64,000 nt of DNA from Methanofollis formosanus (lineage in GTDB: Archaea; Halobacteriota; Methanomicrobia; Methanomicrobiales; Methanofollaceae), in contig NZ_CP037968.1 of assembly GCF_019633745.1 (NCBI RefSeq), positions 620,001-684,000 of the forward strand, read 5' to 3'. The notes under the pieces are model-generated. The model searched no databases. It was not told the origin of the DNA and saw only the letters and a list, made by a program, of their open reading frames with translations. The position numbers were made by a program, and so were the translations under genes. Positions 1 to 64,000 of this stretch are shown here, piece after piece. Every line of letters starts with the position of its first letter. Positions within the stretch are counted from its first letter, which is position 1.

Positions 1-2
1 CC

Positions 3-524
3 AGGTTCGTCCAGGCCGTCCTCGACGACACCACCGACGTCATCCTGGAAGAGCCCTTCATCCTCTCAGAGACCGTCACCGGCCATGTAGGGGTGCGGGC
101 CGGGCTCGACCACTCCAATGTCGAGGACGGCATGGTCGTCCGTCTCCCCCCCGACCCGATGAATGCCGCGGCCGGACTGCGGGACGCACTCGGTGCAGTC
201 TCCGGCAAAGACGTCAGGGTGATCATCACCGACACCTGCGGCCGCTCTTTCAGGCGGGGCCAGGCGGGCGTCGCCATCGGGTGGAGCGGGATGACGGCGA
301 TCCGCGACTTCCGCGGCGACCACGACCTCTTCGGCCACACCCTCGAGATCACCGAGGAAGCGGTGGTCGACGAGGTCGCCGGTTTCTCGAACTTCGTGAT
401 GGGCGAGAGCAACAACGGTATCCCGGCCGTGGTCTTCAGGAACTGCCCGCAGTGGGCCGGACACGACGACCTCCACTTCAGGAGAGACGAAGACATCATC
501 AGAGAGGCGCTCAGCAAGAACTGA
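3..524 (+). CDS. cofE: Coenzyme F420-0:L-glutamate ligase CofE, 5'-truncated
   Basis: C-terminal part of the GTP-dependent ligase that adds gamma-linked glutamates to F420-0 in the cytoplasm to make F420-2, the hydride carrier of methanogenesis. The frame is open from base 3, so the N-terminal part of the gene lies before the window. Family motifs visible are HSNVEDG, the segment IITDTCGRSFRRGQ and a late MGESNNGIPAVVFR stretch, and the protein ends in a DDLHFRRDEDIIREAL helix as CofE proteins do. CofE marks an F420-using archaeon (or actinobacterium), and the neighbours here are archaeal. It is followed by a T6 tract at 531-536. Confidence 0.93.
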   Translation, partial: RFVQAVLDDTTDVILEEPFILSETVTGHVGVRAGLDHSNVEDGMVVRLPPDPMNAAAGLRDALGAVSGKDVRVIITDTCGRSFRRGQAGVAIGWSGMTAIRDFRGDHDLFGHTLEITEEAVVDEVAGFSNFVMGESNNGIPAVVFRNCPQWAGHDDLHFRRDEDIIREALSKN

Positions 525-526
525 AT

Positions 527-540
527 CTCCTTTTTTGCTC
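527..540 (+). terminator. T-rich tract after cofE
   Basis: CTCCTTTTTTGC directly after the cofE stop. A U-run with no stem matches the usual form of archaeal terminators. It is short, so the call is tentative. Confidence 0.4.
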
Positions 541-1330
541 GGGTGAGGGGAGCAAGAACGTTCGGCTTTGTAGAATTTTGCATGAACCCCCAGGCTCAAG
601 CATACGCGATGAACATTTCTCGTCGCTTGATCGCTCTCTTTTCAAGACAGGAGAACTGATGGAGACCTCACCCCATCGCCGCCCCCACCTATCTTTGGTC
701 CGTGGGGGGTCCGGGGGGTTTCCCCCCGGCGCGAAACGGTCGTGAAGATTCTACGATGGGGGCGGCCGTTCTGATCATCATGCCTTCCTCCACCCTCGCG
801 CCGGGGGCGCTGCCCCCGGACCCCCGGGATGGCGATAGGGACGGGAAGGCATCCTCCCTGGAAAGAAGCGTTTCAGTTCAAGGGAGTGTTCAAGCCTCAG
901 AGAGTTTTGGGATATGCTCAAGATGAAAATATCATCTCAGAACTGGATCGATTCTTGACCCTCATCCTTGTGTTCGAGGAGTGAAGCGAAGTTGAGCATC
1001 ATGCCGCCCCCTGGCTATCTTCGTCGTGGGGGGTCCGGGGGGCAAAGCCCCCCGGCGCGAGATGGCGAGAAAGATCCTGTGATGAGGGCGGCACGCCTGA
1101 TCGTCATGCCTTCCCAACCATCGGTGCCGGGGGCTCCGCCCCCGGACCCCCGGGATGAAGATTGGGGGGGGAAGGCGGAGAGAGGACCACGGAGAGGGGG
1201 TTGCCGTCCACCGCCCATCTTTGGGCGAGGGGTCCGGGGGGTCTCCCCCCGACATGAGAGAGCAAGGAACCATTCTTTATTCTCTCGATGGGCGGCACGT
1301 CTGGTCTTCACGCCCCCTCACCCCAATCCC
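541..1330. repeat. Mosaic of dispersed intergenic repeats between cofE and sec61-beta
   Basis: I see no gene in this stretch; it is built from modules that recur elsewhere in the window. At 564 begins the 'TIR module' (GGCTTTGTAGAATT, then CTCAAGCATACG, then CGTCGCTTGATCGCTCT), as at 55067 and 53302. At about 700-750 and 1035-1055 are GC-rich palindromes; the second is a perfect stem CCGGGGGGC/GCCCCCCGG with an AAA loop. At 780-855 and 1108-1175 are GCCTTCCC...GGGAAGGC palindromes enclosing CGGGGGC/GCCCCCG. The block 915-1100 (ATCATCTCAGAACTGGATC onward) recurs at 7847 and, inverted, at 12975-13165. The block 1195-1310 (TCTTTGGGCGAGGGG...GGCGGCACGTCTG) resembles 48700-48805 and 55740-55845. 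Short ORFs drawn through it are compositional artefacts. Confidence 0.8.
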
Positions 1331-1434
1331 CATCACGGGACACGCACGCCCCGCCACAAAACCGCGGCCCGGAGTTCGATCTCCACCCCTCAGGAAAGAT
1401 GCAGGGCCGGCACCCGGCCAGACAAAAAAAAATA

Positions 1435-1593
1435 TCAGTAGAAGAAGTCCAGCAGGAGAATAAAGACGCCCACCGCCGCAGCGACAGCGATCACGTACAT
1501 CGGGTTGATATGGAACGCCCGCCGGCTCTCGCTGTCATAATAGTTTACAAGACCCGCAGACGACACCAGCCGTCCGCCACTTTTCTTCGCCAT
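1435..1593 (-). CDS. secG: Protein translocase subunit Sec61-beta (SecG-like), 52 aa
   Basis: Small tail-anchored subunit of the archaeal SecYE-beta protein-conducting channel in the cytoplasmic membrane. The 52-residue product begins MAKKSGGRLVSSAGLVNYYD, the conserved basic/SSAGL/YY head of archaeal Sec61-beta. It continues with HINPMYVIAVAAAVGVF and has a single hydrophobic helix at about residues 31-50, ending LLLDFFY with a TGA stop. Length and layout are typical. It lies head-to-head with the amidohydrolase gene, with a shared AT-rich promoter 20-30 bases upstream, so its transcript should be nearly leaderless. Confidence 0.9.
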   Translation of the reverse strand: MAKKSGGRLVSSAGLVNYYDSESRRAFHINPMYVIAVAAAVGVFILLLDFFY

Positions 1594-1611
1594 GATGAAA
1601 GGTTCTCATTC

Positions 1612-1625
1612 AATATATATAAAAT
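1612..1625. promoter_or_regulatory. Shared bidirectional TATA element
   Basis: The near-palindromic run TATATATAAAA (1614-1624) lies between sec61-beta (start 1593, minus) and the amidohydrolase (start 1638 or 1644, plus). It is 20-25 bases from both start codons, which is where an archaeal TATA box would give leaderless transcripts in both directions. No Shine-Dalgarno sequence is visible for either gene. Confidence 0.55.
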
Positions 1626-1637
1626 CGGTGTCAATGG

Positions 1638-2678
1638 ATGGGTATGCCCGAACAGGTGTATCAGGGCACCGTTCTCGTCGGGGAGTACCTCGAGGCGGTG
1701 ACCGGTACGGTCGTCGTCGAAGGGGGCATCGTCACCGCGATCGAAGAAGGCCCGGTCCCCACCGGCCACTGGATCGCGCCGGCCTTCTTCAATGCCCACA
1801 CCCACCTCGGCGACACCGTCGCGATGGACTGCGCCACCTGCGGCGACCTCTCCGACCTGGTCAAGCCCCCGCACGGGCTCAAACACCGGATCCTCAGGGC
1901 GACCCCGCGGGACCGGCTCGTCGCCGGTATGCAGGCCAGCCTCGACGCGATGGCGGCCACCGGCACGGCAGGGTTCGCCGACTTCAGGGAAGGCGGACCC
2001 GAAGGAGTGCTCGCCCTCAGGGAAGCGCTCGAAGGATCGCCCCTCCACTCGCTCATCCTCGGGCGGGACGGCGGCGAAGGCCCCGGCGACGGCGTCGGGA
2101 TCAGCAGCGTCAGAGACGTCGCCGACGCCGAGGAGCAGGTCACCAGAGCGCGGGCCGCCGGCAAGGCCGTCGCCTTCCATGCCGGGGAGAAGAACCCGGA
2201 CGACATCGACGGCGCCCTCGCCTACGACCCCGACCTCCTGGTCCACTGCACCCACGCCACCGACCGGCACCTGCGGGCCATCGCCGACGCCGGCATCCCC
2301 ATCGCCGTCTGCATCCGCTCCAACTGGGTCCTGGGCGTGACCCGCGGCGCCGACCACCCGCCGGTGAAAAAGATGCTTGAGGCCGGGTGCACGCCCCTCC
2401 TCGGCACCGACAACGTCATGTTCGTCCAGCCCGACATATTGCGCGAGATGGCCTTTGTCGAGACCGTCACCAGACTCCCGCCTGCCGAGGTCTTGCGCGC
2501 CGCGGTCCGGGGTGCAGGCCTCGCGGGCAGGACGTACTTCATCGAAGAGGGAGAAAAAGCAAATTTCATCGTTATTGACGCTCTGAGATCAAATCTCAGG
2601 TTCAGCTCGGACCCGGTCGCCTCGATCGTCAGGCGGGCGGACCGGGGTGACCTCCTCGAAACCGTTATAAACCCATAA
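1638..2678 (+). CDS. Amidohydrolase-family protein
   Basis: Probable metal-dependent hydrolase of the amidohydrolase superfamily (cytosine deaminase/TRZ-ATZ group). The substrate is unknown. The TIM-barrel metal ligands are visible: HTH at residues 54-56 after NA, His181 in AFHAGE, His203/His206 in HCTHATD, and Asp258 in LLGTDNVM. N- and C-terminal strands form the small beta-sandwich. The 346-residue length suits a short member. The first ATG (1638) and a second in-frame ATG at 1644 are both compatible with leaderless expression from the 1614-1624 TATA element. The next gene follows after 41 bases that contain their own TATA-like GTTATAAACC, so it is probably a separate unit. Confidence 0.8.
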   Translation: MGMPEQVYQGTVLVGEYLEAVTGTVVVEGGIVTAIEEGPVPTGHWIAPAFFNAHTHLGDTVAMDCATCGDLSDLVKPPHGLKHRILRATPRDRLVAGMQASLDAMAATGTAGFADFREGGPEGVLALREALEGSPLHSLILGRDGGEGPGDGVGISSVRDVADAEEQVTRARAAGKAVAFHAGEKNPDDIDGALAYDPDLLVHCTHATDRHLRAIADAGIPIAVCIRSNWVLGVTRGADHPPVKKMLEAGCTPLLGTDNVMFVQPDILREMAFVETVTRLPPAEVLRAAVRGAGLAGRTYFIEEGEKANFIVIDALRSNLRFSSDPVASIVRRADRGDLLETVINP

Positions 2679-2719
2679 ACTGAGTGATCTTGCAAATTCT
2701 GATTTTAGGAGGTGCAGCT

Positions 2720-3145
2720 ATGTTCCACACAATTGTCGTCGCTGTCGACGGTTCAGAGATTAGCATGAAGGCCCTCGAGACCGCCATGCATGAAGCGGAG
2801 GTCTGGGACGCGGACCTCCATCTGGTCTACGTCGTCGAGACCAGCATGTTCTCCTCTATCCCTATGGACAATACCTGGGAGATCATCTACTCTCTCCTGG
2901 AGACCGAAGGGAAAGAAGTCTTTGAAAAAGCCAGAGCGCGCGCCGAACAGGAGGAACTCTCCATCGAGACCCACCTGAGAGACGGCCACGCCGGAAACGA
3001 GATCCTCACCCTGGCCGACGAGGTCGGGGCCGATCTGATCATCATCGGTTCTCGCGGCAAGAGCAACATCGACCGCCTTCTCCTCGGCAGTGTCTCCGAG
3101 CACGTGGTCAGAAACAGCAGCTGCACGACCATGGTGGTGAGATAA
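2720..3145 (+). CDS. Universal stress protein (UspA family)
   Basis: Cytoplasmic ATP-binding-type USP of 141 residues. It has the N-terminal TIVVAVDGSE strand and the C-terminal nucleotide loop GSRGKSNIDRLLLGSVSEHV (the G-2x-G-9x-G-S signature), followed by the final TTMVV strand. I chose the ATG at 2720 because AGGAGGTG at 2708-2715 stands just before it. A frame open from 2684 would add 12 residues that USPs lack. It is 20 bases upstream of the CBS gene and probably co-transcribed, a common pairing of energy- or stress-sensing proteins. The physiological ligand is not evident. Confidence 0.9.
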   Translation: MFHTIVVAVDGSEISMKALETAMHEAEVWDADLHLVYVVETSMFSSIPMDNTWEIIYSLLETEGKEVFEKARARAEQEELSIETHLRDGHAGNEILTLADEVGADLIIIGSRGKSNIDRLLLGSVSEHVVRNSSCTTMVVR

Positions 3146-3165
3146 TTCCTTCAATAGCAGATGAC

Positions 3166-4029
3166 ATGTACGTCAGAGATTATATGACAAAAGACGTTGT
3201 CTCGGTTGAAATCCCCAGCAACCGTGACGACATCCTCAAGATCCTCAAGCGGACCGGGATCAGCGGCGTCCCGGTTACCGAGAAGGGAAAAGTCGTCGGC
3301 GTGGTGACCAGAAAAGATCTCCTCCGCAAGTCGGAGGAGACCCAGGTCGCCCTCCTGATGACTCCCAACCCGGTGATGATCTCCGTCGATGCCACGCTGA
3401 CCGAAGCGGCCACCGTGATGACCAGATACCGGTTCCGCAGACTGCCGGTCATCGACGAGAACGAGTGCCTTGTCGGACTCATCTCGGCCGCAGACCTTGT
3501 GGCGGCGATCGCTCAACTCAGGATCAAGGACGAGATCTCAGAGTGCTACACCAGCAGCACCTTTGCCCTCTGGGAAGAGACACCGCTCCCGCTCGTTGGA
3601 CGGATCATGGAGATCTCCGACGTCGAGGCCGTGCCGATCATGGACGACAAGGGCCGGGTCTCAGGGATCATCGCTGAACGCGACCTGATCCGCAGTTCTC
3701 ACATCGAGGACTCGGTCGAGGTCTCCGACTTCTCGAATGGGACCGACGACGACGAATGGACCTGGGAGAGTATCAGGGACATGCACGTGATCAGCTACGG
3801 CGTCTCCAAGGTGAGGCTCCCCGACAAACCGGTGAGTGCATCGATGATCACAAACGTCATCACCGTCCCGAAAAATGCCGGTGTGAGCGAGTGCGCCCTC
3901 CTGATGAAGCGCTCGCGCCTCGACCAGTTGCCGGTGGTCAACGGCGACAAAAAACTCATTGCCATGCTCTTTGACCGGGAGCTTATCAAGGTGCTTTGTG
4001 CCGGGGCCGGAGAGGCCCCGGATCAATAA
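3166..4029 (+). CDS. Four-CBS-domain protein
   Basis: 287-residue soluble protein made entirely of two CBS pairs, with domains at roughly residues 1-57, 63-120, 128-183 and 222-280. Each has the GVPV/LPVI/LPVV strand and the G-x-h-x-R/D-hh segment (for example GISGVPVTEKGKVVGVVTRK). CBS pairs bind adenosyl ligands such as AMP, ATP or SAM and usually regulate a partner. No catalytic domain is fused here, so it is a stand-alone sensor. A linker of acidic and Trp-containing residues (about 185-215) separates the pairs. It follows the USP gene by 20 bases. The partner cannot be read from the sequence. Confidence 0.85.
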   Translation: MYVRDYMTKDVVSVEIPSNRDDILKILKRTGISGVPVTEKGKVVGVVTRKDLLRKSEETQVALLMTPNPVMISVDATLTEAATVMTRYRFRRLPVIDENECLVGLISAADLVAAIAQLRIKDEISECYTSSTFALWEETPLPLVGRIMEISDVEAVPIMDDKGRVSGIIAERDLIRSSHIEDSVEVSDFSNGTDDDEWTWESIRDMHVISYGVSKVRLPDKPVSASMITNVITVPKNAGVSECALLMKRSRLDQLPVVNGDKKLIAMLFDRELIKVLCAGAGEAPDQ

Positions 4030-4106
4030 CCTTTAAATTTCTTGGTATCACTTATAACTGATAACGCTTTTCCAACTTTTAGCGTGTAGTTTTTGGGGGT
4101 ATTCGA
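4030..4106 (+). promoter_or_regulatory. Promoter region of psmB
   Basis: AT-rich gap with two TATA candidates, CTTTAAATTT at 4031-4040 and CTTATAACT at 4051-4059, then a G-run (GGGGGTATTCG) just before the ATG that could pair with 16S rRNA. It starts the psmB-aCPSF1-MFS transcription unit. Confidence 0.5.
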
Positions 4107-4748
4107 ATGCCTGAAATTCATCAGGAAATACTCAAAGGGACCACAACTGTGGGTTTAGTCTTTGATGGGGGCATCGTCCTCGCCACCGAACGGCGTGCGA
4201 CGATGGGCAATCTCATCGCAAGCAAGAAGGCAAAGAAGGTCTACCAGATCGCAGACCGAATAGGAATGACCACGGCCGGCGGCGTCGGCGACGCTCAGTC
4301 GCTCGCCAGGCTGATGCAGGTGGAGTGCAACCTCTACAAGGTCCGCCACGGCAAGACCATCTCGGTCGGGGCCGCTGCAACACTCCTCTCCAACTATCTC
4401 CAGCAGAACCGGTATTACCCCTACTATGTCCAGCTCCTGGTCGGCGGCGTCGACCGGAAGGGCGCGAGCGTCTACTCGGTCGACGCCATGGGCGGGGCCT
4501 CGCTGGAAGACGAGATCGTCGCCACCGGGTCGGGTTCGCCGATGGCCTACGGTGTCCTCGAAGACCGGTACCACCCTGACCTGAAGGAGGCCGAAGCGGC
4601 CGAACTCGCCACCCGGGCACTCAAAGCCGCGATGCGTCGTGACTCGGCGTCAGGCGAGGATATCAGCGTCGTCGTCATTACCGGGGAGAAATACGAGGAG
4701 AAAACCGTCGAGGTCACGAAGAAAAAATACCCTGAACTGACCCCATAA
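4107..4748 (+). CDS. psmB: Proteasome subunit beta
   Basis: Catalytic beta subunit of the archaeal 20S proteasome, a cytoplasmic threonine protease that works with alpha rings and the PAN/Cdc48 ATPases. An 11-residue propeptide ([11 protein letters not shown]) precedes the mature N-terminus TTTVG, so the nucleophile is Thr12 (Thr1 of the mature chain). The partners Glu28 (mature Glu17) and Lys44 (mature Lys33) are in place, as are the [11 protein letters not shown] and [14 protein letters not shown] motifs. Length (213 aa) is normal. The aCPSF1 gene starts 22 bases after its stop, a linkage seen in many methanogens. Confidence 0.97.
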
Positions 4749-4770
4749 TTCTTTTTTCAGGACGATAGTA

Positions 4771-6660
4771 ATGCTCATAGAGGACAGACTCAAAGAACTC
4801 AGGGACAAGATCAACGCCAAGGTTCCGGCCGGGATAACCATCTCCCAGGTCGAGTTTGAAGGCCCTGAGCTGGTCATCTACACCGACGAACCCAAGAAGT
4901 TCGCCGACCAGGAAGACCTGATCAAGGTGCTTGCCAGGGACCTGCGTAAGCGTATCGTTGTTCGACCCACCATCCTCGAAGATCCGGAGACCGCCGTCAC
5001 CAAGATCAACGCGGTCGTCCCTGAGAACGCAGGCATATCAGACATTTTTTTCGACCCTGATACCGGCGAGGTGCTTATCGAGGCCGAGAAGCCGGGCGTC
5101 GTCATCGGCAAGAACGGGGCGACCCTGCGTGAGATCACCAAGAATACCTGCTGGACGCCCAAGGTGGTGCGGACCCCGCCGATCGAGAGTTCGACGGTCA
5201 AGCAGGTGCGGCAATACCTCCGCTCCATCAAAGACGAGCGCAAGGCATTCTTGCGCACCATCGGTCGGCGGATCCACCGGGACGTCATCGCCAAGGACCA
5301 CTGGGTGAGGGTCACGACCCTGGGGTGCTGCAGAGAGGTCGGACGCGCGGCGTTCCTTCTCACCACCCCGGAGAGCAAGATCCTCATCGACTGCGGAGAA
5401 AAGCCGGGGAGCGCCACGAGCACGCCGTACCTGTACGTGCCCGAGATCTCCCCGCTCTCGTCGGTCGATGCGGTGGTGCTCACCCACGCCCACCTGGACC
5501 ACTGTGCCCTGGTCCCGCTCCTCTTCAAGTACGGCTACGACGGGCCTGTCTACTCGACGCCGCCGACGCGTGACCTCGCGGCCCTTCTCCAGCTCGATTA
5601 CCTGGACGTGGTCAAGAAGGACGCCGGCAGGCAGCCCTATACCTCCAACGAGGTGAAGGAATACCTCAAGCACTCGATCACCCTCAACTACGGGTCGGTC
5701 ACCGATATCGCGCCCGACATCAAACTCACGTTCCACAATGCCGGGCACATCCTTGGGTCGGCCGTCGCACATTTCCATGTCGGTGACGGGCTCTACAACA
5801 TCGCTTTCACCGGCGACTTCAACTACCAGAAGACCCGCCTCTTCTCCCCGGCGGTCTCGAGTTTCCCCCGCCTCGAGGCCGTGTTCATGGAGAGCACCTA
5901 CGGCGGGTCGAGGGACCTGCAGCCGCCGCGCGAGGAGGCCGAGAACAAACTCTACGAGGTCGTGAACCGGACGATCGAACGGGAAGGCAAGGTCATCATC
6001 CCTGCCTTCGCGGTCGGACGGTCGCAGGAGGTCATGCTCGCCCTCGAAGAGGGTATGAGGAAGGAGAAGATCCCGAAGGTCAAGGTCTACCTGGACGGGA
6101 TGATCAAGGAAGCGACGGCCATCCACACCACCTACCCGGAGTATCTCAACACCGACCTGCGCAACCAGATCTTCAGGGACGGGCTCAACCCCTTCCTGGC
6201 CGAGTGCTTTGTCCAGGTCGACTCTTCCGAGCTGCGGGAGAAGGTCATCGGCGGCGAACCGTGCGTCATCGTCACCACGAGCGGCATGCTCAGCGGCGGG
6301 CCGGTCATGGAGTATCTCTACGCCCTGGCCCCGGACGAGAGGAACACGCTCATCTTCGTCGGTTACCAGGCCGACGGAACCTTCGGGCGCAGGCTGCAGA
6401 AGGGCTGGCGCGAGATCCCGATGGGCAACCGCGAGACGCTGGTCGTCAAACTGGATATCGAGACGGTCGACGGGTTCTCGGGCCACTCAGACCGCAAGCA
6501 GTTGATGAACTTCGTCCATCACCTCCAGCCGCGGCCCGAGAAGATCTTCACCATCCACGGCGACGAGGGGAGCACCATCGACCTGGCCAGTTCGATCTAC
6601 AAGCGGTACCGGATCGAGACGCGCTCGCCGATGAACCTCGAGACCTATCGCATGGTATAG
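4771..6660 (+). CDS. aCPSF1, KH/metallo-beta-lactamase/beta-CASP ribonuclease
   Basis: Archaeal homologue of eukaryotic CPSF73, an endo/5'-exoribonuclease that cleaves U-rich transcript ends and is the general transcription-termination factor of methanogens (known for the family). The 629 residues show two N-terminal KH-like domains (about 1-140, with GKNGATL at 113-119), then a metallo-beta-lactamase domain with the zinc motif HAHLDH at 239-244. A beta-CASP insertion follows (FTGDFNYQ, MESTYGG, then IPAFAVGRSQE). The C-terminal SGHSDRKQL and FTIHGDEGS motifs complete the zinc site. It is full-length and lies in the psmB operon. Its stop TAG is immediately followed by the ATG of the MFS gene, indicating translational coupling. 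Confidence 0.95.
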   Translation: MLIEDRLKELRDKINAKVPAGITISQVEFEGPELVIYTDEPKKFADQEDLIKVLARDLRKRIVVRPTILEDPETAVTKINAVVPENAGISDIFFDPDTGEVLIEAEKPGVVIGKNGATLREITKNTCWTPKVVRTPPIESSTVKQVRQYLRSIKDERKAFLRTIGRRIHRDVIAKDHWVRVTTLGCCREVGRAAFLLTTPESKILIDCGEKPGSATSTPYLYVPEISPLSSVDAVVLTHAHLDHCALVPLLFKYGYDGPVYSTPPTRDLAALLQLDYLDVVKKDAGRQPYTSNEVKEYLKHSITLNYGSVTDIAPDIKLTFHNAGHILGSAVAHFHVGDGLYNIAFTGDFNYQKTRLFSPAVSSFPRLEAVFMESTYGGSRDLQPPREEAENKLYEVVNRTIEREGKVIIPAFAVGRSQEVMLALEEGMRKEKIPKVKVYLDGMIKEATAIHTTYPEYLNTDLRNQIFRDGLNPFLAECFVQVDSSELREKVIGGEPCVIVTTSGMLSGGPVMEYLYALAPDERNTLIFVGYQADGTFGRRLQKGWREIPMGNRETLVVKLDIETVDGFSGHSDRKQLMNFVHHLQPRPEKIFTIHGDEGSTIDLASSIYKRYRIETRSPMNLETYRMV

Positions 6661-7731
6661 ATGAGACAGCGCCTCACCCTTTTGCTCGGCGTCTTCGCCG
6701 TGATGGCGCTGTCCAATGCAGTCGTCCCGGTTCTGCCGGCCCTCGCGGAGGGCGCGGCGTTCCAGGGCGCGATTTTTTCCGCCTATTTCTTCGGGGCGGC
6801 CCTGACGGTCTTTCCGGCGGGGCTTCTTTCCGACCGGATCGGGCGGGTGCCCCTGGTCAGGGCCGCACTCCTGCTCACCCTGGCGAGCGGGGCGTTGATC
6901 CTGATGGTCCCCGACCCCTTCGTTCTTCTGGCGGCGCGGGCCCTGGAGGGGGTCGGGGCCGGGCTCTTCGTGCCGGCGGCGATGGCCTGGATCAATCTCC
7001 AGCCAGACCACCGGCGGATGAGCGGCAATTTCATCGCCGCCCTGAACGTGGGCCTGGTCTCCGGCCTGGTCGTGGCCGGGTGGCTAAATGGAGTGCTGGG
7101 GGCGGTCGGGGGGATCATGGCCTTCACGGTCGTCACCCTCCTCCCGCTCTCCCTGAGCCTGCTGATGAAGGACGTGGCGGTCGGCCCGGTGCCGGGCAGC
7201 GGTGCCGACCTGCTTGCCATCGGGAAGGACTATTTCTGGATGTACATCGCGACGATCATCCTGATCGGGGCGACCGGCGTGGTGACGGCACTGTATCCTG
7301 AGTACACCGGTGAAGAGGCGGCGGCCCTGGGCCTGCTGATCGGGGCGATGAATGTGGCCACCATCTTTTCGTCTCTGGCGGCGTCACGGGTGTCTCTGCG
7401 GCCGATCCCGACGATCCGTGCGTCGGCGGCACTGATGGGGGCGGCGGTCGTGCTCCTGTACTTCACGCCGGTGGCCTTCGTGCTCATCGGCGCACTGGCC
7501 GGGGTGGTGATCATCGCCCAGGTCAATTACCTGGCGGCCAACCCGACTCACCAGGGGGCGGTGATGGGGCTCTTCAACACCGCGACCTATGCGGGGATGA
7601 CGCTTCTGCCCTTCGTGGCCGGGATCGTCGCCGAGTTCCGGGGGTTTGCAGCGGCGTTTCTGATGACCGCCATCCTTTCGGCCCTGATGGCCGCCACCAT
7701 CGGGCGGTGCCGGTGCCGGGTGCCGGAATAA
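6661..7731 (+). CDS. MFS transporter
   Basis: 356-residue integral membrane carrier of the major facilitator superfamily, with about 11-12 hydrophobic segments. The loop 2-3 signature is visible as GLLSDRIGRVPLVR (residues about 57-70), and the second half carries the family's pseudo-repeat. It is shorter than the usual 400-residue MFS because loops are minimal and the C-terminal tail is clipped to CRCRVPE. The start ATG touches the stop of aCPSF1, so it depends on upstream translation. Substrate unknown; an antiporter-like drug or metabolite exporter is the generic expectation. A hairpin mini-element begins two bases after its stop. Confidence 0.85.
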   Translation: MRQRLTLLLGVFAVMALSNAVVPVLPALAEGAAFQGAIFSAYFFGAALTVFPAGLLSDRIGRVPLVRAALLLTLASGALILMVPDPFVLLAARALEGVGAGLFVPAAMAWINLQPDHRRMSGNFIAALNVGLVSGLVVAGWLNGVLGAVGGIMAFTVVTLLPLSLSLLMKDVAVGPVPGSGADLLAIGKDYFWMYIATIILIGATGVVTALYPEYTGEEAAALGLLIGAMNVATIFSSLAASRVSLRPIPTIRASAALMGAAVVLLYFTPVAFVLIGALAGVVIIAQVNYLAANPTHQGAVMGLFNTATYAGMTLLPFVAGIVAEFRGFAAAFLMTAILSALMAATIGRCRCRVPE

Positions 7732-7732
7732 T

Positions 7733-7790
7733 GGCCCTGTAGAATCAGGCATGAGCCGTGCTTTCCCCTCATGCCGAATTCAACAGAGCC
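7733..7790. repeat. 58-bp hairpin mini-element with IS-like ends
   Basis: GGCCCTGTAGAATCAGGCAT is followed by a 12-base spacer and then CTCATGCCGAATTCAACAGA and GCC. The two arms are imperfect inverted repeats of about 23 bases, with four mismatches. The outer ends match the terminal repeat of the IS5-type element at 22014. The whole unit can fold into one long hairpin just behind the MFS stop codon and could act as a transcript end as well as being the smallest mobile unit of the family. Confidence 0.65.
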
Positions 7791-7798
7791 CAAATTTC

Positions 7799-8300
7799 GG
7801 CTTTGTAGAATTCATCATGAGGCGAGATCACGCCTCAAGCATACGAAAATATCATCTCAGAACTGGATCGATTCTTGACTCTCATCCTTGCGTTCGAGGA
7901 GTAAATCGAAGTCGAGCATCGTGCCGCCCCTCGGCTATCTTCGTCGTGGGGGGTTCGGAGGGCGGCCAGCCCCCCGGCGAAGAGAACCATCACGATGATT
8001 TACCATGAAAATGATCCTGACGATGAACCCGAGAGGTCTGCATGGGGATTTCTTCTCACCGGAATCCCTCACAACTGATATACGAAGTACAGAATCTCCC
8101 TCAGAATGATCGGCCGCCCTTCAATCGCAGAATCTTTTCCGGTATTTCGCGAGAAGATAGGGCGGGGGCGGCAATGAAGTGACGGTCCCATCTGGTGTCC
8201 TGCTCTGAAGAAGGAACACGGATCCAAACACCCTGGAAAACCACGATCATTTTCATCCCGTATGCTTGAGCCCCAAGGTCATGCCCGATTCTACAGAGCC
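7799..8300. repeat. 502-bp MITE-like element with about 50-bp inverted ends
   Basis: The left end GGCTTTGTAGAATTCATCAT and the right end (minus strand) GGCTCTGTAGAATCGGGCAT both continue with CTCAAGCATACG and (GG)ATGAAAAT, giving inverted ends of about 50 bases. The interior has no plausible gene. It contains the ATCATCTCAGAACTGGATC block (also at 915 and, inverted, at 13150), a GGGGGG/CCCCCC palindrome at about 7945-7978 and CCATGAAAATGATCCTGAC at 8004, which is repeated near 26113. I see no flanking target duplication. Minus-strand reading frames across it are artefacts. Confidence 0.7.
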
Positions 8301-8526
8301 GAGGATTGAAGTGTCCTGCAAATGGGAACGTCGTAGCGATCTTTGACGGCAGCCAGGAGAACAGATGGTTTATGAATGGCAGGATCCGGGGTGTTCTACC
8401 CCTCCTTATGAGAGAGGGGGGCGACAGCCCCACACTCCAGAACCTACATAATACCAGCATGGGAAATGTACTAGAGAGATCAATACCCCCATCAGAAGGT
8501 TTCGAGATGAACTCGGAGAGAATACC

Positions 8527-8949
8527 ATGACACAGAATGATGCATTTGAGAATCTGGACGGCGAAAGCGTCCGGGAGAAGTTTGCCGCCCTGGGGATCGC
8601 CCCGGGCGAGCGGATCGACATCCTCGAAATCCAGCGGCTCAGCCAGGACTACGGCTTCAGGGCGGTTCTCTATTTCGAGGAGGAGATGGGGAGGATCGGC
8701 GACCTTGCGGCCGATGAGAAGGCGTACAAAAATGTACCCGAGACCGAACGGCCGTTCATCTCGGTGGACGGGTTCCTGAAATTCGCGAGGGAGTTCGATC
8801 CCTACTCCTTCGAACTGCGGCTCAAGGATCTCCCGATCATCATCGAGGTCGCGGCCGTCGGCGAGATCGAGGGCGAGCCCTACATGACCGGGCTGATGCC
8901 GTTCCTCGACGACCTCGAGGACTTCGAGGAACCCGAGGTCGTCGAGTAA
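8527..8949 (+). CDS. Hypothetical acidic protein, 140 aa
   Basis: Soluble, strongly acidic protein that I do not recognise. It starts MTQNDAFENLDGES after a GGAGAG ribosome site at 8515-8520 and ends in DDLEDFEEPEVVE. Mixed alpha/beta composition is expected, with a conserved-looking centre (RLSQDYGFRAVLYFEEEMGR, then ISVDGFLKFAREFDPYSFEL). No signal peptide, membrane segment or cysteine motif is present. Codon use is like the core genome, so it is a resident gene. It is convergent with the RNase III gene, with one base between the two stop codons. Confidence 0.7.
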   Translation: MTQNDAFENLDGESVREKFAALGIAPGERIDILEIQRLSQDYGFRAVLYFEEEMGRIGDLAADEKAYKNVPETERPFISVDGFLKFAREFDPYSFELRLKDLPIIIEVAAVGEIEGEPYMTGLMPFLDDLEDFEEPEVVE

Positions 8950-8950
8950 G

Positions 8951-9667
8951 TCAGGCGCCGGCCCGGTCTTCCATGGCGGCGAGGGCCTTCCTCGCGGCGG
9001 CCCGCCTGGCGTCGGCCTTGCTCCGGCCCAGGCCCCTGGCCGAGAGGATGCCGGGGACAGTGACCGCACAGGCGAAGGTCGGGGCATGGTCCGGGCCTTC
9101 GCGCCCGAGGATGTGGTACTCCGGCATCTCGCAGCACTCCTGCTGGAGATGTTCCTGGAGTCTGCCGATGACGTTGCCGCCGGGGTCGAAGTGGAGGACG
9201 TCATCGGCGATGAGCCCGAGGACGATCTCGCGCGTCCGGTCGAGGCCGAGGTGGAGATAGAGGGCGCAGATGAAGGCCTCGAAGACGTCGGCGATGATCG
9301 AGCGGGTGAGGGGCTGGCCTGCGCCGAGGAGGATGTGCTGTTCGAGCCCGATCCCGGTCGCGGGGACGATCGTCCCGAGGTGCTCGTTCTTGGTCGCTTC
9401 CATCCGTTTGGAGAGCGCCCCTTCAGAGCAGTCGAAGTGGCTGAAGAGGTATTCGGCCACGATAAAGTTGAGGACGCGGTCGCCGAGGAACTCGATCCGC
9501 TCGTAGTCGGGGCGGGGCAGGAGAGGACCGAGGGGATGTTCGTAGGCGTAGGACCGGTGCGTCATGGCCTGGTCGAAGCGTGCGATGGCCTCGTCGTCGA
9601 GGTCGGTGACGCCGATCCCGGGCTGTGCAAGAAATTCTGTGAGTTCTATTTTTCTGGTCCATTCCAT
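8951..9667 (-). CDS. rnc: Ribonuclease III
   Basis: Double-strand-specific endoribonuclease with the bacterial domain order. The catalytic domain (residues about 8-150) contains the signature ERIEFLGDRVL at 56-66 and the second metal-site glutamate in IADVFEAFICAL (Glu130). A dsRNA-binding domain (about 165-236) ends in GRSKADARRAAARKALAAME. At 238 aa it is full length. RNase III is patchy in archaea and was probably gained from bacteria, although codon use here matches the host. The start ATG is divergent from the aldehyde dehydrogenase, 84 bases apart. Confidence 0.92.
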   Translation of the reverse strand: MEWTRKIELTEFLAQPGIGVTDLDDEAIARFDQAMTHRSYAYEHPLGPLLPRPDYERIEFLGDRVLNFIVAEYLFSHFDCSEGALSKRMEATKNEHLGTIVPATGIGLEQHILLGAGQPLTRSIIADVFEAFICALYLHLGLDRTREIVLGLIADDVLHFDPGGNVIGRLQEHLQQECCEMPEYHILGREGPDHAPTFACAVTVPGILSARGLGRSKADARRAAARKALAAMEDRAGA

Positions 9668-9751
9668 CGGAAAACCACCGTCAGGTGAGGTCGGTCTGGC
9701 CGCCGGCCTGGGAAAAGGCTATTGTGCAGGAAAATATAGGAGTGACGCATT

Positions 9752-11164
9752 ATGAAGATGCTCATCGGCGGAGAATGGAAGGCGGCAGCGAGCGGCAGGG
9801 AGATGGAGGTGGTCAACCCGGCGACCTGGGAGACGGTCGGGACGGTCCCCTCGGGCGGGCACGAGGATGCCGGTGCGGCGGTGGACGCCGCGGGCGAGGC
9901 GTTCGCGCCGTGGGCCGACCTCCCGCCGGTCGAGCGGGGGAAGGTCCTTTTCAGGACGGCGGTGCTGGTGCGCGAGGAGACGGAGCGCCTGGCGGCCACC
10001 CTTGTTGCAGAGCAGGGTAAACCCCTACGGGAGGCGACCGACGAGGTGCGGGGTTTCGCGCATGTCCTGGAGTACTACGCGGGACTTTCGTCGTCGCTGT
10101 ACGGCGAGAGCATCAACACGAAGGCCTACGGCCGGATCATTGTCGAGCGGCGTCCCCTGGGAGTCTGTGCCGGGATCATCCCCTGGAATATGCCGGTGAT
10201 GATCGCGGGCTGGAAGATCGGGCCGGCCCTGACTGCCGGGAACACCATGGTCCTCAAACCGGCGAGCACCACGCCGCTGACGACCCTGGCCATCGGCGAC
10301 CTCTTCTTGAAGGCAGGGTTGCCGGCCGGGGTGCTCAATATCGTCACTGGCCCTGGCGAGACGCTGGGCGAGGCCCTGGTCACGCATCCAGTGGTCAGGA
10401 AGGTCTCGTTCACCGGCGAGATCGGGACCGGGCGGCACGTGGCCGAGACGGCGGCCCAGACGATGAAGCATGTGACCCTGGAACTCGGCGGGAGCGATCC
10501 GATGATCGTCTGCGACGACGCCGACCTCGCGGTCGCCGCGGCCGGGGCGGCGGGCGGGCGGTTCTACAACTGCGGGCAGACCTGCACGGCGGTGAAGCGG
10601 GTGTATGTCTTCTCGGATGTCGCCGACCGGTTCAGGGAACTGCTCGTCGAGAAGACGCGGGCGATCACCGTCGGAGACGGCATGGAGAAGGGGGTGCGGA
10701 TGGGCCCGCTGAACAACGCGGCCGGGCTCGAGCGGATCGAGACGGTGGTCGAGGACGTGCGGGACGAGGCGGAGGTCCTCGTCGGCGGGAAGAGGCCGGA
10801 GGGGAAGGGGTTCTTCTATGAGCCGACGCTGATCACCGGCCTTCCCGTCGACGCCCCCTCCCTCCGCGAGGAGGTCTTCGGCCCGGTGCTCCCGGTCGTG
10901 GAGGTCGAAGACCTCGACGAGGCGGTGGCGGCGGCGAACGGAACCCGCTACGGTCTCGGGGCATCGATCTGGACGAAAGATCTCGGGCGGGCCGAACGCG
11001 GCTGCCGTGACCTGGAGGCCGGCATCGTCTGGGTGAACCAGCACCTCAAGGCACCGCCGGAGACGCCGTTTGGCGGGGTGAAGTGGAGCGGCACCGGACG
11101 GGAGAACGGACCGCACGCGCTTGAGCGCTATACCGAGGAGAAGGCGCTGTTGATCCGGTCGTGA
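9752..11164 (+). CDS. NAD(P)-dependent aldehyde dehydrogenase
   Basis: 470-residue ALDH-superfamily enzyme that oxidises an aldehyde to the acid in the cytoplasm. Catalytic residues are visible: Asn146 (PWNMP), Lys169 (VLKPA), Glu244 (LELGG) and the nucleophile Cys278 in NCGQTC. A Gly-rich TGEIGTGRHV stretch lies near 221-230. The dimer/C-terminal FGGVKWSGTGREN motif is intact. It resembles the lactaldehyde/succinate-semialdehyde group, but the substrate cannot be assigned. AGGAGTGA at 9738-9745 supports the start at 9752. It is monocistronic by spacing. Confidence 0.92.
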   Translation: MKMLIGGEWKAAASGREMEVVNPATWETVGTVPSGGHEDAGAAVDAAGEAFAPWADLPPVERGKVLFRTAVLVREETERLAATLVAEQGKPLREATDEVRGFAHVLEYYAGLSSSLYGESINTKAYGRIIVERRPLGVCAGIIPWNMPVMIAGWKIGPALTAGNTMVLKPASTTPLTTLAIGDLFLKAGLPAGVLNIVTGPGETLGEALVTHPVVRKVSFTGEIGTGRHVAETAAQTMKHVTLELGGSDPMIVCDDADLAVAAAGAAGGRFYNCGQTCTAVKRVYVFSDVADRFRELLVEKTRAITVGDGMEKGVRMGPLNNAAGLERIETVVEDVRDEAEVLVGGKRPEGKGFFYEPTLITGLPVDAPSLREEVFGPVLPVVEVEDLDEAVAAANGTRYGLGASIWTKDLGRAERGCRDLEAGIVWVNQHLKAPPETPFGGVKWSGTGRENGPHALERYTEEKALLIRS

Positions 11165-11281
11165 GGGGGGAGGCGTGCCCCCAGTCGCAACGTGCCCCGC
11201 CGATCGATCCTGCAAAATAAGGTAAGGTATTCAGATCAGACCGGGACAGATCTCCTGCGCTCTGTTCTGAACTCCCGCAAC

Positions 11282-11313
11282 CATAAAATAGTACACTTCA
11301 GAGTATAATACTT
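11282..11313 (+). promoter_or_regulatory. TATA box for a leaderless transcript
   Basis: CATAAAATAG at 11282-11291 stands about 25 bases before the ATG at 11314. No Shine-Dalgarno sequence is visible. This spacing predicts a leaderless mRNA. Confidence 0.45.
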
Positions 11314-12714
11314 ATGAGTGTCTTCCTCGACCGGGAGCGGGAACTCTCCCAGCTCCATGAGCGATACCAGAGCGACGGTGCGGAGTTCATGGTGCTCTAC
11401 GGCAGGCGGCGGGTCGGAAAAAGCGAACTCATCGATCAGTTCCTCCGTACCTCCAGAGGAATCCACCTGATCGCCAGGGAGGAATCAAAACAACTGCAAC
11501 TCAGAAAATTTTCTGCAGACCTGAGTGCCTACTTCCAGGATCCCTTCCTTCAAAAAAACGGTTTTTCCGACTGGGACAGTTTTTTCGAGTATCTCATCCA
11601 GCACGCAGATCCCCGTGTCGTGGTCGCCATCGACGAATTCCCTTATCTGATCAAGGAAGACCCCTCGCTTCCCTCGGTGCTACAGGAATACTGGGATACG
11701 CACCTGAAAAATACCTCGATTTTTCTCATCCTCTCAGGGTCGAGCATATCGATGATGGAGTCTGCGACCATGGACTATAAAAGTCCCCTTTTTGGCAGGA
11801 GAACCGGGCAGATCCTCCTGCACCCTCTCAGGTTCATCCATGTGCTCGATTACCTTGGGGACATGAAGAAGGCGGTCGAGTTCTACGCGGTCTTTGGAGG
11901 GACGCCGGCATACCTCATGGCTGCCGATCCGGAAGAGAACATCCTGAAAAATATCGAAGAGAAGGTGATGAGGGAAGATTCGTTTCTCTTCAGGGATGTG
12001 GATTTCGTCCTCAGGACCGAACTTGTCGAGCCAAGGTATTACTTCTCTATCCTCTACTCTCTCGCACAGGGGAACAACAGGATAGGCCTCATCTGCAACG
12101 ATACCGGGCTTTCCAAGAGTGTCGTCAACAAGTACCTCTCGATCCTTATCGATCTGAAACTGGTGCACCGACGCATCCCTGTGACCGAAGGGCAGAAGAG
12201 CAGAAAAGGTCTCTACTTCCTCTCAGACAACCTTTTTGACTTCTGGTTTTCGTTCGTCAATCCCTACCTCGATACGCTTGAGCGCGGCAACGCACCACTG
12301 ATCGTGGACCGATACGTGCGGCCGCACTTTGCGCGGTACGTCGGCAAGCACTTCGAGGGCATGGTGACGGACCTCTTCGACTCCTTCAATCGGCACGGCC
12401 TCCTGCCGTTCGTCTTCACCAGAATCGGGAGTTGGTGGCACCGGGGAGAGGAGATCGATATCGTCTGCCTCGCCGAGGACGAACACCGGATCCTCTTCTG
12501 CGAGTGTAAGTGGCAGGACGGGGTCGATGCCACCGAGGTCATCGCCGGGCTACGGCGGAAAGCACCTCTGGTTTCATGGCATAACGACCGGCGGAAGGAG
12601 TGTTTCTGCGTCGTTGCGCGGTCGTTCTCGCGCAGGGCCGACGGCGAGGATATCTGTCTCGACCTCGATGATTGTACGGCACTTGTGGAGAAAGTGCGGA
12701 CAGGGAAGGAATGA
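11314..12714 (+). CDS. Archaeal STAND-like AAA ATPase with DUF234 nuclease-like C-terminus
   Basis: 466-residue protein of the archaeal ATPase/DUF234 family. Walker A is GRRRVGKS at residues 30-37 and Walker B is VVVAIDEFP at about 102-110. LSGSS near 147 resembles sensor 1. A winged-helix segment follows (GLICNDTGLSKSVVNKYLSIL). The C-terminal DUF234 region has GEEIDIVCLAEDE...LFCECKW, which resembles the D-(x)n-E-x-K core of restriction-type nucleases. Members are abundant in archaea, often linked to mobile DNA, and their function is unresolved. No toxin or antitoxin partner is adjacent. Flanks are repeat-rich. Confidence 0.85.
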   Translation: MSVFLDRERELSQLHERYQSDGAEFMVLYGRRRVGKSELIDQFLRTSRGIHLIAREESKQLQLRKFSADLSAYFQDPFLQKNGFSDWDSFFEYLIQHADPRVVVAIDEFPYLIKEDPSLPSVLQEYWDTHLKNTSIFLILSGSSISMMESATMDYKSPLFGRRTGQILLHPLRFIHVLDYLGDMKKAVEFYAVFGGTPAYLMAADPEENILKNIEEKVMREDSFLFRDVDFVLRTELVEPRYYFSILYSLAQGNNRIGLICNDTGLSKSVVNKYLSILIDLKLVHRRIPVTEGQKSRKGLYFLSDNLFDFWFSFVNPYLDTLERGNAPLIVDRYVRPHFARYVGKHFEGMVTDLFDSFNRHGLLPFVFTRIGSWWHRGEEIDIVCLAEDEHRILFCECKWQDGVDATEVIAGLRRKAPLVSWHNDRRKECFCVVARSFSRRADGEDICLDLDDCTALVEKVRTGKE

Positions 12715-13220
12715 GTGGCATGCCTCATCTATCCCGGGAGTGCTGTACCCCAGGTTATGGGAGATCCGGGATCAAATCTTCACCTCTGCATCCCGCCTGA
12801 TGATGGATCTCATCCTCTGTGTTCTGGCGGACAAATTGTAAATTCCATTTTCAATTTGTCCACATATGCCTGCCTCGAGCCCCCGCATGACTGATACGCA
12901 GAGGACAGCACCAACCTCCAGACGATCAGCCCCCGGTGCGATCGATGTGGGAAGGCATGAGATCAGAGTTTCTGAAACAGAGGGCATGATGATCAGACGT
13001 GCCGCCCTCAATTGCAGAATCTTCCCCGCCGTCTCGCGCCGGGGGGAAACCCCCCCGACCCCCCTCGACGAAGATAGCCAGGGGGAGGCATGATGCTCGA
13101 CTTCGATGCACTCCTCGAACGCAAAGATGAGGATCAAGAATCGATCCAGTTCTGGTATGATATTTTCATCCGGTATGCTTGAAGCGTGCTTTCGCTTCAT
13201 GCCTAATTCTGCAGAGCAAT
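12715..13220. repeat. Repeat-filled gap with an inverted copy of the intergenic mosaic
   Basis: No gene is visible. 12975-13165 is the inverted counterpart of the block at 915-1100, with CTTCCCCGCCGTCTCGCGCC, a GGGGGG/CCCCCC palindrome, and GAATCGATCCAGTTCTG. 13164-13216 is a minus-strand TIR module (CATCCGGTATGCTTGA...CTAATTCTGCAGAGC) whose inner part GAAGCGTGCTTTCGCTTC is itself a hairpin. The first 250 bases hold only a weak inverted repeat (ACAAATTGTAAATTCCATTT, then TTCAATTTGTCC) near 12832-12861. Confidence 0.65.
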
Positions 13221-13246
13221 AAAAAAGGGAGGGACTTTCAGTCCCT
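13219..13246 (-). terminator. Hairpin plus U-tract terminator of the SpeD-like gene
   Basis: On the minus strand AGGGACT-GAA-AGTCCCT forms a perfect 7-bp stem that overlaps the stop codon, followed by CCC and T6 (plus-strand A-run 13221-13226). This is a bacterial-style intrinsic terminator shape and is unusually clear for an archaeal gene. Confidence 0.6.
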
Positions 13247-13705
13247 GAAGAGCACGTGGGTGGTCATCGAGCTGGCGCCGAAGAACTGCTTGCAGAACTC
13301 TCCCATCTTCTTGGGGCCGTATTCCTTGCAGGAGAAGATGTCGAGGTAGGCGGCGTTGGTCTCGTTCGCGAAGTGGCCGGAGACAAGGGAGGTCTCGATG
13401 AGCTGGGTCATCGAGTAACCGGCGACCTTCTCGTTCGGGCCGAAGTGGACGACGGTCGGCTCGCCGAAACGCTTCATGTCGATGAGGTCGCAGAGCTCAA
13501 CGATAAACCGTCTGATCGCGTCGGCGTCTCTGATCGTCTCAGGGTCGCAGTCCTTGAGGTCGACACTGGTGTACAGCCCCCAGGAGCCCCGCTCTCTGAA
13601 CTGCTCGATGATTTCGTCGTCAGAGAGGGCGTCCCAGGTTGTCATTGCACGGTTCAGGCCAAGCATGTCGGGCTGGTTGTTCATTTCGGTAGTGGTCATC
13701 TCCAT
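13238..13705 (-). CDS. S-adenosylmethionine decarboxylase-like protein (SpeD family, divergent)
   Basis: 155-residue protein of the pyruvoyl-dependent AdoMet decarboxylase fold; classical SpeD makes the aminopropyl donor for spermidine. The N-terminal SWGLYTSVDLKDCDPE (41-56) matches the family's WG-h-h-x-DL-x-GCDP strand. The processing region reads ETSLVSGHFANE (104-115), where classical enzymes have about AESHISIHTWPE. Ser106 (future pyruvoyl), His111 and the catalytic-type Cys126 (DIFSCKEYG) align, but the residue before Ser106 is Thr, not Glu. The start follows a strong GGAGGGG site, and a TATA-like TATTTTTAAATC lies upstream. The function may have drifted; no spermidine synthase is nearby. 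Confidence 0.75.
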   Translation of the reverse strand: MEMTTTEMNNQPDMLGLNRAMTTWDALSDDEIIEQFRERGSWGLYTSVDLKDCDPETIRDADAIRRFIVELCDLIDMKRFGEPTVVHFGPNEKVAGYSMTQLIETSLVSGHFANETNAAYLDIFSCKEYGPKKMGEFCKQFFGASSMTTHVLFRD

Positions 13706-13755
13706 ACTGATCCCCTCCTGGGGGTCTACGGGATATTGATGGATCTACAACACAA

Positions 13756-13780
13756 GATGGAGATTTAAAAATATCTTTCG
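13756..13780 (-). promoter_or_regulatory. TATA region of the SpeD-like gene
   Basis: On the minus strand ATATTTTTAAATCTCC lies about 55-75 bases before the start codon, leaving a leader that carries the GGAGGGG ribosome site. Confidence 0.45.
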
Positions 13781-14230
13781 CGATACCTCGTGAGGATCAC
13801 AAAAACAAGGACAAAATCGGATTTAAAACGACAAAATATGGCTAAAAAAGCCAATATTTTGATAAAAACCGAATATTTCCGGCCAAAGTGAGATAAGACC
13901 AATCCATGCCCCGATCCTGGCATCCAGATCCAGCGAGGGACGCTCAGGGCACGGATCGGTTCTGCGCCCTATACGCGTCCAGATTTCAATTCGGCACGGC
14001 CCGGCACGACGAAAATCAAAAAAATCAGGTTTAATTTGCCAAAATGTGACCAATACTGTTTTAATTCGGGCGATTAAGAATCCTGAGAGAATAAATGAAG
14101 CAAATAGCCCCGAATATGCCATTTTTTGTCCGATCTTGAGGCCCATGAGATTGCATCGATATCGAGTATGAAATATTGTTCAAAAAGATATGTGTGCATT
14201 GGTGCACACGCCAGTACATTTTCCCAGGTT
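13781..14230. other. AT-rich gap with no gene
   Basis: AT-rich, non-coding-looking sequence. The only structure I note is GTGTGCA-TTG-GTGCACAC at about 14190-14207, an inverted repeat beside the degraded aminopeptidase end. The A/T composition differs sharply from the GC-rich core genes on both sides and marks the left border of the glycan island. Confidence 0.5.
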
Positions 14231-14290
14231 TCAGGCCGCCGGGTGCGGCACCCCCTCCAGTTCGGGGGCCGGGCCGTGGGCGGCGACTCC
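14231..14290 (-). pseudogene. Remnant of an M1 aminopeptidase 3' end
   Basis: Read on the minus strand, 14231-14287 gives VAAHGPAPELEGVPHPAA and a stop. The intact M1 aminopeptidase in this window ends VAAYGPVPELEGADRVR and a stop. The DNA also aligns (CCCCCTCCAGTTC shared, then mostly matching for 25 bases). Upstream, the frame is broken by a TGA within about ten codons. This looks like the last trace of a lost paralogue. Because the match is short, the call is tentative. Confidence 0.4.
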
Positions 14291-14528
14291 TTCCGATCAG
14301 ATGCCTCCTCCCCCTCCCACGCCTGGCGCATCTCCGTCCATCCCTCAAACCCCGGAGTGAAACGCCGGGAGGGCGGTACACGGGATGGCCCCCATTCCAA
14401 TGACGGCGACCTCCTCTCAGTCAGGCCGGACACATGGACCGCCGCGAGGATCACTCATGCCAGGGAAAGAAGAGCATATCCGGGGGATTTAATGAACCCG
14501 ATGTATTTTTCAGACACGAATACGAAGG

Positions 14529-14566
14529 CATATATATTGAACTATGAAATTATTCTCCATTCGGAG
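14529..14566 (+). promoter_or_regulatory. TATA box and ribosome site of the nucleotide-sugar operon
   Basis: TATATATT at 14531-14538 would start transcription near 14560. GGAG at 14563-14566 then precedes the ATG at 14574. This placement rules out the upstream in-frame ATG at 14544 as the real start. Confidence 0.6.
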
Positions 14567-14573
14567 CACCCCC

Positions 14574-15656
14574 ATGCAGATACCCATCGCACAGCCCTCC
14601 CTCGGAACCGAGGAGGCAGAGGCCGTCACCGCCGTCCTCGACTCGGGCATGATCGCCCAGGGCCCGGAGACCGCCGCGTTTGAACAGGAATTCGCCGCGT
14701 ACTGCGGTGTCCTGCACGCCGTCGCCGTCAACTCCGGCACCGCGGCCCTCCACGCCGCGCTGCTCGCCGCCGGCGTCGGGCCGGGCGACGAGGTGATCGT
14801 TCCCGCCTTCACCTTCTTTGCGACCGCCTCCTCGGTCTCGATGTGCGGGGCGGTGCCGGTCTTTGCCGACGTGGAAGAGGCGACCGCCACCGTCGACCCG
14901 GCCGACGTCGTTACAAAGATCACCTCCCGGACAAAGGCCATCATCGGCGTCCACCTGTACGGCCAGCCCTGCGACGCCGGGGCGCTGCGCGAGATCTGCG
15001 ACGCCAACAATCTCGTCTTCATCGAGGACGCTGCCCAGGCCCATGGGGCGGAATATCACGGAGAGAGGACCGGGTCGCTCGGCGACCTTGCCTGCTTCTC
15101 CTTCTATGCCACCAAGAACATGGCAACCGGCGAGGGCGGGATGGTCACGACCGCCTCCGACGACTATAAGGTACACCTCCGCCGGATCATCAACCACGGC
15201 CAGGCCGACAAATACCTCCACATCGAACTCGGCTACAACTACCGGATGACCGACCTCGCCGCGGCGGTCGGCCGGGTGCAGCTCAAAAAACTCGACGGCT
15301 TCAACCGTCGCCGGCAGGAGAACGCCGCCTATTATAGTACTCATATCACCGCACCCGGCCTGGTGCTCCCCGCGGTCACCACCGGCAGAACCCATGTCTG
15401 GCACCAGTATTCCCTCCAGGTCACCGACGCCTTCCCGCTCAGCCGCGACGACCTGATGGCCACCCTGCGGGACCGGGGGATCGGCTGCGCCGTCCACTAT
15501 CCTGTAGCCCTCCCCAGCCAGCCCCTCTATGCCGGGGCCAACGCCTGCCCGGTCTCCGAGAAACTCGCGGCCTCGGTGCTCTCCATCCCGGTCCACCCCA
15601 ACGTCACCGACGAGGGCCGGGTGTACATCTGCGACGCGATCAACGGGGTGGTCTAA
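14574..15656 (+). CDS. DegT/DnrJ/EryC1 aminotransferase (WbpE-like)
   Basis: PLP-dependent sugar aminotransferase of 360 residues. The PLP lysine is Lys181 in SFYATKNMATGEGG, and the phosphate/ring contacts NSGTAALH (53-60) and IEDAAQAHGA (150-159) are visible. With the next two genes (Gfo/Idh oxidoreductase and UDP-sugar 6-dehydrogenase) it forms a WbpA/WbpB/WbpE-type set that makes a 2,3-diamino-2,3-dideoxyhexuronic acid nucleotide, a component of archaeal N-glycans and of pseudomonad O-antigens. I use the start at 14574, where the IPIAQPSLG sequence typical of the family begins. The acetyltransferase (WbpD) that would complete the pathway is not in the window. Confidence 0.88.
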   Translation: MQIPIAQPSLGTEEAEAVTAVLDSGMIAQGPETAAFEQEFAAYCGVLHAVAVNSGTAALHAALLAAGVGPGDEVIVPAFTFFATASSVSMCGAVPVFADVEEATATVDPADVVTKITSRTKAIIGVHLYGQPCDAGALREICDANNLVFIEDAAQAHGAEYHGERTGSLGDLACFSFYATKNMATGEGGMVTTASDDYKVHLRRIINHGQADKYLHIELGYNYRMTDLAAAVGRVQLKKLDGFNRRRQENAAYYSTHITAPGLVLPAVTTGRTHVWHQYSLQVTDAFPLSRDDLMATLRDRGIGCAVHYPVALPSQPLYAGANACPVSEKLAASVLSIPVHPNVTDEGRVYICDAINGVV

Positions 15657-16565
15657 ATGGACGCGGGCGTCATCGGCACCGGGGCGATGGGACGAAACCA
15701 CGTCCGGGTGTACACCGAACTCAAAGAGGTCGGCACCACCTATGTCTACGACCTCGACACCGCCGCCGCGGAGGAGGTGGCGGTCGCCACCGGCGCCGAG
15801 GTCTGCCGCTCGATGGACGACCTCCTCAGCAAGGCCGAGTGCGTCTCGGTCTGCGTCCCGACGCCGTACCATTTCAGGACCGCCGGCGCGGTGATCGCGG
15901 CCGGGGTGCACACCCTCGTCGAGAAGCCGATCTGCCCCACCGCGGAGGAGGGCACGGCCCTCATCGCCATGATCCCGGACGACGTCGTCGTCGGCGTCGG
16001 GCACATCGAGCGCTTCAACCCGGTCGTCACCGAGGTTGCGGGGATCGTGCACGACCCTCTCTACGTCGCCTTCCACCGCCACAACCCGGCCTCGGCCAGG
16101 GTGAACGGTTCTTCGGTCGTCGAGGACCTGATGATCCACGACATCGACGTCGTCTTCAACGTCCTCTTTCCGGGCCGGAAGTACATCCTCCAGGCCGGCG
16201 GCACGGCGGACGTCGCCGCTGCCATCGCCACCTTCGGCACGACGCCGGTCTACCTCTCCGCCTCCCGCAAGTCATCAAAGAAAGTCCGCTCCCTCTACAT
16301 CGAGGAGGAGAACCGCACCATCGAGGCCGACTTCATGGCCCAGGAGGTGTACGTCTACCGCAAGCCCTGCACTTACGACCAGACCAACGGGCTGTACCAC
16401 CAGGAGAACATCATCGAGAAGCTCCTGGTGAACAAAGTCGAGCCTCTCAAGACCGAACTCCAGACTTTTGTCAGATGCGCCCGCGATCAAAAACCCTTCC
16501 CGGTGACGCCGGAGCAGGGGCTCGCCAACGTGCAGGTCTGCGAGGCGATCAAGAACGGAGCATAA
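15657..16565 (+). CDS. Gfo/Idh/MocA-family oxidoreductase (WbpB-like)
   Basis: NAD-dependent oxidoreductase of 302 residues with an N-terminal Rossmann motif GVIGTGAMGRNH (4-15) and the EKP dinucleotide motif in TLVEKPICPT (about 82-91). The GHIERFNP segment is the family's conserved catalytic-domain entry. It would oxidise the C3 hydroxyl of a UDP-N-acetylhexuronate to the 3-keto sugar that the preceding aminotransferase uses. It starts directly after the aminotransferase stop (TAA, ATG), so the pair is translationally coupled. Confidence 0.86.
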   Translation: MDAGVIGTGAMGRNHVRVYTELKEVGTTYVYDLDTAAAEEVAVATGAEVCRSMDDLLSKAECVSVCVPTPYHFRTAGAVIAAGVHTLVEKPICPTAEEGTALIAMIPDDVVVGVGHIERFNPVVTEVAGIVHDPLYVAFHRHNPASARVNGSSVVEDLMIHDIDVVFNVLFPGRKYILQAGGTADVAAAIATFGTTPVYLSASRKSSKKVRSLYIEEENRTIEADFMAQEVYVYRKPCTYDQTNGLYHQENIIEKLLVNKVEPLKTELQTFVRCARDQKPFPVTPEQGLANVQVCEAIKNGA

Positions 16566-16569
16566 CCCC

Positions 16570-18033
16570 ATGACACATCTCCAGGAACTCATCAACCGGC
16601 GCGGCCCCATCCGCACCGTCGGCGTCTTCGGCATGGGCTATGTCGGCATCCCGGCCGCCCTCCTCTTTGCGGACGCCCCGGGGATCGAGCACGTCTACGG
16701 TTTCCAGCGCGACTCGGCCACCTCCGGCTACAAGATCGCGATGCTCAATAGGGGCGAGTCGCCCCTGAAGGGCGAGGAGCCGGGGCTCGAAGATCTTCTC
16801 CAGAAGGTCGTCTCATCCGGCACATTCTCCTGCACGCCCGACTTCTCGAAGGTCGCCGGGTGCGACGCCGTCACTCTCGCCATCCAGACGCCCTTCAAAG
16901 ACTCAAAAGACCTCCTCCCCGACTTCACCCCCCTCATCGAAGCGATCAGAAACGTCGGCCGCCACCTCACGCCCGGCTCCCTCGTCGTCCTCGAATCGAC
17001 GATCACCCCGGGCACCACCGCGGGCATGGCCCGCGAGATCCTCGAAGAGGAGTCCGGCCTCGTCGCGGGCGAGGACTTCGCCCTCGCCCACGCTCCCGAG
17101 CGGGTGATGGTCGGCCGATTGCTCAGGAACATCCGCGAGCACGACCGCTGCGTCGGCGGCATCGACGAGGTCTCCACCGCGAGGGCCGTCGATCTTTACT
17201 CGCGGGTGCTCACCACCGGCCAGGTCATCCCGATGACCGCCACCGCCGCCGAGGTGACGAAGACTGCGGAAAACACCTTCCGCGATCTCCAGATCGCCGC
17301 TGTAAATCAGCTCGCCCTGTACTGCGAGGCGATGGGCATCAACGTCTACGATGTCCGTGACGGCATCGCTTCCATCAAGGGCGAGGGCATTACCCGTGCA
17401 ATCCTCTGGCCCGGCGCCGGCGTCGGCGGCCACTGCCTCACCAAGGACACCTACCACCTGGAACGGGGGGTGCAGGTGCTCGGCGGCGAACTCGACTATC
17501 CGGAGGGCCGGGAGTCGCTGTACACTCTCGCACGGGGGATCAACGATTTCATGCCGGCGCACATGCTCCGGTTGACGGAGTCGGCGCTGGCGCAGGTGGG
17601 CAAGACGCTGAATGGTGCAAAGATTGCACTGCTCGGGTGGGCGTTCCTCAATGATTCGGATGATGCGAGGAATACTCCGGCAGAGCCGTTTTATGAAGCG
17701 GCGATTGCGGCGGGGGCGGAGGTTGCTGTGCATGACCCGTGGGTTGACCCCGCGACGGCGGCGGGGGTGCCGGCGGGGTTGAGTCGGGATTTAGAGGGGG
17801 TGCTTGCGGGTGCGGACGCGGTCGTGGTGTTTGCGGGGCATCGGGAGTATCGGGGGTTGGTGGCTGATGAGGTGAAGGGGTTGTGTGGGTGTGTGCATCC
17901 CGCGATTGTGGACGGGCGGAATGTGATCGATGCGGAAGCGTGGATCGACGCGGGCTTTGCCTACCGGGGGATAGGGAGAGGCGACAAAAACGGCCATCTT
18001 ATTGAAATATCTGAAAAAACGGAGAAAGAATGA
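16570..18033 (+). CDS. Nucleotide-sugar (UDP-HexNAc) 6-dehydrogenase, WbpA/WecC-like
   Basis: 487-residue member of the UDP-glucose/UDP-ManNAc dehydrogenase family: four-electron oxidation of C6 to a uronate. It has the Rossmann motif GMGYVG (21-26), the catalytic lysine Lys231 in TKTAEN, and the thiohemiacetal Cys289 in GVGGHCLTKD. The C-terminal domain from about residue 331 (nt 17560 onward) uses mostly G/T-ending codons (GTG, GGG, GCG), unlike the C-ending codons of the first two thirds. The change is abrupt and falls at the domain boundary. The 3' end overlaps the epimerase start by 4 bases. Confidence 0.9.
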   Translation: MTHLQELINRRGPIRTVGVFGMGYVGIPAALLFADAPGIEHVYGFQRDSATSGYKIAMLNRGESPLKGEEPGLEDLLQKVVSSGTFSCTPDFSKVAGCDAVTLAIQTPFKDSKDLLPDFTPLIEAIRNVGRHLTPGSLVVLESTITPGTTAGMAREILEEESGLVAGEDFALAHAPERVMVGRLLRNIREHDRCVGGIDEVSTARAVDLYSRVLTTGQVIPMTATAAEVTKTAENTFRDLQIAAVNQLALYCEAMGINVYDVRDGIASIKGEGITRAILWPGAGVGGHCLTKDTYHLERGVQVLGGELDYPEGRESLYTLARGINDFMPAHMLRLTESALAQVGKTLNGAKIALLGWAFLNDSDDARNTPAEPFYEAAIAAGAEVAVHDPWVDPATAAGVPAGLSRDLEGVLAGADAVVVFAGHREYRGLVADEVKGLCGCVHPAIVDGRNVIDAEAWIDAGFAYRGIGRGDKNGHLIEISEKTEKE

Positions 18034-18956
18034 AGTACATTGTCACAGGCGGGGCAGGATTCATCGGGTCAAATCTTGCCCGGGCACTTTCGCAGAACCA
18101 CGAAGTCACCATCATCGACAACCTCTCCACAGGGCGGATGGAGAACATCCAGGACCTCGTCGAGAGGGAAGACGTAACCTTCTTCCAGGGAGACATCAAC
18201 GACACCGACCTCCTCCAGGACCTCTTCCAGGACGCCGACGGGATCTTCCACCAGGCGGCACTTCCCAGTGTCCAGCGCTCGGTGAAGAACCCGATGGCAA
18301 CGCACGAGGCAAATGTCACCGGCACCCTGAACGTCCTCCTCGCAGCCCGCGACGCCAGCGTGAGAAAGGTCGTCATGGCCTCCTCCTCCTCGGTCTACGG
18401 CAACACCCCGACCCTGCCCAAGCACGAGGGCATGATCCCCCATCCCCTCTCCCCGTATGCGGTCTCAAAGATCGCCGACGAGTATTATGCGTCGGTCTTC
18501 TCCGACCTCTTCGGGGTGCAGACCGTCTGCCTCAGATACTTCAATGTCTTCGGCCCGCGCCAGGACCCGAACTCCCAGTACGCCGCCGTCATCCCGAACT
18601 TCGTGAAGCGGATTTTGAACGACCAGCCACCTATCATCTACGGCGATGGGAAACAGACGCGCGACTTCACCTATATCAAAAACGTCGTGCAGGCGAACAT
18701 CAGGGCGATGGAGAGCGACGCCCAGGGCGCCTTCAACATCGCCTGCGGTGAGCGGATCGATCTCCTGGAACTCGCGAGCACCATCATGGAGATCGTCGGG
18801 AAGGTCCTCGAACCGATTCACGAGGCCCCTCGCCCCGGCGACGTGCGGGACTCGCTCGCCGACATCTCCCGTGCGCGGGAAGCGTTTGGGTACGCACCGG
18901 AGTACGACCTGAAAACAGGACTTATGGAGACGATCACATGGTTCAGGAATCACTGA
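18030..18956 (+). CDS. NAD-dependent UDP-sugar 4-epimerase (GalE/WbpP/TviC-like SDR)
   Basis: 308-residue extended short-chain dehydrogenase. It has GGAGFIG at 7-13, the catalytic Tyr143/Lys147 (YAVSK) after a SSSSVYG serine triad element, and the R-Y-FNVFGPRQDPN substrate segment. It most likely interconverts UDP-GlcNAc and UDP-GalNAc, or their uronates, since it is followed by a TviB/WbpO-like dehydrogenase, the classical TviB-TviC pair. The ATG overlaps the end of the upstream dehydrogenase, and the next gene starts 19 bases before its stop. Confidence 0.88.
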   Translation: MKYIVTGGAGFIGSNLARALSQNHEVTIIDNLSTGRMENIQDLVEREDVTFFQGDINDTDLLQDLFQDADGIFHQAALPSVQRSVKNPMATHEANVTGTLNVLLAARDASVRKVVMASSSSVYGNTPTLPKHEGMIPHPLSPYAVSKIADEYYASVFSDLFGVQTVCLRYFNVFGPRQDPNSQYAAVIPNFVKRILNDQPPIIYGDGKQTRDFTYIKNVVQANIRAMESDAQGAFNIACGERIDLLELASTIMEIVGKVLEPIHEAPRPGDVRDSLADISRAREAFGYAPEYDLKTGLMETITWFRNH

Positions 18957-20197
18957 AAGACAAGACGGTCTGCGTCGTCGGGCTCGGCTATGTCGGCCTG
19001 CCCCTTGCAGAGGCATTTGCAGAGAAGATCACCACCATCGGCTACGAGATCGTGGAAGAGAAGGCGCGGCAGATCGCGGAGACCACGAAGGCGCCGCTGC
19101 ACGTCACCTCAGACCCCGCCGAGATCAAAAAGGCGGACTTCATCTCCATTTGCGTCCCGACGCCGGTGAAGAAGACCAAAGAGCCCGACCTATCTTATGT
19201 CGAGTCTGCGGCCCACACCGTCGGCCAGCACCTGAAACCCGGTGCGATCGTCGTGCTGGAGTCAACGGTGTACCCCGGCGTCACCGAAGGGATCATCAAA
19301 CCAATCCTCGAAGAGGAGTCAGGTCTCGTCTGTGGCAAGGACTTCAAGGTCGGCTACTCCCCCGAGCGGATCAACCCTGGCGACGACGCCCACGAACTCG
19401 CAAAGATCACCAAGAACGTCGCCGGCATGGACCCTGAATCGAGCGACGCCCTCTGCGAACTCTACAGCCTCGTCACCACCGTCTACCGTGCCCCCGACAT
19501 CAGGACCGCCGAGGCGGCGAAGGTGATCGAGAATATCCAGCGCGACCTGAACATCGCCCTCATGAACGAACTCTCCATTATCTTCCACAAGATGGGCATC
19601 GACACCCAGGAGGTGATCAAGGCGGCGGGCACGAAGTGGAACTTCCACCAGTACCGCCCCGGCCTCGTCGGCGGCCACTGCATCCCGGTCGACCCCTACT
19701 ACCTCGTCTACAAGGCCCAGGAACTCGGCTACCACCCCCAGGTGATCCTGGCAGGGCGGGCGATCAACGACTCCATGCCCAAGCACGTCGCCGACATGGC
19801 GATCAAGGAGTTGAACCGCGCCGGCAAGGTGATCAGGGACTCGAAGGTTCTGATCATGGGCCTCACCTACAAGGAGAACGTCCCGGACACCAGGGAGAGC
19901 CCGGTCAGGGAGATGGTTCGCGAGCTGAAGGAGTTTGATGTGGACGTGTATGGGTATGACCCGCTTCTCGGAGCAAAAGAGATCGAGCGGTTCGGAGCGA
20001 TGCCGATTACCTCGCTCCAGGAGATCGACGATCCGATGGCGTGCATCATCATCAATTCACCGCATGATGCCTTTGCGTCGCTGATGCTGGAGGAGGTGCT
20101 CTCGATCTGCAATGGCAAGCCGCTTATTGTGGATGTGACGGGGATGTTGAAGAGGAATAGGGGGGTGAGAGGAGGATGTGTATATTGTACGCTGTAA
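18938..20197 (+). CDS. Nucleotide-sugar dehydrogenase (TviB/WbpO-like)
   Basis: 419-residue UDP-HexNAc 6-dehydrogenase, paralogous to the gene at 16570 but of the TviB/WbpO branch: GLGYVG at 15-20, Lys195 in EAAKVIEN, Cys248 in GGHCIPVD, and NVPDTRESP in the C-terminal domain. With the epimerase it would give UDP-GalNAcA. The last 90 residues (from about nt 19925) again switch to G/T-ending codons, at the same domain boundary as in the 16570 gene. The C-terminus RGVRGGCVYCTL is unusual for the family. Last gene of the operon. Confidence 0.9.
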   Translation: MVQESLKDKTVCVVGLGYVGLPLAEAFAEKITTIGYEIVEEKARQIAETTKAPLHVTSDPAEIKKADFISICVPTPVKKTKEPDLSYVESAAHTVGQHLKPGAIVVLESTVYPGVTEGIIKPILEEESGLVCGKDFKVGYSPERINPGDDAHELAKITKNVAGMDPESSDALCELYSLVTTVYRAPDIRTAEAAKVIENIQRDLNIALMNELSIIFHKMGIDTQEVIKAAGTKWNFHQYRPGLVGGHCIPVDPYYLVYKAQELGYHPQVILAGRAINDSMPKHVADMAIKELNRAGKVIRDSKVLIMGLTYKENVPDTRESPVREMVRELKEFDVDVYGYDPLLGAKEIERFGAMPITSLQEIDDPMACIIINSPHDAFASLMLEEVLSICNGKPLIVDVTGMLKRNRGVRGGCVYCTL

Positions 20198-20458
20198 GTG
20201 CTGATGCTCCCTAATCTACACCCCAGAAAACAGATTCAATGTGGCATAAAAAGTGCGAATAAGGCCAAAATAACATAAATCTGGATAAATATCTCTACAA
20301 GTGGTGATCCCGATGAACTCAGGAAATGATAGATAGGCTATGTCAATATAAGTCTCTCCAAAATATGTAGTTGATTGCATGCATATCCGGATAGACCATT
20401 ATCATATAATAGCCCCTAGTATGCCCTAAAGATAGCGATAATCCCAGAGGATAATATA
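20198..20458 (+). other. AT-rich upstream region of the flippase gene
   Basis: No gene. The sequence changes abruptly from GC-rich to AT-rich just after 20197. ATCATATAATAG near 20401 and GATAATATA just before the ATG are TATA-like, and AGAGGAT about ten bases before the ATG may serve as a ribosome site. Confidence 0.4.
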
Positions 20459-21856
20459 ATGGTTAGAGCCATAACTGACCGACTAATAAAGGGACAGTGT
20501 TGTCTAAATATTACCATTAGGAATACCTTCTCACAATTATTCAGGGGACCAATATCATTCTTTTATGAAAGGATATTCCATGAACCCATGGGTGAGGAGG
20601 TAATAAAATTTGTTCGAAATGTATCCTATGTGGGTTTGGGCACAATGTTATCATCAATATTTTCATTTTCATACAACCTCATCGCCGGGCGAGTGCTCGG
20701 CCCCTCAGGGTATGGGAACTTCACACTTGTCCAATCCATCGCTATGTTCCTTTATATTCCCATGCTATTGGGACTGAATTCGGCCATGATAAAATATTGT
20801 GCTGAGAGCAGAGATCAATATCAACAGCGTAAAATTATGTCGACAACATATAGTGTCGTCATTTGCTTGACTATAGTTTCTGTAATGCTTTATGATATAT
20901 TTAAACATCATATTGCAGTTATCTTCTCTGTAGATCAAGAAATTATTGAACTATCTATCATTTTTGCAGTGATTTTTGTATTCTACACCTTAACTACTAG
21001 TAGCCTCTGTAGCCTGCATCTCATGAAAGATTATGCCATTTTTCAACCGATGTATGGAATCACACTTTTATCAGTGTTTTTATTTTTCATCCATATACAG
21101 TTTAATTCCTTCAAAACGATGGTTTACGCTAATTGCCTTGCCTATGGGATAGTTGGATCTATTATTGTATTGATATTCCTCAAAAAGTATCTAGCGTTTA
21201 CCATTGATCGTTCATGTTTTTCGACATTATGGAAATATAGTTCTGTAGTAGTCATAGGAGGGTTATCCTTCACTCTTTACACTAATATTGACCGGATCAT
21301 AATCAATTATTATATGGATGTTGAAAGTGTAGGGATCTATGGAATATATTATTATGCATCATTCACATTGTTGACCCTAGTTTCAGGAATATTCATAACT
21401 GTATTTTTTCCAACAGCTTCAAAATCACATGATAAGAGATCACTCTATGACAAACTCAATAAAACCGTCCCATATTTGATGATATTTGGGACACCTATAA
21501 CATTAATAGGAGAATATACAATTTTACGGTTGTTTGGAGAAGGTTATCCCATACAACTTCCTTTGATGCTTATATTTGCGATCGCCGCGATGTTGGTGAC
21601 ATGGTATGGCATATATGCATGGTTTTTCAGTTCTGAGGGGATAGAAGGATCGAAATTAACAGTTTCTGGAACACTAATCATTGCAATAGCAAATATTATT
21701 TTAAATATCATGCTTATCCCACAAATTGGACTTTATGGTGCCATTGGCGCGACCGCACTTGCTTTTGCGCTTGGTCTATACTATAACTTCTACCATGGAA
21801 AGAGATTTTTAGACTCTGTTGATTCAGACATAAAGCCGCGGCTCAAGCATACCTGA
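20459..21856 (+). CDS. Wzx/MATE-like polysaccharide flippase
   Basis: 465-residue membrane protein of the oligosaccharide flippase (RfbX/PST) family, expected to move lipid-linked glycans to the outer face. About 12-14 hydrophobic helices are evident. The conserved N-terminal segment NVSYVGLGTMLSSIFSF begins only at residue 53, so the ATG at 20585 (MGEEVIKFVRN) may be the true start; 20459 is the longest frame. AT-rich codon use is unlike the upstream operon. The last residues, PRLKHT, are encoded by a piece of the dispersed TIR module (CCGCGGCTCAAGCATAC), so the native C-terminus has been replaced or trimmed. Confidence 0.82.
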   Translation: MVRAITDRLIKGQCCLNITIRNTFSQLFRGPISFFYERIFHEPMGEEVIKFVRNVSYVGLGTMLSSIFSFSYNLIAGRVLGPSGYGNFTLVQSIAMFLYIPMLLGLNSAMIKYCAESRDQYQQRKIMSTTYSVVICLTIVSVMLYDIFKHHIAVIFSVDQEIIELSIIFAVIFVFYTLTTSSLCSLHLMKDYAIFQPMYGITLLSVFLFFIHIQFNSFKTMVYANCLAYGIVGSIIVLIFLKKYLAFTIDRSCFSTLWKYSSVVVIGGLSFTLYTNIDRIIINYYMDVESVGIYGIYYYASFTLLTLVSGIFITVFFPTASKSHDKRSLYDKLNKTVPYLMIFGTPITLIGEYTILRLFGEGYPIQLPLMLIFAIAAMLVTWYGIYAWFFSSEGIEGSKLTVSGTLIIAIANIILNIMLIPQIGLYGAIGATALAFALGLYYNFYHGKRFLDSVDSDIKPRLKHT

Positions 21857-22005
21857 TTACAAACCTGATGAGGATTTCCATTAACCTCTTGTCGACTGCA
21901 CCTTCCTTCATTGTTTGAGTTCATCTCAAAACCCTCCCTGATCCTTCATGCCAGATACAAAGAGTATCAGTCCTATGAATGATCCTTCTTTTCTTTCATA
22001 CCTTG
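21857..22005. other. Short AT-rich spacer before the insertion sequence
   Basis: No gene or clear module. The transposase stop codon (21996-21998) lies in this host DNA, outside the element. Confidence 0.4.
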
Positions 22006-22913
22006 GAACAATCGGCTCTGTAGAATTCCTTTATCTCAACCACAATAATCTGATTTTGGACTGCTTTGATGATGTTGTGGAGTATGATTTTGATCTTGAT
22101 TTCTTTGATCTGTGAGTGAAACTTTCTCGCCTTCAGACTCTCTCCAAATCTCCTTTTGAGAACTGAAAAGGCTGTTTCGACTTTATTTCTCTGATGATAT
22201 TTCTCTCGATCAAATCCATCGAACATCTCCTGTCGATAGTGTCCTGAGTATATCTTTCCCTTCCATTTTCTGACCGGGATCAGTGAATACGCTCCTATTT
22301 CTTCTCTGATTTTCTGATGAAGTGTTTCGGAGTCATATCCTCGATCCATGCAGTAACATTCTATTCTCCTCGTTCTGGTACATTGATTCAAGAGTTTTTC
22401 TGCATGTTTTATGTCATGTACCGGTTTTTGTGAGATTTTACAGAAGATGATGATCTGTTTCGCCGTATCGACTGCAATCGAGGTCTTCAGGAAGTTTTTC
22501 CGCGTTTTTCCCGTCCTCCAGGAATAATAATGACTTGCGTATGAACTGGTGAACCCCGATGAATCGATCGCGGTTATGGGGATAATGTCTCCTCGTGAAT
22601 AAAAGAGATCCAGAGTTTTCTTGAGGATCCTGGTGAAGATTATTGAGGGAACTCTCTGGCTGAATTTGTGAAGGGTCGTGTAGTGTGGAACCTGATCCAG
22701 CTGGAGAATCTCTTTGATTCTGTCCATCAGATCGACGAGTTGGACTGTATCACGGTAGTCCTCTCCGATGATCTCACGGAAGATGATGAGAGACATTAAC
22801 TGAGGTTGAGTATACGTTTTTCTGGAGTATTTACAGGAATAGAGAGGAATATGAGCGTTTCTGATGACGGCGAGCGTAGTCTCAAGAAGGTTGATATAAC
22901 TGTTCGTTGACAC
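21996..22913 (-). CDS. IS5-family DDE transposase
   Basis: 305-residue transposase. The DDE triad is visible as AIDSSGF (Asp at about 117), CMDRGYDSE (Asp at about 189) and [16 protein letters not shown] (Glu at about 242, with the Y/N-x-x-E-x6-K/R signature). A helical N-terminal domain precedes it. The reading frame runs out through the left terminal repeat (EFYRA) and stops seven codons later in host DNA, so the element itself supplies no stop codon. It appears undamaged and potentially active. Confidence 0.92.
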
Positions 22914-23029
22914 TGATTACTGCTCCTTGCGGTTGGTTTGGTCACTTACAACAAGGAGCAACGATTTTATCGATCTTTCTCTTCAGGAGTGATCACTCTA
23001 CGGAAGGGTTTCTACAGGGCCGAACAATC
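22006..23029. mobile_element. Intact IS5-family insertion sequence with 8-bp target duplication
   Basis: The element spans 22014-23021 (1008 bp). Terminal inverted repeats are GGCTCTGTAGAA at the left and, on the minus strand, GGCCCTGTAGAA at the right (11 of 12 match). Both sides are flanked by the perfect direct repeat GAACAATC (22006-22013 and 23022-23029), the duplicated target. One transposase gene occupies the minus strand. Eight-base duplications are known from the archaeal ISH1-type branch of the IS5 family; assignment to that branch is inference. The clean ends indicate a recent insertion. Its ends define the terminal motif shared with the small repeats across the window. Confidence 0.92.
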
Positions 23030-23084
23030 ATCTTAATTGTCGGATCGATCCATTCTCAATGATTACCTTCTTTCATTTTGGACG

Positions 23085-23313
23085 GAGGTCATCCCAAAAC
23101 TCTTCAGTCCTCCCCCTCTCAGAAGATAGCGATAGATGTGGAGAAAATACCCTCCTCTTTTCGTTGCCCCCCCATGCATTCATGCCTTCCCACACCGCCG
23201 CGCCGGGGGACTGCGCCCCCGGACCCCCGGTGGAGGAGAGGGTTCAAAGTTTCCGGAAGGATGCGCTTCGGTTCGAGGAGATGGCCCCCCTGGGAGAGTT
23301 TTGGGACATGCTC
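23085..23313. repeat. 229-bp repeat with inverted ends around CCCAAAACTCT
   Basis: The left end GAGGTCATCCCAAAACTCTT and the right end (minus strand) GAGCATGTCCCAAAACTCTC are inverted repeats. The interior contains CTCAGAAGATAGCGATAGAT, CCTTTTCGTTGC-type sequence, ATGCATTCATGCCTTCCC and the CGGGGG/CCCCCG palindrome. Related copies lie at about 46073-46230 and 48468-48650, and a single right end at about 900. It is distinct from the GGCYCTGTAG family. No gene is visible. Confidence 0.65.
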
Positions 23314-23390
23314 ATAGTGTAACGAATCTCCTGTAAAAATTAACCTAGCCCTGTCTCCAACCTAGATTTTTAGAAAGGAGAAACAGAGCC

Positions 23391-24412
23391 ATGGATCCCT
23401 TAGCGTTTATCGAAGATTATCTTTCTGATAATGATACTGGTATGAAGAACCTTATCACCGGGTTTATCAACCCGATGATGTTGTTAGAGATACTCCAGCA
23501 GGTTGGAGCCGAGCAGTATGAACGAACTGATGCATAGTAGGCGCACCACAAGGGGTACAAGACTCGATCTTCGAAAACTCGGCATGGTGATCTTGTTCTC
23601 CAGAAACCTCAATTTCGTGAATTCCCTTCGAGATCCAAGTATTTGGACGTTATTCCCGGGTTGAGAAAGTTCTTGTGAATGCGATCTATGAATCCTATCT
23701 TCAGGGTGTTTCAACCCGGCGGATCCAAGAAATCGTTGCTCATCTGGGGATCGATCAACTCTTTCTTTCTTCCGTTTCTCAGATGGCACAAGATCTCGAC
23801 GAATAGGTCCATACATTTCTCCTGCGACCAATTGAAGAGGAGACCCCCTATATCTTTGTCGATGCCTCCTATTTCAAAATCCGAGATGGACCACGGTACA
23901 TCACCAAAGCTCTTCTGTGATCGCTGGCGTGCGTGTGGACGGGTACCGGGAAATTCTAGGAGCCAGAATCACAGACTGTGAGAATGAGGAGTTCTGGTTC
24001 GGTCTGTTCAAGGAACTCAAAGAACGAGGATTAACTGGAGTCAAACTGATCGTCTCAGATGGCCATGCAGGGATCCAGAAGGCAGCAGAAACTGCTTTCC
24101 TCGGTGCATCATGGCAGATGTGCTCGGTCCACTTTACTTGTGCGGTTTTGAGAAATATTCCCCGAAAATGCCAGTAAGAAGTTGCTGAGAGTTTGAAGGA
24201 AGCATATGGGAACGAAGAGAGACTTCAGGAAGTCGCAGATGGCCTGAACGAACGATGATCTCTGAAATCAGCGAATACCATCGAGATTCCGTCCGGGACT
24301 CATGAGTTACACAGCACTCCCAAAAGAGCACGCAAAACGGATTCGAACAACGAACATGATGGAACGAATCAACAAGGAACTGAAGCGGAGAACGAAAGTT
24401 GTAAGGGCTCTG
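23391..24412 (+). pseudogene. Degraded IS256-family (mutator-type) transposase
   Basis: Starts with a good ribosome site (AAAGGAG) and MDPLAFIEDYLSDNDTG, then is broken by two adjacent stops near 23536 and by several frameshifts. Recognisable pieces in different frames are a first catalytic Asp (YIFVDASYFKIRDGPRY, near 23853), VIAGVRVDGYREILG, the second Asp (LIVSDGHAGIQKA) and the C-terminal IRTTNMMERINKELKRRTKV. The 3' end is cut at about 24412, where GC-rich repeat sequence begins. Family membership is clear, and no function remains. Confidence 0.85.
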
Positions 24413-24448
24413 TTGAACCCCCCCCTTCAGGTGCGTGCATGTATCGAC

Positions 24449-24518
24449 TGCCTTCCCAAACCTCGCGCCGGGGGCGCTACCCCCAGACCTCCGGGATGAA
24501 GATAGGGACGGGAAGGCA
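24449..24518. repeat. GCCTTCCC...GGGAAGGC palindromic repeat
   Basis: A 70-bp copy of the module found at 780-855, 1108-1175, 25790-25862, 26605-26675, 46168-46226, 48810-48885 and 55540-55607: TGCCTTCCC, CGCGCCGGGGGC, then a CGGGATGAAGATAGGGACGG segment and GGGAAGGCA. It sits at the point where the IS256 remnant ends, so it probably inserted there. Confidence 0.7.
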
Positions 24519-24617
24519 AAATCAATAAACATGAAGAGGAATTTACCGTCCCTTGCCCTATCCTGGTGCGGAAGGACCAAGGGGCGGCCAACCCCCCCAT
24601 GAAACAGCGAAGAGCCA

Positions 24618-24742
24618 GAAAAACTCTTGAATCAATGTACCAGAACTAGGAGAACAGAATGTTTCTGCATGGATCGGGGATATGACTCCGAAAAACTCCA
24701 TAAAAAGATCAGAGGAGAGATCGGGGTGTTGAAACCAACCAG
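24618..24742 (+). pseudogene. Internal fragment of an IS5-family transposase
   Basis: In frame from 24618 this encodes [20 protein letters not shown], then GYDSEKLHKKIRGEIGVLKP. It matches residues about 171-212 of the intact transposase at 21996 ([20 protein letters not shown]) with a few substitutions. Both ends are cut. It lies in the opposite orientation to the intact copy and represents an older, second insertion. Confidence 0.85.
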
Positions 24743-24744
24743 TA

Positions 24745-25383
24745 TCATTTTTTTGCACTAATAAAAAAAATCCATCCCAAAAGAATAGAATCTGTGTCAA
24801 AATATCGATCCAAATATGGAATATACCCCTTACTACACGTCTTTTTTACGATCTCAAATCCTTCACATTCTAGCATTGCCTCAAGTTTCCAGTGAGGTAC
24901 TGGTTCAATATGATAGTGATCGAGAACATCTTGTTTTGAGAATAAATGATAATTTCCATGAAGTAAATATTTAACCCTAGAGAATATATTAGTAATATTT
25001 GGTGTAGAAATAATTAATTGGCCACCCGGTTTAAGAACACGGTAAACTTCCCTCAGGTATTGATATGGATTTTCTAGGTGTTCTATTGTTTCAATACTCA
25101 TTGCTACATCAAAAAAATCGTCTGCAAACGGAATTTGATTATTCAAATCTGCTTTGAAACATTTAATGCCACTTAACATAAACTGATCCAGATTTATATC
25201 AACAGGATAAGTTTCAAAGCCCATTTGAATTATTTTTTGGGATAACGCTCCCCTCCCCGCAGCTGCATCCAGTACTCTCCCATATTTAATGTTCATTAGT
25301 TTTAAAGCAGTTTCATGTACTCCTTCAGCGGCACAAGCGCTGATAACTTCTTCACACATTTTTTGTTTTGCACACTCATCCAT
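24745..25383 (-). CDS. Class I SAM-dependent methyltransferase
   Basis: 212-residue methyltransferase, probably acting on a glycan or lipid-linked sugar given its position. The SAM motif I is VLDAAAGRGALS, with the acidic post-I residue in YPVDIN. A motif-IV-like DDFFDVAMSIETIEHLENP and LREVYRVLKPGGQLIISTPN complete the fold. I start at the ATG 25383 (MDECAKQKM), because the longer frame beginning MPDSTGP at 25494 is made by a dispersed repeat (TIR module), not by methyltransferase sequence. AT-rich codon use matches the imported part of the island. It may once have been the last gene of the minus-strand glycan operon. Confidence 0.8.
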   Translation of the reverse strand: MDECAKQKMCEEVISACAAEGVHETALKLMNIKYGRVLDAAAGRGALSQKIIQMGFETYPVDINLDQFMLSGIKCFKADLNNQIPFADDFFDVAMSIETIEHLENPYQYLREVYRVLKPGGQLIISTPNITNIFSRVKYLLHGNYHLFSKQDVLDHYHIEPVPHWKLEAMLECEGFEIVKKTCSKGYIPYLDRYFDTDSILLGWIFFISAKK

Positions 25384-25474
25384 GAGAATAGATATGAGTG
25401 TCAAATAATTTAAACATTTTATATCTTGACGCACCAAAAAAGTAATTTCTTTGAACCTAAAATTCTCATATTTT

Positions 25475-25677
25475 GGCCCCGTAGAATCAGGCATGAACCC
25501 CTAGTTCAAGCATACGGGATGAAAAACCTGATGTGTAATCTCATTTCTTTGGCGGTTCACGGGGAGAGCAAACTGTCAGGTTTGTGGGATCTGAATCCCG
25601 TTGTAGAATCTAGCTTCATGTCCTTTTCAAAAGCATACGTGTGTCTTTGAACGCGAATGGTAAATTGCCTTTGAGGG
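25475..25677 (+). repeat. 203-bp repeat, left copy of an inverted pair
   Basis: Begins GGCCCCGTAGAATCAGGCAT, continues TTCAAGCATACGGGATGAAA and the block ATCTGAATCCCGTTGTA...GCATACGTGTGTCTTTGA, and ends TAAATTGCCTTTGAGGG. A nearly identical 203-bp copy lies in opposite orientation at 29149-29351. Together they bracket a glycosyltransferase gene and transposon debris. Confidence 0.85.
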
Positions 25678-25918
25678 GCTTTGTAGAAATCATCTTGATG
25701 GTCCTCTTCGCCGGGGGGCTGACCGCCCCCCGTTCCCCCGCATCACGATAGAGGGGTGGACTGCACCCCCCACTTCATGGTCTTCTCTGCGCCTTCCCGA
25801 CCCTATCGCAATCCCTGGGGCCCGGGGGCAGCGCCCCCGGCATGAGCAGGAAGGAAGGCGATGGATTCAGTTCACAGGGGGGTTGTGGTGATGAAAAGAG
25901 GATGTTTTCTACAGGGCC
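25677..25918. repeat. 242-bp MITE-like element with GGCTTTGTAGAA / TTCTACAGGGCC ends
   Basis: Left end GGCTTTGTAGAA and right end TTCTACAGGGCC are inverted. The interior has GGGGGGCTGACCGCCCCCC, GCATCACGATAGAGGGGTGG and a CCGGGGGC/GCCCCCGG palindrome, then GTGGTGATGAAAAGAGGATG. The core recurs at about 55456-55662. It is inserted inside, or abuts, an IS5 remnant that begins at 25919. Confidence 0.7.
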
Positions 25919-26113
25919 GTTTTCCGGGAGTATTTACAGGAATAGAGAGGGATATGAGCATGTCTGATCACGCTGAGAGTCGTCTCAAGAAGGTTGATAT
26001 AACTGTTCGTTGACATTGATTACTGCTCCTTGCGGTTGGTTTCGTCACTTACACAAGGAGCAACGATTTTATTGATCTTTCCCTTCAGGGGTCATCACTA
26101 GACTGGAGGGTTT
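25919..26113. mobile_element. Right-end remnant of an IS5-type element
   Basis: This stretch aligns with 22815-23009 of the intact element (GGAGTATTTACAGGAATAGA, then AGGTTGATATAACTGTTCG and CTGCTCCTTGCGGTTGGTTT), covering the start of the transposase gene and its upstream region. The terminal repeat itself is replaced by CCATGAAAATGATCCTGAC, another dispersed module. It is non-functional. Confidence 0.85.
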
Positions 26114-26880
26114 ACCATGAAAATGATCCTGACGATCCTCTCTTCAGGTTTGCATGAGATTTTAAACTCGCCATATCACGCTGAAGCCGATACGCAGAGG
26201 ATAGAAAATTCTTCTGATGCATCGGTCGCCCCCGTCGTCGAAATTTCCCTGCCATCTCGCGCTGGGGGGTTTCACCCCCCGGATCCCCCACGACGAAGAT
26301 AGGTGGGGGCGGCGATGGAACACGATCCTCATCGATTCTCCTCTCTTGAAAAAGAGCGATCAAGCGACGAAAAATTTTCATCCCGTATGCTTGAGCCGGA
26401 GGTTCATGCCCGATTCTACAGAGCCGAATAAAATTCAATTTGTCGGTTTTCATTGGTTCAGCATGAGGCGAATGCCTCATGTCGTTTCATGGAAATGATC
26501 CTGACTTTCAATTCTGGAGTTACAGACAAGAATTTGAACACACAGATTTCCCCTATAGTTGATATGCGGAGAACAAAACTGTCTCCCGAACGATCAGACT
26601 CTCTGCCTTCCCCTTCCTATCTTCGTCCCGGGGGTCGGGAGCAGCGCTCCCGGCGTGAAGATGAAGGAAGGCGCGATGGAATGATCAGGCATGCCACCCT
26701 CAATTGCAGAAACTTCCCCGCCGTCTCGCGCCGAGGGGCAGCAGGTCAAGAGATCTCTGACATTTCCCCCGTCACAAGGAGAAGGATCAAGGATCATATC
26801 ACACTCCGGAGACCTGCAATATGAAATTTTCGTCCCATATGCTTGAACCCCACGTTCATGCCCGATTCTACAGAGTCTAA
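26114..26880. repeat. Repeat mosaic upstream of a glycosyltransferase
   Basis: No gene is visible. From about 26230 to 26426 is a minus-strand composite of a GGGGGG/CCCCCC palindrome, TTCTCCTCTCTTG...CGATCAAGCGACGAAAA and a TIR module ending TTCTACAGAGCC. 26462-26481 is a perfect hairpin CATGAGGC-GAAT-GCCTCATG. 26605-26675 is a GCCTTCCC palindrome copy. A second minus-strand TIR module ends at about 26878 (CCCGATTCTACAGAGTC). Confidence 0.6.
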
Positions 26881-27189
26881 AATTCAGACCCGCTCCCCAA
26901 CCCGATGGCAGGGGTGGCAGATTTACAGAGCAGAGTTTTTATATATCTTCATTTTAGTTTCCCATGATAAAACCCTCCCATACAAATTCCCTTTCCTCAA
27001 AACCTGTTCTAAGCTCTCTTTGAAGTGCAGTCTGAGGGATCTGGATCTGAATCATCAATCTCGTTGAATATCACGAGATTTAGCCATTATAGAAAGACAT
27101 TTATAATGGGGTGGCGGGGCATCAGGATCACTTTTAGGATATGCGCAAAGAGAGAGGCAAATGGAAATCCCCATAATTGAAGTAGCAGA
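26881..27189 (+). other. Upstream region of the 27190 glycosyltransferase
   Basis: AT-rich with no gene seen. ATTTATAATGG at about 27100-27110 is the best TATA candidate, roughly 90-100 bases before the start codon. TTTTTATATATC at about 26936 is another. Confidence 0.35.
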
Positions 27190-28356
27190 ATGCAGAAATT
27201 ATATGTAAAGATGAAGATCACTATTCTGGTTAGTCTCTTCCCCCCAAAATGGCTCGCTGGGACAGAGATTGCAACATATTACATGGCAGGGCATCTCGCA
27301 CAACGCGGACATGAAGTGCATGTGATCACTTCTTGGGATGAGGATCTCCCTAAAGAGAGTTATGAAAAAGACTTTTACATTCATCGATTACCAAGAGTTA
27401 GAGTCCGCTTTGTCGGTGCGTTCATCTTCTGGGCTGATATTGTTAGGACAATACAGAAGATCAGTCCAGACATCGTCCATGTCCAGAGCCTTGGTATTGC
27501 GTTTCCGGCTGTAATCTCGAAAAAAATACTGAGAATTCCCTATGTTGTTTGGGGACAGGGGTCAGATGTATATCTCCCAGACTGGTTCACGAAACTGACC
27601 TCAAAAACCATCATAAAAAATGCAGACGTAGCAATCGCCTTGACTAGCAACATGAAGGAGGCCATGAAAAATATATATAACCGCAACATGGCAGTTGTGC
27701 CAAACGGGATCGAATTGGAGGGTTATATAGACAAGTCACCAATGCAAAAGGTAAAATGCCGCGAAAAGATAGTCCTTTTTGTCGGTCGCCTGCACCCCAT
27801 CAAAGGAGTTCGGTACCTCCTTCTTGCGATGCAGATTCTTCATGAGGAGATGCCTGACACGAGGTTGATCCTCGTCGGAGACGGTGAAGAGAGGAATTAC
27901 TTGGAAGAGTTGACAGATCGCCTTGAGATGAGGGGGTGGGTGGATTTCGTTGGGAAGGTTCCGCACCAGAGGATCCCTGACTACATGTGTAAAGCAGATA
28001 TTTTTGTCTTGCCCAGTCTGTCAGAAAGTTTTGGAATCGTCAATATTGAAGCAATGGCCTTTGGCCTACCCGTTGTTGCAACACGGGTGGGGGGATTACC
28101 AGATATTATCGAGGAGGGAGTAAATGGATATCTGGTTGAAGCGAAAAAACCGGATCAGATTGCACATAAATTGTTGATTCTTCTGCAGAACAATACAATA
28201 ATGGAAGAGATATCAATCAATAATATAAGAAAAGCAGAGATGTTTACATGGGACAAAGTTACTGAAACCATAGAGGGAATTTACTTAGATTGCCTTAATA
28301 ATAGGCCCTGTAGAATTAGGAATGAGGCGAAAGCACGTCTTAGGCACACCGAATGA
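27190..28356 (+). CDS. GT4-family glycosyltransferase
   Basis: 388-residue GT-B fold transferase. The N-terminal acceptor domain has SLFPPKWLAGTEIATYYMA. The C-terminal nucleotide domain has VLFVGRLHPIKGVRYL, ILVGDGEERN and the E-x7-E pair in SESFGIVNIEAMAFGLPVVA. The family normally starts near MKITILVSL, so the ATG at 27211 may be the real start. The last 17 residues (RPCRIRNEAKARLRHTE) are encoded by a TIR module beginning at 28304, so the natural C-terminus is lost or extended. It is the only plus-strand gene between the two 203-bp inverted repeats and has AT-rich codons. Confidence 0.85.
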   Translation: MQKLYVKMKITILVSLFPPKWLAGTEIATYYMAGHLAQRGHEVHVITSWDEDLPKESYEKDFYIHRLPRVRVRFVGAFIFWADIVRTIQKISPDIVHVQSLGIAFPAVISKKILRIPYVVWGQGSDVYLPDWFTKLTSKTIIKNADVAIALTSNMKEAMKNIYNRNMAVVPNGIELEGYIDKSPMQKVKCREKIVLFVGRLHPIKGVRYLLLAMQILHEEMPDTRLILVGDGEERNYLEELTDRLEMRGWVDFVGKVPHQRIPDYMCKADIFVLPSLSESFGIVNIEAMAFGLPVVATRVGGLPDIIEEGVNGYLVEAKKPDQIAHKLLILLQNNTIMEEISINNIRKAEMFTWDKVTETIEGIYLDCLNNRPCRIRNEAKARLRHTE

Positions 28357-28613
28357 AAATCTTCCACACCCGATCCTCAAGGTGATTTTCATGGTAATTC
28401 TTTAATCAAAACCAAAATAATCGGTAGTGCCCCAGAATAGAACTGAAAATCTATTTCAAAAATCTGATCGTATTCTGTCAAGCAGTGTCCTTTATTTATA
28501 ACAGAAACTTGCACAGAAGGCTCTGTAGAATTGCTCATGAAGCGAAAGCACGCCTCAAGCATATCAAATGAAAATCTTTCATAGCAGATCTTCAGGGTAA
28601 TTTTCATAGTAAC
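28304..28613 (+). repeat. Two direct copies of an about 95-bp TIR-module element
   Basis: Copy 1 (28304-28397) and copy 2 (28519-28613) both run GGCYCTGTAGAATT, ATGA(A/G)GCGAAAGCACG, AGCATA/GGCACA, GAATGAAAATCTTYC...TC and then a TTTTCATRGTAA end. The inner GAAGCGAAAGCACGCCTC can fold back. Copy 1 overlaps the 3' end of the glycosyltransferase reading frame. The 120 bases between them are AT-rich without a gene. Confidence 0.75.
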
Positions 28614-28668
28614 TCCTGATCACAACCACACGGATCTCGTTGTGGACTGCTTTGGTGATGTTGCAGTA
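28604..28668 (-). pseudogene. C-terminal fragment of a diverged IS5-type transposase
   Basis: On the minus strand this encodes CNITKAVHNEIRVVVIRSYY, corresponding to the C-terminus of the intact transposase ([19 protein letters not shown]). It is a divergent relative rather than a piece of the same copy, and it abuts the IS110 remnant. Confidence 0.65.
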
Positions 28669-29122
28669 AATGTTCCAGAATGTACTGACCAGACTTTCCA
28701 AAGATGTCGGAGAGTACCGAAGAAAGTTTAATGGACGCGGATTCCAGAGAACGATGGATCCGGTTCTTGAGACGGGTACGGTTTTGAACCAGGTTCTCCC
28801 GCGCCCGTGTGAGATTTCTCAACTCACGATCATCTTTCGGAAAGATCCGGGACGGTTTGATCAGATTGTTCAGGGTAAGTTCAGCGATCCACTGAGCATC
28901 AATGACGTCAGTCTTCCTGCCAGGAATATTTTTGATCAGGTACGGATTCGCAACGATCACCGGTACGCTGTCTTCAAGCGTAGAGTAGATCGAATACTAG
29001 TACATACACTCCTGTGGACTCAACGGCAACAACTTCACACCCATGATCTAAGATCCAATCATTTTATGCAAGAAGGTCTTGTGGACATCGATCCCACAAA
29101 CTTTCCTTCGTTGAAGTGACAT
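28668..29122 (-). pseudogene. N-terminal part of an IS110-family transposase, truncated and frameshifted
   Basis: Starts MSLQRRKVCGIDVHKTFLHK at 29122, the DEDD-type Asp motif of IS110, and hits a stop after about 24 codons. It later reads VANPYLIKNIPGRKTDVIDA and QWIAELTLNNLIKPS, the highly conserved GRKTDxxDA segment, then RELRNLTRARENLVQNRTRL and KNRIHRSLE. The C-terminal Tnp20 half is missing; the sequence runs into an IS5-like fragment at 28668. It is a dead element. Confidence 0.88.
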
Positions 29123-29148
29123 AGGCCTCTCCCAGGGGAGAGAGATGT

Positions 29149-29351
29149 CCCTCAAAGGCAATTTACCATTCGCGTTCGAAGACACACGTATGCTTTTGAA
29201 ACGGACATAAAGCTAGATTTTACAACGGGATTCAGATCCCACAAACCTGACAGTTTGCTCTCCCCATGAAACACCAAAGAAACCAGGACACACATCAGGT
29301 TTTTCATCCCGCATGCTTGAGTCAGGAGTTCATGCCCGATTCTACAGGGCC
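29149..29351 (-). repeat. 203-bp repeat, right copy of an inverted pair
   Basis: Reverse-oriented twin of 25475-25677 with identical length and nearly identical sequence. Its outer end is GATTCTACAGGGCC, nine bases from the stop codon of the DUF2206-like gene. The inner end CCCTCAAAGGCAATTTACC matches the inner end of the left copy. Confidence 0.85.
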
Positions 29352-29360
29352 TACTAAATA

Positions 29361-31736
29361 TCATTTGTAGACTACAGCTCCACTTGAATATACTAAATTC
29401 CGAGGCTTGAGGTCAGACTGAATTTGATCAAAACCATATATGACACTACTGCGAACTCTATCTCTATCAAGACAGATATATCTGTTTTCAATAACATTTT
29501 GTCGCCCCACAAAGACATATCCCCCTGTAGTCGGGGGATATAACCTTCCAAATACGTCTGATAAAGGAATAAGACCATATCCCCATAACTCACATTCTCT
29601 CTGAACGTCCGAATAGACTGGAGAACCAGTAATCCTAAAAGTGGATATCCATTCACAGGCAGCAACATCTTCACTGGGTACTCTTTGATTAAGAAAATAA
29701 TATGTGCTATTTGAGAAATATTGAGAATGATCTATAGATTGATCGATCTCTAAGACAAGATTATTACTCCGTTCTGTTACCTCAAATATCGCACCGGAAT
29801 TGAACAAAAAATATGGCACAAACACAAGCACGAGGCAAACTGATATAATTTTTTGTTTATTAAGACTTTGAATGTTAAAATGTCGGGAGATCCATTCAAT
29901 CAAGTATACTAGACCAATAACACATAACGGCGAGATAAAAATTAAAATAATATGGTAAATTCGATCCAAGTTCAGACTACTTGCGAAAAAGGGCAATGTC
30001 ATCGACATAAAGAGAATTATCATACCAACGATCTGAAACAGAGTCAATTCTGGGCGAGATCGCTTCCTCACATATCCTGAAAGAACATAAACAAAACCCA
30101 GCAAGATAAGGATCTGAGTACCAAGTTGCCATATATGGCCTATAGCATGCCAGAAGGGCAGGTCGAAGAGACCAATGCCCAATGCTTTGTCAACATTAGG
30201 GTCTATTGCACTTGGAGAAAATAACTCATTTTCTATTCCTTGAATAATCCCCTGAACTATACTAACAGATGCCTCTAAGGTCTTTGATAATGAAATGTAT
30301 ACATACCATGAAAAGGTCATTATTACTGCAAAAACAATCACCAATAATTTGATACGATTTATCTTCCTATTGGAAATAAATACAATGATAGAAACGACTA
30401 TAATAAAAAAAAGAGACATATATGCCAATGAATAATGGGATACAACTATGGAAGACATCCATATAATAGAGACTATCCCTAAAGTATCTAAGACTTGAAT
30501 TCTTCTCTGGATCGGAGCGTATTTTTCCAAGATTTTCAGGCTAATATCCTCTCCCAGAGAACTTTGCCGCTGGGTGAAGATGAGCAGGGGGTGGCACCTC
30601 CTCCAGTTAAATAATGTAGAGACACCTTCATGAGATTCCTTCTGGACTGATCCGCCACAAGAGCGATTCTCAGCCCATGAAGTTATTCCCTGTAGGCGTG
30701 AATCTAGGAGGGACTGGCATCTCCTTTGTGGTAGAAACAATGTAAGTAGCAGTAAGACAAGATACAACTCTGCAACCTGCTGTCTCGGCAACCAAGTTAG
30801 CACCAAAAAAAATGCATAAAATGACATGAATAAACAAACTGAAAAAAACGAAAATTTTGGCTTGATCTGGGTTCTAAATAAATGATAAAGAGCAACAGGA
30901 ACCAATGCAAAAAATATTGAGAATATTACTTTATACACAAATATAGTGTTTATGCCAAGGAGAACCGAATACACGGTCGGTAAAATTACCGTACTGAGCA
31001 TGGTATTACACGTATATGGATATATGCTGGGATCCCAATAGGCATTAACTTCGGTGAGTTTCTGGAAAAATAATTCAACATGAATATCAGTGCCACCCAC
31101 ATATGGAGATGTAAGCGTACGGTTTAAGAGAAGAGTCAAACCAATGATAAAAAGTGTGAGTGCATAGTGCCTTTTCTTGAAGAATTTATCGAAAGCAATA
31201 AGTGAAACAGTCACAGAAATCAAAAACATTGCAGTTACTGAAAAAATGCTCCAAATGTAATACCTTACTGCGAACCCTCCAATAATCCCTAATAAAAGGA
31301 TCAATAATAAAAAGGAGCCTTGAGGTGAGAAGAGTAAGACAAAAGATCCACTAAGATCAATGGGAGATTTATATCCTGCAGGGCTCACCACAAACGATAT
31401 AATAAACAATATTATAACCACAACGTTTATGCTCACCAACAGCGGGGTGATTGATATTGGCCTATTGAGCCCAAACAGTGGGCCAATGAGATTTACAAAA
31501 AACCCAAGGAACATCGCGATAGCAACACTGAACCCTACAGAATAGAGTACTGTTTTAGAAGGGCATTTAAATTTTAGATCTAGAATATGGAAGATCAATA
31601 AACCCGGTACAAAGGTCACAAGGAAGAAACCAAAGACTTGTCGATATATGGGAATATCTAGAACTATTGATATATCGGCCATAATTACAGTAAACGCCAA
31701 CACAAGAGGAAAGGAAATATGATTAGTAATATCCAT
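29361..31736 (-). CDS. Large polytopic membrane protein, DUF2206-like (putative glycan-related)
   Basis: 791-residue integral membrane protein with about 15 or more hydrophobic helices, a pattern of archaeal DUF2206 proteins often found in polysaccharide loci and resembling GT-C or O-antigen polymerase/ligase types. The family assignment is from overall look, not a firm signature. A loop after helix 2-like IYPYTCNTMLSTV may be extracytoplasmic. Residues about 334-402 (nt 30530-30735) are hydrophilic, Cys/Trp/Arg-rich and encoded by sequence of higher GC than the rest, so they look like an in-frame insertion of foreign DNA. It is last in the long minus-strand operon, 88 bases after a GT4 gene. 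Confidence 0.7.
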   Translation of the reverse strand: MDITNHISFPLVLAFTVIMADISIVLDIPIYRQVFGFFLVTFVPGLLIFHILDLKFKCPSKTVLYSVGFSVAIAMFLGFFVNLIGPLFGLNRPISITPLLVSINVVVIILFIISFVVSPAGYKSPIDLSGSFVLLFSPQGSFLLLILLLGIIGGFAVRYYIWSIFSVTAMFLISVTVSLIAFDKFFKKRHYALTLFIIGLTLLLNRTLTSPYVGGTDIHVELFFQKLTEVNAYWDPSIYPYTCNTMLSTVILPTVYSVLLGINTIFVYKVIFSIFFALVPVALYHLFRTQIKPKFSFFSVCLFMSFYAFFLVLTWLPRQQVAELYLVLLLLTLFLPQRRCQSLLDSRLQGITSWAENRSCGGSVQKESHEGVSTLFNWRRCHPLLIFTQRQSSLGEDISLKILEKYAPIQRRIQVLDTLGIVSIIWMSSIVVSHYSLAYMSLFFIIVVSIIVFISNRKINRIKLLVIVFAVIMTFSWYVYISLSKTLEASVSIVQGIIQGIENELFSPSAIDPNVDKALGIGLFDLPFWHAIGHIWQLGTQILILLGFVYVLSGYVRKRSRPELTLFQIVGMIILFMSMTLPFFASSLNLDRIYHIILIFISPLCVIGLVYLIEWISRHFNIQSLNKQKIISVCLVLVFVPYFLFNSGAIFEVTERSNNLVLEIDQSIDHSQYFSNSTYYFLNQRVPSEDVAACEWISTFRITGSPVYSDVQRECELWGYGLIPLSDVFGRLYPPTTGGYVFVGRQNVIENRYICLDRDRVRSSVIYGFDQIQSDLKPRNLVYSSGAVVYK

Positions 31737-31824
31737 TTGTTCACCGCTTACCTACAGATCTCCAATATTAAGAGAGAATTCAAATCAATCACAATAGATC
31801 AACACTAATAATTTGTAACGCTTC

Positions 31825-32970
31825 CTATGATTCCACCTGCGAAATTTCTTCAAACACTTCTTTCCACCGAGCAATAACATGTTCGAACGTAAAATTCTCC
31901 TCCACAAACTGCCTCCCGTTCTCTGCGATCTGTTCCAGATCTGGAGAACTCAGCGCCCGGATCACATTTTCTAAAATGCATTCTGGAGAATTGTTCTCCA
32001 TTATAAACCCTGTCTTCCCATCCACTATAACATCCGGTATCGCCCCGACCGGTGTCGCAAGCACTGGGGTACCACAGGCCATGGCCTCAAGCATGATGTT
32101 GGGGAGCCCCTCGGTGTAGGAAGGGAGGACTAGGAGACGCAACTGGTTCAGGTATCTAGGGAGGTCATCATGTGAGATCCAACCATGGAGGTCAACGCGG
32201 GTGGCGATACCATCATCCTGTAGGGAGGTCTCAATCGCCCCCTTCAACTGCCCGTCCCCACAGATGAACACGCGGAGATCCCGCCTGTTGCTGAGAATGG
32301 CAGGGAGGGCCCAGGTAAAGTTCAGGACGCCTTTCTCCCCGCTCAGCCGCCCGATGTAACCGATGAATATGGGACGGTCAGACAGAGAAGTGATGAAGTC
32401 GAAGTTGTTGAAGTCGAGGAAGTGTCGGTGGGCAATGAGAATCTTGTGGTGGTAAGGCTCGAGGTGCCAGTCTGAAATAAGTCTTGAGGAGTACAGAATA
32501 ATTCTACTGGCCAGAAAATAGTTTATTTTAGAAAACAAAGTAACGATTAGAGATAAGAAATCTGACTGGTACCTTATCACAGATTCACTCGACGAAGATA
32601 AAACCATAATAACTGGTTTCCCTATAATCTTTGCAAATATTGAACATGGTAACAAAGCATCTGCGCAAATCGGAAAGATCCAACAATCAACATTCCTTGA
32701 TAATTTGATCATACGATAGTTTATTATAAACTGAGTCATTGTATAGTTGTAGATCCTAGTAATTACATTAGAACCTGAGATATGACATATTGATTCAAAG
32801 TTAATTCCCTTTAATTGCTGACAAACGTCAAGCCCTGCATTCCCCGTAACAACATGGACTTGATTCGTGAAGCAGAGAGTTATTTTCAGCATATTATATA
32901 ATGGTATTTTACTTGCGTCCCCTATTGGAAAAGTAACAATACCTACTCTAAAATTATGCATTTTGATCAT
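31825..32970 (-). CDS. GT4-family glycosyltransferase
   Basis: 381-residue GT-B transferase. The C-terminal half has the classic IGYIGRLSGEKGVLNF, VFICGDGQLKGAIE, and the E-x7-E motif LPSYTEGLPNIMLEAMACGTPVLA. The N-terminal half is AT-rich and diverged, with hydrophobic patches suggesting membrane association. M1 (MIKMHNFRVG) and M4 are both possible starts. It lies in the minus-strand operon, 42 bases after the preceding GT4 gene. Donor and acceptor are unknown. Confidence 0.88.
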   Translation of the reverse strand: MIKMHNFRVGIVTFPIGDASKIPLYNMLKITLCFTNQVHVVTGNAGLDVCQQLKGINFESICHISGSNVITRIYNYTMTQFIINYRMIKLSRNVDCWIFPICADALLPCSIFAKIIGKPVIMVLSSSSESVIRYQSDFLSLIVTLFSKINYFLASRIILYSSRLISDWHLEPYHHKILIAHRHFLDFNNFDFITSLSDRPIFIGYIGRLSGEKGVLNFTWALPAILSNRRDLRVFICGDGQLKGAIETSLQDDGIATRVDLHGWISHDDLPRYLNQLRLLVLPSYTEGLPNIMLEAMACGTPVLATPVGAIPDVIVDGKTGFIMENNSPECILENVIRALSSPDLEQIAENGRQFVEENFTFEHVIARWKEVFEEISQVES

Positions 32971-33012
32971 CCATAGTTACGGAACACAGACCAATGAGAC
33001 ATTCACAATAAT

Positions 33013-34185
33013 TCATTGTATACATCCCCCATACATTGCCTCCACCTGTTTCACAATCTTCTTCCATACAAGATACTCCTCAATATACCACCTCCCTACC
33101 TCAACCATCTTTCTATTCACATCAGAGTGTTCAAGAGCAGATCTGAGCGTCTCGCTCAAGCCAGCCACATCCCCATACCGAACAAGATACCCACCCCCCG
33201 CCTCCTCGATGATCTCACCGCACCCACAGTCATCAGTCACGATCACGGGCGTGCCGCAGAGCAGCGCCTCGAAGGGAACAAGACCAAAGATCTCATAGAT
33301 TGAAGGATAGACCAGAACATCAGCGTCCCGATAAGCAGCCTCAAGGGATGAAATGTATCCTATAAATTTCACCGTACATGGAATGCCGAGTTGCTCCACG
33401 AGGTTCTCAAGAACCGATCGATACCCATCTTCCGGGCCGACAATGACCAGTGCGACATCATCCCCCGTCCAAGTCTGAAGGAAGGAGTGGAACGCACGTA
33501 TGAGAAAGTCTATACCCTTCCGTTTGTGAATCCGCCCGACGTACAGGATGACATGTTTTTGATGGATGTCATACTGCTCCCTGAACTGCCCCGCAGGGGG
33601 AAGATCCGTGAACGACCTCACATCGAAGCCGTTCAGGATCACAGTGATCTTTTCATCAGGGATTCCGACCTGCTTGAACTGTTCTGCTTCGGTTCTAGAA
33701 ACAGCGACGATCTGTGAGGCATCTTTCAGCATCCTGTTTCCCCAGATCTCATCGTAGAACTTTTTCTGTCCTTTTTTTTCGATTATTCGAGGTAGAGAAC
33801 CATGGGGCTGGAGAACATATGGGATATTATATTTCTTAGCATAATGACATGTAGCGATTGCTTGAAACGAGCGATACTCATGGATATGAACAACATCAAA
33901 TTCTTTTACGATCTTTCGTAAACTTAGAGCCATTCCAGGGGCTATTGCCAGGTTCTTGGCGGCTAAATTGTTGCTAAGATTCCTGAATCGGCATATATTT
34001 ATTCCCTCCATATGCGTCACTGACTCATTAATCCTTGATTGCGAATTTAACGTATCTGTTGTAAATACCGTTACCTCGTGGCCCCTCTTTGTAAGTTCCT
34101 TTGATACTTCATAAGACACCTTTACTGCTCCGCCATATGAATACGCTGGGGGAAAACTGGATATCACCTGCAGTATCTTCATCAT
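33013..34185 (-). CDS. GT4-family glycosyltransferase
   Basis: GT-B transferase of about 390 residues beginning (M)MKILQVISSFPPAYSYGGAV. Motifs are HIHEYRS, LQPHGSLPR, ILYVGRIHKRKGIDF, VIVGPEDGYRS and YPSIYEIFGLVPFEALLCGTPVIVTD. The start codons ATGATG overlap the TGA stop of the upstream methyltransferase (34182-34184), so I reject the longer frame that would begin at 34221. Translational coupling is expected. Confidence 0.9.
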   Translation of the reverse strand: MMKILQVISSFPPAYSYGGAVKVSYEVSKELTKRGHEVTVFTTDTLNSQSRINESVTHMEGINICRFRNLSNNLAAKNLAIAPGMALSLRKIVKEFDVVHIHEYRSFQAIATCHYAKKYNIPYVLQPHGSLPRIIEKKGQKKFYDEIWGNRMLKDASQIVAVSRTEAEQFKQVGIPDEKITVILNGFDVRSFTDLPPAGQFREQYDIHQKHVILYVGRIHKRKGIDFLIRAFHSFLQTWTGDDVALVIVGPEDGYRSVLENLVEQLGIPCTVKFIGYISSLEAAYRDADVLVYPSIYEIFGLVPFEALLCGTPVIVTDDCGCGEIIEEAGGGYLVRYGDVAGLSETLRSALEHSDVNRKMVEVGRWYIEEYLVWKKIVKQVEAMYGGCIQ

Positions 34186-34826
34186 GAAGCCCCCCATTTC
34201 CTCGCGACAATGATGCAACACTTACCAAAGATGCAAACATTCTTCCTCAGATATTCACTGTTAAATATCGGGAATTCGGCAGTTTCAGTATTTACTATTG
34301 TAAAACCAGCCTTCTCAATCATTTTTTTCCATCCTGAGGGAGAATGAGAATGTAAGTGTGTAGGTGAGAGACCCAAACAAATCCTGATCTTCTCGAAGAT
34401 ACCTGGGCCAGGAAATATGAATATCCCCCCCCCTTTGAGCAGATCATAGCAAGTATGAAGAGCAGTCTCACAATCGGTTCTATTAAGGTGCTCCAGGATA
34501 TCCAGGGCAGTTATTACATCATACTTGGTTTCACCACAAAGATCCATGAGGTCATTAGTAGAGCCGTGTAAAATATTAATTGAGGCATCACTTTGGAATC
34601 TTGTGCGGCAGATGCGGACAGAATCATAATCAGCATCAACACCGCATATTTTTTTAAATTTTTGCTTTTCTAAACTGATTGTTTCCCCTGTGCCCACCCC
34701 AACGTCGAGAAGCGTCTCTCCTTCAGGGATGTATGAGTCAATAATTCGGAGTTTTTTGTATCCTATACTCTTGGGATCTGAATACTCTAAAGATAGTCTC
34801 TCAAAATTAACCTTATACAAATCCAT
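34182..34826 (-). CDS. Class I SAM-dependent methyltransferase
   Basis: 214-residue enzyme with SAM motif I LLDVGVGTGE (about 39-48), an acidic ribose-binding Asp in CGVDADYDSV, and DVITALDILEHLN. The LLKGGGIFIFPGPG strand follows. It probably methylates a sugar or the lipid carrier during glycan assembly, judging by its neighbours. A GGAGGG site lies just upstream, inside the end of the preceding GT2 gene (2 bases between the genes). Not closely related to the methyltransferase at 24745. Confidence 0.85.
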   Translation of the reverse strand: MDLYKVNFERLSLEYSDPKSIGYKKLRIIDSYIPEGETLLDVGVGTGETISLEKQKFKKICGVDADYDSVRICRTRFQSDASINILHGSTNDLMDLCGETKYDVITALDILEHLNRTDCETALHTCYDLLKGGGIFIFPGPGIFEKIRICLGLSPTHLHSHSPSGWKKMIEKAGFTIVNTETAEFPIFNSEYLRKNVCIFGKCCIIVARKWGAS

Positions 34827-34828
34827 AT

Positions 34829-35767
34829 TCAGTCCCTCCTCATGCTAACCAAGTACGTATACCCATATGCAAATCCTCGTGCAGATACAACTAGAGGATA
34901 GAGACACCAAGAAACGTCCCTATCAATTATTATTCCTTTTATCATCCCTTTTGTACCAAGTATAAAATGTTCGTAAAAAATATCCTTAAAAGAAAGTCCC
35001 ATAAACTGAAATCCATGCTTTGTAAATGTTTTTGCGCCCGAAAATTGCTTCCTTACGAATAGTCCAAAGGTTCTCATAGTGTCATGATAGACTGGATCCT
35101 TAAGATAAACAACACAATATCCCAAATTTTTCAGTTTTTGAGCCCATTCAAAGTCCGCTCCCCAGTGAATTGATGGATTGATCCCACCTATTTCTTCCAA
35201 ACATGATCTTAAAAATAGGGAGTTGCCACCCCCGTATAAACCAATCTTATTGGCTATACGGTGCTCAATAAAAATCCGGTGTAAATTTGTTTGATATAAT
35301 CTGGCAAAAAGTGATGAGTTTGGTGGAGCAATAAGTAAAGGCCAAACAGTACTAACATTGGAAGCAAAGTTAAAATATCGAATCGCTTCTCTTAACCATG
35401 TTTTATGGGGGATTATTATATCTGAATCAAAAAGTGCGATGACCTCTCCACTTGCATGTTTAAATCCTGTTTGACAAGCACTTCCATATGTTCCTTGGTC
35501 ATATAATATTAAATCAGCAAAATTTTTTGCAATTTCTATGGTCTTGTCTTTGGAATAACCATCAATAATGATTATTTCAATATCTGCATAATCTTGATCC
35601 TTAATGCTACTGAGACATGCATCTATAGTATCTTCATTGTTCAGAGTTGGAATGCAGAATGATATTTTTGGTGGGTTATCCAGATCAATATTCTTCTCCT
35701 TTGATTCGGACCCTTGATCTGCAATAATAATATAGTCTAAACTTTGCTGCTGAATATCGACATCCAT
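34829..35767 (-). CDS. GT2-family glycosyltransferase
   Basis: About 312 residues of a GT-A fold inverting transferase: PKISFCIPTLNNEDTIDACL (strand 1), EIIIIDGYSKDKT, a DSDI variant of the metal-binding DXD, and GGGNSLFLRSCLEEIGG/GADFEWA acceptor-side motifs. A C-terminal amphipathic or membrane segment is likely (FKDIFYEHF...WCLYPLVVSARGFAYGYTYL). I start at the ATG 35767 because GGAGG at 35777-35781 is nine bases upstream. The longer frame to 35848 would need a TTG start. Confidence 0.88.
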   Translation of the reverse strand: MDVDIQQQSLDYIIIADQGSESKEKNIDLDNPPKISFCIPTLNNEDTIDACLSSIKDQDYADIEIIIIDGYSKDKTIEIAKNFADLILYDQGTYGSACQTGFKHASGEVIALFDSDIIIPHKTWLREAIRYFNFASNVSTVWPLLIAPPNSSLFARLYQTNLHRIFIEHRIANKIGLYGGGNSLFLRSCLEEIGGINPSIHWGADFEWAQKLKNLGYCVVYLKDPVYHDTMRTFGLFVRKQFSGAKTFTKHGFQFMGLSFKDIFYEHFILGTKGMIKGIIIDRDVSWCLYPLVVSARGFAYGYTYLVSMRRD

Positions 35768-35903
35768 ACTAATGAGCCTCCTTTTGTAATCCCAGTGAAA
35801 AGGATCTAACAAGTGAACATTTGATTCTAAAACTCCTATATTCGACAAAAAGGCCCACTGAAAAATTTTCCTTGTTTACATCTGTTTTAGCCATACGATT
35901 ACC

Positions 35904-37118
35904 TCAAATTTTGATGAACATCTCAAATACAACCTTATAGGCCGCCACCGCCACACTAGGCCCCATATGCCCCTCGAAGAATGAACGCCCGGCCCCCCCA
36001 AAGGAAGAGGCGATCGCCGGATCCTCCTTCAGTGCTATGATGGCCATTTTCAAACCCTCGATATCACAGGGATCGACGACGATACCGCACCCGGCCTCCC
36101 TCACGACCCGTGCTGTCTCAGATTCTGGGTCCACCAGGGTGACAACCGGCTGGCCCGCGGCTAGGAGGCTGATCAGTTTACCGGGCATGCAGGGGGCCTT
36201 CATCCGCTCGTCAAGAGAGATCAGGGATAGGTCTGAGGAGCGGACAAGGTCGAGATACTGGTCCCTGGGGAGGAAAGGACGAAGCCTGACATTAGTGATC
36301 TCCTCGGTACGGATGCGCTCCTCCAGGTGGGAGCGGATCATACCGTCGCCCACGATAAAGAAGACGATATCTTTGTGACCCTGAAGGGCCTTTGCGACAT
36401 CAAGGATGTGGTCGATGCCCTGGAAGGGAGAAAGGATGCCTGCATAGGAGATCAGAAATTTATCTTCAATACCTTCCTTTTCCTTGAAGATTCGGATTTG
36501 TGTACCGCTGTCGAGCGAGACGGCATTGTAGATATGAGAGACCCGCTTGGGGTCGGCTCCCCGTGCCACGACATAATCGACGCCTCCCGGAGAGAGGACG
36601 GTCAGATAATCTGCATTGGTGTAGGCTGCCCGTTCGATGTGCGCCAGAACCCGAATCGCCAGAGGGTTTGTCAGGAAGCCGACATCGGTGAGCTCCTGCG
36701 GGTGGAAGTCCTGGATGTTGAGGACAAAGGGCGTCCCGTCGTAGTGCTTGATCCATTTTGCGAGATAATAGAGAGGCAGGGGAGGGAGCATCATCAGGCA
36801 GACATCAAACTTTTTCTTGAGCTGGCGGAAGGTCCGGTAATAATAGAGAGGCAGGTAGAAATGCTCCAGGCCACGGACGAGAATCCTATCGCGGTTTGAG
36901 GGATGCCTGCACCGATGGATATGAACCCCCTCGATGATCTCGTCGGTGGGTACATCCTGATCCCTATCAGAGACGTCCATCGTGTACCTCCTGGGATAGG
37001 AGGTGATGACATCGACCTCATGGCCATGGGCGGCAAAGGCACGGGCCAGGTCATAAGAGATATGCGAGGTGCTCCCGATCTCCGGGACAAAGTTTGAGAC
37101 CACAAGGAGGATCTTCAT
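35904..37118 (-). CDS. GT4-family glycosyltransferase, WbuB-like (putative L-FucNAc transferase)
   Basis: 404-residue GT-B transferase: LLVVSNFVPEIGSTSHISYD, a Pro-rich MMLPPLPLYYLAKW region, LNIQDFHPQELTDVGFL, ISYAGILSPFQGIDHI, VGDGMIRSHLE and KAPCMPGKLISLLAAGQPVV. The sequence style and position match WbuB, which adds N-acetyl-L-fucosamine in E. coli O26-type loci. It follows CapG by 13 bases here. That substrate assignment is inference from context. Confidence 0.88.
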   Translation of the reverse strand: MKILLVVSNFVPEIGSTSHISYDLARAFAAHGHEVDVITSYPRRYTMDVSDRDQDVPTDEIIEGVHIHRCRHPSNRDRILVRGLEHFYLPLYYYRTFRQLKKKFDVCLMMLPPLPLYYLAKWIKHYDGTPFVLNIQDFHPQELTDVGFLTNPLAIRVLAHIERAAYTNADYLTVLSPGGVDYVVARGADPKRVSHIYNAVSLDSGTQIRIFKEKEGIEDKFLISYAGILSPFQGIDHILDVAKALQGHKDIVFFIVGDGMIRSHLEERIRTEEITNVRLRPFLPRDQYLDLVRSSDLSLISLDERMKAPCMPGKLISLLAAGQPVVTLVDPESETARVVREAGCGIVVDPCDIEGLKMAIIALKEDPAIASSFGGAGRSFFEGHMGPSVAVAAYKVVFEMFIKI

Positions 37119-37131
37119 ATCCAGACAGCTC

Positions 37132-38280
37132 CTACCTCACCGGCTCTCTGATCCCGGCCCAGGTATTGCTCAACTTCGCTGTCCCGAGGATCAACTTCAG
37201 CACCCTCCACGAGGTGTCAGGGATCTGGTACTCAGCAGGGATCTCTGTCTCAGCACGCTCCTGTCCCTCAGCCATCACCAGACCGACTGCATCCAGCACC
37301 GTATCGACATCAAGGCCGGTGAGAATGATACTCCCGGCGTCAAGCGCCTCAGGCCGTTCCATCGCCTCGCGGATCGTCGCCGCAGGGAAAGAGAGGTCGG
37401 CAGATTCCTCGCTGATCGTCCCGCTGTCTGAGATGGTGCAGAGGGCATGCATCTCCAGGTGGACATAGTCGAAGAAGCCGAAGGGTTTCAGGAAGCGGAT
37501 CCGGGGATCCATCTCCACCTCTTGAAGAGCCTCCAGCCGTTTTCTCGTCCTTGGATGGGTGGAGACGATGACCGGGACATCGTGGCGCTCTGCAAGACGG
37601 TTCAGCACGGCCAGGATCTTCTCCAGGTTCTCAGGGTTGTCGACGTTCTCCTCGCGGTGGATGCTCACGACAAAATATCCCTTTTTCTGGAGGTCGAGTT
37701 CCCTCAGGATCTCCGAGGCGTCAATCCTCTCCCGATAGTAGGTCAGTACCTCGTACATCGGGGATCCGGTGAGATAGATCCGCCGGTGGGGCAACCCTTC
37801 TGAGAGAAGGTGGCGGCGGGCATGCTCGGTGTAGACCAGGTTGAAGTCCGCGATATGGTCGATGATGCGGCGGTTGATCTCCTCAGGCACGTTGAAGTCA
37901 AAGCACCGGTTCCCGGCCTCCATATGGAAGATCGGAATCTTCAGCCGCTTGGCCATGATCCCGGCAATGCTGCTGTTCGTGTCCCCGAGAATGAGGACGG
38001 CATCGGGCTTTTCCTTTCTCAGAACTCCCTCGATCTTGATGAGGGTGTCCCCGAGCACCGTTCCCAGCGAACCGGTGTCGACCTGGAGGAAATAGTCAGG
38101 TTTCCTGATCTCCAGGTCCTTGAAGAAGACCTCGTTGAGTTCATAGTCATAGTTCTGGCCGGTATGGACGATGATGTGCTGGACATGTCGGTCGAGGAGG
38201 ACCATGACGCGGGAGAGCCGGATGATCTCGGGCCTCGTGCCAAGGATGGTCATGACCTTCAGTGGACTTTTCTCTGTCAT
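37132..38280 (-). CDS. capG: UDP-N-acetyl-L-talosamine/UDP-GlcNAc-type 2-epimerase (CapG/WbjD)
   Basis: 382-residue non-hydrolysing UDP-HexNAc 2-epimerase: VMTILGTRPEIIRLSRV, HTGQNYDYELNEVFF, LILGDTNSS, HMEAGNRCFDFNVPEEINR and YVHLEMHALCTISDSGTISE. The placement after CapE and CapF makes it the third enzyme, yielding UDP-L-FucNAc. The start ATG at 38280 is one base after the CapF stop; the frame open to 38331 lies inside CapF. A second, WecB-like paralogue is encoded at 40489. Confidence 0.88.
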   Translation of the reverse strand: MTEKSPLKVMTILGTRPEIIRLSRVMVLLDRHVQHIIVHTGQNYDYELNEVFFKDLEIRKPDYFLQVDTGSLGTVLGDTLIKIEGVLRKEKPDAVLILGDTNSSIAGIMAKRLKIPIFHMEAGNRCFDFNVPEEINRRIIDHIADFNLVYTEHARRHLLSEGLPHRRIYLTGSPMYEVLTYYRERIDASEILRELDLQKKGYFVVSIHREENVDNPENLEKILAVLNRLAERHDVPVIVSTHPRTRKRLEALQEVEMDPRIRFLKPFGFFDYVHLEMHALCTISDSGTISEESADLSFPAATIREAMERPEALDAGSIILTGLDVDTVLDAVGLVMAEGQERAETEIPAEYQIPDTSWRVLKLILGTAKLSNTWAGIREPVR

Positions 38281-38281
38281 T

Positions 38282-39400
38282 TCAGACCGCCTCGTAGAAG
38301 GTATCGGGATCCGTGGGATCGAAGAGTTCATTTGTCCAGAAGAGAGTCAGGACATCGGTGGCCCCAACATTGGTGATATTGTGCGTGTAATCGATCGGGA
38401 TGTCGACAAAAGACGGCCTGGAGCCCTGGACATGATATTCTATGATCTGATCGGTCCCGATCCTCCGGAGGCGGATCACCGCCTCGCCCTGGATCACACA
38501 GAACCGTTCGATCTTCCGGATGTGGAGATGGTTCCCTCTCGTGATCCCCGGCTTCGTCACCGAGAAGAACACCTGCCCGCCAGAGAGGTCCTTGAGCACC
38601 TCGGCAAGATAGCCGCGGTCGTCGGCGTGGACTTCGGGATAGACAGGGAAGTGATCGGGCTCGATGAAGGACCTGAAGGTGTTGAAGAGGGCGGTGTCGA
38701 ACGGTCCGTTCAGGTCGGGGATGATGTGGCGGTCGAGGTACCATTCCTTGAACTCGCAGAGACGAGCGAGGATCTCGCTCACCTTCCTCTCTGCCGTGGC
38801 CTCCAGAGAAACCACCGGCAGATCATAGGCACCATTGATAGCCCTGAAGATCTCTCGAACAAGATCCTGAACATAGATAAGAGGAAGCGACGCGTCCACC
38901 TTGATCTCTGGTTCCTGGCCACGGGTTAACTGGTGGCAGAAGGTCGCTACGACCGAGTTGTAGAACGGCCGACCGAAGGGCCCAAAGACATTCGGGATGA
39001 CAAGGCACGTACAGCGTGCATTGTTCTGTTCTGCCCACGCAGCAAGGAGGCGAACACCTTCGCGTTTGGACCGCCCGTAGGCATTGTCCCGCTCCTCCTG
39101 AATGGAGGAAGAGAAGATGATATGAGGGCTACTCTCTGTCTTTTCAAGCACCTCGATCAACTCATGCACCAGTCTGACATTGGTCACATAGATCTCGTCG
39201 TCAGGACCCCGGTTCATCGCGGCAAGGTGGACGATGGTGTCGCACTGCCGCACGAACTCCTCCAGTTGATTCGGGTTCTCGAAATACGCGGCGTCGAAGG
39301 GGACGACCTCGACCTCGTCGCCATGAAGACGCAGGTACTGGGTGAGATGATACCCGATGAAGCCTGACTGGCCGGTGATCCCGACCTTCAGCACACTCAT
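38282..39400 (-). CDS. capF: UDP-2-acetamido-2,6-dideoxyhexulose reductase/epimerase (CapF/WbjC)
   Basis: 372-residue two-domain enzyme. An N-terminal SDR domain has GITGQSGFIGYHL at 7-19 and a YGRSK catalytic pair. A C-terminal cupin (about 245-372) has GYLAEVLKDLSGGQVFFS, GNHLHIRKIERFCVIQGEA with metal-ligand histidines, and PIDYTHNITN. This fusion is diagnostic of CapF, which performs 3-epimerisation and 4-reduction to UDP-N-acetyl-L-talosamine-type product. The start overlaps the CapE stop by 4 bases (ATGA). Confidence 0.92.
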   Translation of the reverse strand: MSVLKVGITGQSGFIGYHLTQYLRLHGDEVEVVPFDAAYFENPNQLEEFVRQCDTIVHLAAMNRGPDDEIYVTNVRLVHELIEVLEKTESSPHIIFSSSIQEERDNAYGRSKREGVRLLAAWAEQNNARCTCLVIPNVFGPFGRPFYNSVVATFCHQLTRGQEPEIKVDASLPLIYVQDLVREIFRAINGAYDLPVVSLEATAERKVSEILARLCEFKEWYLDRHIIPDLNGPFDTALFNTFRSFIEPDHFPVYPEVHADDRGYLAEVLKDLSGGQVFFSVTKPGITRGNHLHIRKIERFCVIQGEAVIRLRRIGTDQIIEYHVQGSRPSFVDIPIDYTHNITNVGATDVLTLFWTNELFDPTDPDTFYEAV

Positions 39401-40476
39401 AAGGCGACGTCCTGAGATTCTTTCAGAGACACCAGAGCCTCCCCGCTATGGTTTTTCAGGGCAAGTTCTTCCTGGATCTCCTTCAGGGAGAGGATCAGTT
39501 GTTTTGTTTCTTCGAGGGACAGACGCTGAGTGTTTGCAGAGGTGTAGCCTTCCTTGGGGAGGGGGATGTCCTTACCATCGGTGAAGTACTTTTCATAATC
39601 GATTTTTTCGAGGTTCCGGATGGCATAATAATTTTTATACTCCTCTGCCTTCATGAGCTCTTCCTGCGTCACAAGAGTCTCATGCATCTTCTCCCCTTCA
39701 CGGATCCCGATAACGTCGACACTCAGATTAGACCCAAAGATATCAAGCATGGCCTGGGCCATGTCTGTCACCGTCGCCGCAGGAGATTTCCTGACGAAGA
39801 TATCCCCGTTCTCCCCGTGACTCAGGGCAAAAAACACAAGGTCAACTGCAGTCGGCAGGGGGAGCAGAAACCGGGTCATGCTTGGTTCTGTAATGGTCAG
39901 GAGATGGTGATTGCGAATCTGCTCGGCGAAGAGAGGCAGGACAGAACCTCTGGAGTACATAACATTCCCGTACCGGACGCCACAGAATATCGTGTCTGAG
40001 CGAGTACTCCGTGCCTTCGCAAGCATCAGTTTCTCCATGAGGGCCTTTGTCATCCCCATGGCATTTATCGGGTACACCGCCTTGTCGGTGCTTAAGACCA
40101 CGACTTTCTTTACCTTATTCTCTTCAGCCGCGTCGAGGACGTTGGACGCCCCGAAGACGTTGGTTTTCACCGCTTCATAGGGGAAGAACTCACAACTGGG
40201 AACCTGCTTTAATGCGGCGGCATGGAAGACATAATCCACGCCTTTCATCGCTTTGCGGACGGAATCTTTGTCCCGCACGTCCCCGATAATAAAGGTGAGT
40301 TTGGGGTTCTGGAAGTGGTTCCGCATGTCGAACTGCTTCTTCTCATCCCGGCTGAAGACAACGACCTCCCTCGGGTCGGATTCGGAGAGGATCCTCTCGA
40401 CGACCTGATGGCCAAAAGATCCGGTGCCGCCAGTGACCAGGATGGTCTGATTGTCCAGAAAATGACTTACTTCCAT
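39397..40476 (-). CDS. capE: UDP-GlcNAc 4,6-dehydratase/5-epimerase (CapE/WbjB)
   Basis: 359-residue SDR of the CapE/FlaA1 group: TILVTGGTGSFGHQVV, FSRDEKKQFDMR, IGDVRDKDSV, HAAALKQVPSCEF and LSTDKAVYPINAMGMTKALMEKL. The Met-x-x-x-Lys motif replaces the usual Tyr-x-x-x-Lys as in this dehydratase group, followed by the RYGNVMYSRGSVLPLF segment. It opens the route from UDP-GlcNAc to UDP-L-FucNAc. CapE, CapF and CapG lie in the usual order. The C-terminal tail of about 25 residues (LKEIQEELALKNHSGEALV) is longer than typical. Confidence 0.93.
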   Translation of the reverse strand: MEVSHFLDNQTILVTGGTGSFGHQVVERILSESDPREVVVFSRDEKKQFDMRNHFQNPKLTFIIGDVRDKDSVRKAMKGVDYVFHAAALKQVPSCEFFPYEAVKTNVFGASNVLDAAEENKVKKVVVLSTDKAVYPINAMGMTKALMEKLMLAKARSTRSDTIFCGVRYGNVMYSRGSVLPLFAEQIRNHHLLTITEPSMTRFLLPLPTAVDLVFFALSHGENGDIFVRKSPAATVTDMAQAMLDIFGSNLSVDVIGIREGEKMHETLVTQEELMKAEEYKNYYAIRNLEKIDYEKYFTDGKDIPLPKEGYTSANTQRLSLEETKQLILSLKEIQEELALKNHSGEALVSLKESQDVAL

Positions 40477-40488
40477 GATTCTGCCCCA

Positions 40489-41556
40489 TTAAGTACACAA
40501 AAATTGAACAATCTGTTTTCCGCTATGTTCATCGCCAAATGGATTTCTCCACCCTGGATCCAGAGACATCATCCGCTGAGACGCACTCATGATCCGGTCC
40601 GGGTTCGTCCCTGCGAGGACATTGCATCCGATCGTCAGTGTCTCTGGCCGTTCGGTATCGTCCCTCAAGGTGACACAGGGTACGCCAAGGATACAGGCCT
40701 CTTCCTGTATGCAACCGGAATCGGTGAGGACAAGCTTTGCATTGACCTCCAGTTGAAGGAAATCAAGATACCCGAAGGGCTTTGTCACGGTGATCCCCTC
40801 GAGGGAGAGGCCAAATACCCGGATCTTTTTCTCTGTCCTGGGATGAACCGGAAAGATAACAGGAAGAGAAAATTCGGTGGAGAGTGCACGAAGAGCAGTC
40901 AGAATATCCTCCAGACGTTCTTTTTTATCTACATTTTCTGCCCGGTGAGCAGTGACCAGAATATAGCCCTTCGGGGTCAGGTGTAGATCATCGAGAACAG
41001 TGGAGGATTCTTGTGCAACCGTCAGGATCTCTCGAACGGCACTGACGATTGGATCGCCGGTGCGAATGATCTTAGTACTGTCGATCCCCTCTTTCAGAAG
41101 ATTTCCCTGTGTGAGCTCATTCGGGGTACAGAGACAGTCTGAGATATGATCAATAATGATGCGGTTGATCTCCTCAGGCATCATTCGGTTATAACTTCTC
41201 CGTCCTGCCTCTATATGGCAGATAGGGATGTGCATTTTTGCAGCGGCCAGGGCGCCTGCAAGGGCTGTATTGGGATCGCCAAGAACCACCACATGATCTG
41301 GAGATCCTATCTGGAGTACCTTTTCTATTCCGGCAAGCATCTTTCCAGTCTGCTCGCCATGAGAACCCGAACCGACGTCCAGACGATATTTTGCGTCGGG
41401 GAGATGGAGTTCCTCAAAAAAGATCCGGTCCATCTCGTACGAGTAGTGCTGGCCGGTGTGGAGAATGAAGTAGTCAACCCCCTGACGCTCACACTCCCTG
41501 ATGATCGGGGACATCTTGATGATCTCCGGCCGCGTGCCGAGGATGATCGCGATCAC
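40489..41556 (-). CDS. wecB: UDP-GlcNAc 2-epimerase, non-hydrolysing (WecB/WbpI-like)
   Basis: 355-residue epimerase: AIILGTRPEIIKMSPIIREC, HTGQHYSYEMDRIFFEEL, VVLGDPNTALAGALAAAK, HIEAGRRSYNRMMPEEINR and DSGCIQEEACILGVPCVTLRDDTERPET, the complete family pattern. It could make UDP-ManNAc, or epimerise the diacetamido-uronate built by the 14574-18033 genes (a WbpI role). The start is a GTG that overlaps the upstream GT2 stop by 4 bases. The 12-base gap to CapE keeps it in the operon. Confidence 0.9.
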   Translation of the reverse strand: MIAIILGTRPEIIKMSPIIRECERQGVDYFILHTGQHYSYEMDRIFFEELHLPDAKYRLDVGSGSHGEQTGKMLAGIEKVLQIGSPDHVVVLGDPNTALAGALAAAKMHIPICHIEAGRRSYNRMMPEEINRIIIDHISDCLCTPNELTQGNLLKEGIDSTKIIRTGDPIVSAVREILTVAQESSTVLDDLHLTPKGYILVTAHRAENVDKKERLEDILTALRALSTEFSLPVIFPVHPRTEKKIRVFGLSLEGITVTKPFGYLDFLQLEVNAKLVLTDSGCIQEEACILGVPCVTLRDDTERPETLTIGCNVLAGTNPDRIMSASQRMMSLDPGWRNPFGDEHSGKQIVQFLCT

Positions 41557-42566
41557 ACCGACACCTCCCGCCGAGACTGCGTGCCCCTCATAATCAAAAC
41601 AAGCGAGTTGAGGATCAAACCCGTGGTCATCAGAAGAAGACCAAGAAGAAGCGCAGAAACCCCCATCATGAAGACGATGTAGTGGAACTGGTCGGTGCGA
41701 AAGAACTCAGAGAAAGCATAGATGCCGGAGCCGATGCCGACACAGGTAAGGAGAAAGCCGGGAACCCCAAAGCTGAGCATCGGTCGCTTGTAGCCGATGA
41801 GCCCGACAATCGTGGCGAGCACCCCGAAGCCGTGGGAGAGGGGGTTCATCTTGTGCTGGTTCGGGACGTCGTACCGCACCGAGATCGGCACCTCGGTGAT
41901 GCCAAGGCCGCGGGAGGCGAAATGGGCGATCATGTCGGACTCGACCGCATACCCTTCTGAGGCGAAGTCAAGGTTCTCGAGGGCCTCCCTGGAGAGGGCG
42001 CGGAAGCCCGACTGAGAATCGGTGGTCGGGCAGGCACTGCCCACGTTGGTGGCGAAGGTGAGCACCTCCTGGCCAAGCCGACGGTAGGCCGGGACCTCGG
42101 CTTTTGTGTCCAGGAAGCGAGAGCCGATGACGAGGTCGGCCTCGTCGGCAAGGACCGGGGCGAGAACGGCCGGGATCTCGGCGGGGTCGTGCTGGCCGTC
42201 CGCATCCATCATGACGACAGCGGCGAAGTCGAGTTTTCGGGCGCACTCAAAACCTGCCATCAGGGCCGACGCCTTGCCCGAGTTTGTGGGCATCCTGAAA
42301 ACGTCAGCACCGGCCAACCGGGCGATCAGGGCGGTGCGGTCATCCGAGCCGTCGTCGACAACGATGACGGCGTCGGCATGCTGCCGGGCGCGGAGGACGA
42401 CAGTGCCGATGACGAGTTCCTCGTTATACGCCGGCACGACGACCGCCACCCGCCGCCCCCGATAAAGAGACCTCTCCTCGGGCAGCGCCGGAGGCTGAAC
42501 CGACGACGACGCCCCCATCCCCAGACTCTCAGCAGACCATGCTATCGTTCTCACCTCCGTGTGCAC
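41553..42566 (-). CDS. DPM1-like GT2 glycosyltransferase with C-terminal membrane anchor
   Basis: 337-residue polyprenyl/dolichyl-phosphate sugar synthase type. The catalytic domain has RVAVVVPAYNEELVIGTVVL, IVVDDGSDDRT, DADGQHDP (metal site), and IGSRFLDTKAEVPAYRRLGQ. Two C-terminal helices (FGVPGFLLTCVGIGSGIYAF and FMMGVSALLLGLLLMTTGLI) anchor it in the membrane. It probably charges dolichyl phosphate with a sugar for glycan assembly. Start choices are GTG 42566 or ATG 42518; neither has a decisive ribosome site. First gene of the eleven-gene minus-strand operon. Confidence 0.87.
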   Translation of the reverse strand: MHTEVRTIAWSAESLGMGASSSVQPPALPEERSLYRGRRVAVVVPAYNEELVIGTVVLRARQHADAVIVVDDGSDDRTALIARLAGADVFRMPTNSGKASALMAGFECARKLDFAAVVMMDADGQHDPAEIPAVLAPVLADEADLVIGSRFLDTKAEVPAYRRLGQEVLTFATNVGSACPTTDSQSGFRALSREALENLDFASEGYAVESDMIAHFASRGLGITEVPISVRYDVPNQHKMNPLSHGFGVLATIVGLIGYKRPMLSFGVPGFLLTCVGIGSGIYAFSEFFRTDQFHYIVFMMGVSALLLGLLLMTTGLILNSLVLIMRGTQSRREVSV

Positions 42567-43150
42567 CCCTTCCCTGGAAGCCGTCGGCTCGCAATGTCGA
42601 CAGCCTCGGCTCTAAAATCAGGGCAGATGATCGGGGAAACGCAGAAAATGATTCCCCCAATTGTATGAAAGGCGTTTTTCCGATCAAAGATTCTAGCATA
42701 TGAATATATAATAGTTATTATTTTTGGGGACCGAATTGGATGAAAACGCTCCGGTCACCCCGAGAAACTATTCAAGCAAGAATATCGGAGATCATCGGCA
42801 TTCAACAGAGCATGAAGAATCATATCAGAATATAATATCAGGAAAATTTCAGAAAAAGATATAAAACTATTAATAGGACCAGATGCAGGTATCGACCCGC
42901 CCCCATGAAACCCGGCATACGGGGGGAGGCGCGCCGACCGATCAAAAACGCAAAATAAGCCCCCTAAAATTTCTCAGATGACTTCAGGTATCACCCGCCC
43001 CCTGATCGGCCATCAGGGGGCGAATATGAGCCTGCGATCCTGGCCGCGTTCCGTGAAAAAACGGCGATCCTTTGAGATCTCAGGATCTCTTCATTTTGGG
43101 CCCGGATCAGCCCCCCCGGAACCCCATCAAAGCCCGATATGGCCGTATTT
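42567..43150. other. Intergenic region with operon promoter and perfect hairpin
   Basis: No gene is visible. 42700-42880 is AT-rich; minus-strand TATA candidates are the ATATTATA-type run near 42700-42722 and TTTTATATC near 42855-42866. 42996-43022 is a perfect hairpin CGCCCCCTGAT-CGGCC-ATCAGGGGGCG, an 11-bp stem downstream of the aminopeptidase stop. It may end that transcript, though no U-run follows. Confidence 0.55.
42996..43022. terminator. Perfect 11-bp stem-loop behind the M1 aminopeptidase gene
   Basis: CGCCCCCTGAT and ATCAGGGGGCG are exact inverse complements with a 5-base loop (CGGCC). Position about 130 bases after the minus-strand stop. Symmetric, so orientation is uncertain. RNA-processing or protein-binding roles are equally possible. 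Confidence 0.4.
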
Positions 43151-45970
43151 TCACCTGACCCGATCCGCCCCCTCCAGTTCAGGCACCGGACCGTACGCGG
43201 CCACATACCCGGCCACCGCATGCGGCGCCCCGATGAGGAGACGGCGGGCGGTGTGGTAGACACTTGGCTGTTTCCCGGGATCGACGGCCCGCATCACCGA
43301 AAGAAGCACGCCCACCAGCGGCGCCTGGTGCTCCTCGGCCATCCGGTCGAGGGCGCCGAAGACTTCGAGGGCGCTGACCGTGTTGTACTCGTTCACCCGG
43401 CCGAGGCGGCCGAGCACCCCGGCGAGATACTCCCGGCCTTCCGGCGTCTCAAGCGAGAGCCGCCGGTTCCTGGCAAATCGGCCGAAGAGTGCACGCTGGT
43501 CGTTGGACTGCTCGATGTGGAAGGACGGCGAGGCCGCCACCCGCTGCACCAGATCGAGGGCGTCAGGTGCGGACGAACCGGCGACGACGGCAAGGAAGGT
43601 CTCCCAGGAGACCGGGTGCTCCTTTGCCTCCGCCTCGAAGGCGTCGAGCACCGCACGCCGGTCAGGGGCCGAGGAGTCGAGGTACGCGGCGAAGGCCGCG
43701 ATCCGGTCGGTGGCGCACGCCGCACCCTCGAACTGCTCCCTGACGAGTGCGTGGATCTCAGAGGTGTCGAGGGCGGCGAGCACCTGCAGGACGGCGTTCT
43801 TCACCTGCCGTGCCTTGATCGCCGCCGGACTCCGGTCGGCCGGCGCCGCGGCGTACCGGCGGTAGAGATCAAGAAGACGCTCCCGGTGAGCGGCCGCGAT
43901 CCCCCGCAGCAGACGCACCCGGGCATCATGGAGGGCGGTGTACCGGTGGGCATACCGGGGATCGGTCACCGACTCGAAGATGGTGAGGAACTGCCCGCCC
44001 GCCCGACGCATCAGGTCGTCTTCGGCGGCGAGGTCGGCATAGAGCGTGCAGAACTCGGCCGACGGCACCGCCGCGGGGTCGGCAAGCAACCCGAGCATCT
44101 CGGCCTCCGCACACCGCTGGAAGGCAGAGAACCTGGCGATGAGGTCGGGGTCGGTTCGCGCCTGGAGGAAGAGCGCCGGGGGCGCGGCGTCGTCGGTCAC
44201 CCGCCCGTAGAAGGTGTAGCCGCGGTTGACCGAGAGATAGGCAGGGGCGTCGACGTCCTCGAAGACCACCGTCTCGTGCCGTTCCCCGACCAGGTGCGTC
44301 TGCTCCGCGAGGTCGACGCCGTCTGCCCCGACCAGGGCCACGGTCAGCGGGAAGATCCAGGGCTCCGAACCCCCCTCCTGGTCGAGCGCGAGCGTGCAGG
44401 TGCGCTGCGCAGGATCGTACCGGTGCGTCACGCGCACCTCCGGGTACCCGGTCTGCTTCAGCCACCCCTCCGCCATCCCGGCAAGATCGCACCCCGCGAC
44501 CTCCTCCATCGCCTCCAGCCAGTCCTGCCTCGAAGCGTTCCCGTGGGCAAACCGGCGGTGATATACCCCGAGCCCGCGGGCGAACATCTCTCTCCCCACC
44601 ACCGTCTCGACCATCCTGACAAACTCAGGCGACTTCACATAGGTGACCCCGTTGATCAACTCGTTGGGATCGTTGAAGCCGTCCGGCTCGATGGGCATCG
44701 AGGCCGCCCCCTCGTCCAGGGCGAAGGTGCCGGTCTCGGGATCGACGAGGTCGAGGACCGTCTGGAGACGGGCATACTCCTCGCCGAAGAAGAACCCGAA
44801 GTGCTCGTTCTCCACATGCACCGTCACCGCCTCGTTGAGCCAGATCTCGAACGGCGTCTTCCCGGTCACCTCGGAGCCGTTGAGGTTGTGATAGTACTCG
44901 TGGACCTTCACCCGCACCATGTACTCGTAGGCCCGGTCGGTCATCTGCGGGAAGGGCATCAGGCGGTTGGTGGTGATGGTGGTGTTGCCGACATTCTCCA
45001 TCCCGCCGTAGTCGGAGTTCTGCATCCCGATCTCGCGGTAGACCGTGCCGGTGTAGGCATACCCCGGCGTGATCCTCTTCACCTCGTCGGCGAGTTCGGC
45101 CCGTAACGTCGCGACGCGTGCCCCGTCCCCCGCCACCTTCGCGAGGTCGCGTTCACGGCACCGCGCCATCAACGCCCGGCGGCGAGGAAGATCGCGGAAT
45201 TGGTCGGGGCCGGTGAAGAGATAGACCCAGAGTACCCCGTCGGCAAGCACCTCCAGTGCCTCCGCGGCGGCCGCGGGGTCCGCACCCGGCGGGGCGAGGA
45301 GTTCGAGGGCGAAGGTCCGGCCGTCCGGGTACTCGAACTCGCGCCTGAAGGTCGCGTACGTCCCGACGCCCAGGAAGAAAAGGTACGGGGCCATCGGCGT
45401 GACGGTGTTCTCGAAGGTGACGACCGTGCGACCGTTCCCATTCGGTTTCGGGGCCGAGAGCGGGTCGCCGTTGGAGATGATGTTGGTATAGCGTTCGTCG
45501 GCGATGACCGTCGTCATGTAGGTGCACTTGGCGGTCATGTCGTCGAAGCACGGGACGATCCGCTGGAAGCCCCACTGCTGACACTGGGTGATCTGGGTCG
45601 GCGGGGCGCCGGCCGGGGTCACGTCGTAGTACAGGCCCTCCAGGAGGTGGTCGGAGGGACGGCACCGGGTGCGGGTGAGCAGGTGAAGGTCGGCGCCGGC
45701 GGGAAGAGGCGCGTCGAAGGTGAAGGCCAGGAGGTGTCCCTTCGTGTCGTACTCGACGCGGGCCGGGACCTCCTCGCACGAGGCGGCCAGCACCTCGAGG
45801 TCGCGGGCATTCAGTTCCAGCCTCTCGACCGGAACGTCTCGCACCCGCAGGTGCATCCGCGACCCCACCTCGGTCACCTCGTCGCCGACCGAGATCATGA
45901 GGTCCATGTGAAGGATGTCGACCGGCAGCTCGCCGAAATCTTCAGGATAAAAGGTAAAAAGGCGCGTCAT
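43151..45970 (-). CDS. M1-family zinc aminopeptidase
   Basis: 939-residue gluzincin. The substrate-binding GGMEN motif precedes the zinc site HEYYHNLNG with His357, Glu358 and His361, and Glu380 in WLNEAV satisfies HExxH-x18-E. The N-terminal beta-sandwich domain starts FTFYPEDFGELPVDILHMDL, and a C-terminal HEAT-like helical domain includes ALLGVLLSVMRAVD-type repeats near the end. An Arg/Ala-rich stretch of about 45 residues just before the catalytic core (RRRALMARCRERDL...) looks like a lineage-specific insertion. The start at 45970 is preceded by GGTGAG; the longer frame to 46057 lacks support. Confidence 0.9.
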   Translation of the reverse strand: MTRLFTFYPEDFGELPVDILHMDLMISVGDEVTEVGSRMHLRVRDVPVERLELNARDLEVLAASCEEVPARVEYDTKGHLLAFTFDAPLPAGADLHLLTRTRCRPSDHLLEGLYYDVTPAGAPPTQITQCQQWGFQRIVPCFDDMTAKCTYMTTVIADERYTNIISNGDPLSAPKPNGNGRTVVTFENTVTPMAPYLFFLGVGTYATFRREFEYPDGRTFALELLAPPGADPAAAAEALEVLADGVLWVYLFTGPDQFRDLPRRRALMARCRERDLAKVAGDGARVATLRAELADEVKRITPGYAYTGTVYREIGMQNSDYGGMENVGNTTITTNRLMPFPQMTDRAYEYMVRVKVHEYYHNLNGSEVTGKTPFEIWLNEAVTVHVENEHFGFFFGEEYARLQTVLDLVDPETGTFALDEGAASMPIEPDGFNDPNELINGVTYVKSPEFVRMVETVVGREMFARGLGVYHRRFAHGNASRQDWLEAMEEVAGCDLAGMAEGWLKQTGYPEVRVTHRYDPAQRTCTLALDQEGGSEPWIFPLTVALVGADGVDLAEQTHLVGERHETVVFEDVDAPAYLSVNRGYTFYGRVTDDAAPPALFLQARTDPDLIARFSAFQRCAEAEMLGLLADPAAVPSAEFCTLYADLAAEDDLMRRAGGQFLTIFESVTDPRYAHRYTALHDARVRLLRGIAAAHRERLLDLYRRYAAAPADRSPAAIKARQVKNAVLQVLAALDTSEIHALVREQFEGAACATDRIAAFAAYLDSSAPDRRAVLDAFEAEAKEHPVSWETFLAVVAGSSAPDALDLVQRVAASPSFHIEQSNDQRALFGRFARNRRLSLETPEGREYLAGVLGRLGRVNEYNTVSALEVFGALDRMAEEHQAPLVGVLLSVMRAVDPGKQPSVYHTARRLLIGAPHAVAGYVAAYGPVPELEGADRVR

Positions 45971-46057
45971 CAGACTCACCCAGGATTGGATCCTGGGAAC
46001 TATTATCCTTGCCCCTGCCGGGGAGGAGTTCTTATGAGGATATGACTTCGGGTTCAT

Positions 46058-46330
46058 AACGATTTACTATAGAGGTCATCCCAAGACTCTCCAACCCTCC
46101 CCCTCCCAGAAGATAGCAATGGATGTGGTGGGGATATTCTCCCCTTTTCGTTGCGCAACCATGCATTCATGCCTTCCAACACCATCGCGCCGGGGGCTCT
46201 GCCCCCGGCGCGTATATTGAGGGAAGGCACGCCGATCAGAGAGGCCGCCCTCAATTGCAGAATCTTCCCCCCCATCTCGCACCGGGGGGCGAATGCCCCC
46301 CGGAACCCCTCTGCTATTCAGTGGTCCCAT
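46058..46330. repeat. Dispersed repeat mosaic
   Basis: Contains a copy of the 23085-type repeat (GAGGTCATCCCAAGACTCTC, AGAAGATAGCAATGGATGTG, CCCCTTTTCGTTGCGC) joined to a GCCTTCC...GGGAAGGC palindrome and a short GGGGGG/CCCCCC palindrome. No gene is visible. 46331-46419 is unstructured sequence up to the next stop codon. Confidence 0.6.
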
Positions 46331-46419
46331 GTCCTTTGTTATCGTGGGGAACCACGAGAGGTCTATACTACCTACATCTCTTCATATTTACGGGACTGAG
46401 CCTCAAACCGTCGTTCCCC

Positions 46420-46839
46420 TCACGAGATCGTCACATCGATCCAATAATAGTTCCCGCGGTACTCGACGTACCGGTCAGGTACTTCAGCGGTCCGCGTGAA
46501 TCTTTCGATAAATTCTCTGGCTTCTTGTGGGTCTTTGATCTTCCCCTCGGCACGGAGTTCTCCGGTAGGAAATGAATCTTCAGTTTCCAGGATCTGGAGT
46601 GCCGGATATTGTCTGAGGTCTTCGTCGGTGAGGTGGACGACGGTTCCGTTTCTGGCCTCGCTTTCATTGACCACGTGGGCGCAGACCAGATATGCACCCT
46701 CCCCGGTGAGGCCGACGATGAAGCCCAGAATATATGGAATGAGGATGATGATCCCGAGGCCGAGGATCAAGATCAGCGCAATCTTGTAATACGGTACTTT
46801 CTCTTCCTGTGGGGTTGGCATTTTATCTTTCCCTGCCAT
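46420..46839 (-). CDS. Hypothetical membrane-anchored protein, 139 aa
   Basis: Short cytoplasmic N-terminus (MAGKDKMPTPQEEKV), one strong transmembrane helix at about residues 18-44 (IALILILGLGIIILIPYILG), then an about 95-residue soluble domain with no recognised motif (VVNESEARNGTVVHLTDEDL...). The C-terminal part YRGNYYWIDVTIS suggests a beta-rich outside domain. The function is unknown. It lies 50 bases downstream of the metzincin-like protease gene on the same strand, so the two may be co-transcribed. Confidence 0.65.
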   Translation of the reverse strand: MAGKDKMPTPQEEKVPYYKIALILILGLGIIILIPYILGFIVGLTGEGAYLVCAHVVNESEARNGTVVHLTDEDLRQYPALQILETEDSFPTGELRAEGKIKDPQEAREFIERFTRTAEVPDRYVEYRGNYYWIDVTIS

Positions 46840-46889
46840 GATGGTAAAAGAAAAATTATTTTTTTATGCCCTTCATATGATGTTAACCT

Positions 46890-48239
46890 TTAACATCTAA
46901 TCTGAGCATAATCCTTAACTTCTAACTTTGCGGCCTGAATGCTCTTTGCGTTGTCATGTGTGGCGTCGCCATGGTAATTATCTGATGAAAACTCATATGT
47001 ATTGGCACCTTCAACGAAATTGCTCCACATGACTGTTCGGTGATACAGTCCAAGATCCCACCAACTGTAGGCCTGGTTATCTCCTCCTGTATTCTCATGA
47101 TTTGCATCGAAAATATGGCCCAGTTCATGAATGGATATGCATCTTCGGCCGTGTTGTGAGCCAGTATAAAATGCGTCATCTTTCACCATTTGTGCCCATG
47201 CGTATCTACGGTAATCAATATGCTCTGCTCTAAAGCCCCATGCTAAACCCTGTATGCCGTCATTTTTGTCATATCCTCCAAGGTAGAGTGCAATATCTGC
47301 GGAATTATCGTTTAGATAGGTCGGAGGGAAATGATCTTTGAACATTTGGAGTGGATAGGTTGTTTTTCTTTGATCATTGGAGAGATCGTACCTTTTTGAG
47401 TCGTCATATTTTGCGACACAGAGAGACACTTTTATATCATCTCTACCGAAGTGCTGGTTTGCTGTAGCAATAATATCCTGTGCAGTTACTTTCCAGTTTG
47501 TACCTGCAAAATTGTAAAATCCGTTATCAGTAGCGAGGAGTATGTTGACGGTCGCTATTTGATCTCGATCCGTCGTCTTCTGTTTATCAAGGATCTCCCG
47601 GACAGCAGTTGAAGAAAGGACACCAGAAGGTGCTGGTAGGGGGCCTTCATCGATCATTACTGGTTCTGAGTCTTTAACGTCTTTTGAACTGTAAATTATA
47701 TGCAATGGGGATTTTTTTTCTTCTGTTCTTGTGTGGGGTTCAACGGGAATGATCCAGAAAGTTTCATCTCCCAAGGTTACACTCCCTATGATTGCATCAT
47801 CGGAAATGGTAATCAGGACGTTGCTGTTTTTCATCCCCTGGATTGTACCTTCATATGAATCTATTCCGTCATCGATCTGTTCGAAATTCATTCGGGCAAG
47901 GGTTGTGTCATAGGTTGTTCCATTTATTCGTAATGGGAGAATTGATCGCACTTTCTTGTTTAGAGTAGTATGATCAAAGGTAACAAGGTCGTATTTCTGT
48001 ACGTTGGTGGGTATCAATAGTTCTTCAGGGTGTTCAATTGTGTCTGCTGTTAAATCTGAAGAGGATTCTTGACATGGGATAACATATGTACACCCTTCAA
48101 ATTCAAATCTCAGATCATTCTCAAGAGATTTATTCTGTTCTAGATCCAGTCTTTCTGCACTCACAGGTGCAAGCACCATGCACACTAGCAACAAGCTGGT
48201 GAACAAAGTGGATGAATACCATTGTCTTGTTCGTTCCAT
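46890..48239 (-). CDS. Secreted metzincin-like zinc metalloprotease
   Basis: 449-residue exported protein. A signal peptide is clear: MERTRQWYSS followed by a hydrophobic core and APVSA-ERL (cleavage near residue 28). A propeptide-like region (30-200) precedes the catalytic domain with zinc site HELGHIFDANHEN: His371, Glu372, His375 and His381. The downstream Met404 in HRTVMWSNF fits a Met-turn. This is the metzincin pattern, closest in style to M12/reprolysin-like archaeal proteins. The start at 48239 is supported by AAGGAG nine bases upstream; the longer frame to 48314 would bury the signal peptide. Probably degrades surface or environmental protein. Confidence 0.82.
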   Translation of the reverse strand: MERTRQWYSSTLFTSLLLVCMVLAPVSAERLDLEQNKSLENDLRFEFEGCTYVIPCQESSSDLTADTIEHPEELLIPTNVQKYDLVTFDHTTLNKKVRSILPLRINGTTYDTTLARMNFEQIDDGIDSYEGTIQGMKNSNVLITISDDAIIGSVTLGDETFWIIPVEPHTRTEEKKSPLHIIYSSKDVKDSEPVMIDEGPLPAPSGVLSSTAVREILDKQKTTDRDQIATVNILLATDNGFYNFAGTNWKVTAQDIIATANQHFGRDDIKVSLCVAKYDDSKRYDLSNDQRKTTYPLQMFKDHFPPTYLNDNSADIALYLGGYDKNDGIQGLAWGFRAEHIDYRRYAWAQMVKDDAFYTGSQHGRRCISIHELGHIFDANHENTGGDNQAYSWWDLGLYHRTVMWSNFVEGANTYEFSSDNYHGDATHDNAKSIQAAKLEVKDYAQIRC

Positions 48240-48314
48240 GTTCGGCAACTCCTTTCGGATAGTTTCCTCAGGCATGGCGTAGGTTTTACATGGACGAACC
48301 TCATACATCACCAT

Positions 48315-48440
48315 GCCTCAGGGCTACATGGGAGTCTGGGGAGGTTGGAATCCAGAACCCAGACTTCTATGGGACACATTTTGATGTATCCACTTTCCCA
48401 GTTGGATATAATGTAATATATAATTTCTAATCAGATCAGC
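48315..48440. other. Upstream region of the metalloprotease gene
   Basis: No gene. Minus-strand reading gives ATATATTACATTATATCC (48410-48428), a plausible TATA region, roughly 170 bases before the start codon. Confidence 0.3.
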
Positions 48441-48965
48441 TAATTGTTGGAGGATTTTTCGGTTATTGAGGTCATCCAAAAACTCTCCGGCCGTATCCAC
48501 ACAGAATATAGTGATGGACGATGGTTAAGAGATCCTCACCTCTTTGGAGCGCGACCATGCATCCGTAGCCTTTCCAAACGCTTGCACCGAGGGGCGCTGC
48601 CCCCGAGAACACCACATGAAGAGGTCATCCCAAAACTCTCCGGGCCTGACATGTGATCTGAAGATGTTTCTGAAGTACGGCGTCGTTCAAGTGATTGCTG
48701 CCGCCCCACCCCAATCCTCGCCGTGGGGGGGTCCGGGGGGTCTCCCCCCGGCGGGAGAAAACAGATTAACAGTCCTTGTCCTTCTGGTGGGGCGGCACGT
48801 CTGATCATTCTATCACGCCTTCCCACATCTTCACGCCGGGGGCGCTGCCCCCGGATCCCCGGGATGGCGATTGAAACGAGGAAGGCAGAGGAATAATCGC
48901 TGAGAATAGTCTCGATCCCGTGATTTATCGAACCACGGCTACTTCCGGGATATGCTCAAAGATTA
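48441..48965. repeat. Dispersed repeat mosaic
   Basis: Two GAGGTCATCC(C)AAAAACTCTCC units in direct orientation (48468 and 48619) are followed by a GTTTCTGAAGTACGGCGTCG block shared with 55702, a GGGGGGTCC/CCCCCC palindrome (48725-48760), GGGGCGGCACGTCTGATC and a GCCTTCCC...GGAAGGC palindrome (48810-48885). An end motif GGGATATGCTCAAAG at 48947 matches 908. No gene is visible. Confidence 0.6.
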
Positions 48966-49076
48966 TACATGGAAGGAACCATCGAAGATCCTGAAGAGAA
49001 GAGTATCATCCCCCGCCTTATGCTGAGAAGGAGGGACCGGGGAGCGGCACACCCCCCGACAGAATCGATCCTTATT

Positions 49077-49742
49077 TTATCTATGTTGCAGGAGTGCCTT
49101 GACCCGTCCGAAGGGAACGTCGGGTGCCGCAATGAGACACAGAACACCGTCGTCATCGTCGGTGACCAGGAAGGTTCCGGACCTGGTCTCAAGCGTGAAG
49201 TCAGAGACCGCACCGATCCCGAGGACGTCCGCAAGGTCGCGGGCGGTTCCTAAGGCCGAACAGAGCGCATGCTCGTCCAGGTCGGCAGGTCGCCGTCCGG
49301 CAAGGACCTCAAGCCCTCCGGCACCGCACCTGCCCACCATCATGATCCCGGCATCAGACCACGACGGAACTGGTGGCGGCCGGCTCTGGACCGGTGGAGC
49401 GGCCACCGGCGTCGGCTCGGCCTTCCGGCCTGCGATCTGGACGCCATGCTCCGTGCACCATTCCCGGGCGGCCGAGAACTCCTCCGTCGTATACCGACAG
49501 AGGGTCAGATCGACCGCCTCTTGAGAGAGGAGATATTCCCGGGCCGCGTTGCCGCGCAGGACCACCCCGCCTGACCTGAACCAGTAGGCGAGCACCTCGC
49601 CCTTCCTGACCAGGAGAAACCCGTTCCCTCCCTGGACCTCAACCGCAACCTTCCCGACGAACTTGCCGGTGTGGGAAAATATCCACGTGAGCGGGGCCTG
49701 CATCGTGCCAAGACTGGCTCCTTCAGGGAGTTCCACTGTCAT
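49077..49742 (-). CDS. Roadblock/LC7-like protein with N-terminal DUF4388-like domain
   Basis: 221-residue soluble protein of unassigned family. The N-terminal half (residues 1-100: GTMQAPLTWIFSHTGKFVGK, GNGFLLVRKGEVLAYWFRSG) looks like the domain that reports effect or polymer state in archaeal and bacterial signalling proteins. A Pro-rich linker (PTPVAAPPVQSRPPPVPSW) joins a C-terminal roadblock-like alpha/beta domain (ALCSALGTARDLADVLGIGA... TFLVTDDDDGVLCLIA). The start overlaps the previous gene by 4 bases. It completes a four-gene HAMP/roadblock operon. Confidence 0.6.
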   Translation of the reverse strand: MTVELPEGASLGTMQAPLTWIFSHTGKFVGKVAVEVQGGNGFLLVRKGEVLAYWFRSGGVVLRGNAAREYLLSQEAVDLTLCRYTTEEFSAAREWCTEHGVQIAGRKAEPTPVAAPPVQSRPPPVPSWSDAGIMMVGRCGAGGLEVLAGRRPADLDEHALCSALGTARDLADVLGIGAVSDFTLETRSGTFLVTDDDDGVLCLIAAPDVPFGRVKALLQHR

Positions 49743-50089
49743 ACCACTGATGTAATCAATTCTATGTTCTTCTTCATCTCGTATCTGACCCGCCCCTGAT
49801 TGGCGCCCGGGCCGAGAAGGACCGCAAGCACCGAACCGTCCTCGATGGGCATGACCAGGAGACTTCCCGTCGTCCCCTCCACGATGGCCCCGCCATACCG
49901 CTCGGTCTCCAGTCCGCCGGCGAGCCGGTCCCAGGAGGAGGCCGCCCCATGAATCAGGGGGGCGGCACCGTCCCAGTCTGCCTCGCCGGCCTGACCGAGC
50001 ACCTCGCCCTCAGGCCCGACCAGGGCGGCACCGACCGCCCCGCCGACCAGCAGTTTTTTCAGAACAAAGGTGAGCATTCCAACCATCAA
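49739..50089 (-). CDS. Roadblock/LC7-domain protein, 116 aa
   Basis: Single-domain protein with the roadblock pattern: an N-terminal helix (MLTFVLKKLL), a strand GAVGAALVGPEGEVLGQAG, then helix, then GAIVEGTTGSLLVMPIEDGSVLAVLLG and a C-terminal helix. Roadblock proteins are GTPase-activating or scaffold partners of small GTPases (MglB-type). No GTPase is adjacent here. It has 4-base overlaps with genes on both sides, so it is tightly co-translated. Confidence 0.7.
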   Translation of the reverse strand: MMVGMLTFVLKKLLVGGAVGAALVGPEGEVLGQAGEADWDGAAPLIHGAASSWDRLAGGLETERYGGAIVEGTTGSLLVMPIEDGSVLAVLLGPGANQGRVRYEMKKNIELITSVV

Positions 50090-50328
50090 AAAACCTCTTC
50101 AATGCCCGAAAGTTCCAGAATCCTCTTTCTAAGCCGGGTGGCGGCCTCGGTGCTGAGGACCGGCGTCACCGCCGCGTGGCAGGCCTCTGCCAGGGCGGGG
50201 AGGTCGGCCCGGGTCAGCCCGGACGGACTCTTCTTCAGTGTCTTCTTCGCACACCTGGAGAGGAGATACCCGGCCGAAGGGCCGATCTCCTCCTTCAGCG
50301 CCGCGAGTACCTCGTCGTCCAGCGGCAT
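50086..50328 (-). CDS. Hypothetical 80-aa helical protein
   Basis: Small, all-helical protein (MPLDDEVLAALKEEIGPSAG then LLSRCAKKTLKKSP and KRILELSGIEEVF). I do not recognise it. Its place between a HAMP protein and two roadblock proteins, with a 4-base overlap downstream and a 12-base gap upstream, suggests an adaptor of the same complex. No membrane segment is present. Confidence 0.6.
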   Translation of the reverse strand: MPLDDEVLAALKEEIGPSAGYLLSRCAKKTLKKSPSGLTRADLPALAEACHAAVTPVLSTEAATRLRKRILELSGIEEVF

Positions 50329-50340
50329 CCAGGGACCACC

Positions 50341-50763
50341 TCACTCGTTGTCTTCACGGGCAAGGGCGTCGAGGACCCGGTACGAGTTGATCATCCTGTT
50401 GAAGGATGCGGCGAGGTCCCCGATCTCGTCGTTGCTCATGACGTCGACCTCTGCTTCTTTGAGGTCGCCCATCGAGACGTGTCTGGCCACCTCGGAGAGT
50501 TGCGTGATAGGACTTGTGATGCTGCTTGCAAGGAAGAAACTCCACATCACCACGATCGCAAGAGTCGCCAGGGTCAGGACAAAGACCGTCCCCTGGAGAC
50601 CAAGGACTTCCACAATCCCTCCGGTGTCTCCCGCCGCCATGATCCCGAGCAGGATGACCGGGATCACCGCGACAAAGAGCATGCTCGCGAAGAGTTTGTA
50701 GAAGATGGGGATCTGGAGGGTGAGGCTCCTTCCCCGTGTGCCGGACTTGGCCATACCTTCCAT
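50341..50763 (-). CDS. Stand-alone HAMP-domain membrane protein
   Basis: 140-residue protein with two transmembrane helices (about 19-44 and 58-82) separated by a very short outside loop, then a HAMP domain (about 83-130: ITSPITQLSEVARHVSMGDL, NDEIGDLAASFNRMINSY). No kinase, methyl-accepting or cyclase domain follows; the chain ends about 10 residues after HAMP. It is therefore a bare signal relay, and its output probably goes through the roadblock proteins encoded downstream. TATA-like TTTTTAAATAC (50779-50795 region) is placed for a leaderless start at 50763. Confidence 0.75.
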   Translation of the reverse strand: MEGMAKSGTRGRSLTLQIPIFYKLFASMLFVAVIPVILLGIMAAGDTGGIVEVLGLQGTVFVLTLATLAIVVMWSFFLASSITSPITQLSEVARHVSMGDLKEAEVDVMSNDEIGDLAASFNRMINSYRVLDALAREDNE

Positions 50764-50775
50764 GGAAGATTATTC

Positions 50776-50798
50776 TGCAGTTTAGTATTTAAAAATTC
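50776..50798 (-). promoter_or_regulatory. TATA region of the HAMP/roadblock operon
   Basis: On the minus strand TTTTTAAATACTAAAC lies about 20-28 bases before the ATG at 50763, a spacing for leaderless transcription. No ribosome site precedes that ATG. Confidence 0.45.
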
Positions 50799-50922
50799 TG
50801 AATTGAGTTATCGGCCCACAGTGCATTCAAACCCAAATCAAAAATAATTTCCGGCGGCCCCGCTGCATCCAGGGATTGAGAACCACGGAAATAAGAGGAG
50901 AGAAAAAGAAGAAATACGGAGA

Positions 50923-53157
50923 TCACTCTGCAGCAGGGTTTTCCTGGTCTGCATGCCAGGAACGCCCCACCAGGGAGAGGACCGCGGGCATCACGATGAT
51001 CGCGCCCAGCAGTGAAAAGCCGACCGTGATCACGGTGACGACACCGAAGTTCTGGATGATGTTGAAGGCCGAGAGGATCAGTGCCGAGAAACCGAAGACT
51101 GTCGTCATGCCCGAGACCGTGATCGCCGTCCCGATCTGGGAGACGGCCTGCTGGATCGCGTCGTAGACGTCGGCACCCTTCTCGCGCTCCTCGTAGAAGC
51201 GCTCCATGATCAGGATGGTGTACTCAGAGGCCACCCCGATGGTCATCGAACCCAGGACGGCGGTGAGCGGAGTGTAGTCGATCCCGAGGATGTACATGAT
51301 CAGCCCGTTCCACCCGACGATCATCATGATCGGGATCAGCGGGGAGGCCGCCTTCCCGATCCTGCGGTATATCAGGAAGAGGAACCCGAGGATGAGCCCG
51401 AAGCCCAGGAGCGTCATCTGAGTCTTGCCCTTGGCGATATCGTCGATGAGTGCAGTGAAGAGTTCGAGGGTGCCGGTGGGGTCGGCGACGATCCCTGCCG
51501 GCGGTTTGTCCCAGGCGATGTCCTGACGAACTTTATTGACAAAACTCTGCGCGTGCTCCATCTCCATATCGGTCAGGGAGAACTGGATGACCGTCTCCAT
51601 GTTCCCGCGCAGGTACTTCGCCTTCTCGGCCTCAGGGATCCGGTCCAGCACCGCGGCGACCTCGGCGTCGGTGCCGGGCAGGACACCGTTGTTGTATTTC
51701 TGGATCAGCGTGACGATACTGGTCGCGCCGGTGATCTCGGCATTCTCCTTCACCTCGGATTGCTCGAACCGCTCGATCCATTCCAGACTGTCAAGGCTGG
51801 TGACGTCGTCGCCCCTGATATAGAGGGGCAGCGTCTGGGTCGATCCCATCGTGCGCGTGATCTTCTTGAGGTCGACGACCGCCGGCATATCAGAGGGAAC
51901 GAAGGTCTGCTCGTCGGTGCTGATCTTGATCTCGCCGTCCATCTCGACCCCGACGAAGGCGACGAGCCCAAGGATGAGGAGGATGGGGACCGGGTTCTTT
52001 GCGATCTTCACGGCCAGACCACCGAGGAAGGAGTTATACGCGTCCATCCTCCCGCTTGTGGGGGCCTCGACCTCTTTTTTCGGGCGGTACTTGATGAGCA
52101 CCCCGAAGGTCGGAACGATGATGAGGGCCGCAAGATAGCACATCACCACGCCGATGACACAGACCAGGCCGAAGCTCTGCACCATCGGGACCGGGGAGAT
52201 CCACATCGCCAGGAACCCCATCGAGGTCGCGACCATCGCATACAGGACCGAGGGGCCGGTCTTCGTGATGGTGGTCACCACCGACTCGTCGACCGGCGCC
52301 CGCCGCCGCTCCTCCTCGAACCTGGAATGGAACTGGATCGCATAGTCGATGCCGATCCCGATGAGCACCGGGAAGGCGCCCATCGTCGCCATGTTGATCT
52401 TGATCCCGGTCAGGCCCATCAGCCCGAAGGTGAGGATGAGGCCGGTGGCGACGATGAAGACCGGGAGGAAGCGGTACCTCACGTGGGAGAAGAGGAGGCC
52501 GACGGCAAGGATCATCAGGAGCATCGCCGCACCGATGAGGACACCCATCGAAGAGCCCATCTCTTCCTTCATCTGCTGGGCGAAGGCCGGATCCCCGCTG
52601 ACCGTCACCTGGACACCAGGCGGTGGGTTGGAGATGGCCACCGCCGAGTCGATGGCATTGAGAACGTTCTCCCTGACGTCGGAGGAGACTCCGGGATCGA
52701 GGGTGATGATCCCGATGGTCATCATGTTGGAGGGGACGTAGCGGTCCATGATCTCCTGGGGCACTCTCGCCTTGGCCTGCTGCACCTCGCCGTCCGAACG
52801 GGGCAGGACGCCGCCGTTGACCTGTTTGACCATGTCGACGATGCTCTGCGTCGAACTGACATAGCGCTCGTCCCCGATGTCCTCCTGGAGGGTGTCCAGG
52901 TATTCGAGGACCTGAGGATTGAGCACATCGTCGGTCTCGACCAGTAGCATGATTTTGTCGGACATGAACGAGTCCGAGTACTTGTCGTAGAGCATCCCGC
53001 GGGTCGTGGACTTGTCCAGGTAGGTGTCCGACCCGGTCTCCATCGAGATGAGACTCATCCCATAGAAAGAAACGAGGAGGAGCATCACGAAGAGGCCGGC
53101 GACCGTGGCGGGGTGTTTATTGATGGTTTCTGCGATTGTCTGATAGGGGGACTTCAC
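50923..53157 (-). CDS. MMPL/RND-superfamily transporter (HAE3-like)
   Basis: 744-residue membrane exporter of the archaeal hydrophobe/amphiphile efflux-3 type. It is an internal duplication: each half has one helix, a large outside domain of about 180 residues, and a bundle of five helices. Sterol-sensing-like motifs recur: GIGIDYAIQFHSRFEEERRR in the first half and GVASEYTILIMERFYEEREK in the second. The start is GTG at 53157 with GGAGG upstream. The substrate may be lipid or isoprenoid-like. It lies directly upstream of the HAMP/roadblock operon but has 159 bases of spacing. Confidence 0.9.
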   Translation of the reverse strand: MKSPYQTIAETINKHPATVAGLFVMLLLVSFYGMSLISMETGSDTYLDKSTTRGMLYDKYSDSFMSDKIMLLVETDDVLNPQVLEYLDTLQEDIGDERYVSSTQSIVDMVKQVNGGVLPRSDGEVQQAKARVPQEIMDRYVPSNMMTIGIITLDPGVSSDVRENVLNAIDSAVAISNPPPGVQVTVSGDPAFAQQMKEEMGSSMGVLIGAAMLLMILAVGLLFSHVRYRFLPVFIVATGLILTFGLMGLTGIKINMATMGAFPVLIGIGIDYAIQFHSRFEEERRRAPVDESVVTTITKTGPSVLYAMVATSMGFLAMWISPVPMVQSFGLVCVIGVVMCYLAALIIVPTFGVLIKYRPKKEVEAPTSGRMDAYNSFLGGLAVKIAKNPVPILLILGLVAFVGVEMDGEIKISTDEQTFVPSDMPAVVDLKKITRTMGSTQTLPLYIRGDDVTSLDSLEWIERFEQSEVKENAEITGATSIVTLIQKYNNGVLPGTDAEVAAVLDRIPEAEKAKYLRGNMETVIQFSLTDMEMEHAQSFVNKVRQDIAWDKPPAGIVADPTGTLELFTALIDDIAKGKTQMTLLGFGLILGFLFLIYRRIGKAASPLIPIMMIVGWNGLIMYILGIDYTPLTAVLGSMTIGVASEYTILIMERFYEEREKGADVYDAIQQAVSQIGTAITVSGMTTVFGFSALILSAFNIIQNFGVVTVITVGFSLLGAIIVMPAVLSLVGRSWHADQENPAAE

Positions 53158-53493
53158 ACCTCGACCTCCATATTAACTCACTATGTCTGCTCCAGAGATG
53201 CATAAACTATTTGTTGCGATTGAGACAACACAACTCAGGGGAGGAGGCGGGGAAGGACCGGGGACCGGCCATCCCTATCGAGAATATCAGGATGTGCCCT
53301 GGGCTCTGTATGAATCACCCATGATGCGAGATCACGCCTCAAGCATACCTGCGAAAATGTCTCGTCGTTCGATCGCTCATATCAAGACCGGAGAATCAGT
53401 AGAGACCTCGCCCCATCGCCGTCCCTCATGATCATCAACGCCGCCTGAGGGGGCCCAATCTTCGGGGTCGCGGCGGTAGGGGCGGGTGCGGCG
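53158..53493. repeat. Gap with a TIR-module copy
   Basis: 53302-53430 carries GGCTCTGTATGAATCACCCA, GCGAGATCACGCCTCAAGCA and CTCGTCGTTCGATCGCTC, a diverged copy of the module at 564 and 55067. The remainder is GC-rich without a gene. Confidence 0.6.
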
Positions 53494-53965
53494 ATTGATC
53501 AATATGCCGTCCCTCTTCGCCGGGTCTTTTCCGCCGTCTCGCGTGAGGATAGGGCGGGGGGCGGCAGGGAACGCGTGATTTCGCTGAAGAACGATCGGCT
53601 CTCTTCCGTCCCGCTCCTATCCTGGGAGTCATGACAGCAGGACGCCGTGGTGATCAGAATCTTCCGTTCCTCCTCATTGGATCTGTTCTGCCGTCTCGCG
53701 AGAAGATAGGACGGGGAACGGCACGGGGCGCGTGATCCCGCTGAAGAATGATCGGCTCGCTCCCGTCCCGCTCCTATCCTGGGGGTCATGATAGCGGGAC
53801 GGCGTGGTGATCAGAATCTTCCGTTCCTCCTCCCCGGATCTTTCCTGCCGCCTCGCAAGAGGATAGGGCGGGGGACGGCACGGCCCTGAGTTTGTCTCTG
53901 GCGTTTTGCCGCAAGTCGATGAGCGGGGATCTGCGGCGTGGCCATCGCACTTTTATCTTCGGGGT
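53494..53965. repeat. Tandem repeat, 157-bp period, about 2.6 units
   Basis: The unit GATCAGAATCTTCCGTTCCT ... GCCGTCTCGCGAGAAGATAG ... GATCGGCTCGCTCCCGTCCC ... TCATGATAGCGGGACGG recurs with starts at about 53497, 53652 and 53809 (157 bases between the last two). Copies 2 and 3 are most alike. Each contains inverted GTCCCGCTCCTATC / GATAGGACGGG-type arms. Similar minus-strand reading frames in each copy come from the repetition, not from genes. Confidence 0.75.
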
Positions 53966-54077
53966 CGGGACGACAGAAAAGCGTAGTGATCAGAATTGAC
54001 CATCCACCCTCCACCGAATCGATTCAGCCGTCCCGCCCAGACCCTGAAAAGATGAAGATTTCTCCAGAGCCGTCCCT

Positions 54078-54995
54078 TCAGAGATTCGCCCGGAGCGTTA
54101 TCGATCCATTTCTCGTAGATGTTTCACCGCGCTCAATGACGGCACCGTCTTTCTCGATACTGACGGAGAGCATTGCATCGTCGTCGCCGGTTTTCTGGAG
54201 ACCCAGACGGATCAGTCCGCTCACATCGCCCGGGTAATAGATCTCATCATCGCCGAATCCCTCAATGGCGGTATAATTTCCATCAACGTCGTACCAGCCC
54301 TTCCACCTCTCTTCAGAGGAGACCGTGATCTTCACACCGCTTCTGAAGATGAGATCAGGTTCCACGTCATATGAGACCGACACAGCGCCGTTCGGTTCGG
54401 ACGTGCTGTTCATGGCAAGATCCCTCAAATGAGCATCGTGGATGCCGACGGTCAGAGAATTATTTGAAGCATCCAGTTTCCGTGCTCCCATCCGTACGGC
54501 CAGATCACTTGCATTATAGGAGAACACCTGCCACCCGGACCCGTTCACCTTGCGTATCCCCTCGGCCGAAGGGACCTCCGCCTCCCACGGTCCGCCATAC
54601 CGCACGCTCAAGAGATACTCCTTCGGACCGTCGGTGTGAGATTTCAGTTCGTACCGGCCGGTCGGAATATTGCAGGCGAAGACAACCATTCCGTTCGGCA
54701 CCGAGGTGTTCCCTTCCACGAGCAATGTTTCTCCGCGAGAGAGGGAGACCACCATTTTGTCCGCAGAACTCCCGGTCTTCTGGAGCGTACATACGACGTC
54801 GTTATGATCTGTTCCCAGGGGGACGGTGGCAGGCCCTTCGCCGGAGAGGGAGACCACCTCGCCACCGTCAAGGACGCAGGACCCGTTCCATGCTCCTTCG
54901 GTTGCGACTTTGAGTTCGACGGATTCCGAGAGACACCCGGAGATGAAAAGCATCGATAGAAGGAAGAATGTCAATAATGTTACTTTGAATCTCAT
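54078..54995 (-). CDS. Lipoprotein with three tandem beta-domains
   Basis: 305-residue exported protein with a lipobox LFISGC at about residues 16-21 (Cys21 the lipidated residue) after MRFKVTLLTF and a hydrophobic core. The mature part appears to be three similar units of about 85-90 residues. Each starts with a short strand and an aromatic (GAWNGSCVLDGG, GGPWEAEVPSAEG, ERWKGWYDVDGN) and ends with an acidic Thr/Gly strand (VPNGMVVFACN, EPNGAVSVSYD, TRNGSITLRAN); QKTG is shared by units 1 and 3. The function is unknown; a surface-binding role is likely. The start at ATG 54995 is preferred over GTG 55004. Confidence 0.75.
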   Translation of the reverse strand: MRFKVTLLTFFLLSMLFISGCLSESVELKVATEGAWNGSCVLDGGEVVSLSGEGPATVPLGTDHNDVVCTLQKTGSSADKMVVSLSRGETLLVEGNTSVPNGMVVFACNIPTGRYELKSHTDGPKEYLLSVRYGGPWEAEVPSAEGIRKVNGSGWQVFSYNASDLAVRMGARKLDASNNSLTVGIHDAHLRDLAMNSTSEPNGAVSVSYDVEPDLIFRSGVKITVSSEERWKGWYDVDGNYTAIEGFGDDEIYYPGDVSGLIRLGLQKTGDDDAMLSVSIEKDGAVIERGETSTRNGSITLRANL

Positions 54996-55004
54996 TGATT
55001 CCAC

Positions 55005-55910
55005 ATGGGGAATGCAATAGATAACCCTTTGTATATTTTATCCCAGAGGGATTCATAAAATCCCGGCTTTGTAGAATTCACCATGAACCCGCGGCTCAAA
55101 CATACGGGATGAAAATTTCTCGTCACTTGATCCCTCTTTTTCAAGACTGAAGAGCAGGTGAGGATCGTGTTCACTCGCCGCCCCCGCCTATCTTCGTCGT
55201 GGGGGGTTCCGGGGGGTGCAACCCCCCGGCGCGAGACGGCAATGAAGACTCTACGATCGGGACGGCACGTTGGATCATCATGCATTCCCATATCCTTGCG
55301 ATGGGGGGGAAGGCAGAGGCCTGATCATGCGGGAGATGTATCCGCAATCTTCGTATCGGTCCAGAAGGTGTTTGGTGGATTCAAATCCTTATGCAAACTC
55401 AAAGGGATGATCTTCGCGATCATTTTCATGGTAAAACCTCTTGCTGAATATCTCTGCGGGGGGCTCGCCGCCCCCCGGTCCCCCCGCATCACGATAGGGG
55501 GTGGACTGCAACCCCCTCTCTGTGGTCATCTCTCCGCCTTCCCGACCGATCTTCATCCCGGGGGTACGGAGGCGTTGCCCCCGGTACAAGCATGAGGGAA
55601 GGCGATGGATTCAGCTCACAGGGAGGTCGTGGTGATGAAAAGAGGATGTTTTCTACAGAGCCTATCCCAGAACTTCTCTGACCTTGATGGGTGAGTGGAA
55701 AATGTTTCTGAAGCACGGTGTCGTTCAAGAGATTGTTGCCGCCCCGCCCCAATCTTCGTCGTGGGGGGTCCGGGGGGGTCTCCCCCGGCAGGAGAGAGCA
55801 AGAAAACATGCTTTATTCTCTCTGTGGGCGGCACGTCTGATCGGTCTGACATCAGGCGAGGCGAGAGTACCTATGGGATACCCTCTTTCTAAAAACATCT
55901 TAGAAGTGAG
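55005..55910. repeat. Long repeat mosaic between the lipoprotein and tRNA-Leu
   Basis: No gene is visible. A TIR module starts at 55067 (CGGCTTTGTAGAATTCACCA, CATACGGGATGAAAATTT) and joins a GGGGGG/CCCCCC palindrome at 55200-55230. 55456-55662 is a second copy of the element at 25677-25918, ending TTTTCTACAGAGCC. 55663-55860 repeats the block TTTCTGAAGCACGGTGTCGT, GCCGCCCCGCCCCAATCTTC and the CGGGGG/CCCCCG palindrome, ending GGGCGGCACGTCTGATC as at 48790. Confidence 0.65.
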
Positions 55911-55995
55911 TGCGAGGGGAGCGATTCGAACGCTCGAACTCCTACGAGATTAGGCCCTGAACCTAACGCCTTTGACCTGGCTCGGCAACCCTCGC
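55911..55995 (-). tRNA. tRNA-Leu (anticodon CAG)
   Basis: An 85-base class II tRNA. Acceptor arms GCGAGGG/CCCTCGC with discriminator A. D-arm GCCGAGC...AAAGGC. Anticodon stem TTAGG/CCTAA around loop TTCAGGG gives anticodon CAG. A long variable arm (CTCGTAGGAG) marks leucine, and the T-arm is GAGCG-TTCGAAT-CGCTC. CCA is not encoded. No intron is seen. Confidence 0.95.
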
Positions 55996-55999
55996 GTTA

Positions 56000-56251
56000 T
56001 TACCTATTGTCGCTCCTCGAAAATAAAGATATTGGCCCGATGCCCCCTCCGACCCGGCACAACCCCCCTGAAACCGGAGGGAGAGAGAGGAGGAGGGGAA
56101 CTGAGACCGCATGGTGGAAGAGCGCCAGACGCGCCGGGGAGGCGATCCGGGCGAGGGGATCTGTCAGATTATGCGCCAATACCCGGAGCACGCAACGTAT
56201 CATAAAGATTTCCAGTTAGTATTATAGTGCGAGGAGATGCACCCATATATA
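56000..56251 (+). promoter_or_regulatory. Upstream region of the TBP gene
   Basis: GC-rich, no gene. AGTATTATAGTG at about 56217-56228 is a TATA candidate; a start about 25 bases downstream would be near 56250, supporting a leaderless message from the ATG at 56252. Confidence 0.4.
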
Positions 56252-56806
56252 ATGGATGATTCAAGGTACGAGTCACTGAAGATCGAAAACATCGTTGCAT
56301 CCGGTGTCATCGCAGATTCCATCGATCTGGGCGAGGTCTCCCAGAAGATCCCGAACTGCGAACTGAACACCAAGCGGTTCCCGGGCGCGGTCTACCGGAT
56401 CACCAAGCCGAAGATCGCATCCCTGATCTTCTCCTCAGGCAAGGTCGTCCTGACCGGGATCAGGAACAAGCAGGACCTCTACGACGGGCTCAACATCATC
56501 GTCTCCTCCCTCAAGGAAGCGGGGGTCGACACCTACGACGAGCCCCAGGTCGGGATCACCAACATCGTCTGCTCGTACGACATCGGCAGGTACATCAACC
56601 TCAACAAGGTCGTCATCACCCTCAACCTCGAGAACATCGAGTACGAACCCGAGCAGTTCCCCGGCCTCGTCTACCGCATCAAGGACCCGAAGATCGTGGC
56701 TCTCCTCTTCTCCTCAGGCAAGATCATCCTCACCGGCGGGAAGAACCTCGAAGACATCAAGCGCGGCCTCGACTTCCTCGAGCAGAAACTCGAGAGCATC
56801 ATGTGA
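56252..56806 (+). CDS. tbp: TATA-box binding protein (TBP)
   Basis: General transcription initiation factor that binds the TATA box and recruits TFB and RNA polymerase. Two symmetrical TBP repeats are plain: ESLKIENIVASG...NTKRFPGAVYRITKPKIASL and VGITNIVCSYDIG...EPEQFPGLVYRIKDPKIVAL, each with the phenylalanine-bearing DNA-contact strands and a FSSGK(V/I)(V/I)LTG segment. 184 residues from the ATG at 56252; an upstream in-frame ATG at 56237 adds five residues but has its purine-rich site directly adjoining the codon. It is convergent with the Lhr gene (7 bases apart). Confidence 0.96.
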   Translation: MDDSRYESLKIENIVASGVIADSIDLGEVSQKIPNCELNTKRFPGAVYRITKPKIASLIFSSGKVVLTGIRNKQDLYDGLNIIVSSLKEAGVDTYDEPQVGITNIVCSYDIGRYINLNKVVITLNLENIEYEPEQFPGLVYRIKDPKIVALLFSSGKIILTGGKNLEDIKRGLDFLEQKLESIM

Positions 56807-56813
56807 AGGCCGG

Positions 56814-59510
56814 TCACCAGAACCTGCGGGTGAGGACATAGTTCCTCTCCGCCTTCAATATTTCCCGGTAAAAACGTTCTTCGTCCCGTGACCGCGCAAG
56901 GATCCGTGCGGCGGTCTCGGGACCGACCCCGCGCGCGGCGAGGGCGACGACGGCCGGTTTCCCATAGGAAAGAACGAGGTTTGCGTTCTGCAAAAACCGT
57001 TTCTCGGCCGCCCGCTCCTCCGCACTCTTCTCCTTTTTCTTCATGGCGCGGGCCGTCTCCTCCTCCCAGGGTTTGAGGGCGGCGACGAGGCGGGCCGAAC
57101 ACTTCGGGCACTGCGGCGTCTCCGCCACCCGCTCGACGCGCGTCCTGCTCGTCCACGCCCTGCAGTGCATGCAGAAGAGGACCACCTGGTCGCCGGCAAG
57201 ACGGCGCTTGAGCGTGGAGATGACGGCGTGGTCGATGGACGGCGGCGGGATGAGGTCGCGCGACGAGGAGAGCCCCTCGGCCCCGATCGCCGACAACCGC
57301 CCGACCTCGACGGCGACCTCCCTGGCCTGCACCGCTCTGAAGACCCCGGCGGCCTTCTCGACGTCCATGTACGCCCTGAAGAGTTCGTTGTAGGCCTCGT
57401 CGGCGACGACCGTATCGTTGAAGGTATCCAGCAACCGGTGGAGACTGAACTTCTCGTAATCGGCGTCGGCGTCGATGGCCCCGAACTTCTTGGCCACCTG
57501 GACGAGTTTCCACTTGAAGAGTGAGGTGTGGCGGAGGGCGAGGCGGAGGATCCCTTCCACATGCGCCGGGTCGGTGGCGAGGAGGAGGTCGCGGACGTCG
57601 GCGGCCCGCACCCCCTTCGGCAGCCTGAGCACCGATCTATATGCCCCGGCCTCGGTCCCGACCGAGGTGCCAGTCCGCGCCGAGATGAGCACCGAGAGCA
57701 CTCTTGCGATCGCCTCGTTCGCCCGGTGCCCGGCGCAGATGTTGCAGACCACGCCCTCGTCCGAGTCCTCGACGGTGATGAGACGGTCGGTCGGGACCTG
57801 CGCCCCGTTCGTGTCCATCCGCGCGAACATCTCGCCGGCGAAGGCGATCGCGTCGGCGTCCGGGGTGTAGGCCGCGAGGTCCCGCGTCCGCCGCAGCGCC
57901 CCCACCTCCTGCGCCACTTCGTACGGCACCGGGATCTGCTCGCCCTCCCATGAAGGGAGTTCGCCCCGCGCCTCCCGCGCCGGTTCGACGGTGAGTTTTC
58001 CCTCCTCGAAATCGAGCACCCGCCAGAGTTCGCCCCGCGTGATGAAGACCGCGCCGGTGTGGAGGGAACTGACCACAAACGACTCGTCCAGCGTCCCGAC
58101 CGTCCGCCTCGCGACGATGTCGAAGACCGGGACCTTGCGCTCGTCATGGATCATCGAGAGGTTGGAGAAGAGGTACCGCCGGGCGCGGCCCGTCGTGACC
58201 ACCCGCGTCGCCGGCCCCTCGCCTTCGAGCCTGATCAGGCGGTGATCGACCATCTGGTTGCAGACTTTCTCCAGGAGCGGGCCCGCGTCCTCGAAACATC
58301 CCGAGCGTTCGACGATCTCGCGGATCGTATTCAGGGGCACCTCGCCGTACTCCACCGCCATCGCGTCGACGGCATTCGCGAGGACGTCGGCGGCGTTGGC
58401 GTACGGCTCGATCTTCTCCACCGCGCCGGCCCGCGCCCGGCGGATGATCGCCAGGGACTCAAGGAGGTCGTCGAAGCCGGTGGCGATGACCGTGCCGCGC
58501 GAGACGGCGTGAAGCTGGTGGCCGGCGCGGCCCACCCGCTGGACCAGTCGCGCCACTTCCCTGGGGCTCCCGAACTGGAGCACGTGGGCGATGTGCCCGA
58601 TATCGATCCCGAGTTCCATCGAGGAGGTGCAGATGAGCGCCCGCACCGCCCCGACCCTGAACCGGTCCTCGGCATCGATCCGCACCTCCTTCGAGAGCGA
58701 ACCGTGATGGACCTCGACGTCCCCGCGCTCGTGGAGGGCATGGCCCAGCGCCTCGGCGGTCACCCTGGTGTTCACGAAGACCAGGGACGAGGGTTCGGCC
58801 CCGACCATCTCCTCGACGCACTTCGCCTGTTCCTCGAACTCGCCGGCGCAGCACCGCACCCCGAGGTCGAGGTGCTTCGCGACCGGCACCTCCACCAGGG
58901 TGAAGGGCCGCGCCCCGCAGAGGAAGCGCCCGATCTCGTCCGGGTTCCCGACGGTGGCCGAGAGCCCGATCCGCTGGAACTCCCCGGCGTACTCACGGAG
59001 ACGTTCGAGGGCCACCGCGAGCTGGGCGCCCCGCTTGTTCCCGGCGAGTTCGTGGACCTCGTCGACGACGACGTGGGTGATCTGTTCGAGATGTTTTCTG
59101 AGCCGCTTGCCCATGAAGAGGGCCTGCACCGTCTCCGGGGTGGTGATGAGCAGGTCGGGCGGGTGGAGGGCCTGTTTTCTCCTCTCATTCTGCGGGGTGT
59201 CGCCGTGTCGCACCCCGACCGTGAGCCCCAACCGCTCGCACCACCAGGTGAGACGGCCCAGGATGTCGCGGTTGAGGGCGCGCAGAGGGGTGATGTAGAG
59301 CGCCCTGAACCCGGGGCCTGGGGAGGAGAGAAGGGTGTTGAAGACCGGGAACATCGCGCTCTCGGTCTTCCCGGTCCCGGTCGGGGCGATGAGCACCAAG
59401 TGCTCTCCCGCAAGGAGCGGCGGGATGGCTCCTGCCTGCGCCTCGGAGAGCGTTTCAAACCCCCGATCCTCGATGAGCGCCCGCACCTCCGGCCTGAGGA
59501 GTTCAAGCAC
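56814..59510 (-). CDS. lhr: Lhr-family ATP-dependent helicase
   Basis: 898-residue superfamily 2 helicase of the large-helicase-related family, a 3'-5' translocase linked to repair of replication and recombination intermediates. It has motif I APTGTGKT (about 42-49), DEVHEL (Walker B), LSATVG (motif III) and a second RecA domain with HHGSLSKEVR and QRVGRAGHQ (motif VI). Lhr-specific winged-helix and beta-barrel regions follow, then a zinc-like FCMHCR/CPKCS pair near the C-terminus, which ends in a helix-hairpin-helix-like GVGPETAARI. The GTG start at 59510 overlaps the metallophosphoesterase stop by 8 bases; longer frames lie inside that gene. Confidence 0.9.
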   Translation of the reverse strand: MLELLRPEVRALIEDRGFETLSEAQAGAIPPLLAGEHLVLIAPTGTGKTESAMFPVFNTLLSSPGPGFRALYITPLRALNRDILGRLTWWCERLGLTVGVRHGDTPQNERRKQALHPPDLLITTPETVQALFMGKRLRKHLEQITHVVVDEVHELAGNKRGAQLAVALERLREYAGEFQRIGLSATVGNPDEIGRFLCGARPFTLVEVPVAKHLDLGVRCCAGEFEEQAKCVEEMVGAEPSSLVFVNTRVTAEALGHALHERGDVEVHHGSLSKEVRIDAEDRFRVGAVRALICTSSMELGIDIGHIAHVLQFGSPREVARLVQRVGRAGHQLHAVSRGTVIATGFDDLLESLAIIRRARAGAVEKIEPYANAADVLANAVDAMAVEYGEVPLNTIREIVERSGCFEDAGPLLEKVCNQMVDHRLIRLEGEGPATRVVTTGRARRYLFSNLSMIHDERKVPVFDIVARRTVGTLDESFVVSSLHTGAVFITRGELWRVLDFEEGKLTVEPAREARGELPSWEGEQIPVPYEVAQEVGALRRTRDLAAYTPDADAIAFAGEMFARMDTNGAQVPTDRLITVEDSDEGVVCNICAGHRANEAIARVLSVLISARTGTSVGTEAGAYRSVLRLPKGVRAADVRDLLLATDPAHVEGILRLALRHTSLFKWKLVQVAKKFGAIDADADYEKFSLHRLLDTFNDTVVADEAYNELFRAYMDVEKAAGVFRAVQAREVAVEVGRLSAIGAEGLSSSRDLIPPPSIDHAVISTLKRRLAGDQVVLFCMHCRAWTSRTRVERVAETPQCPKCSARLVAALKPWEEETARAMKKKEKSAEERAAEKRFLQNANLVLSYGKPAVVALAARGVGPETAARILARSRDEERFYREILKAERNYVLTRRFW

Positions 59511-60237
59511 GTCGCTGTTCTCTGATCTCTCCGAAGGTCCCGATATAGGTCCCGTCACGCAGCCATACCTCGGCATGTTCTTCGTCGATGCACCGTGCCA
59601 GCGGGCCGAGCCCGCTCTCCGGGAGGTCGAGGACGTCCACACCCCCCGAGAACTCGCAGGCCGCGGGGACCGCGAGGAGACGCGTCCCCTCGTACTCGCC
59701 GGTGAGCGGCGTGTACAGATAGGCAGGTTCGGCCCGGAGCGAACACCCCACCTCGTCGCAGAGCGTCACCGCCGGGTGAAGGTGGCCGGCCACGACCAGG
59801 CCACCGCGGAGGGCGGGCGCCGGGTGGGTGTGGCCGTGGAGGTATCCAACCCCGTCGATGACCGTCCCGTCCGCGGGGAGGAGTTCGTCCTCATCCAGGA
59901 ACCTGGCGATCCCGCCGTCGTGGTTGCCGGGGAGGACCCGGAGCGGAGCCCGCGCCCGCACCGCCTCGAAAACTTTCGGGAGTTCGGCGAACTCCTGCCT
60001 GCTCGTCAGCGGGACTGAATGTTTCACGTCGCCGAGGAGGAGGACGAGGTCGGGGTCCGCCTCCTCGATGGCGGCGATGAGTCTCTCGGCCCGCGCGCGG
60101 CTCCTGCTCTGCACATGCACGCCCGCCCTCGCGAGCCCCGACTCGATCCCGAAGTGGAGGTCGGCGACGACGAGCACCCGCTGCCGGCACCCCTCGACGA
60201 GGAGGGCCGGGAGGTCGGGGAGAAAGTGCGGCCGCAT
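59503..60237 (-). CDS. Calcineurin-like metallophosphoesterase (PdeM/Rpe-like)
   Basis: 244-residue metal-dependent phosphoesterase. Metal-ligand motifs run in order: VADLHFGIE (D-x-H), LLLGDVKHS (GDxxH variant), LPGNHDGGI (GNHD), LHGHTHP and VVAGHLHPA (GHxH). It resembles bacterial PdeM, which works with Lhr-type helicases and ligase, and the Rpe protein encoded beside RPA genes in haloarchaea. Here it lies between an RPA-associated protein and Lhr, joining both contexts. The ATG at 60237 overlaps the upstream stop (TGATG). The substrate is not known. Confidence 0.87.
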   Translation of the reverse strand: MRPHFLPDLPALLVEGCRQRVLVVADLHFGIESGLARAGVHVQSRSRARAERLIAAIEEADPDLVLLLGDVKHSVPLTSRQEFAELPKVFEAVRARAPLRVLPGNHDGGIARFLDEDELLPADGTVIDGVGYLHGHTHPAPALRGGLVVAGHLHPAVTLCDEVGCSLRAEPAYLYTPLTGEYEGTRLLAVPAACEFSGGVDVLDLPESGLGPLARCIDEEHAEVWLRDGTYIGTFGEIREQRRA

Positions 60238-61001
60238 CAGATCAGCCTGACCTGCCCGGTCGAGGGCATGTAACACTCGCCCTCGGCCATCAACGCCTCG
60301 ATCGCCGCCTCGGCCTCGGCCTGCCCGATGCCCCGCTCCCCGGCCGCCGCGACCAGGTCGGCCTCTGCCGCACGCCGGCCCGGCGCCTCTTCGAGCAGCG
60401 AGATGACGAGGGCGCGGGCGTCGAGGGGCGCCGCCCCCGTCCCGTCGCCCTCGTGCACACTTTCGAGAGCGTCCTTCACCATCTGCAGGAGTTCGGCGAG
60501 CACGTCGGGCGTCAGGGCATAGCGTTCGACCGCGGCGAGCGCGTCGGGGTCGGCGCCCTCATCGGAGAGAACGGCCAGCACCGCCTCGGCCCTGGAGAGC
60601 GTGAGGTCCGCGGTCCGCAGCACCCAGGTATCGCGCACCTGCCGGGCGGCCAGCACCACGGTCTCGGGCACCAGCGACGGCCCGCCCTCGTCGGGCACCG
60701 GTCTCCCGGTCACCGCCACGAAGGCCGGGACCTCCATCGCCTGCAGGGCGGCCGCCGCCTCGCTCTCCCGCCACCCGGCAGAGAGGAGCAGTGTTCCCGT
60801 CGGGTCGGCCACCCTGGCACAGACCCGCCCCTCCCCGGTCCAGACGGCAGTGAGGGCCCCGGCAAAGAAGACCCGCCGCCCACACGCACCGGTCGGAGAG
60901 AGGAAAGTACCGCCCTCGAAAAACCGCGTCCTCGCGAGTTCTCCGGCGAAGAGACGCACGGCCGGCTCGAGCCCGCCAGACGGTCCGCTCCGCTCATTCA
61001 T
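60237..61001 (-). CDS. RPA-associated OB-fold protein (COG3390-like)
   Basis: 254-residue protein resembling the RPA-associated proteins (RPAP) of euryarchaea. An N-terminal OB-fold region (about 16-130: RLFAGELARTRFFEGGTF, RVFFAGALTAVWTGEG, RVADPTGTLLLSAGW) would bind RPA or single-stranded DNA. A C-terminal winged-helix region (about 195-254) ends GECYMPSTGQVRLI. In haloarchaea such genes sit with rpa and a phosphoesterase gene. No RPA large subunit is next to it here. It is divergent from RFC with 78 bases between starts. Confidence 0.75.
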   Translation of the reverse strand: MNERSGPSGGLEPAVRLFAGELARTRFFEGGTFLSPTGACGRRVFFAGALTAVWTGEGRVCARVADPTGTLLLSAGWRESEAAAALQAMEVPAFVAVTGRPVPDEGGPSLVPETVVLAARQVRDTWVLRTADLTLSRAEAVLAVLSDEGADPDALAAVERYALTPDVLAELLQMVKDALESVHEGDGTGAAPLDARALVISLLEEAPGRRAAEADLVAAAGERGIGQAEAEAAIEALMAEGECYMPSTGQVRLI

Positions 61002-61079
61002 GGAATGATCGTGTACCCCCTCCGGTAATAAAGATCAGGATGAGAGCATTATTCTTGGGGCGGAGACAATGACACTGTA
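61002..61079. promoter_or_regulatory. Divergent promoter region between the RPA-associated and RFC genes
   Basis: A 78-base gap. GGTAATAAAGATC (61024-61036) could serve as a TATA element for RFC (about 45 bases upstream of its ATG), and its complement for the minus-strand gene. GGCGGAG at 61060-61066 may help ribosome binding to the RFC start. Confidence 0.4.
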
Positions 61080-62048
61080 ATGGAGGGCAACAGCACCATC
61101 TGGATCGAGAAGTACCGTCCGCAGACGCTCGCCGATATGGTGGGCCAGGCGGAGATTGTCGAGCGGTTGAGGTCGTACGTCAGGAGCGGCGACCTGCCTC
61201 ACCTGCTCTTCACCGGTCCGGCCGGGGTCGGCAAGACCACGGCGGCGGTGGCCCTCGCAAAGGAGTTCTTCGGCGAGACCTGGCAGATGAACTTCCGGGA
61301 ACTGAACGCCTCCGACGAGCGGGGGATCGACGTCGTGCGCAACCAGATCAAACAGTTTGCCAGGACCTCCCCCCTCGGCGGCGCGACCTTCAAGATCCTC
61401 TTCCTGGACGAGGCCGACGCCCTCACCACCGACGCCCAGGCGGCGCTGCGGCGGACCATGGAGAACTACGCGATGACCTGCCGGTTCATCCTCTCCTGCA
61501 ACTATTCTTCCAAGATCATCGACCCCATCCAGAGCAGGTGCGCCATCTACCGGTTCAAACCCCTGGACGGGGGCGCCGTCGCCGAGCAGGTGCGGCGGGT
61601 CGCGGAGACCGAGGGGATCGAGATCACCGAAGGAGCGGTCCTCGCGATCACGGAGATCGCCGAAGGCGACATGAGAAAGGCGCTCAACGCCCTGCAGGGC
61701 GCGGCGATCCTCTCCACCGCGATCGACGAGACGATGGTCTACGAGACCACCTCCACCGCCCGCCCCGAGGAGATCGCCGAACTCCTCGACCTCTCGATGA
61801 CCGGCGACTTCGCCGGGGCACAGGGCGCGCTCAGGTACCTGATGCGCGACCGCGGGATCGCCCCCAACGAGGTGATCAACCAGTGTTTCAAGGCTGTCGT
61901 CAGGGGCGAGATGCCGACCGCCCTTAAGGTCGCCTACATCGACCACCTCGGCGAGGCCGACTTCAGGATCTCCGAAGGGGCCGACGCCGAGATCCAGATG
62001 GAAGCCCTCGTCGCCCTCTTCGTCCTCTCGGCGCAGAAACAGGCGTAA
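61080..62048 (+). CDS. rfcS: Replication factor C small subunit
   Basis: 322-residue AAA+ clamp-loader subunit that, with RFC-L, opens the PCNA ring at primer ends. It has RFC boxes [16 protein letters not shown], Walker A GPAGVGKT (46-53), Walker B LFLDEAD (107-113), sensor 1 [11 protein letters not shown], the SRC arginine-finger motif (152-154) and LNALQG sensor 2. Length is standard and no intein is present. MCM follows after 49 bases on the same strand, so the two replication genes are probably co-transcribed. Confidence 0.95.
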
Positions 62049-62097
62049 AGAGGTGCACGACCCACTCCCCCACCACCGAGGAGGTACATGGCAGACA

Positions 62098-64000
62098 GAG
62101 AGTATGCAGACGTGACCGACGTCGTCGCCGACTGGGAGAAGTTCCTCAAGCGACAGTACAACAAGAAAGAGCGGGTCGAACTCGCCAAGGAGTTCCCGCA
62201 CAAGCGGTCCCTCTACATCGACTACCGGAACCTCGAGGCCTTCGGGCGGCGGGGCCTGGCCCTCGCCGACCAGCTCGTCGAGAAGCCCGAGAAGGTGATG
62301 GCCGACGTCAAGGACGCCCTGGTCAGACTCGGGATCATCGGGGAGAAGGACCGCCGGCGAGTCCATATCAGGTTCACCAACCTGACCAGGAAGACGAAGA
62401 TCCGGGACATCAGGTCCAACCAGATCAACACCTTCGTCGCCGTCGAGGGGATCCTCAGGAAGACCACCGAGGTGAGGCCCAGGATCACCGCCGCGGTCTT
62501 CAAGTGCCTGGAGTGCGGGACGATCACGCCCCCCTACCCGCAGAGTTATGGGAAATACCAGGAGCCCTTCCGGGTCTGCGCCCAGTGCCAGAAGAAGACG
62601 CCCCTCGAACTCGTCCCCGAACACTCCACCTTCGTCGACGCCCAGAAACTCAGGATCCAGGAATCGCCTGAGGGCCTGCGGGGCGGCGAACAGCCCCAGA
62701 CCATCGATATCGACGTCACCGACGACCTCACGGGCTCGTCGGCGCCCGGCGACCGCGTGGTGATCAACGGGATCCTCCGTTCGTTCCAGCGGGTGAACGG
62801 CGGGACCAAGTCCACGCTCTTCGATATCTATGTCGAGTGCAACGCCATCGAGGTGGCCGAGAAGGAGTTCGAGGAGGTGAACATCTCAGAGGAGGACGAG
62901 GCCGAGATCCATGAACTCTCGCAGGACGATAAGATCTACTCCAAGATCGCCCGCTCCATCGCCCCGACGATCTACGGCAACACCGACGTGAAGGAGGCGG
63001 TCGCCCTCCAGCTCTTCGGCGGGATCCCCAAGGAGATGCCTGACGGTTCGCACCTCCGCGGCGACATCCACATGCTCCTGGTCGGCGACCCGGGGATCGC
63101 CAAGTCCCAGCTCCTCCGCTATATCGTGCAGCTCTCCCCGCGCGGGATCTACACCTCCGGCAAGTCCTCCACCTCGGCCGGGCTGACGGCGACGGCGGTC
63201 AAAGACGAGTTCGGCGACGGCAGATGGACCCTTGAGGCCGGGGCACTGGTCCTCGCGGACATGGGTATGGCGGCCGTCGACGAACTGGACAAGATGGACA
63301 AAGAGGACCGGAGCGCGTTGCACGAGGCGATGGAACAGCAGACGGTATCCATCGCCAAGGCCGGGATCACCGCGACGTTGAAGTCGCGCTGCGCTCTGCT
63401 GGGTGCGGCGAACCCGAAGATGGGTCGCTTCGACGAGTACGCCCCCATCGCCGAGCAGATCAACATGCCGCCCTCCCTCCTCTCGCGTTTCGACCTCATC
63501 TTCATCATGACCGACAAACCCGACTCGGCGCGGGACATGGCCATCGCCGAGCACATCCTCAAATCCCACTCGGTCGGCGAACTGATCGAGAAGAAGAAGC
63601 GAATGCCGGTCGAAGGGGTGGACGACGCCTACATCGAGCAGCAGCTCAAACCGGTCACTCCCGACATCGACCCGCTCCTCTTCAGGAAGTACATCGCGTA
63701 CGCCAAGCGGACCTGTTTCCCGACGATCGTTCCCGAGGCGAAGGAGGCGCTGCGTGACTACTATCTCAAACTCAGGGACCTCGCCGACACCAACAAACCG
63801 GTGCCGGTGACGGCGCGACAGCTCGAAGCGCTGGTCAGACTGGGCGAGGCGAGCGCACGGATCCGGCTCTCCCAGACGGTCGACATCGAGGACGCCAAGC
63901 GCGTCATCAAGATCGTCGACACCTGCCTGCGGCAGGTGGCCTACGACGCCGAGTCCGGCACCTTCGACATCGACAAGTGGACGACCGGGATCTCGAAGCA
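62098..64000 (+). CDS. mcm: Minichromosome maintenance (MCM) helicase, 3'-truncated
   Basis: Replicative hexameric DNA helicase. The frame starts MADREYADVT after GAGGAGGTAC and stays open to the window's end (634 codons). A four-cysteine zinc site is at Cys140, Cys143, Cys164 and Cys167. The OB-fold N-terminal region is followed by the AAA+ core with Walker A GDPGIAKS (333-340), Walker B MAAVDELDKM, sensor 1 LGAANPKMGRF, and the arginine finger SRFDLIF. The C-terminal winged helix lies beyond the window. No intein is visible. Confidence 0.95.

Follow-up and report, generated by a model that had tools for sequence, protein, structure and literature searches.

Af1503 is a founding structural model for HAMP signalling, and to our knowledge receptors of its kind end in the HAMP domain with no recognised effector. 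In the Af1503-like receptors the HAMP domain is the sole cytosolic part and is coupled to a STAC protein of 60–90 aa that carries an LGPx(x)A motif; one described receptor/STAC example comes from Methanofollis liminatans (PMC4834066). In CbrA the STAC is seen packed beneath the membrane domain, whose motions it is proposed to relay (PMC13022988). Roadblock proteins have been described in other settings: those of arCOG02603 occur in many archaeal pilus loci (PMC4858521), MglA-GTP stimulates assembly of the type IV pilus (T4P) machinery in Myxococcus and Thermus (PMC9481161), and a methanogen-specific Group 4 of MglA was reported in 2014 to lack conserved neighbours (PMC4316618). Both the Af1503/STAC type and roadblock regulation are known, and it is their union, found here in one Methanofollis operon, that is undescribed in the literature searched.

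The window, i.e. the whole 64,000-nt stretch analysed (C1:620001-684000 of a 2.97-Mb genome), contains four minus-strand ORFs that form one operon, encoding a HAMP protein, a STAC-family protein and two further proteins which we refer to as P3 and P4 (Table 1). The distance of the TATA-like TTTTTAAATA from the HAMP start makes it probable that the operon has its own promoter, and its position suggests a near-leaderless HAMP transcript. The preliminary description had the genes joined by 4-base overlaps: this stands for P3/P4 (ATGA), the only clear 4-nt overlap in the operon, fails for HAMP and STAC, where a 12-nt gap separates stop from start, and depends on the start codon at the STAC/P3 junction (TGATG), where the overlap is 1 nt, or 4 nt with a TTG start.

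Table 1. The operon, its parts and its upstream neighbour, in window positions.
Feature	Position	Strand	Evidence and remarks
Output-less HAMP membrane protein, 140 aa	50341..50763	-	Pfam HAMP 3.6e-13; 8-row family alignment
Parts of the HAMP protein, N to C terminus			Short N-terminus, TM1, ~12-aa loop, TM2, HAMP, 14-aa tail
C-terminal tail motif YRVLDALARED, after HAMP domain; proposed docking site	50350..50382	-	Motif count, 43/43 vs 0/25
STAC-family protein, 80 aa, helical, IGPSA motif	50086..50328	-	Profile-profile comparison
P3, stand-alone roadblock/LC7 protein, 115 aa	49739..50086 (50089 if TTG start)	-	Robl_LC7 orthologues, PDB profile matches
P4, N-terminal alpha/beta domain (~1-100), disordered linker, C-terminal roadblock (~126-221)	49077..49742	-	
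TATA-box-like TTTTTAAATA	50786..50795	-	23-32 nt upstream of HAMP start; read from sequence
MMPL/RND-family transporter	50923..53157	-	Upstream of HAMP gene; MMPL E 2.6e-54; outside conserved unit

The first protein matched Pfam HAMP (E 3.6e-13) at residues 77–126 of 140 and no other family above the cut-off, upholding the original reading of a HAMP protein with two membrane helices and no output domain. Just 14 residues follow the match, and as read from the sequence the loop between the hydrophobic helices is ~12 residues long, so that both a sensor and an output domain are lacking. Identity is 72–91% within the genus and 57–64% in other families, and the eight-row family alignment has a mean column identity of 80%. 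Directly after the HAMP domain, 43/43 HAMP proteins of the roadblock-type operon end in the motif YxΦLDxL(A/S)x(E/D), a pattern defined post hoc in carriers that are all orthologues, whereas it (as YxΦLDxLxxE/D) occurs in 0/25 loci of output-less HAMP receptors with STAC but without roadblocks, a set that includes a few duplicate views of one gene. The motif is kept in rows of only 42% identity, with or without STAC. We propose this tail, of which the literature searched (mostly non-subscription papers) holds no description, as a candidate docking site for P4 or the P3/P4 pair, a lead and not a proof.

For the 80-aa product of the second gene, the initial description as a helical adaptor was correct as to a small helical protein, but incomplete, as it is a member of the known STAC family, a call resting on sequence profiles and gene context. 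The HAMP-protein search also retrieved larger sensor-TM-HAMP genes without output domains, each directly preceding a 75–79 aa helical gene with a GPAA-type motif, and the profile of the window's small protein aligned with the STAC proteins of other output-less HAMP receptors (hhalign P 1.4e-8, probability 95.5%). The joint STAC profile found members in 31 of 393 genomes of the phylum, and its matches with E < 1e-15 all sit behind an output-less HAMP gene (27/27). A direct PDB search with the STAC family profile reached a best E of 0.21, and an intermediate was needed: a weak member from genome G230 (L109) matches Af1502 (PDB 5A1Q) at 2.1e-22 over its whole length, and the Af1502 group aligned with the joint profile at P 1.1e-6 (91% probability). 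The motif is present as EIGPSA at residues 14–19 of 80 (family consensus GPSA/GPAA). STAC proteins are characterised by a four-helix bundle made of two hairpins; an AF2 model built from 7 sequences gave three helices, with two helices merged into one (pTM 0.66), and a Foldseek search with it returned no match below 0.001, 5A1Q being absent from the 50 best. Among all HAMP matches in 12 genomes, 16 had a frame of < 400 aa and 14 of these precede a STAC gene; the other two (G020, G364) are roadblock-type operons. As the 80-aa protein is a STAC and the Af1503/Af1502 pairing is described, the HAMP+STAC half of the operon is of an already known kind.

STAC proteins were also observed in other contexts. 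At five loci (L104, L105, L106, L110, L116) STAC lies directly behind a pair of ~110-aa membrane proteins without HAMP, each with several predicted helices, and the same STAC context is found in a Methanofollis (G006); these pairs may represent a further class of STAC-coupled membrane sensors. A STAC domain is fused near the C-terminus of 299–358 aa proteins without Pfam match in L101, L102 and L117, the fusion gene lying behind a 133–135 aa membrane protein in L101 and L117. In L100, L113 and L114 a sensor-HAMP gene and STAC come first and a response-regulator/histidine-kinase gene third, and L100 and L113 show a 4-base overlap; through this order STAC may feed into two-component signalling in trans.

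The two remaining genes had been called roadblock-type, and both calls are upheld by HMM and profile searches and by orthologues. The window copy of P3 alone falls just below the Pfam cut-off of 23 for Robl_LC7 (21.8 bits, E 1.6e-4), its orthologues match in 18/18 cases (best 5.5e-12), and the family profile matches solved roadblocks from Thorarchaeota (3e-11), CvnB5 (8e-11) and MglB (3e-9). The window P4 has no Pfam match by itself, whilst 6/19 orthologues match Robl_LC7 (best 3.4e-5), the C-terminal part of the P4 profile matches PDB roadblocks at 5.8e-5, and the best PDB matches of the P4 AF2 model are roadblock, p14 and MglB structures; taking orthologues, profile and model together, we identify the predicted C-terminal domain as a roadblock. 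The N-terminal alpha/beta domain, modelled with a mean pLDDT > 90 for most of residues 11–100, is unlike any Pfam family. The analysis gave no support for PATAN/DUF4388, P4 being unmatched by the DUF4388 profile; that profile matches other proteins of the pilus/MinD clusters, below cut-off. At two loci (L172, L173) the HAMP-P3-P4 operon has one more gene immediately behind P4, which is response-regulator-like and encodes 222 aa.

We find this arrangement in 43 distinct genomes (26 in the whole-genome set plus 22 named records, less 5 common to both, with G010 taken from match coordinates), so it is not a chance one, and the gene order is indeed kept in Methanomicrobiales. HAMP and P4 occur together in 43/43, the P4 frame being broken in L137 and cut by the contig end in L143. 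By gene calls, from which roadblock presence and absence were taken, P3 lies between them except in a Methanoculleus-type clade of eight (L146, L151, L164, L165, L167-L170), where P4 directly follows HAMP. STAC is limited to Methanofollis and a small related group (L127-L131), with an in-frame loss of ~20 aa in three Methanofollis (G008-G010) and a broken frame in G001. In the HAMP tree, whose STAC labels agree with the gene calls, the STAC-bearing forms fall into one supported 24-row clade with the STAC-less Methanoculleus group inside it, which implies that STAC was lost, or gained, more than once whilst P4 stayed. STAC is dispensable in the roadblock-type HAMP operon, and its repeated loss or gain beside a retained P4 marks P4 as the core partner.

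Within the same genome, P3 and P4 are paralogous to a roadblock/P4-like pair at C1:989.9-990.9 kb, which clusters with hydrogenase genes, MinD (CbiA 1.4e-19), a PilB3-like ATPase (T2SSE 1.5e-32) and a T2SSF membrane protein. In L127-L131 a prepilin peptidase gene (Arc_PepC_II 4.2e-22 in L129, the others assigned by eye) comes after the HAMP-STAC-P3-P4 operon, which is divergent to the hydrogenase genes standing first in the pilus/roadblock operon of L072 and of the window genome. The window copy has no pilus genes nearby; in Methanofollis the HAMP operon has moved away from the pilus region and often lies beside the MMPL transporter. The hydrogenase cluster, comprising Vhu-like [NiFe] hydrogenase large and small subunits, a ferredoxin and a 187-aa protein (L066:5618-11996, L072, L074-L079, L081), keeps a fixed place beside the roadblock/P4-like pair in all of Methanomicrobiales, with MinD and pilus genes close by. 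The genome's third roadblock locus (L067, C1:1098000-1105000) encodes a MinD-family ATPase and a membrane-anchored roadblock-like protein, and a divergent roadblock gene there overlaps a response regulator.

A small GTPase encoded elsewhere in the genome had been anticipated, and an MglA-like candidate of 166 aa with P-loop and DxxG-type motifs is present at C1:455974, 214 kb from the operon and near no roadblock gene. By size, host range and general motifs it probably belongs to MglA Group 4. It occurs in 42/61 sampled genomes including 25/25 with the HAMP operon, a co-occurrence with a naive chance of 2.9e-6 that ignores, and is confounded by, shared ancestry. The roadblock pair of the pilus operon is present without this GTPase in G012, G022, G032 and G047, hence the GTPase is not its general partner. 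At L147:829-2004 (C1:2193 kb), beside a RecA/KaiC-like gene, lies the gene of a 391-aa protein whose C-terminal part is an Arf-like GTPase domain (Arf 2.1e-7), which makes it a second candidate roadblock partner.

Our preferred reading, to which we give a probability of about 50%, is that the operon encodes a membrane-anchored roadblock signalling unit whose output acts on a P-loop NTPase, with the type IV pilus machinery as the most likely site. The output-less HAMP protein most likely signals by protein contact to the roadblock proteins, a contact that we infer to be direct. The HAMP dimer would be a two-state membrane switch without a sensor domain of its own, responding to the condition of the membrane or of a membrane protein beside it, and its state would be relayed by the conserved tail at its C terminus first to P4, which is the obligate partner, and from there to P3, which probably pairs with the P4 roadblock domain; STAC, where present, would serve as an auxiliary and optional coupler packed beneath the membrane. 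Once recruited or re-oriented, the roadblocks would in turn regulate the NTPase, putatively either the MinD-family ATPase of the pilus or an MglA-like GTPase that acts on the pilus machinery, a target and a direction of regulation that we put forward as proposals. In a bolder form, the roadblocks would be the missing cytosolic output for one branch of output-less HAMP receptors, the HAMP tail would directly grip P4, and the complex would be the membrane input of the MglA-like GTPase of methanogens, to date without a partner, and would steer their type IV pili; we regard this form as doubtful, but if true it would constitute a receptor-to-G-protein pathway without kinase or phosphorylation.

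Other readings share some of these parts. The roadblock pair may directly regulate a MinD/FleN-family ATPase of the pilus or archaellum with no GTPase involved, which we hold as a tentative possibility: the paralogous pair shares a cluster with MinD and pilus genes throughout the order, even where the 166-aa GTPase is absent, although the HAMP-linked pair is never beside a MinD gene in the loci read. The occurrence of that GTPase in all 25 sampled genomes with the HAMP operon, and the methanogen Group-4 MglA without a known conserved neighbour (PMC4316618), would fit a conservon-like arrangement, in which HAMP and P3/P4 form a receptor plus GAP/GEF complex for an unlinked MglA-like GTPase with a non-pilus output. 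A conservon brings together a membrane protein with HAMP, a roadblock of MglB type and a GTPase of the MglA family (PMC13343842, PMC4316618), and P3 has CvnB5 and MglB among its best profile matches in the PDB, but the operon has no kinase-like domain, CvnC homologue or GTPase, the co-occurrence may reflect shared ancestry and the Group 4 assignment is not tree-based; on balance we find this arrangement unlikely.

It is improbable, in our judgement, that an Af1503-type receptor/STAC pair regulates the adjacent MMPL/RND transporter, with the roadblock genes as passengers. Af1503-like receptors are often near transport genes and STAC has been proposed to regulate transport (PMC4834066), the CbrA STAC domain docks under an SLC5 transporter (PMC13022988), and the RND-type neighbour of the preliminary description is real in so far as an MMPL gene lies just upstream in the window and in several Methanofollis genomes. 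However, it is unconserved outside part of the genus, being absent from beside the operon in G002, G004 and every genome of other genera, and most lineages have a STAC with a deletion or none at all, while P4 is always present. As a general explanation the transporter link was rejected as unconserved, and the evidence favours type IV pili as the context. The shortened STAC of G008-G010, the broken frame of G001 and the divergent Methanofollis P3 (E 1.6e-4 vs 5.5e-12 elsewhere) could also be taken as signs of a decaying, functionless remnant, yet few parts are as well conserved as the HAMP protein, at the identities given above, none of the four frames in the window is broken and P4 persists in every genome, and we consider decay highly improbable.

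The preferred reading, of a membrane-anchored roadblock unit, bears on what an output-less HAMP domain contacts: one branch of these proteins has a single roadblock partner, P4, in 43/43 genomes and a branch-marking tail, which reduces the question to a pull-down and a tail mutation. It also makes the operon a candidate source of upstream regulators of archaeal type IV pili and of methanogen MglA GTPases. An architecture without characterised precedent, as first supposed, is too broad a description, since the HAMP+STAC half is known (Af1503/Af1502, PMC4834066), but the roadblock coupling is undescribed in the literature searched, where, mostly among non-subscription papers, we found no paper on the union of output-less HAMP/STAC with roadblock proteins.

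The actinobacterial conservons CvnA-D (PMC13343842, PMC4316618) likewise combine a HAMP-bearing membrane protein with an MglB-type roadblock, and CvnA likewise carries a conserved C-terminal motif, LPxR (PMC4316618); in contrast to them, the operon has no histidine-kinase-like domain, CvnC homologue or adjacent CvnD GTPase, and P4 and STAC have no conservon counterpart. The MglA/MglB polarity system of Myxococcus and Thermus (PMC9481161) also employs roadblock proteins, but its core module has no HAMP partner, whereas the methanogen GTPase is unlinked and a GAP role of the roadblocks is only putative. The euryarchaeal roadblock/MinD/type IV pilus clusters (arCOG02603, PMC4858521) encode roadblock and P4-like proteins paralogous to P3 and P4, and unlike the operon have neither HAMP nor STAC genes. 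In the Af1503/Af1502 pair of Archaeoglobus fulgidus (PDB 5A1Q, PMC4834066), HAMP is likewise the sole cytosolic domain, without effector, and the HAMP gene is likewise followed directly by a 60–90 aa helical STAC with an LGPx(x)A-type motif. Coupling to STAC as in Af1503-like receptors is found in the window and in part of the family, but not in most other lineages. In comparison with Af1503, the HAMP protein of the operon lacks an extracytoplasmic sensor domain, having the ~12-aa loop in its place, and in comparison with the pair the operon has roadblock genes downstream, an optional STAC and a specific C-terminal tail.
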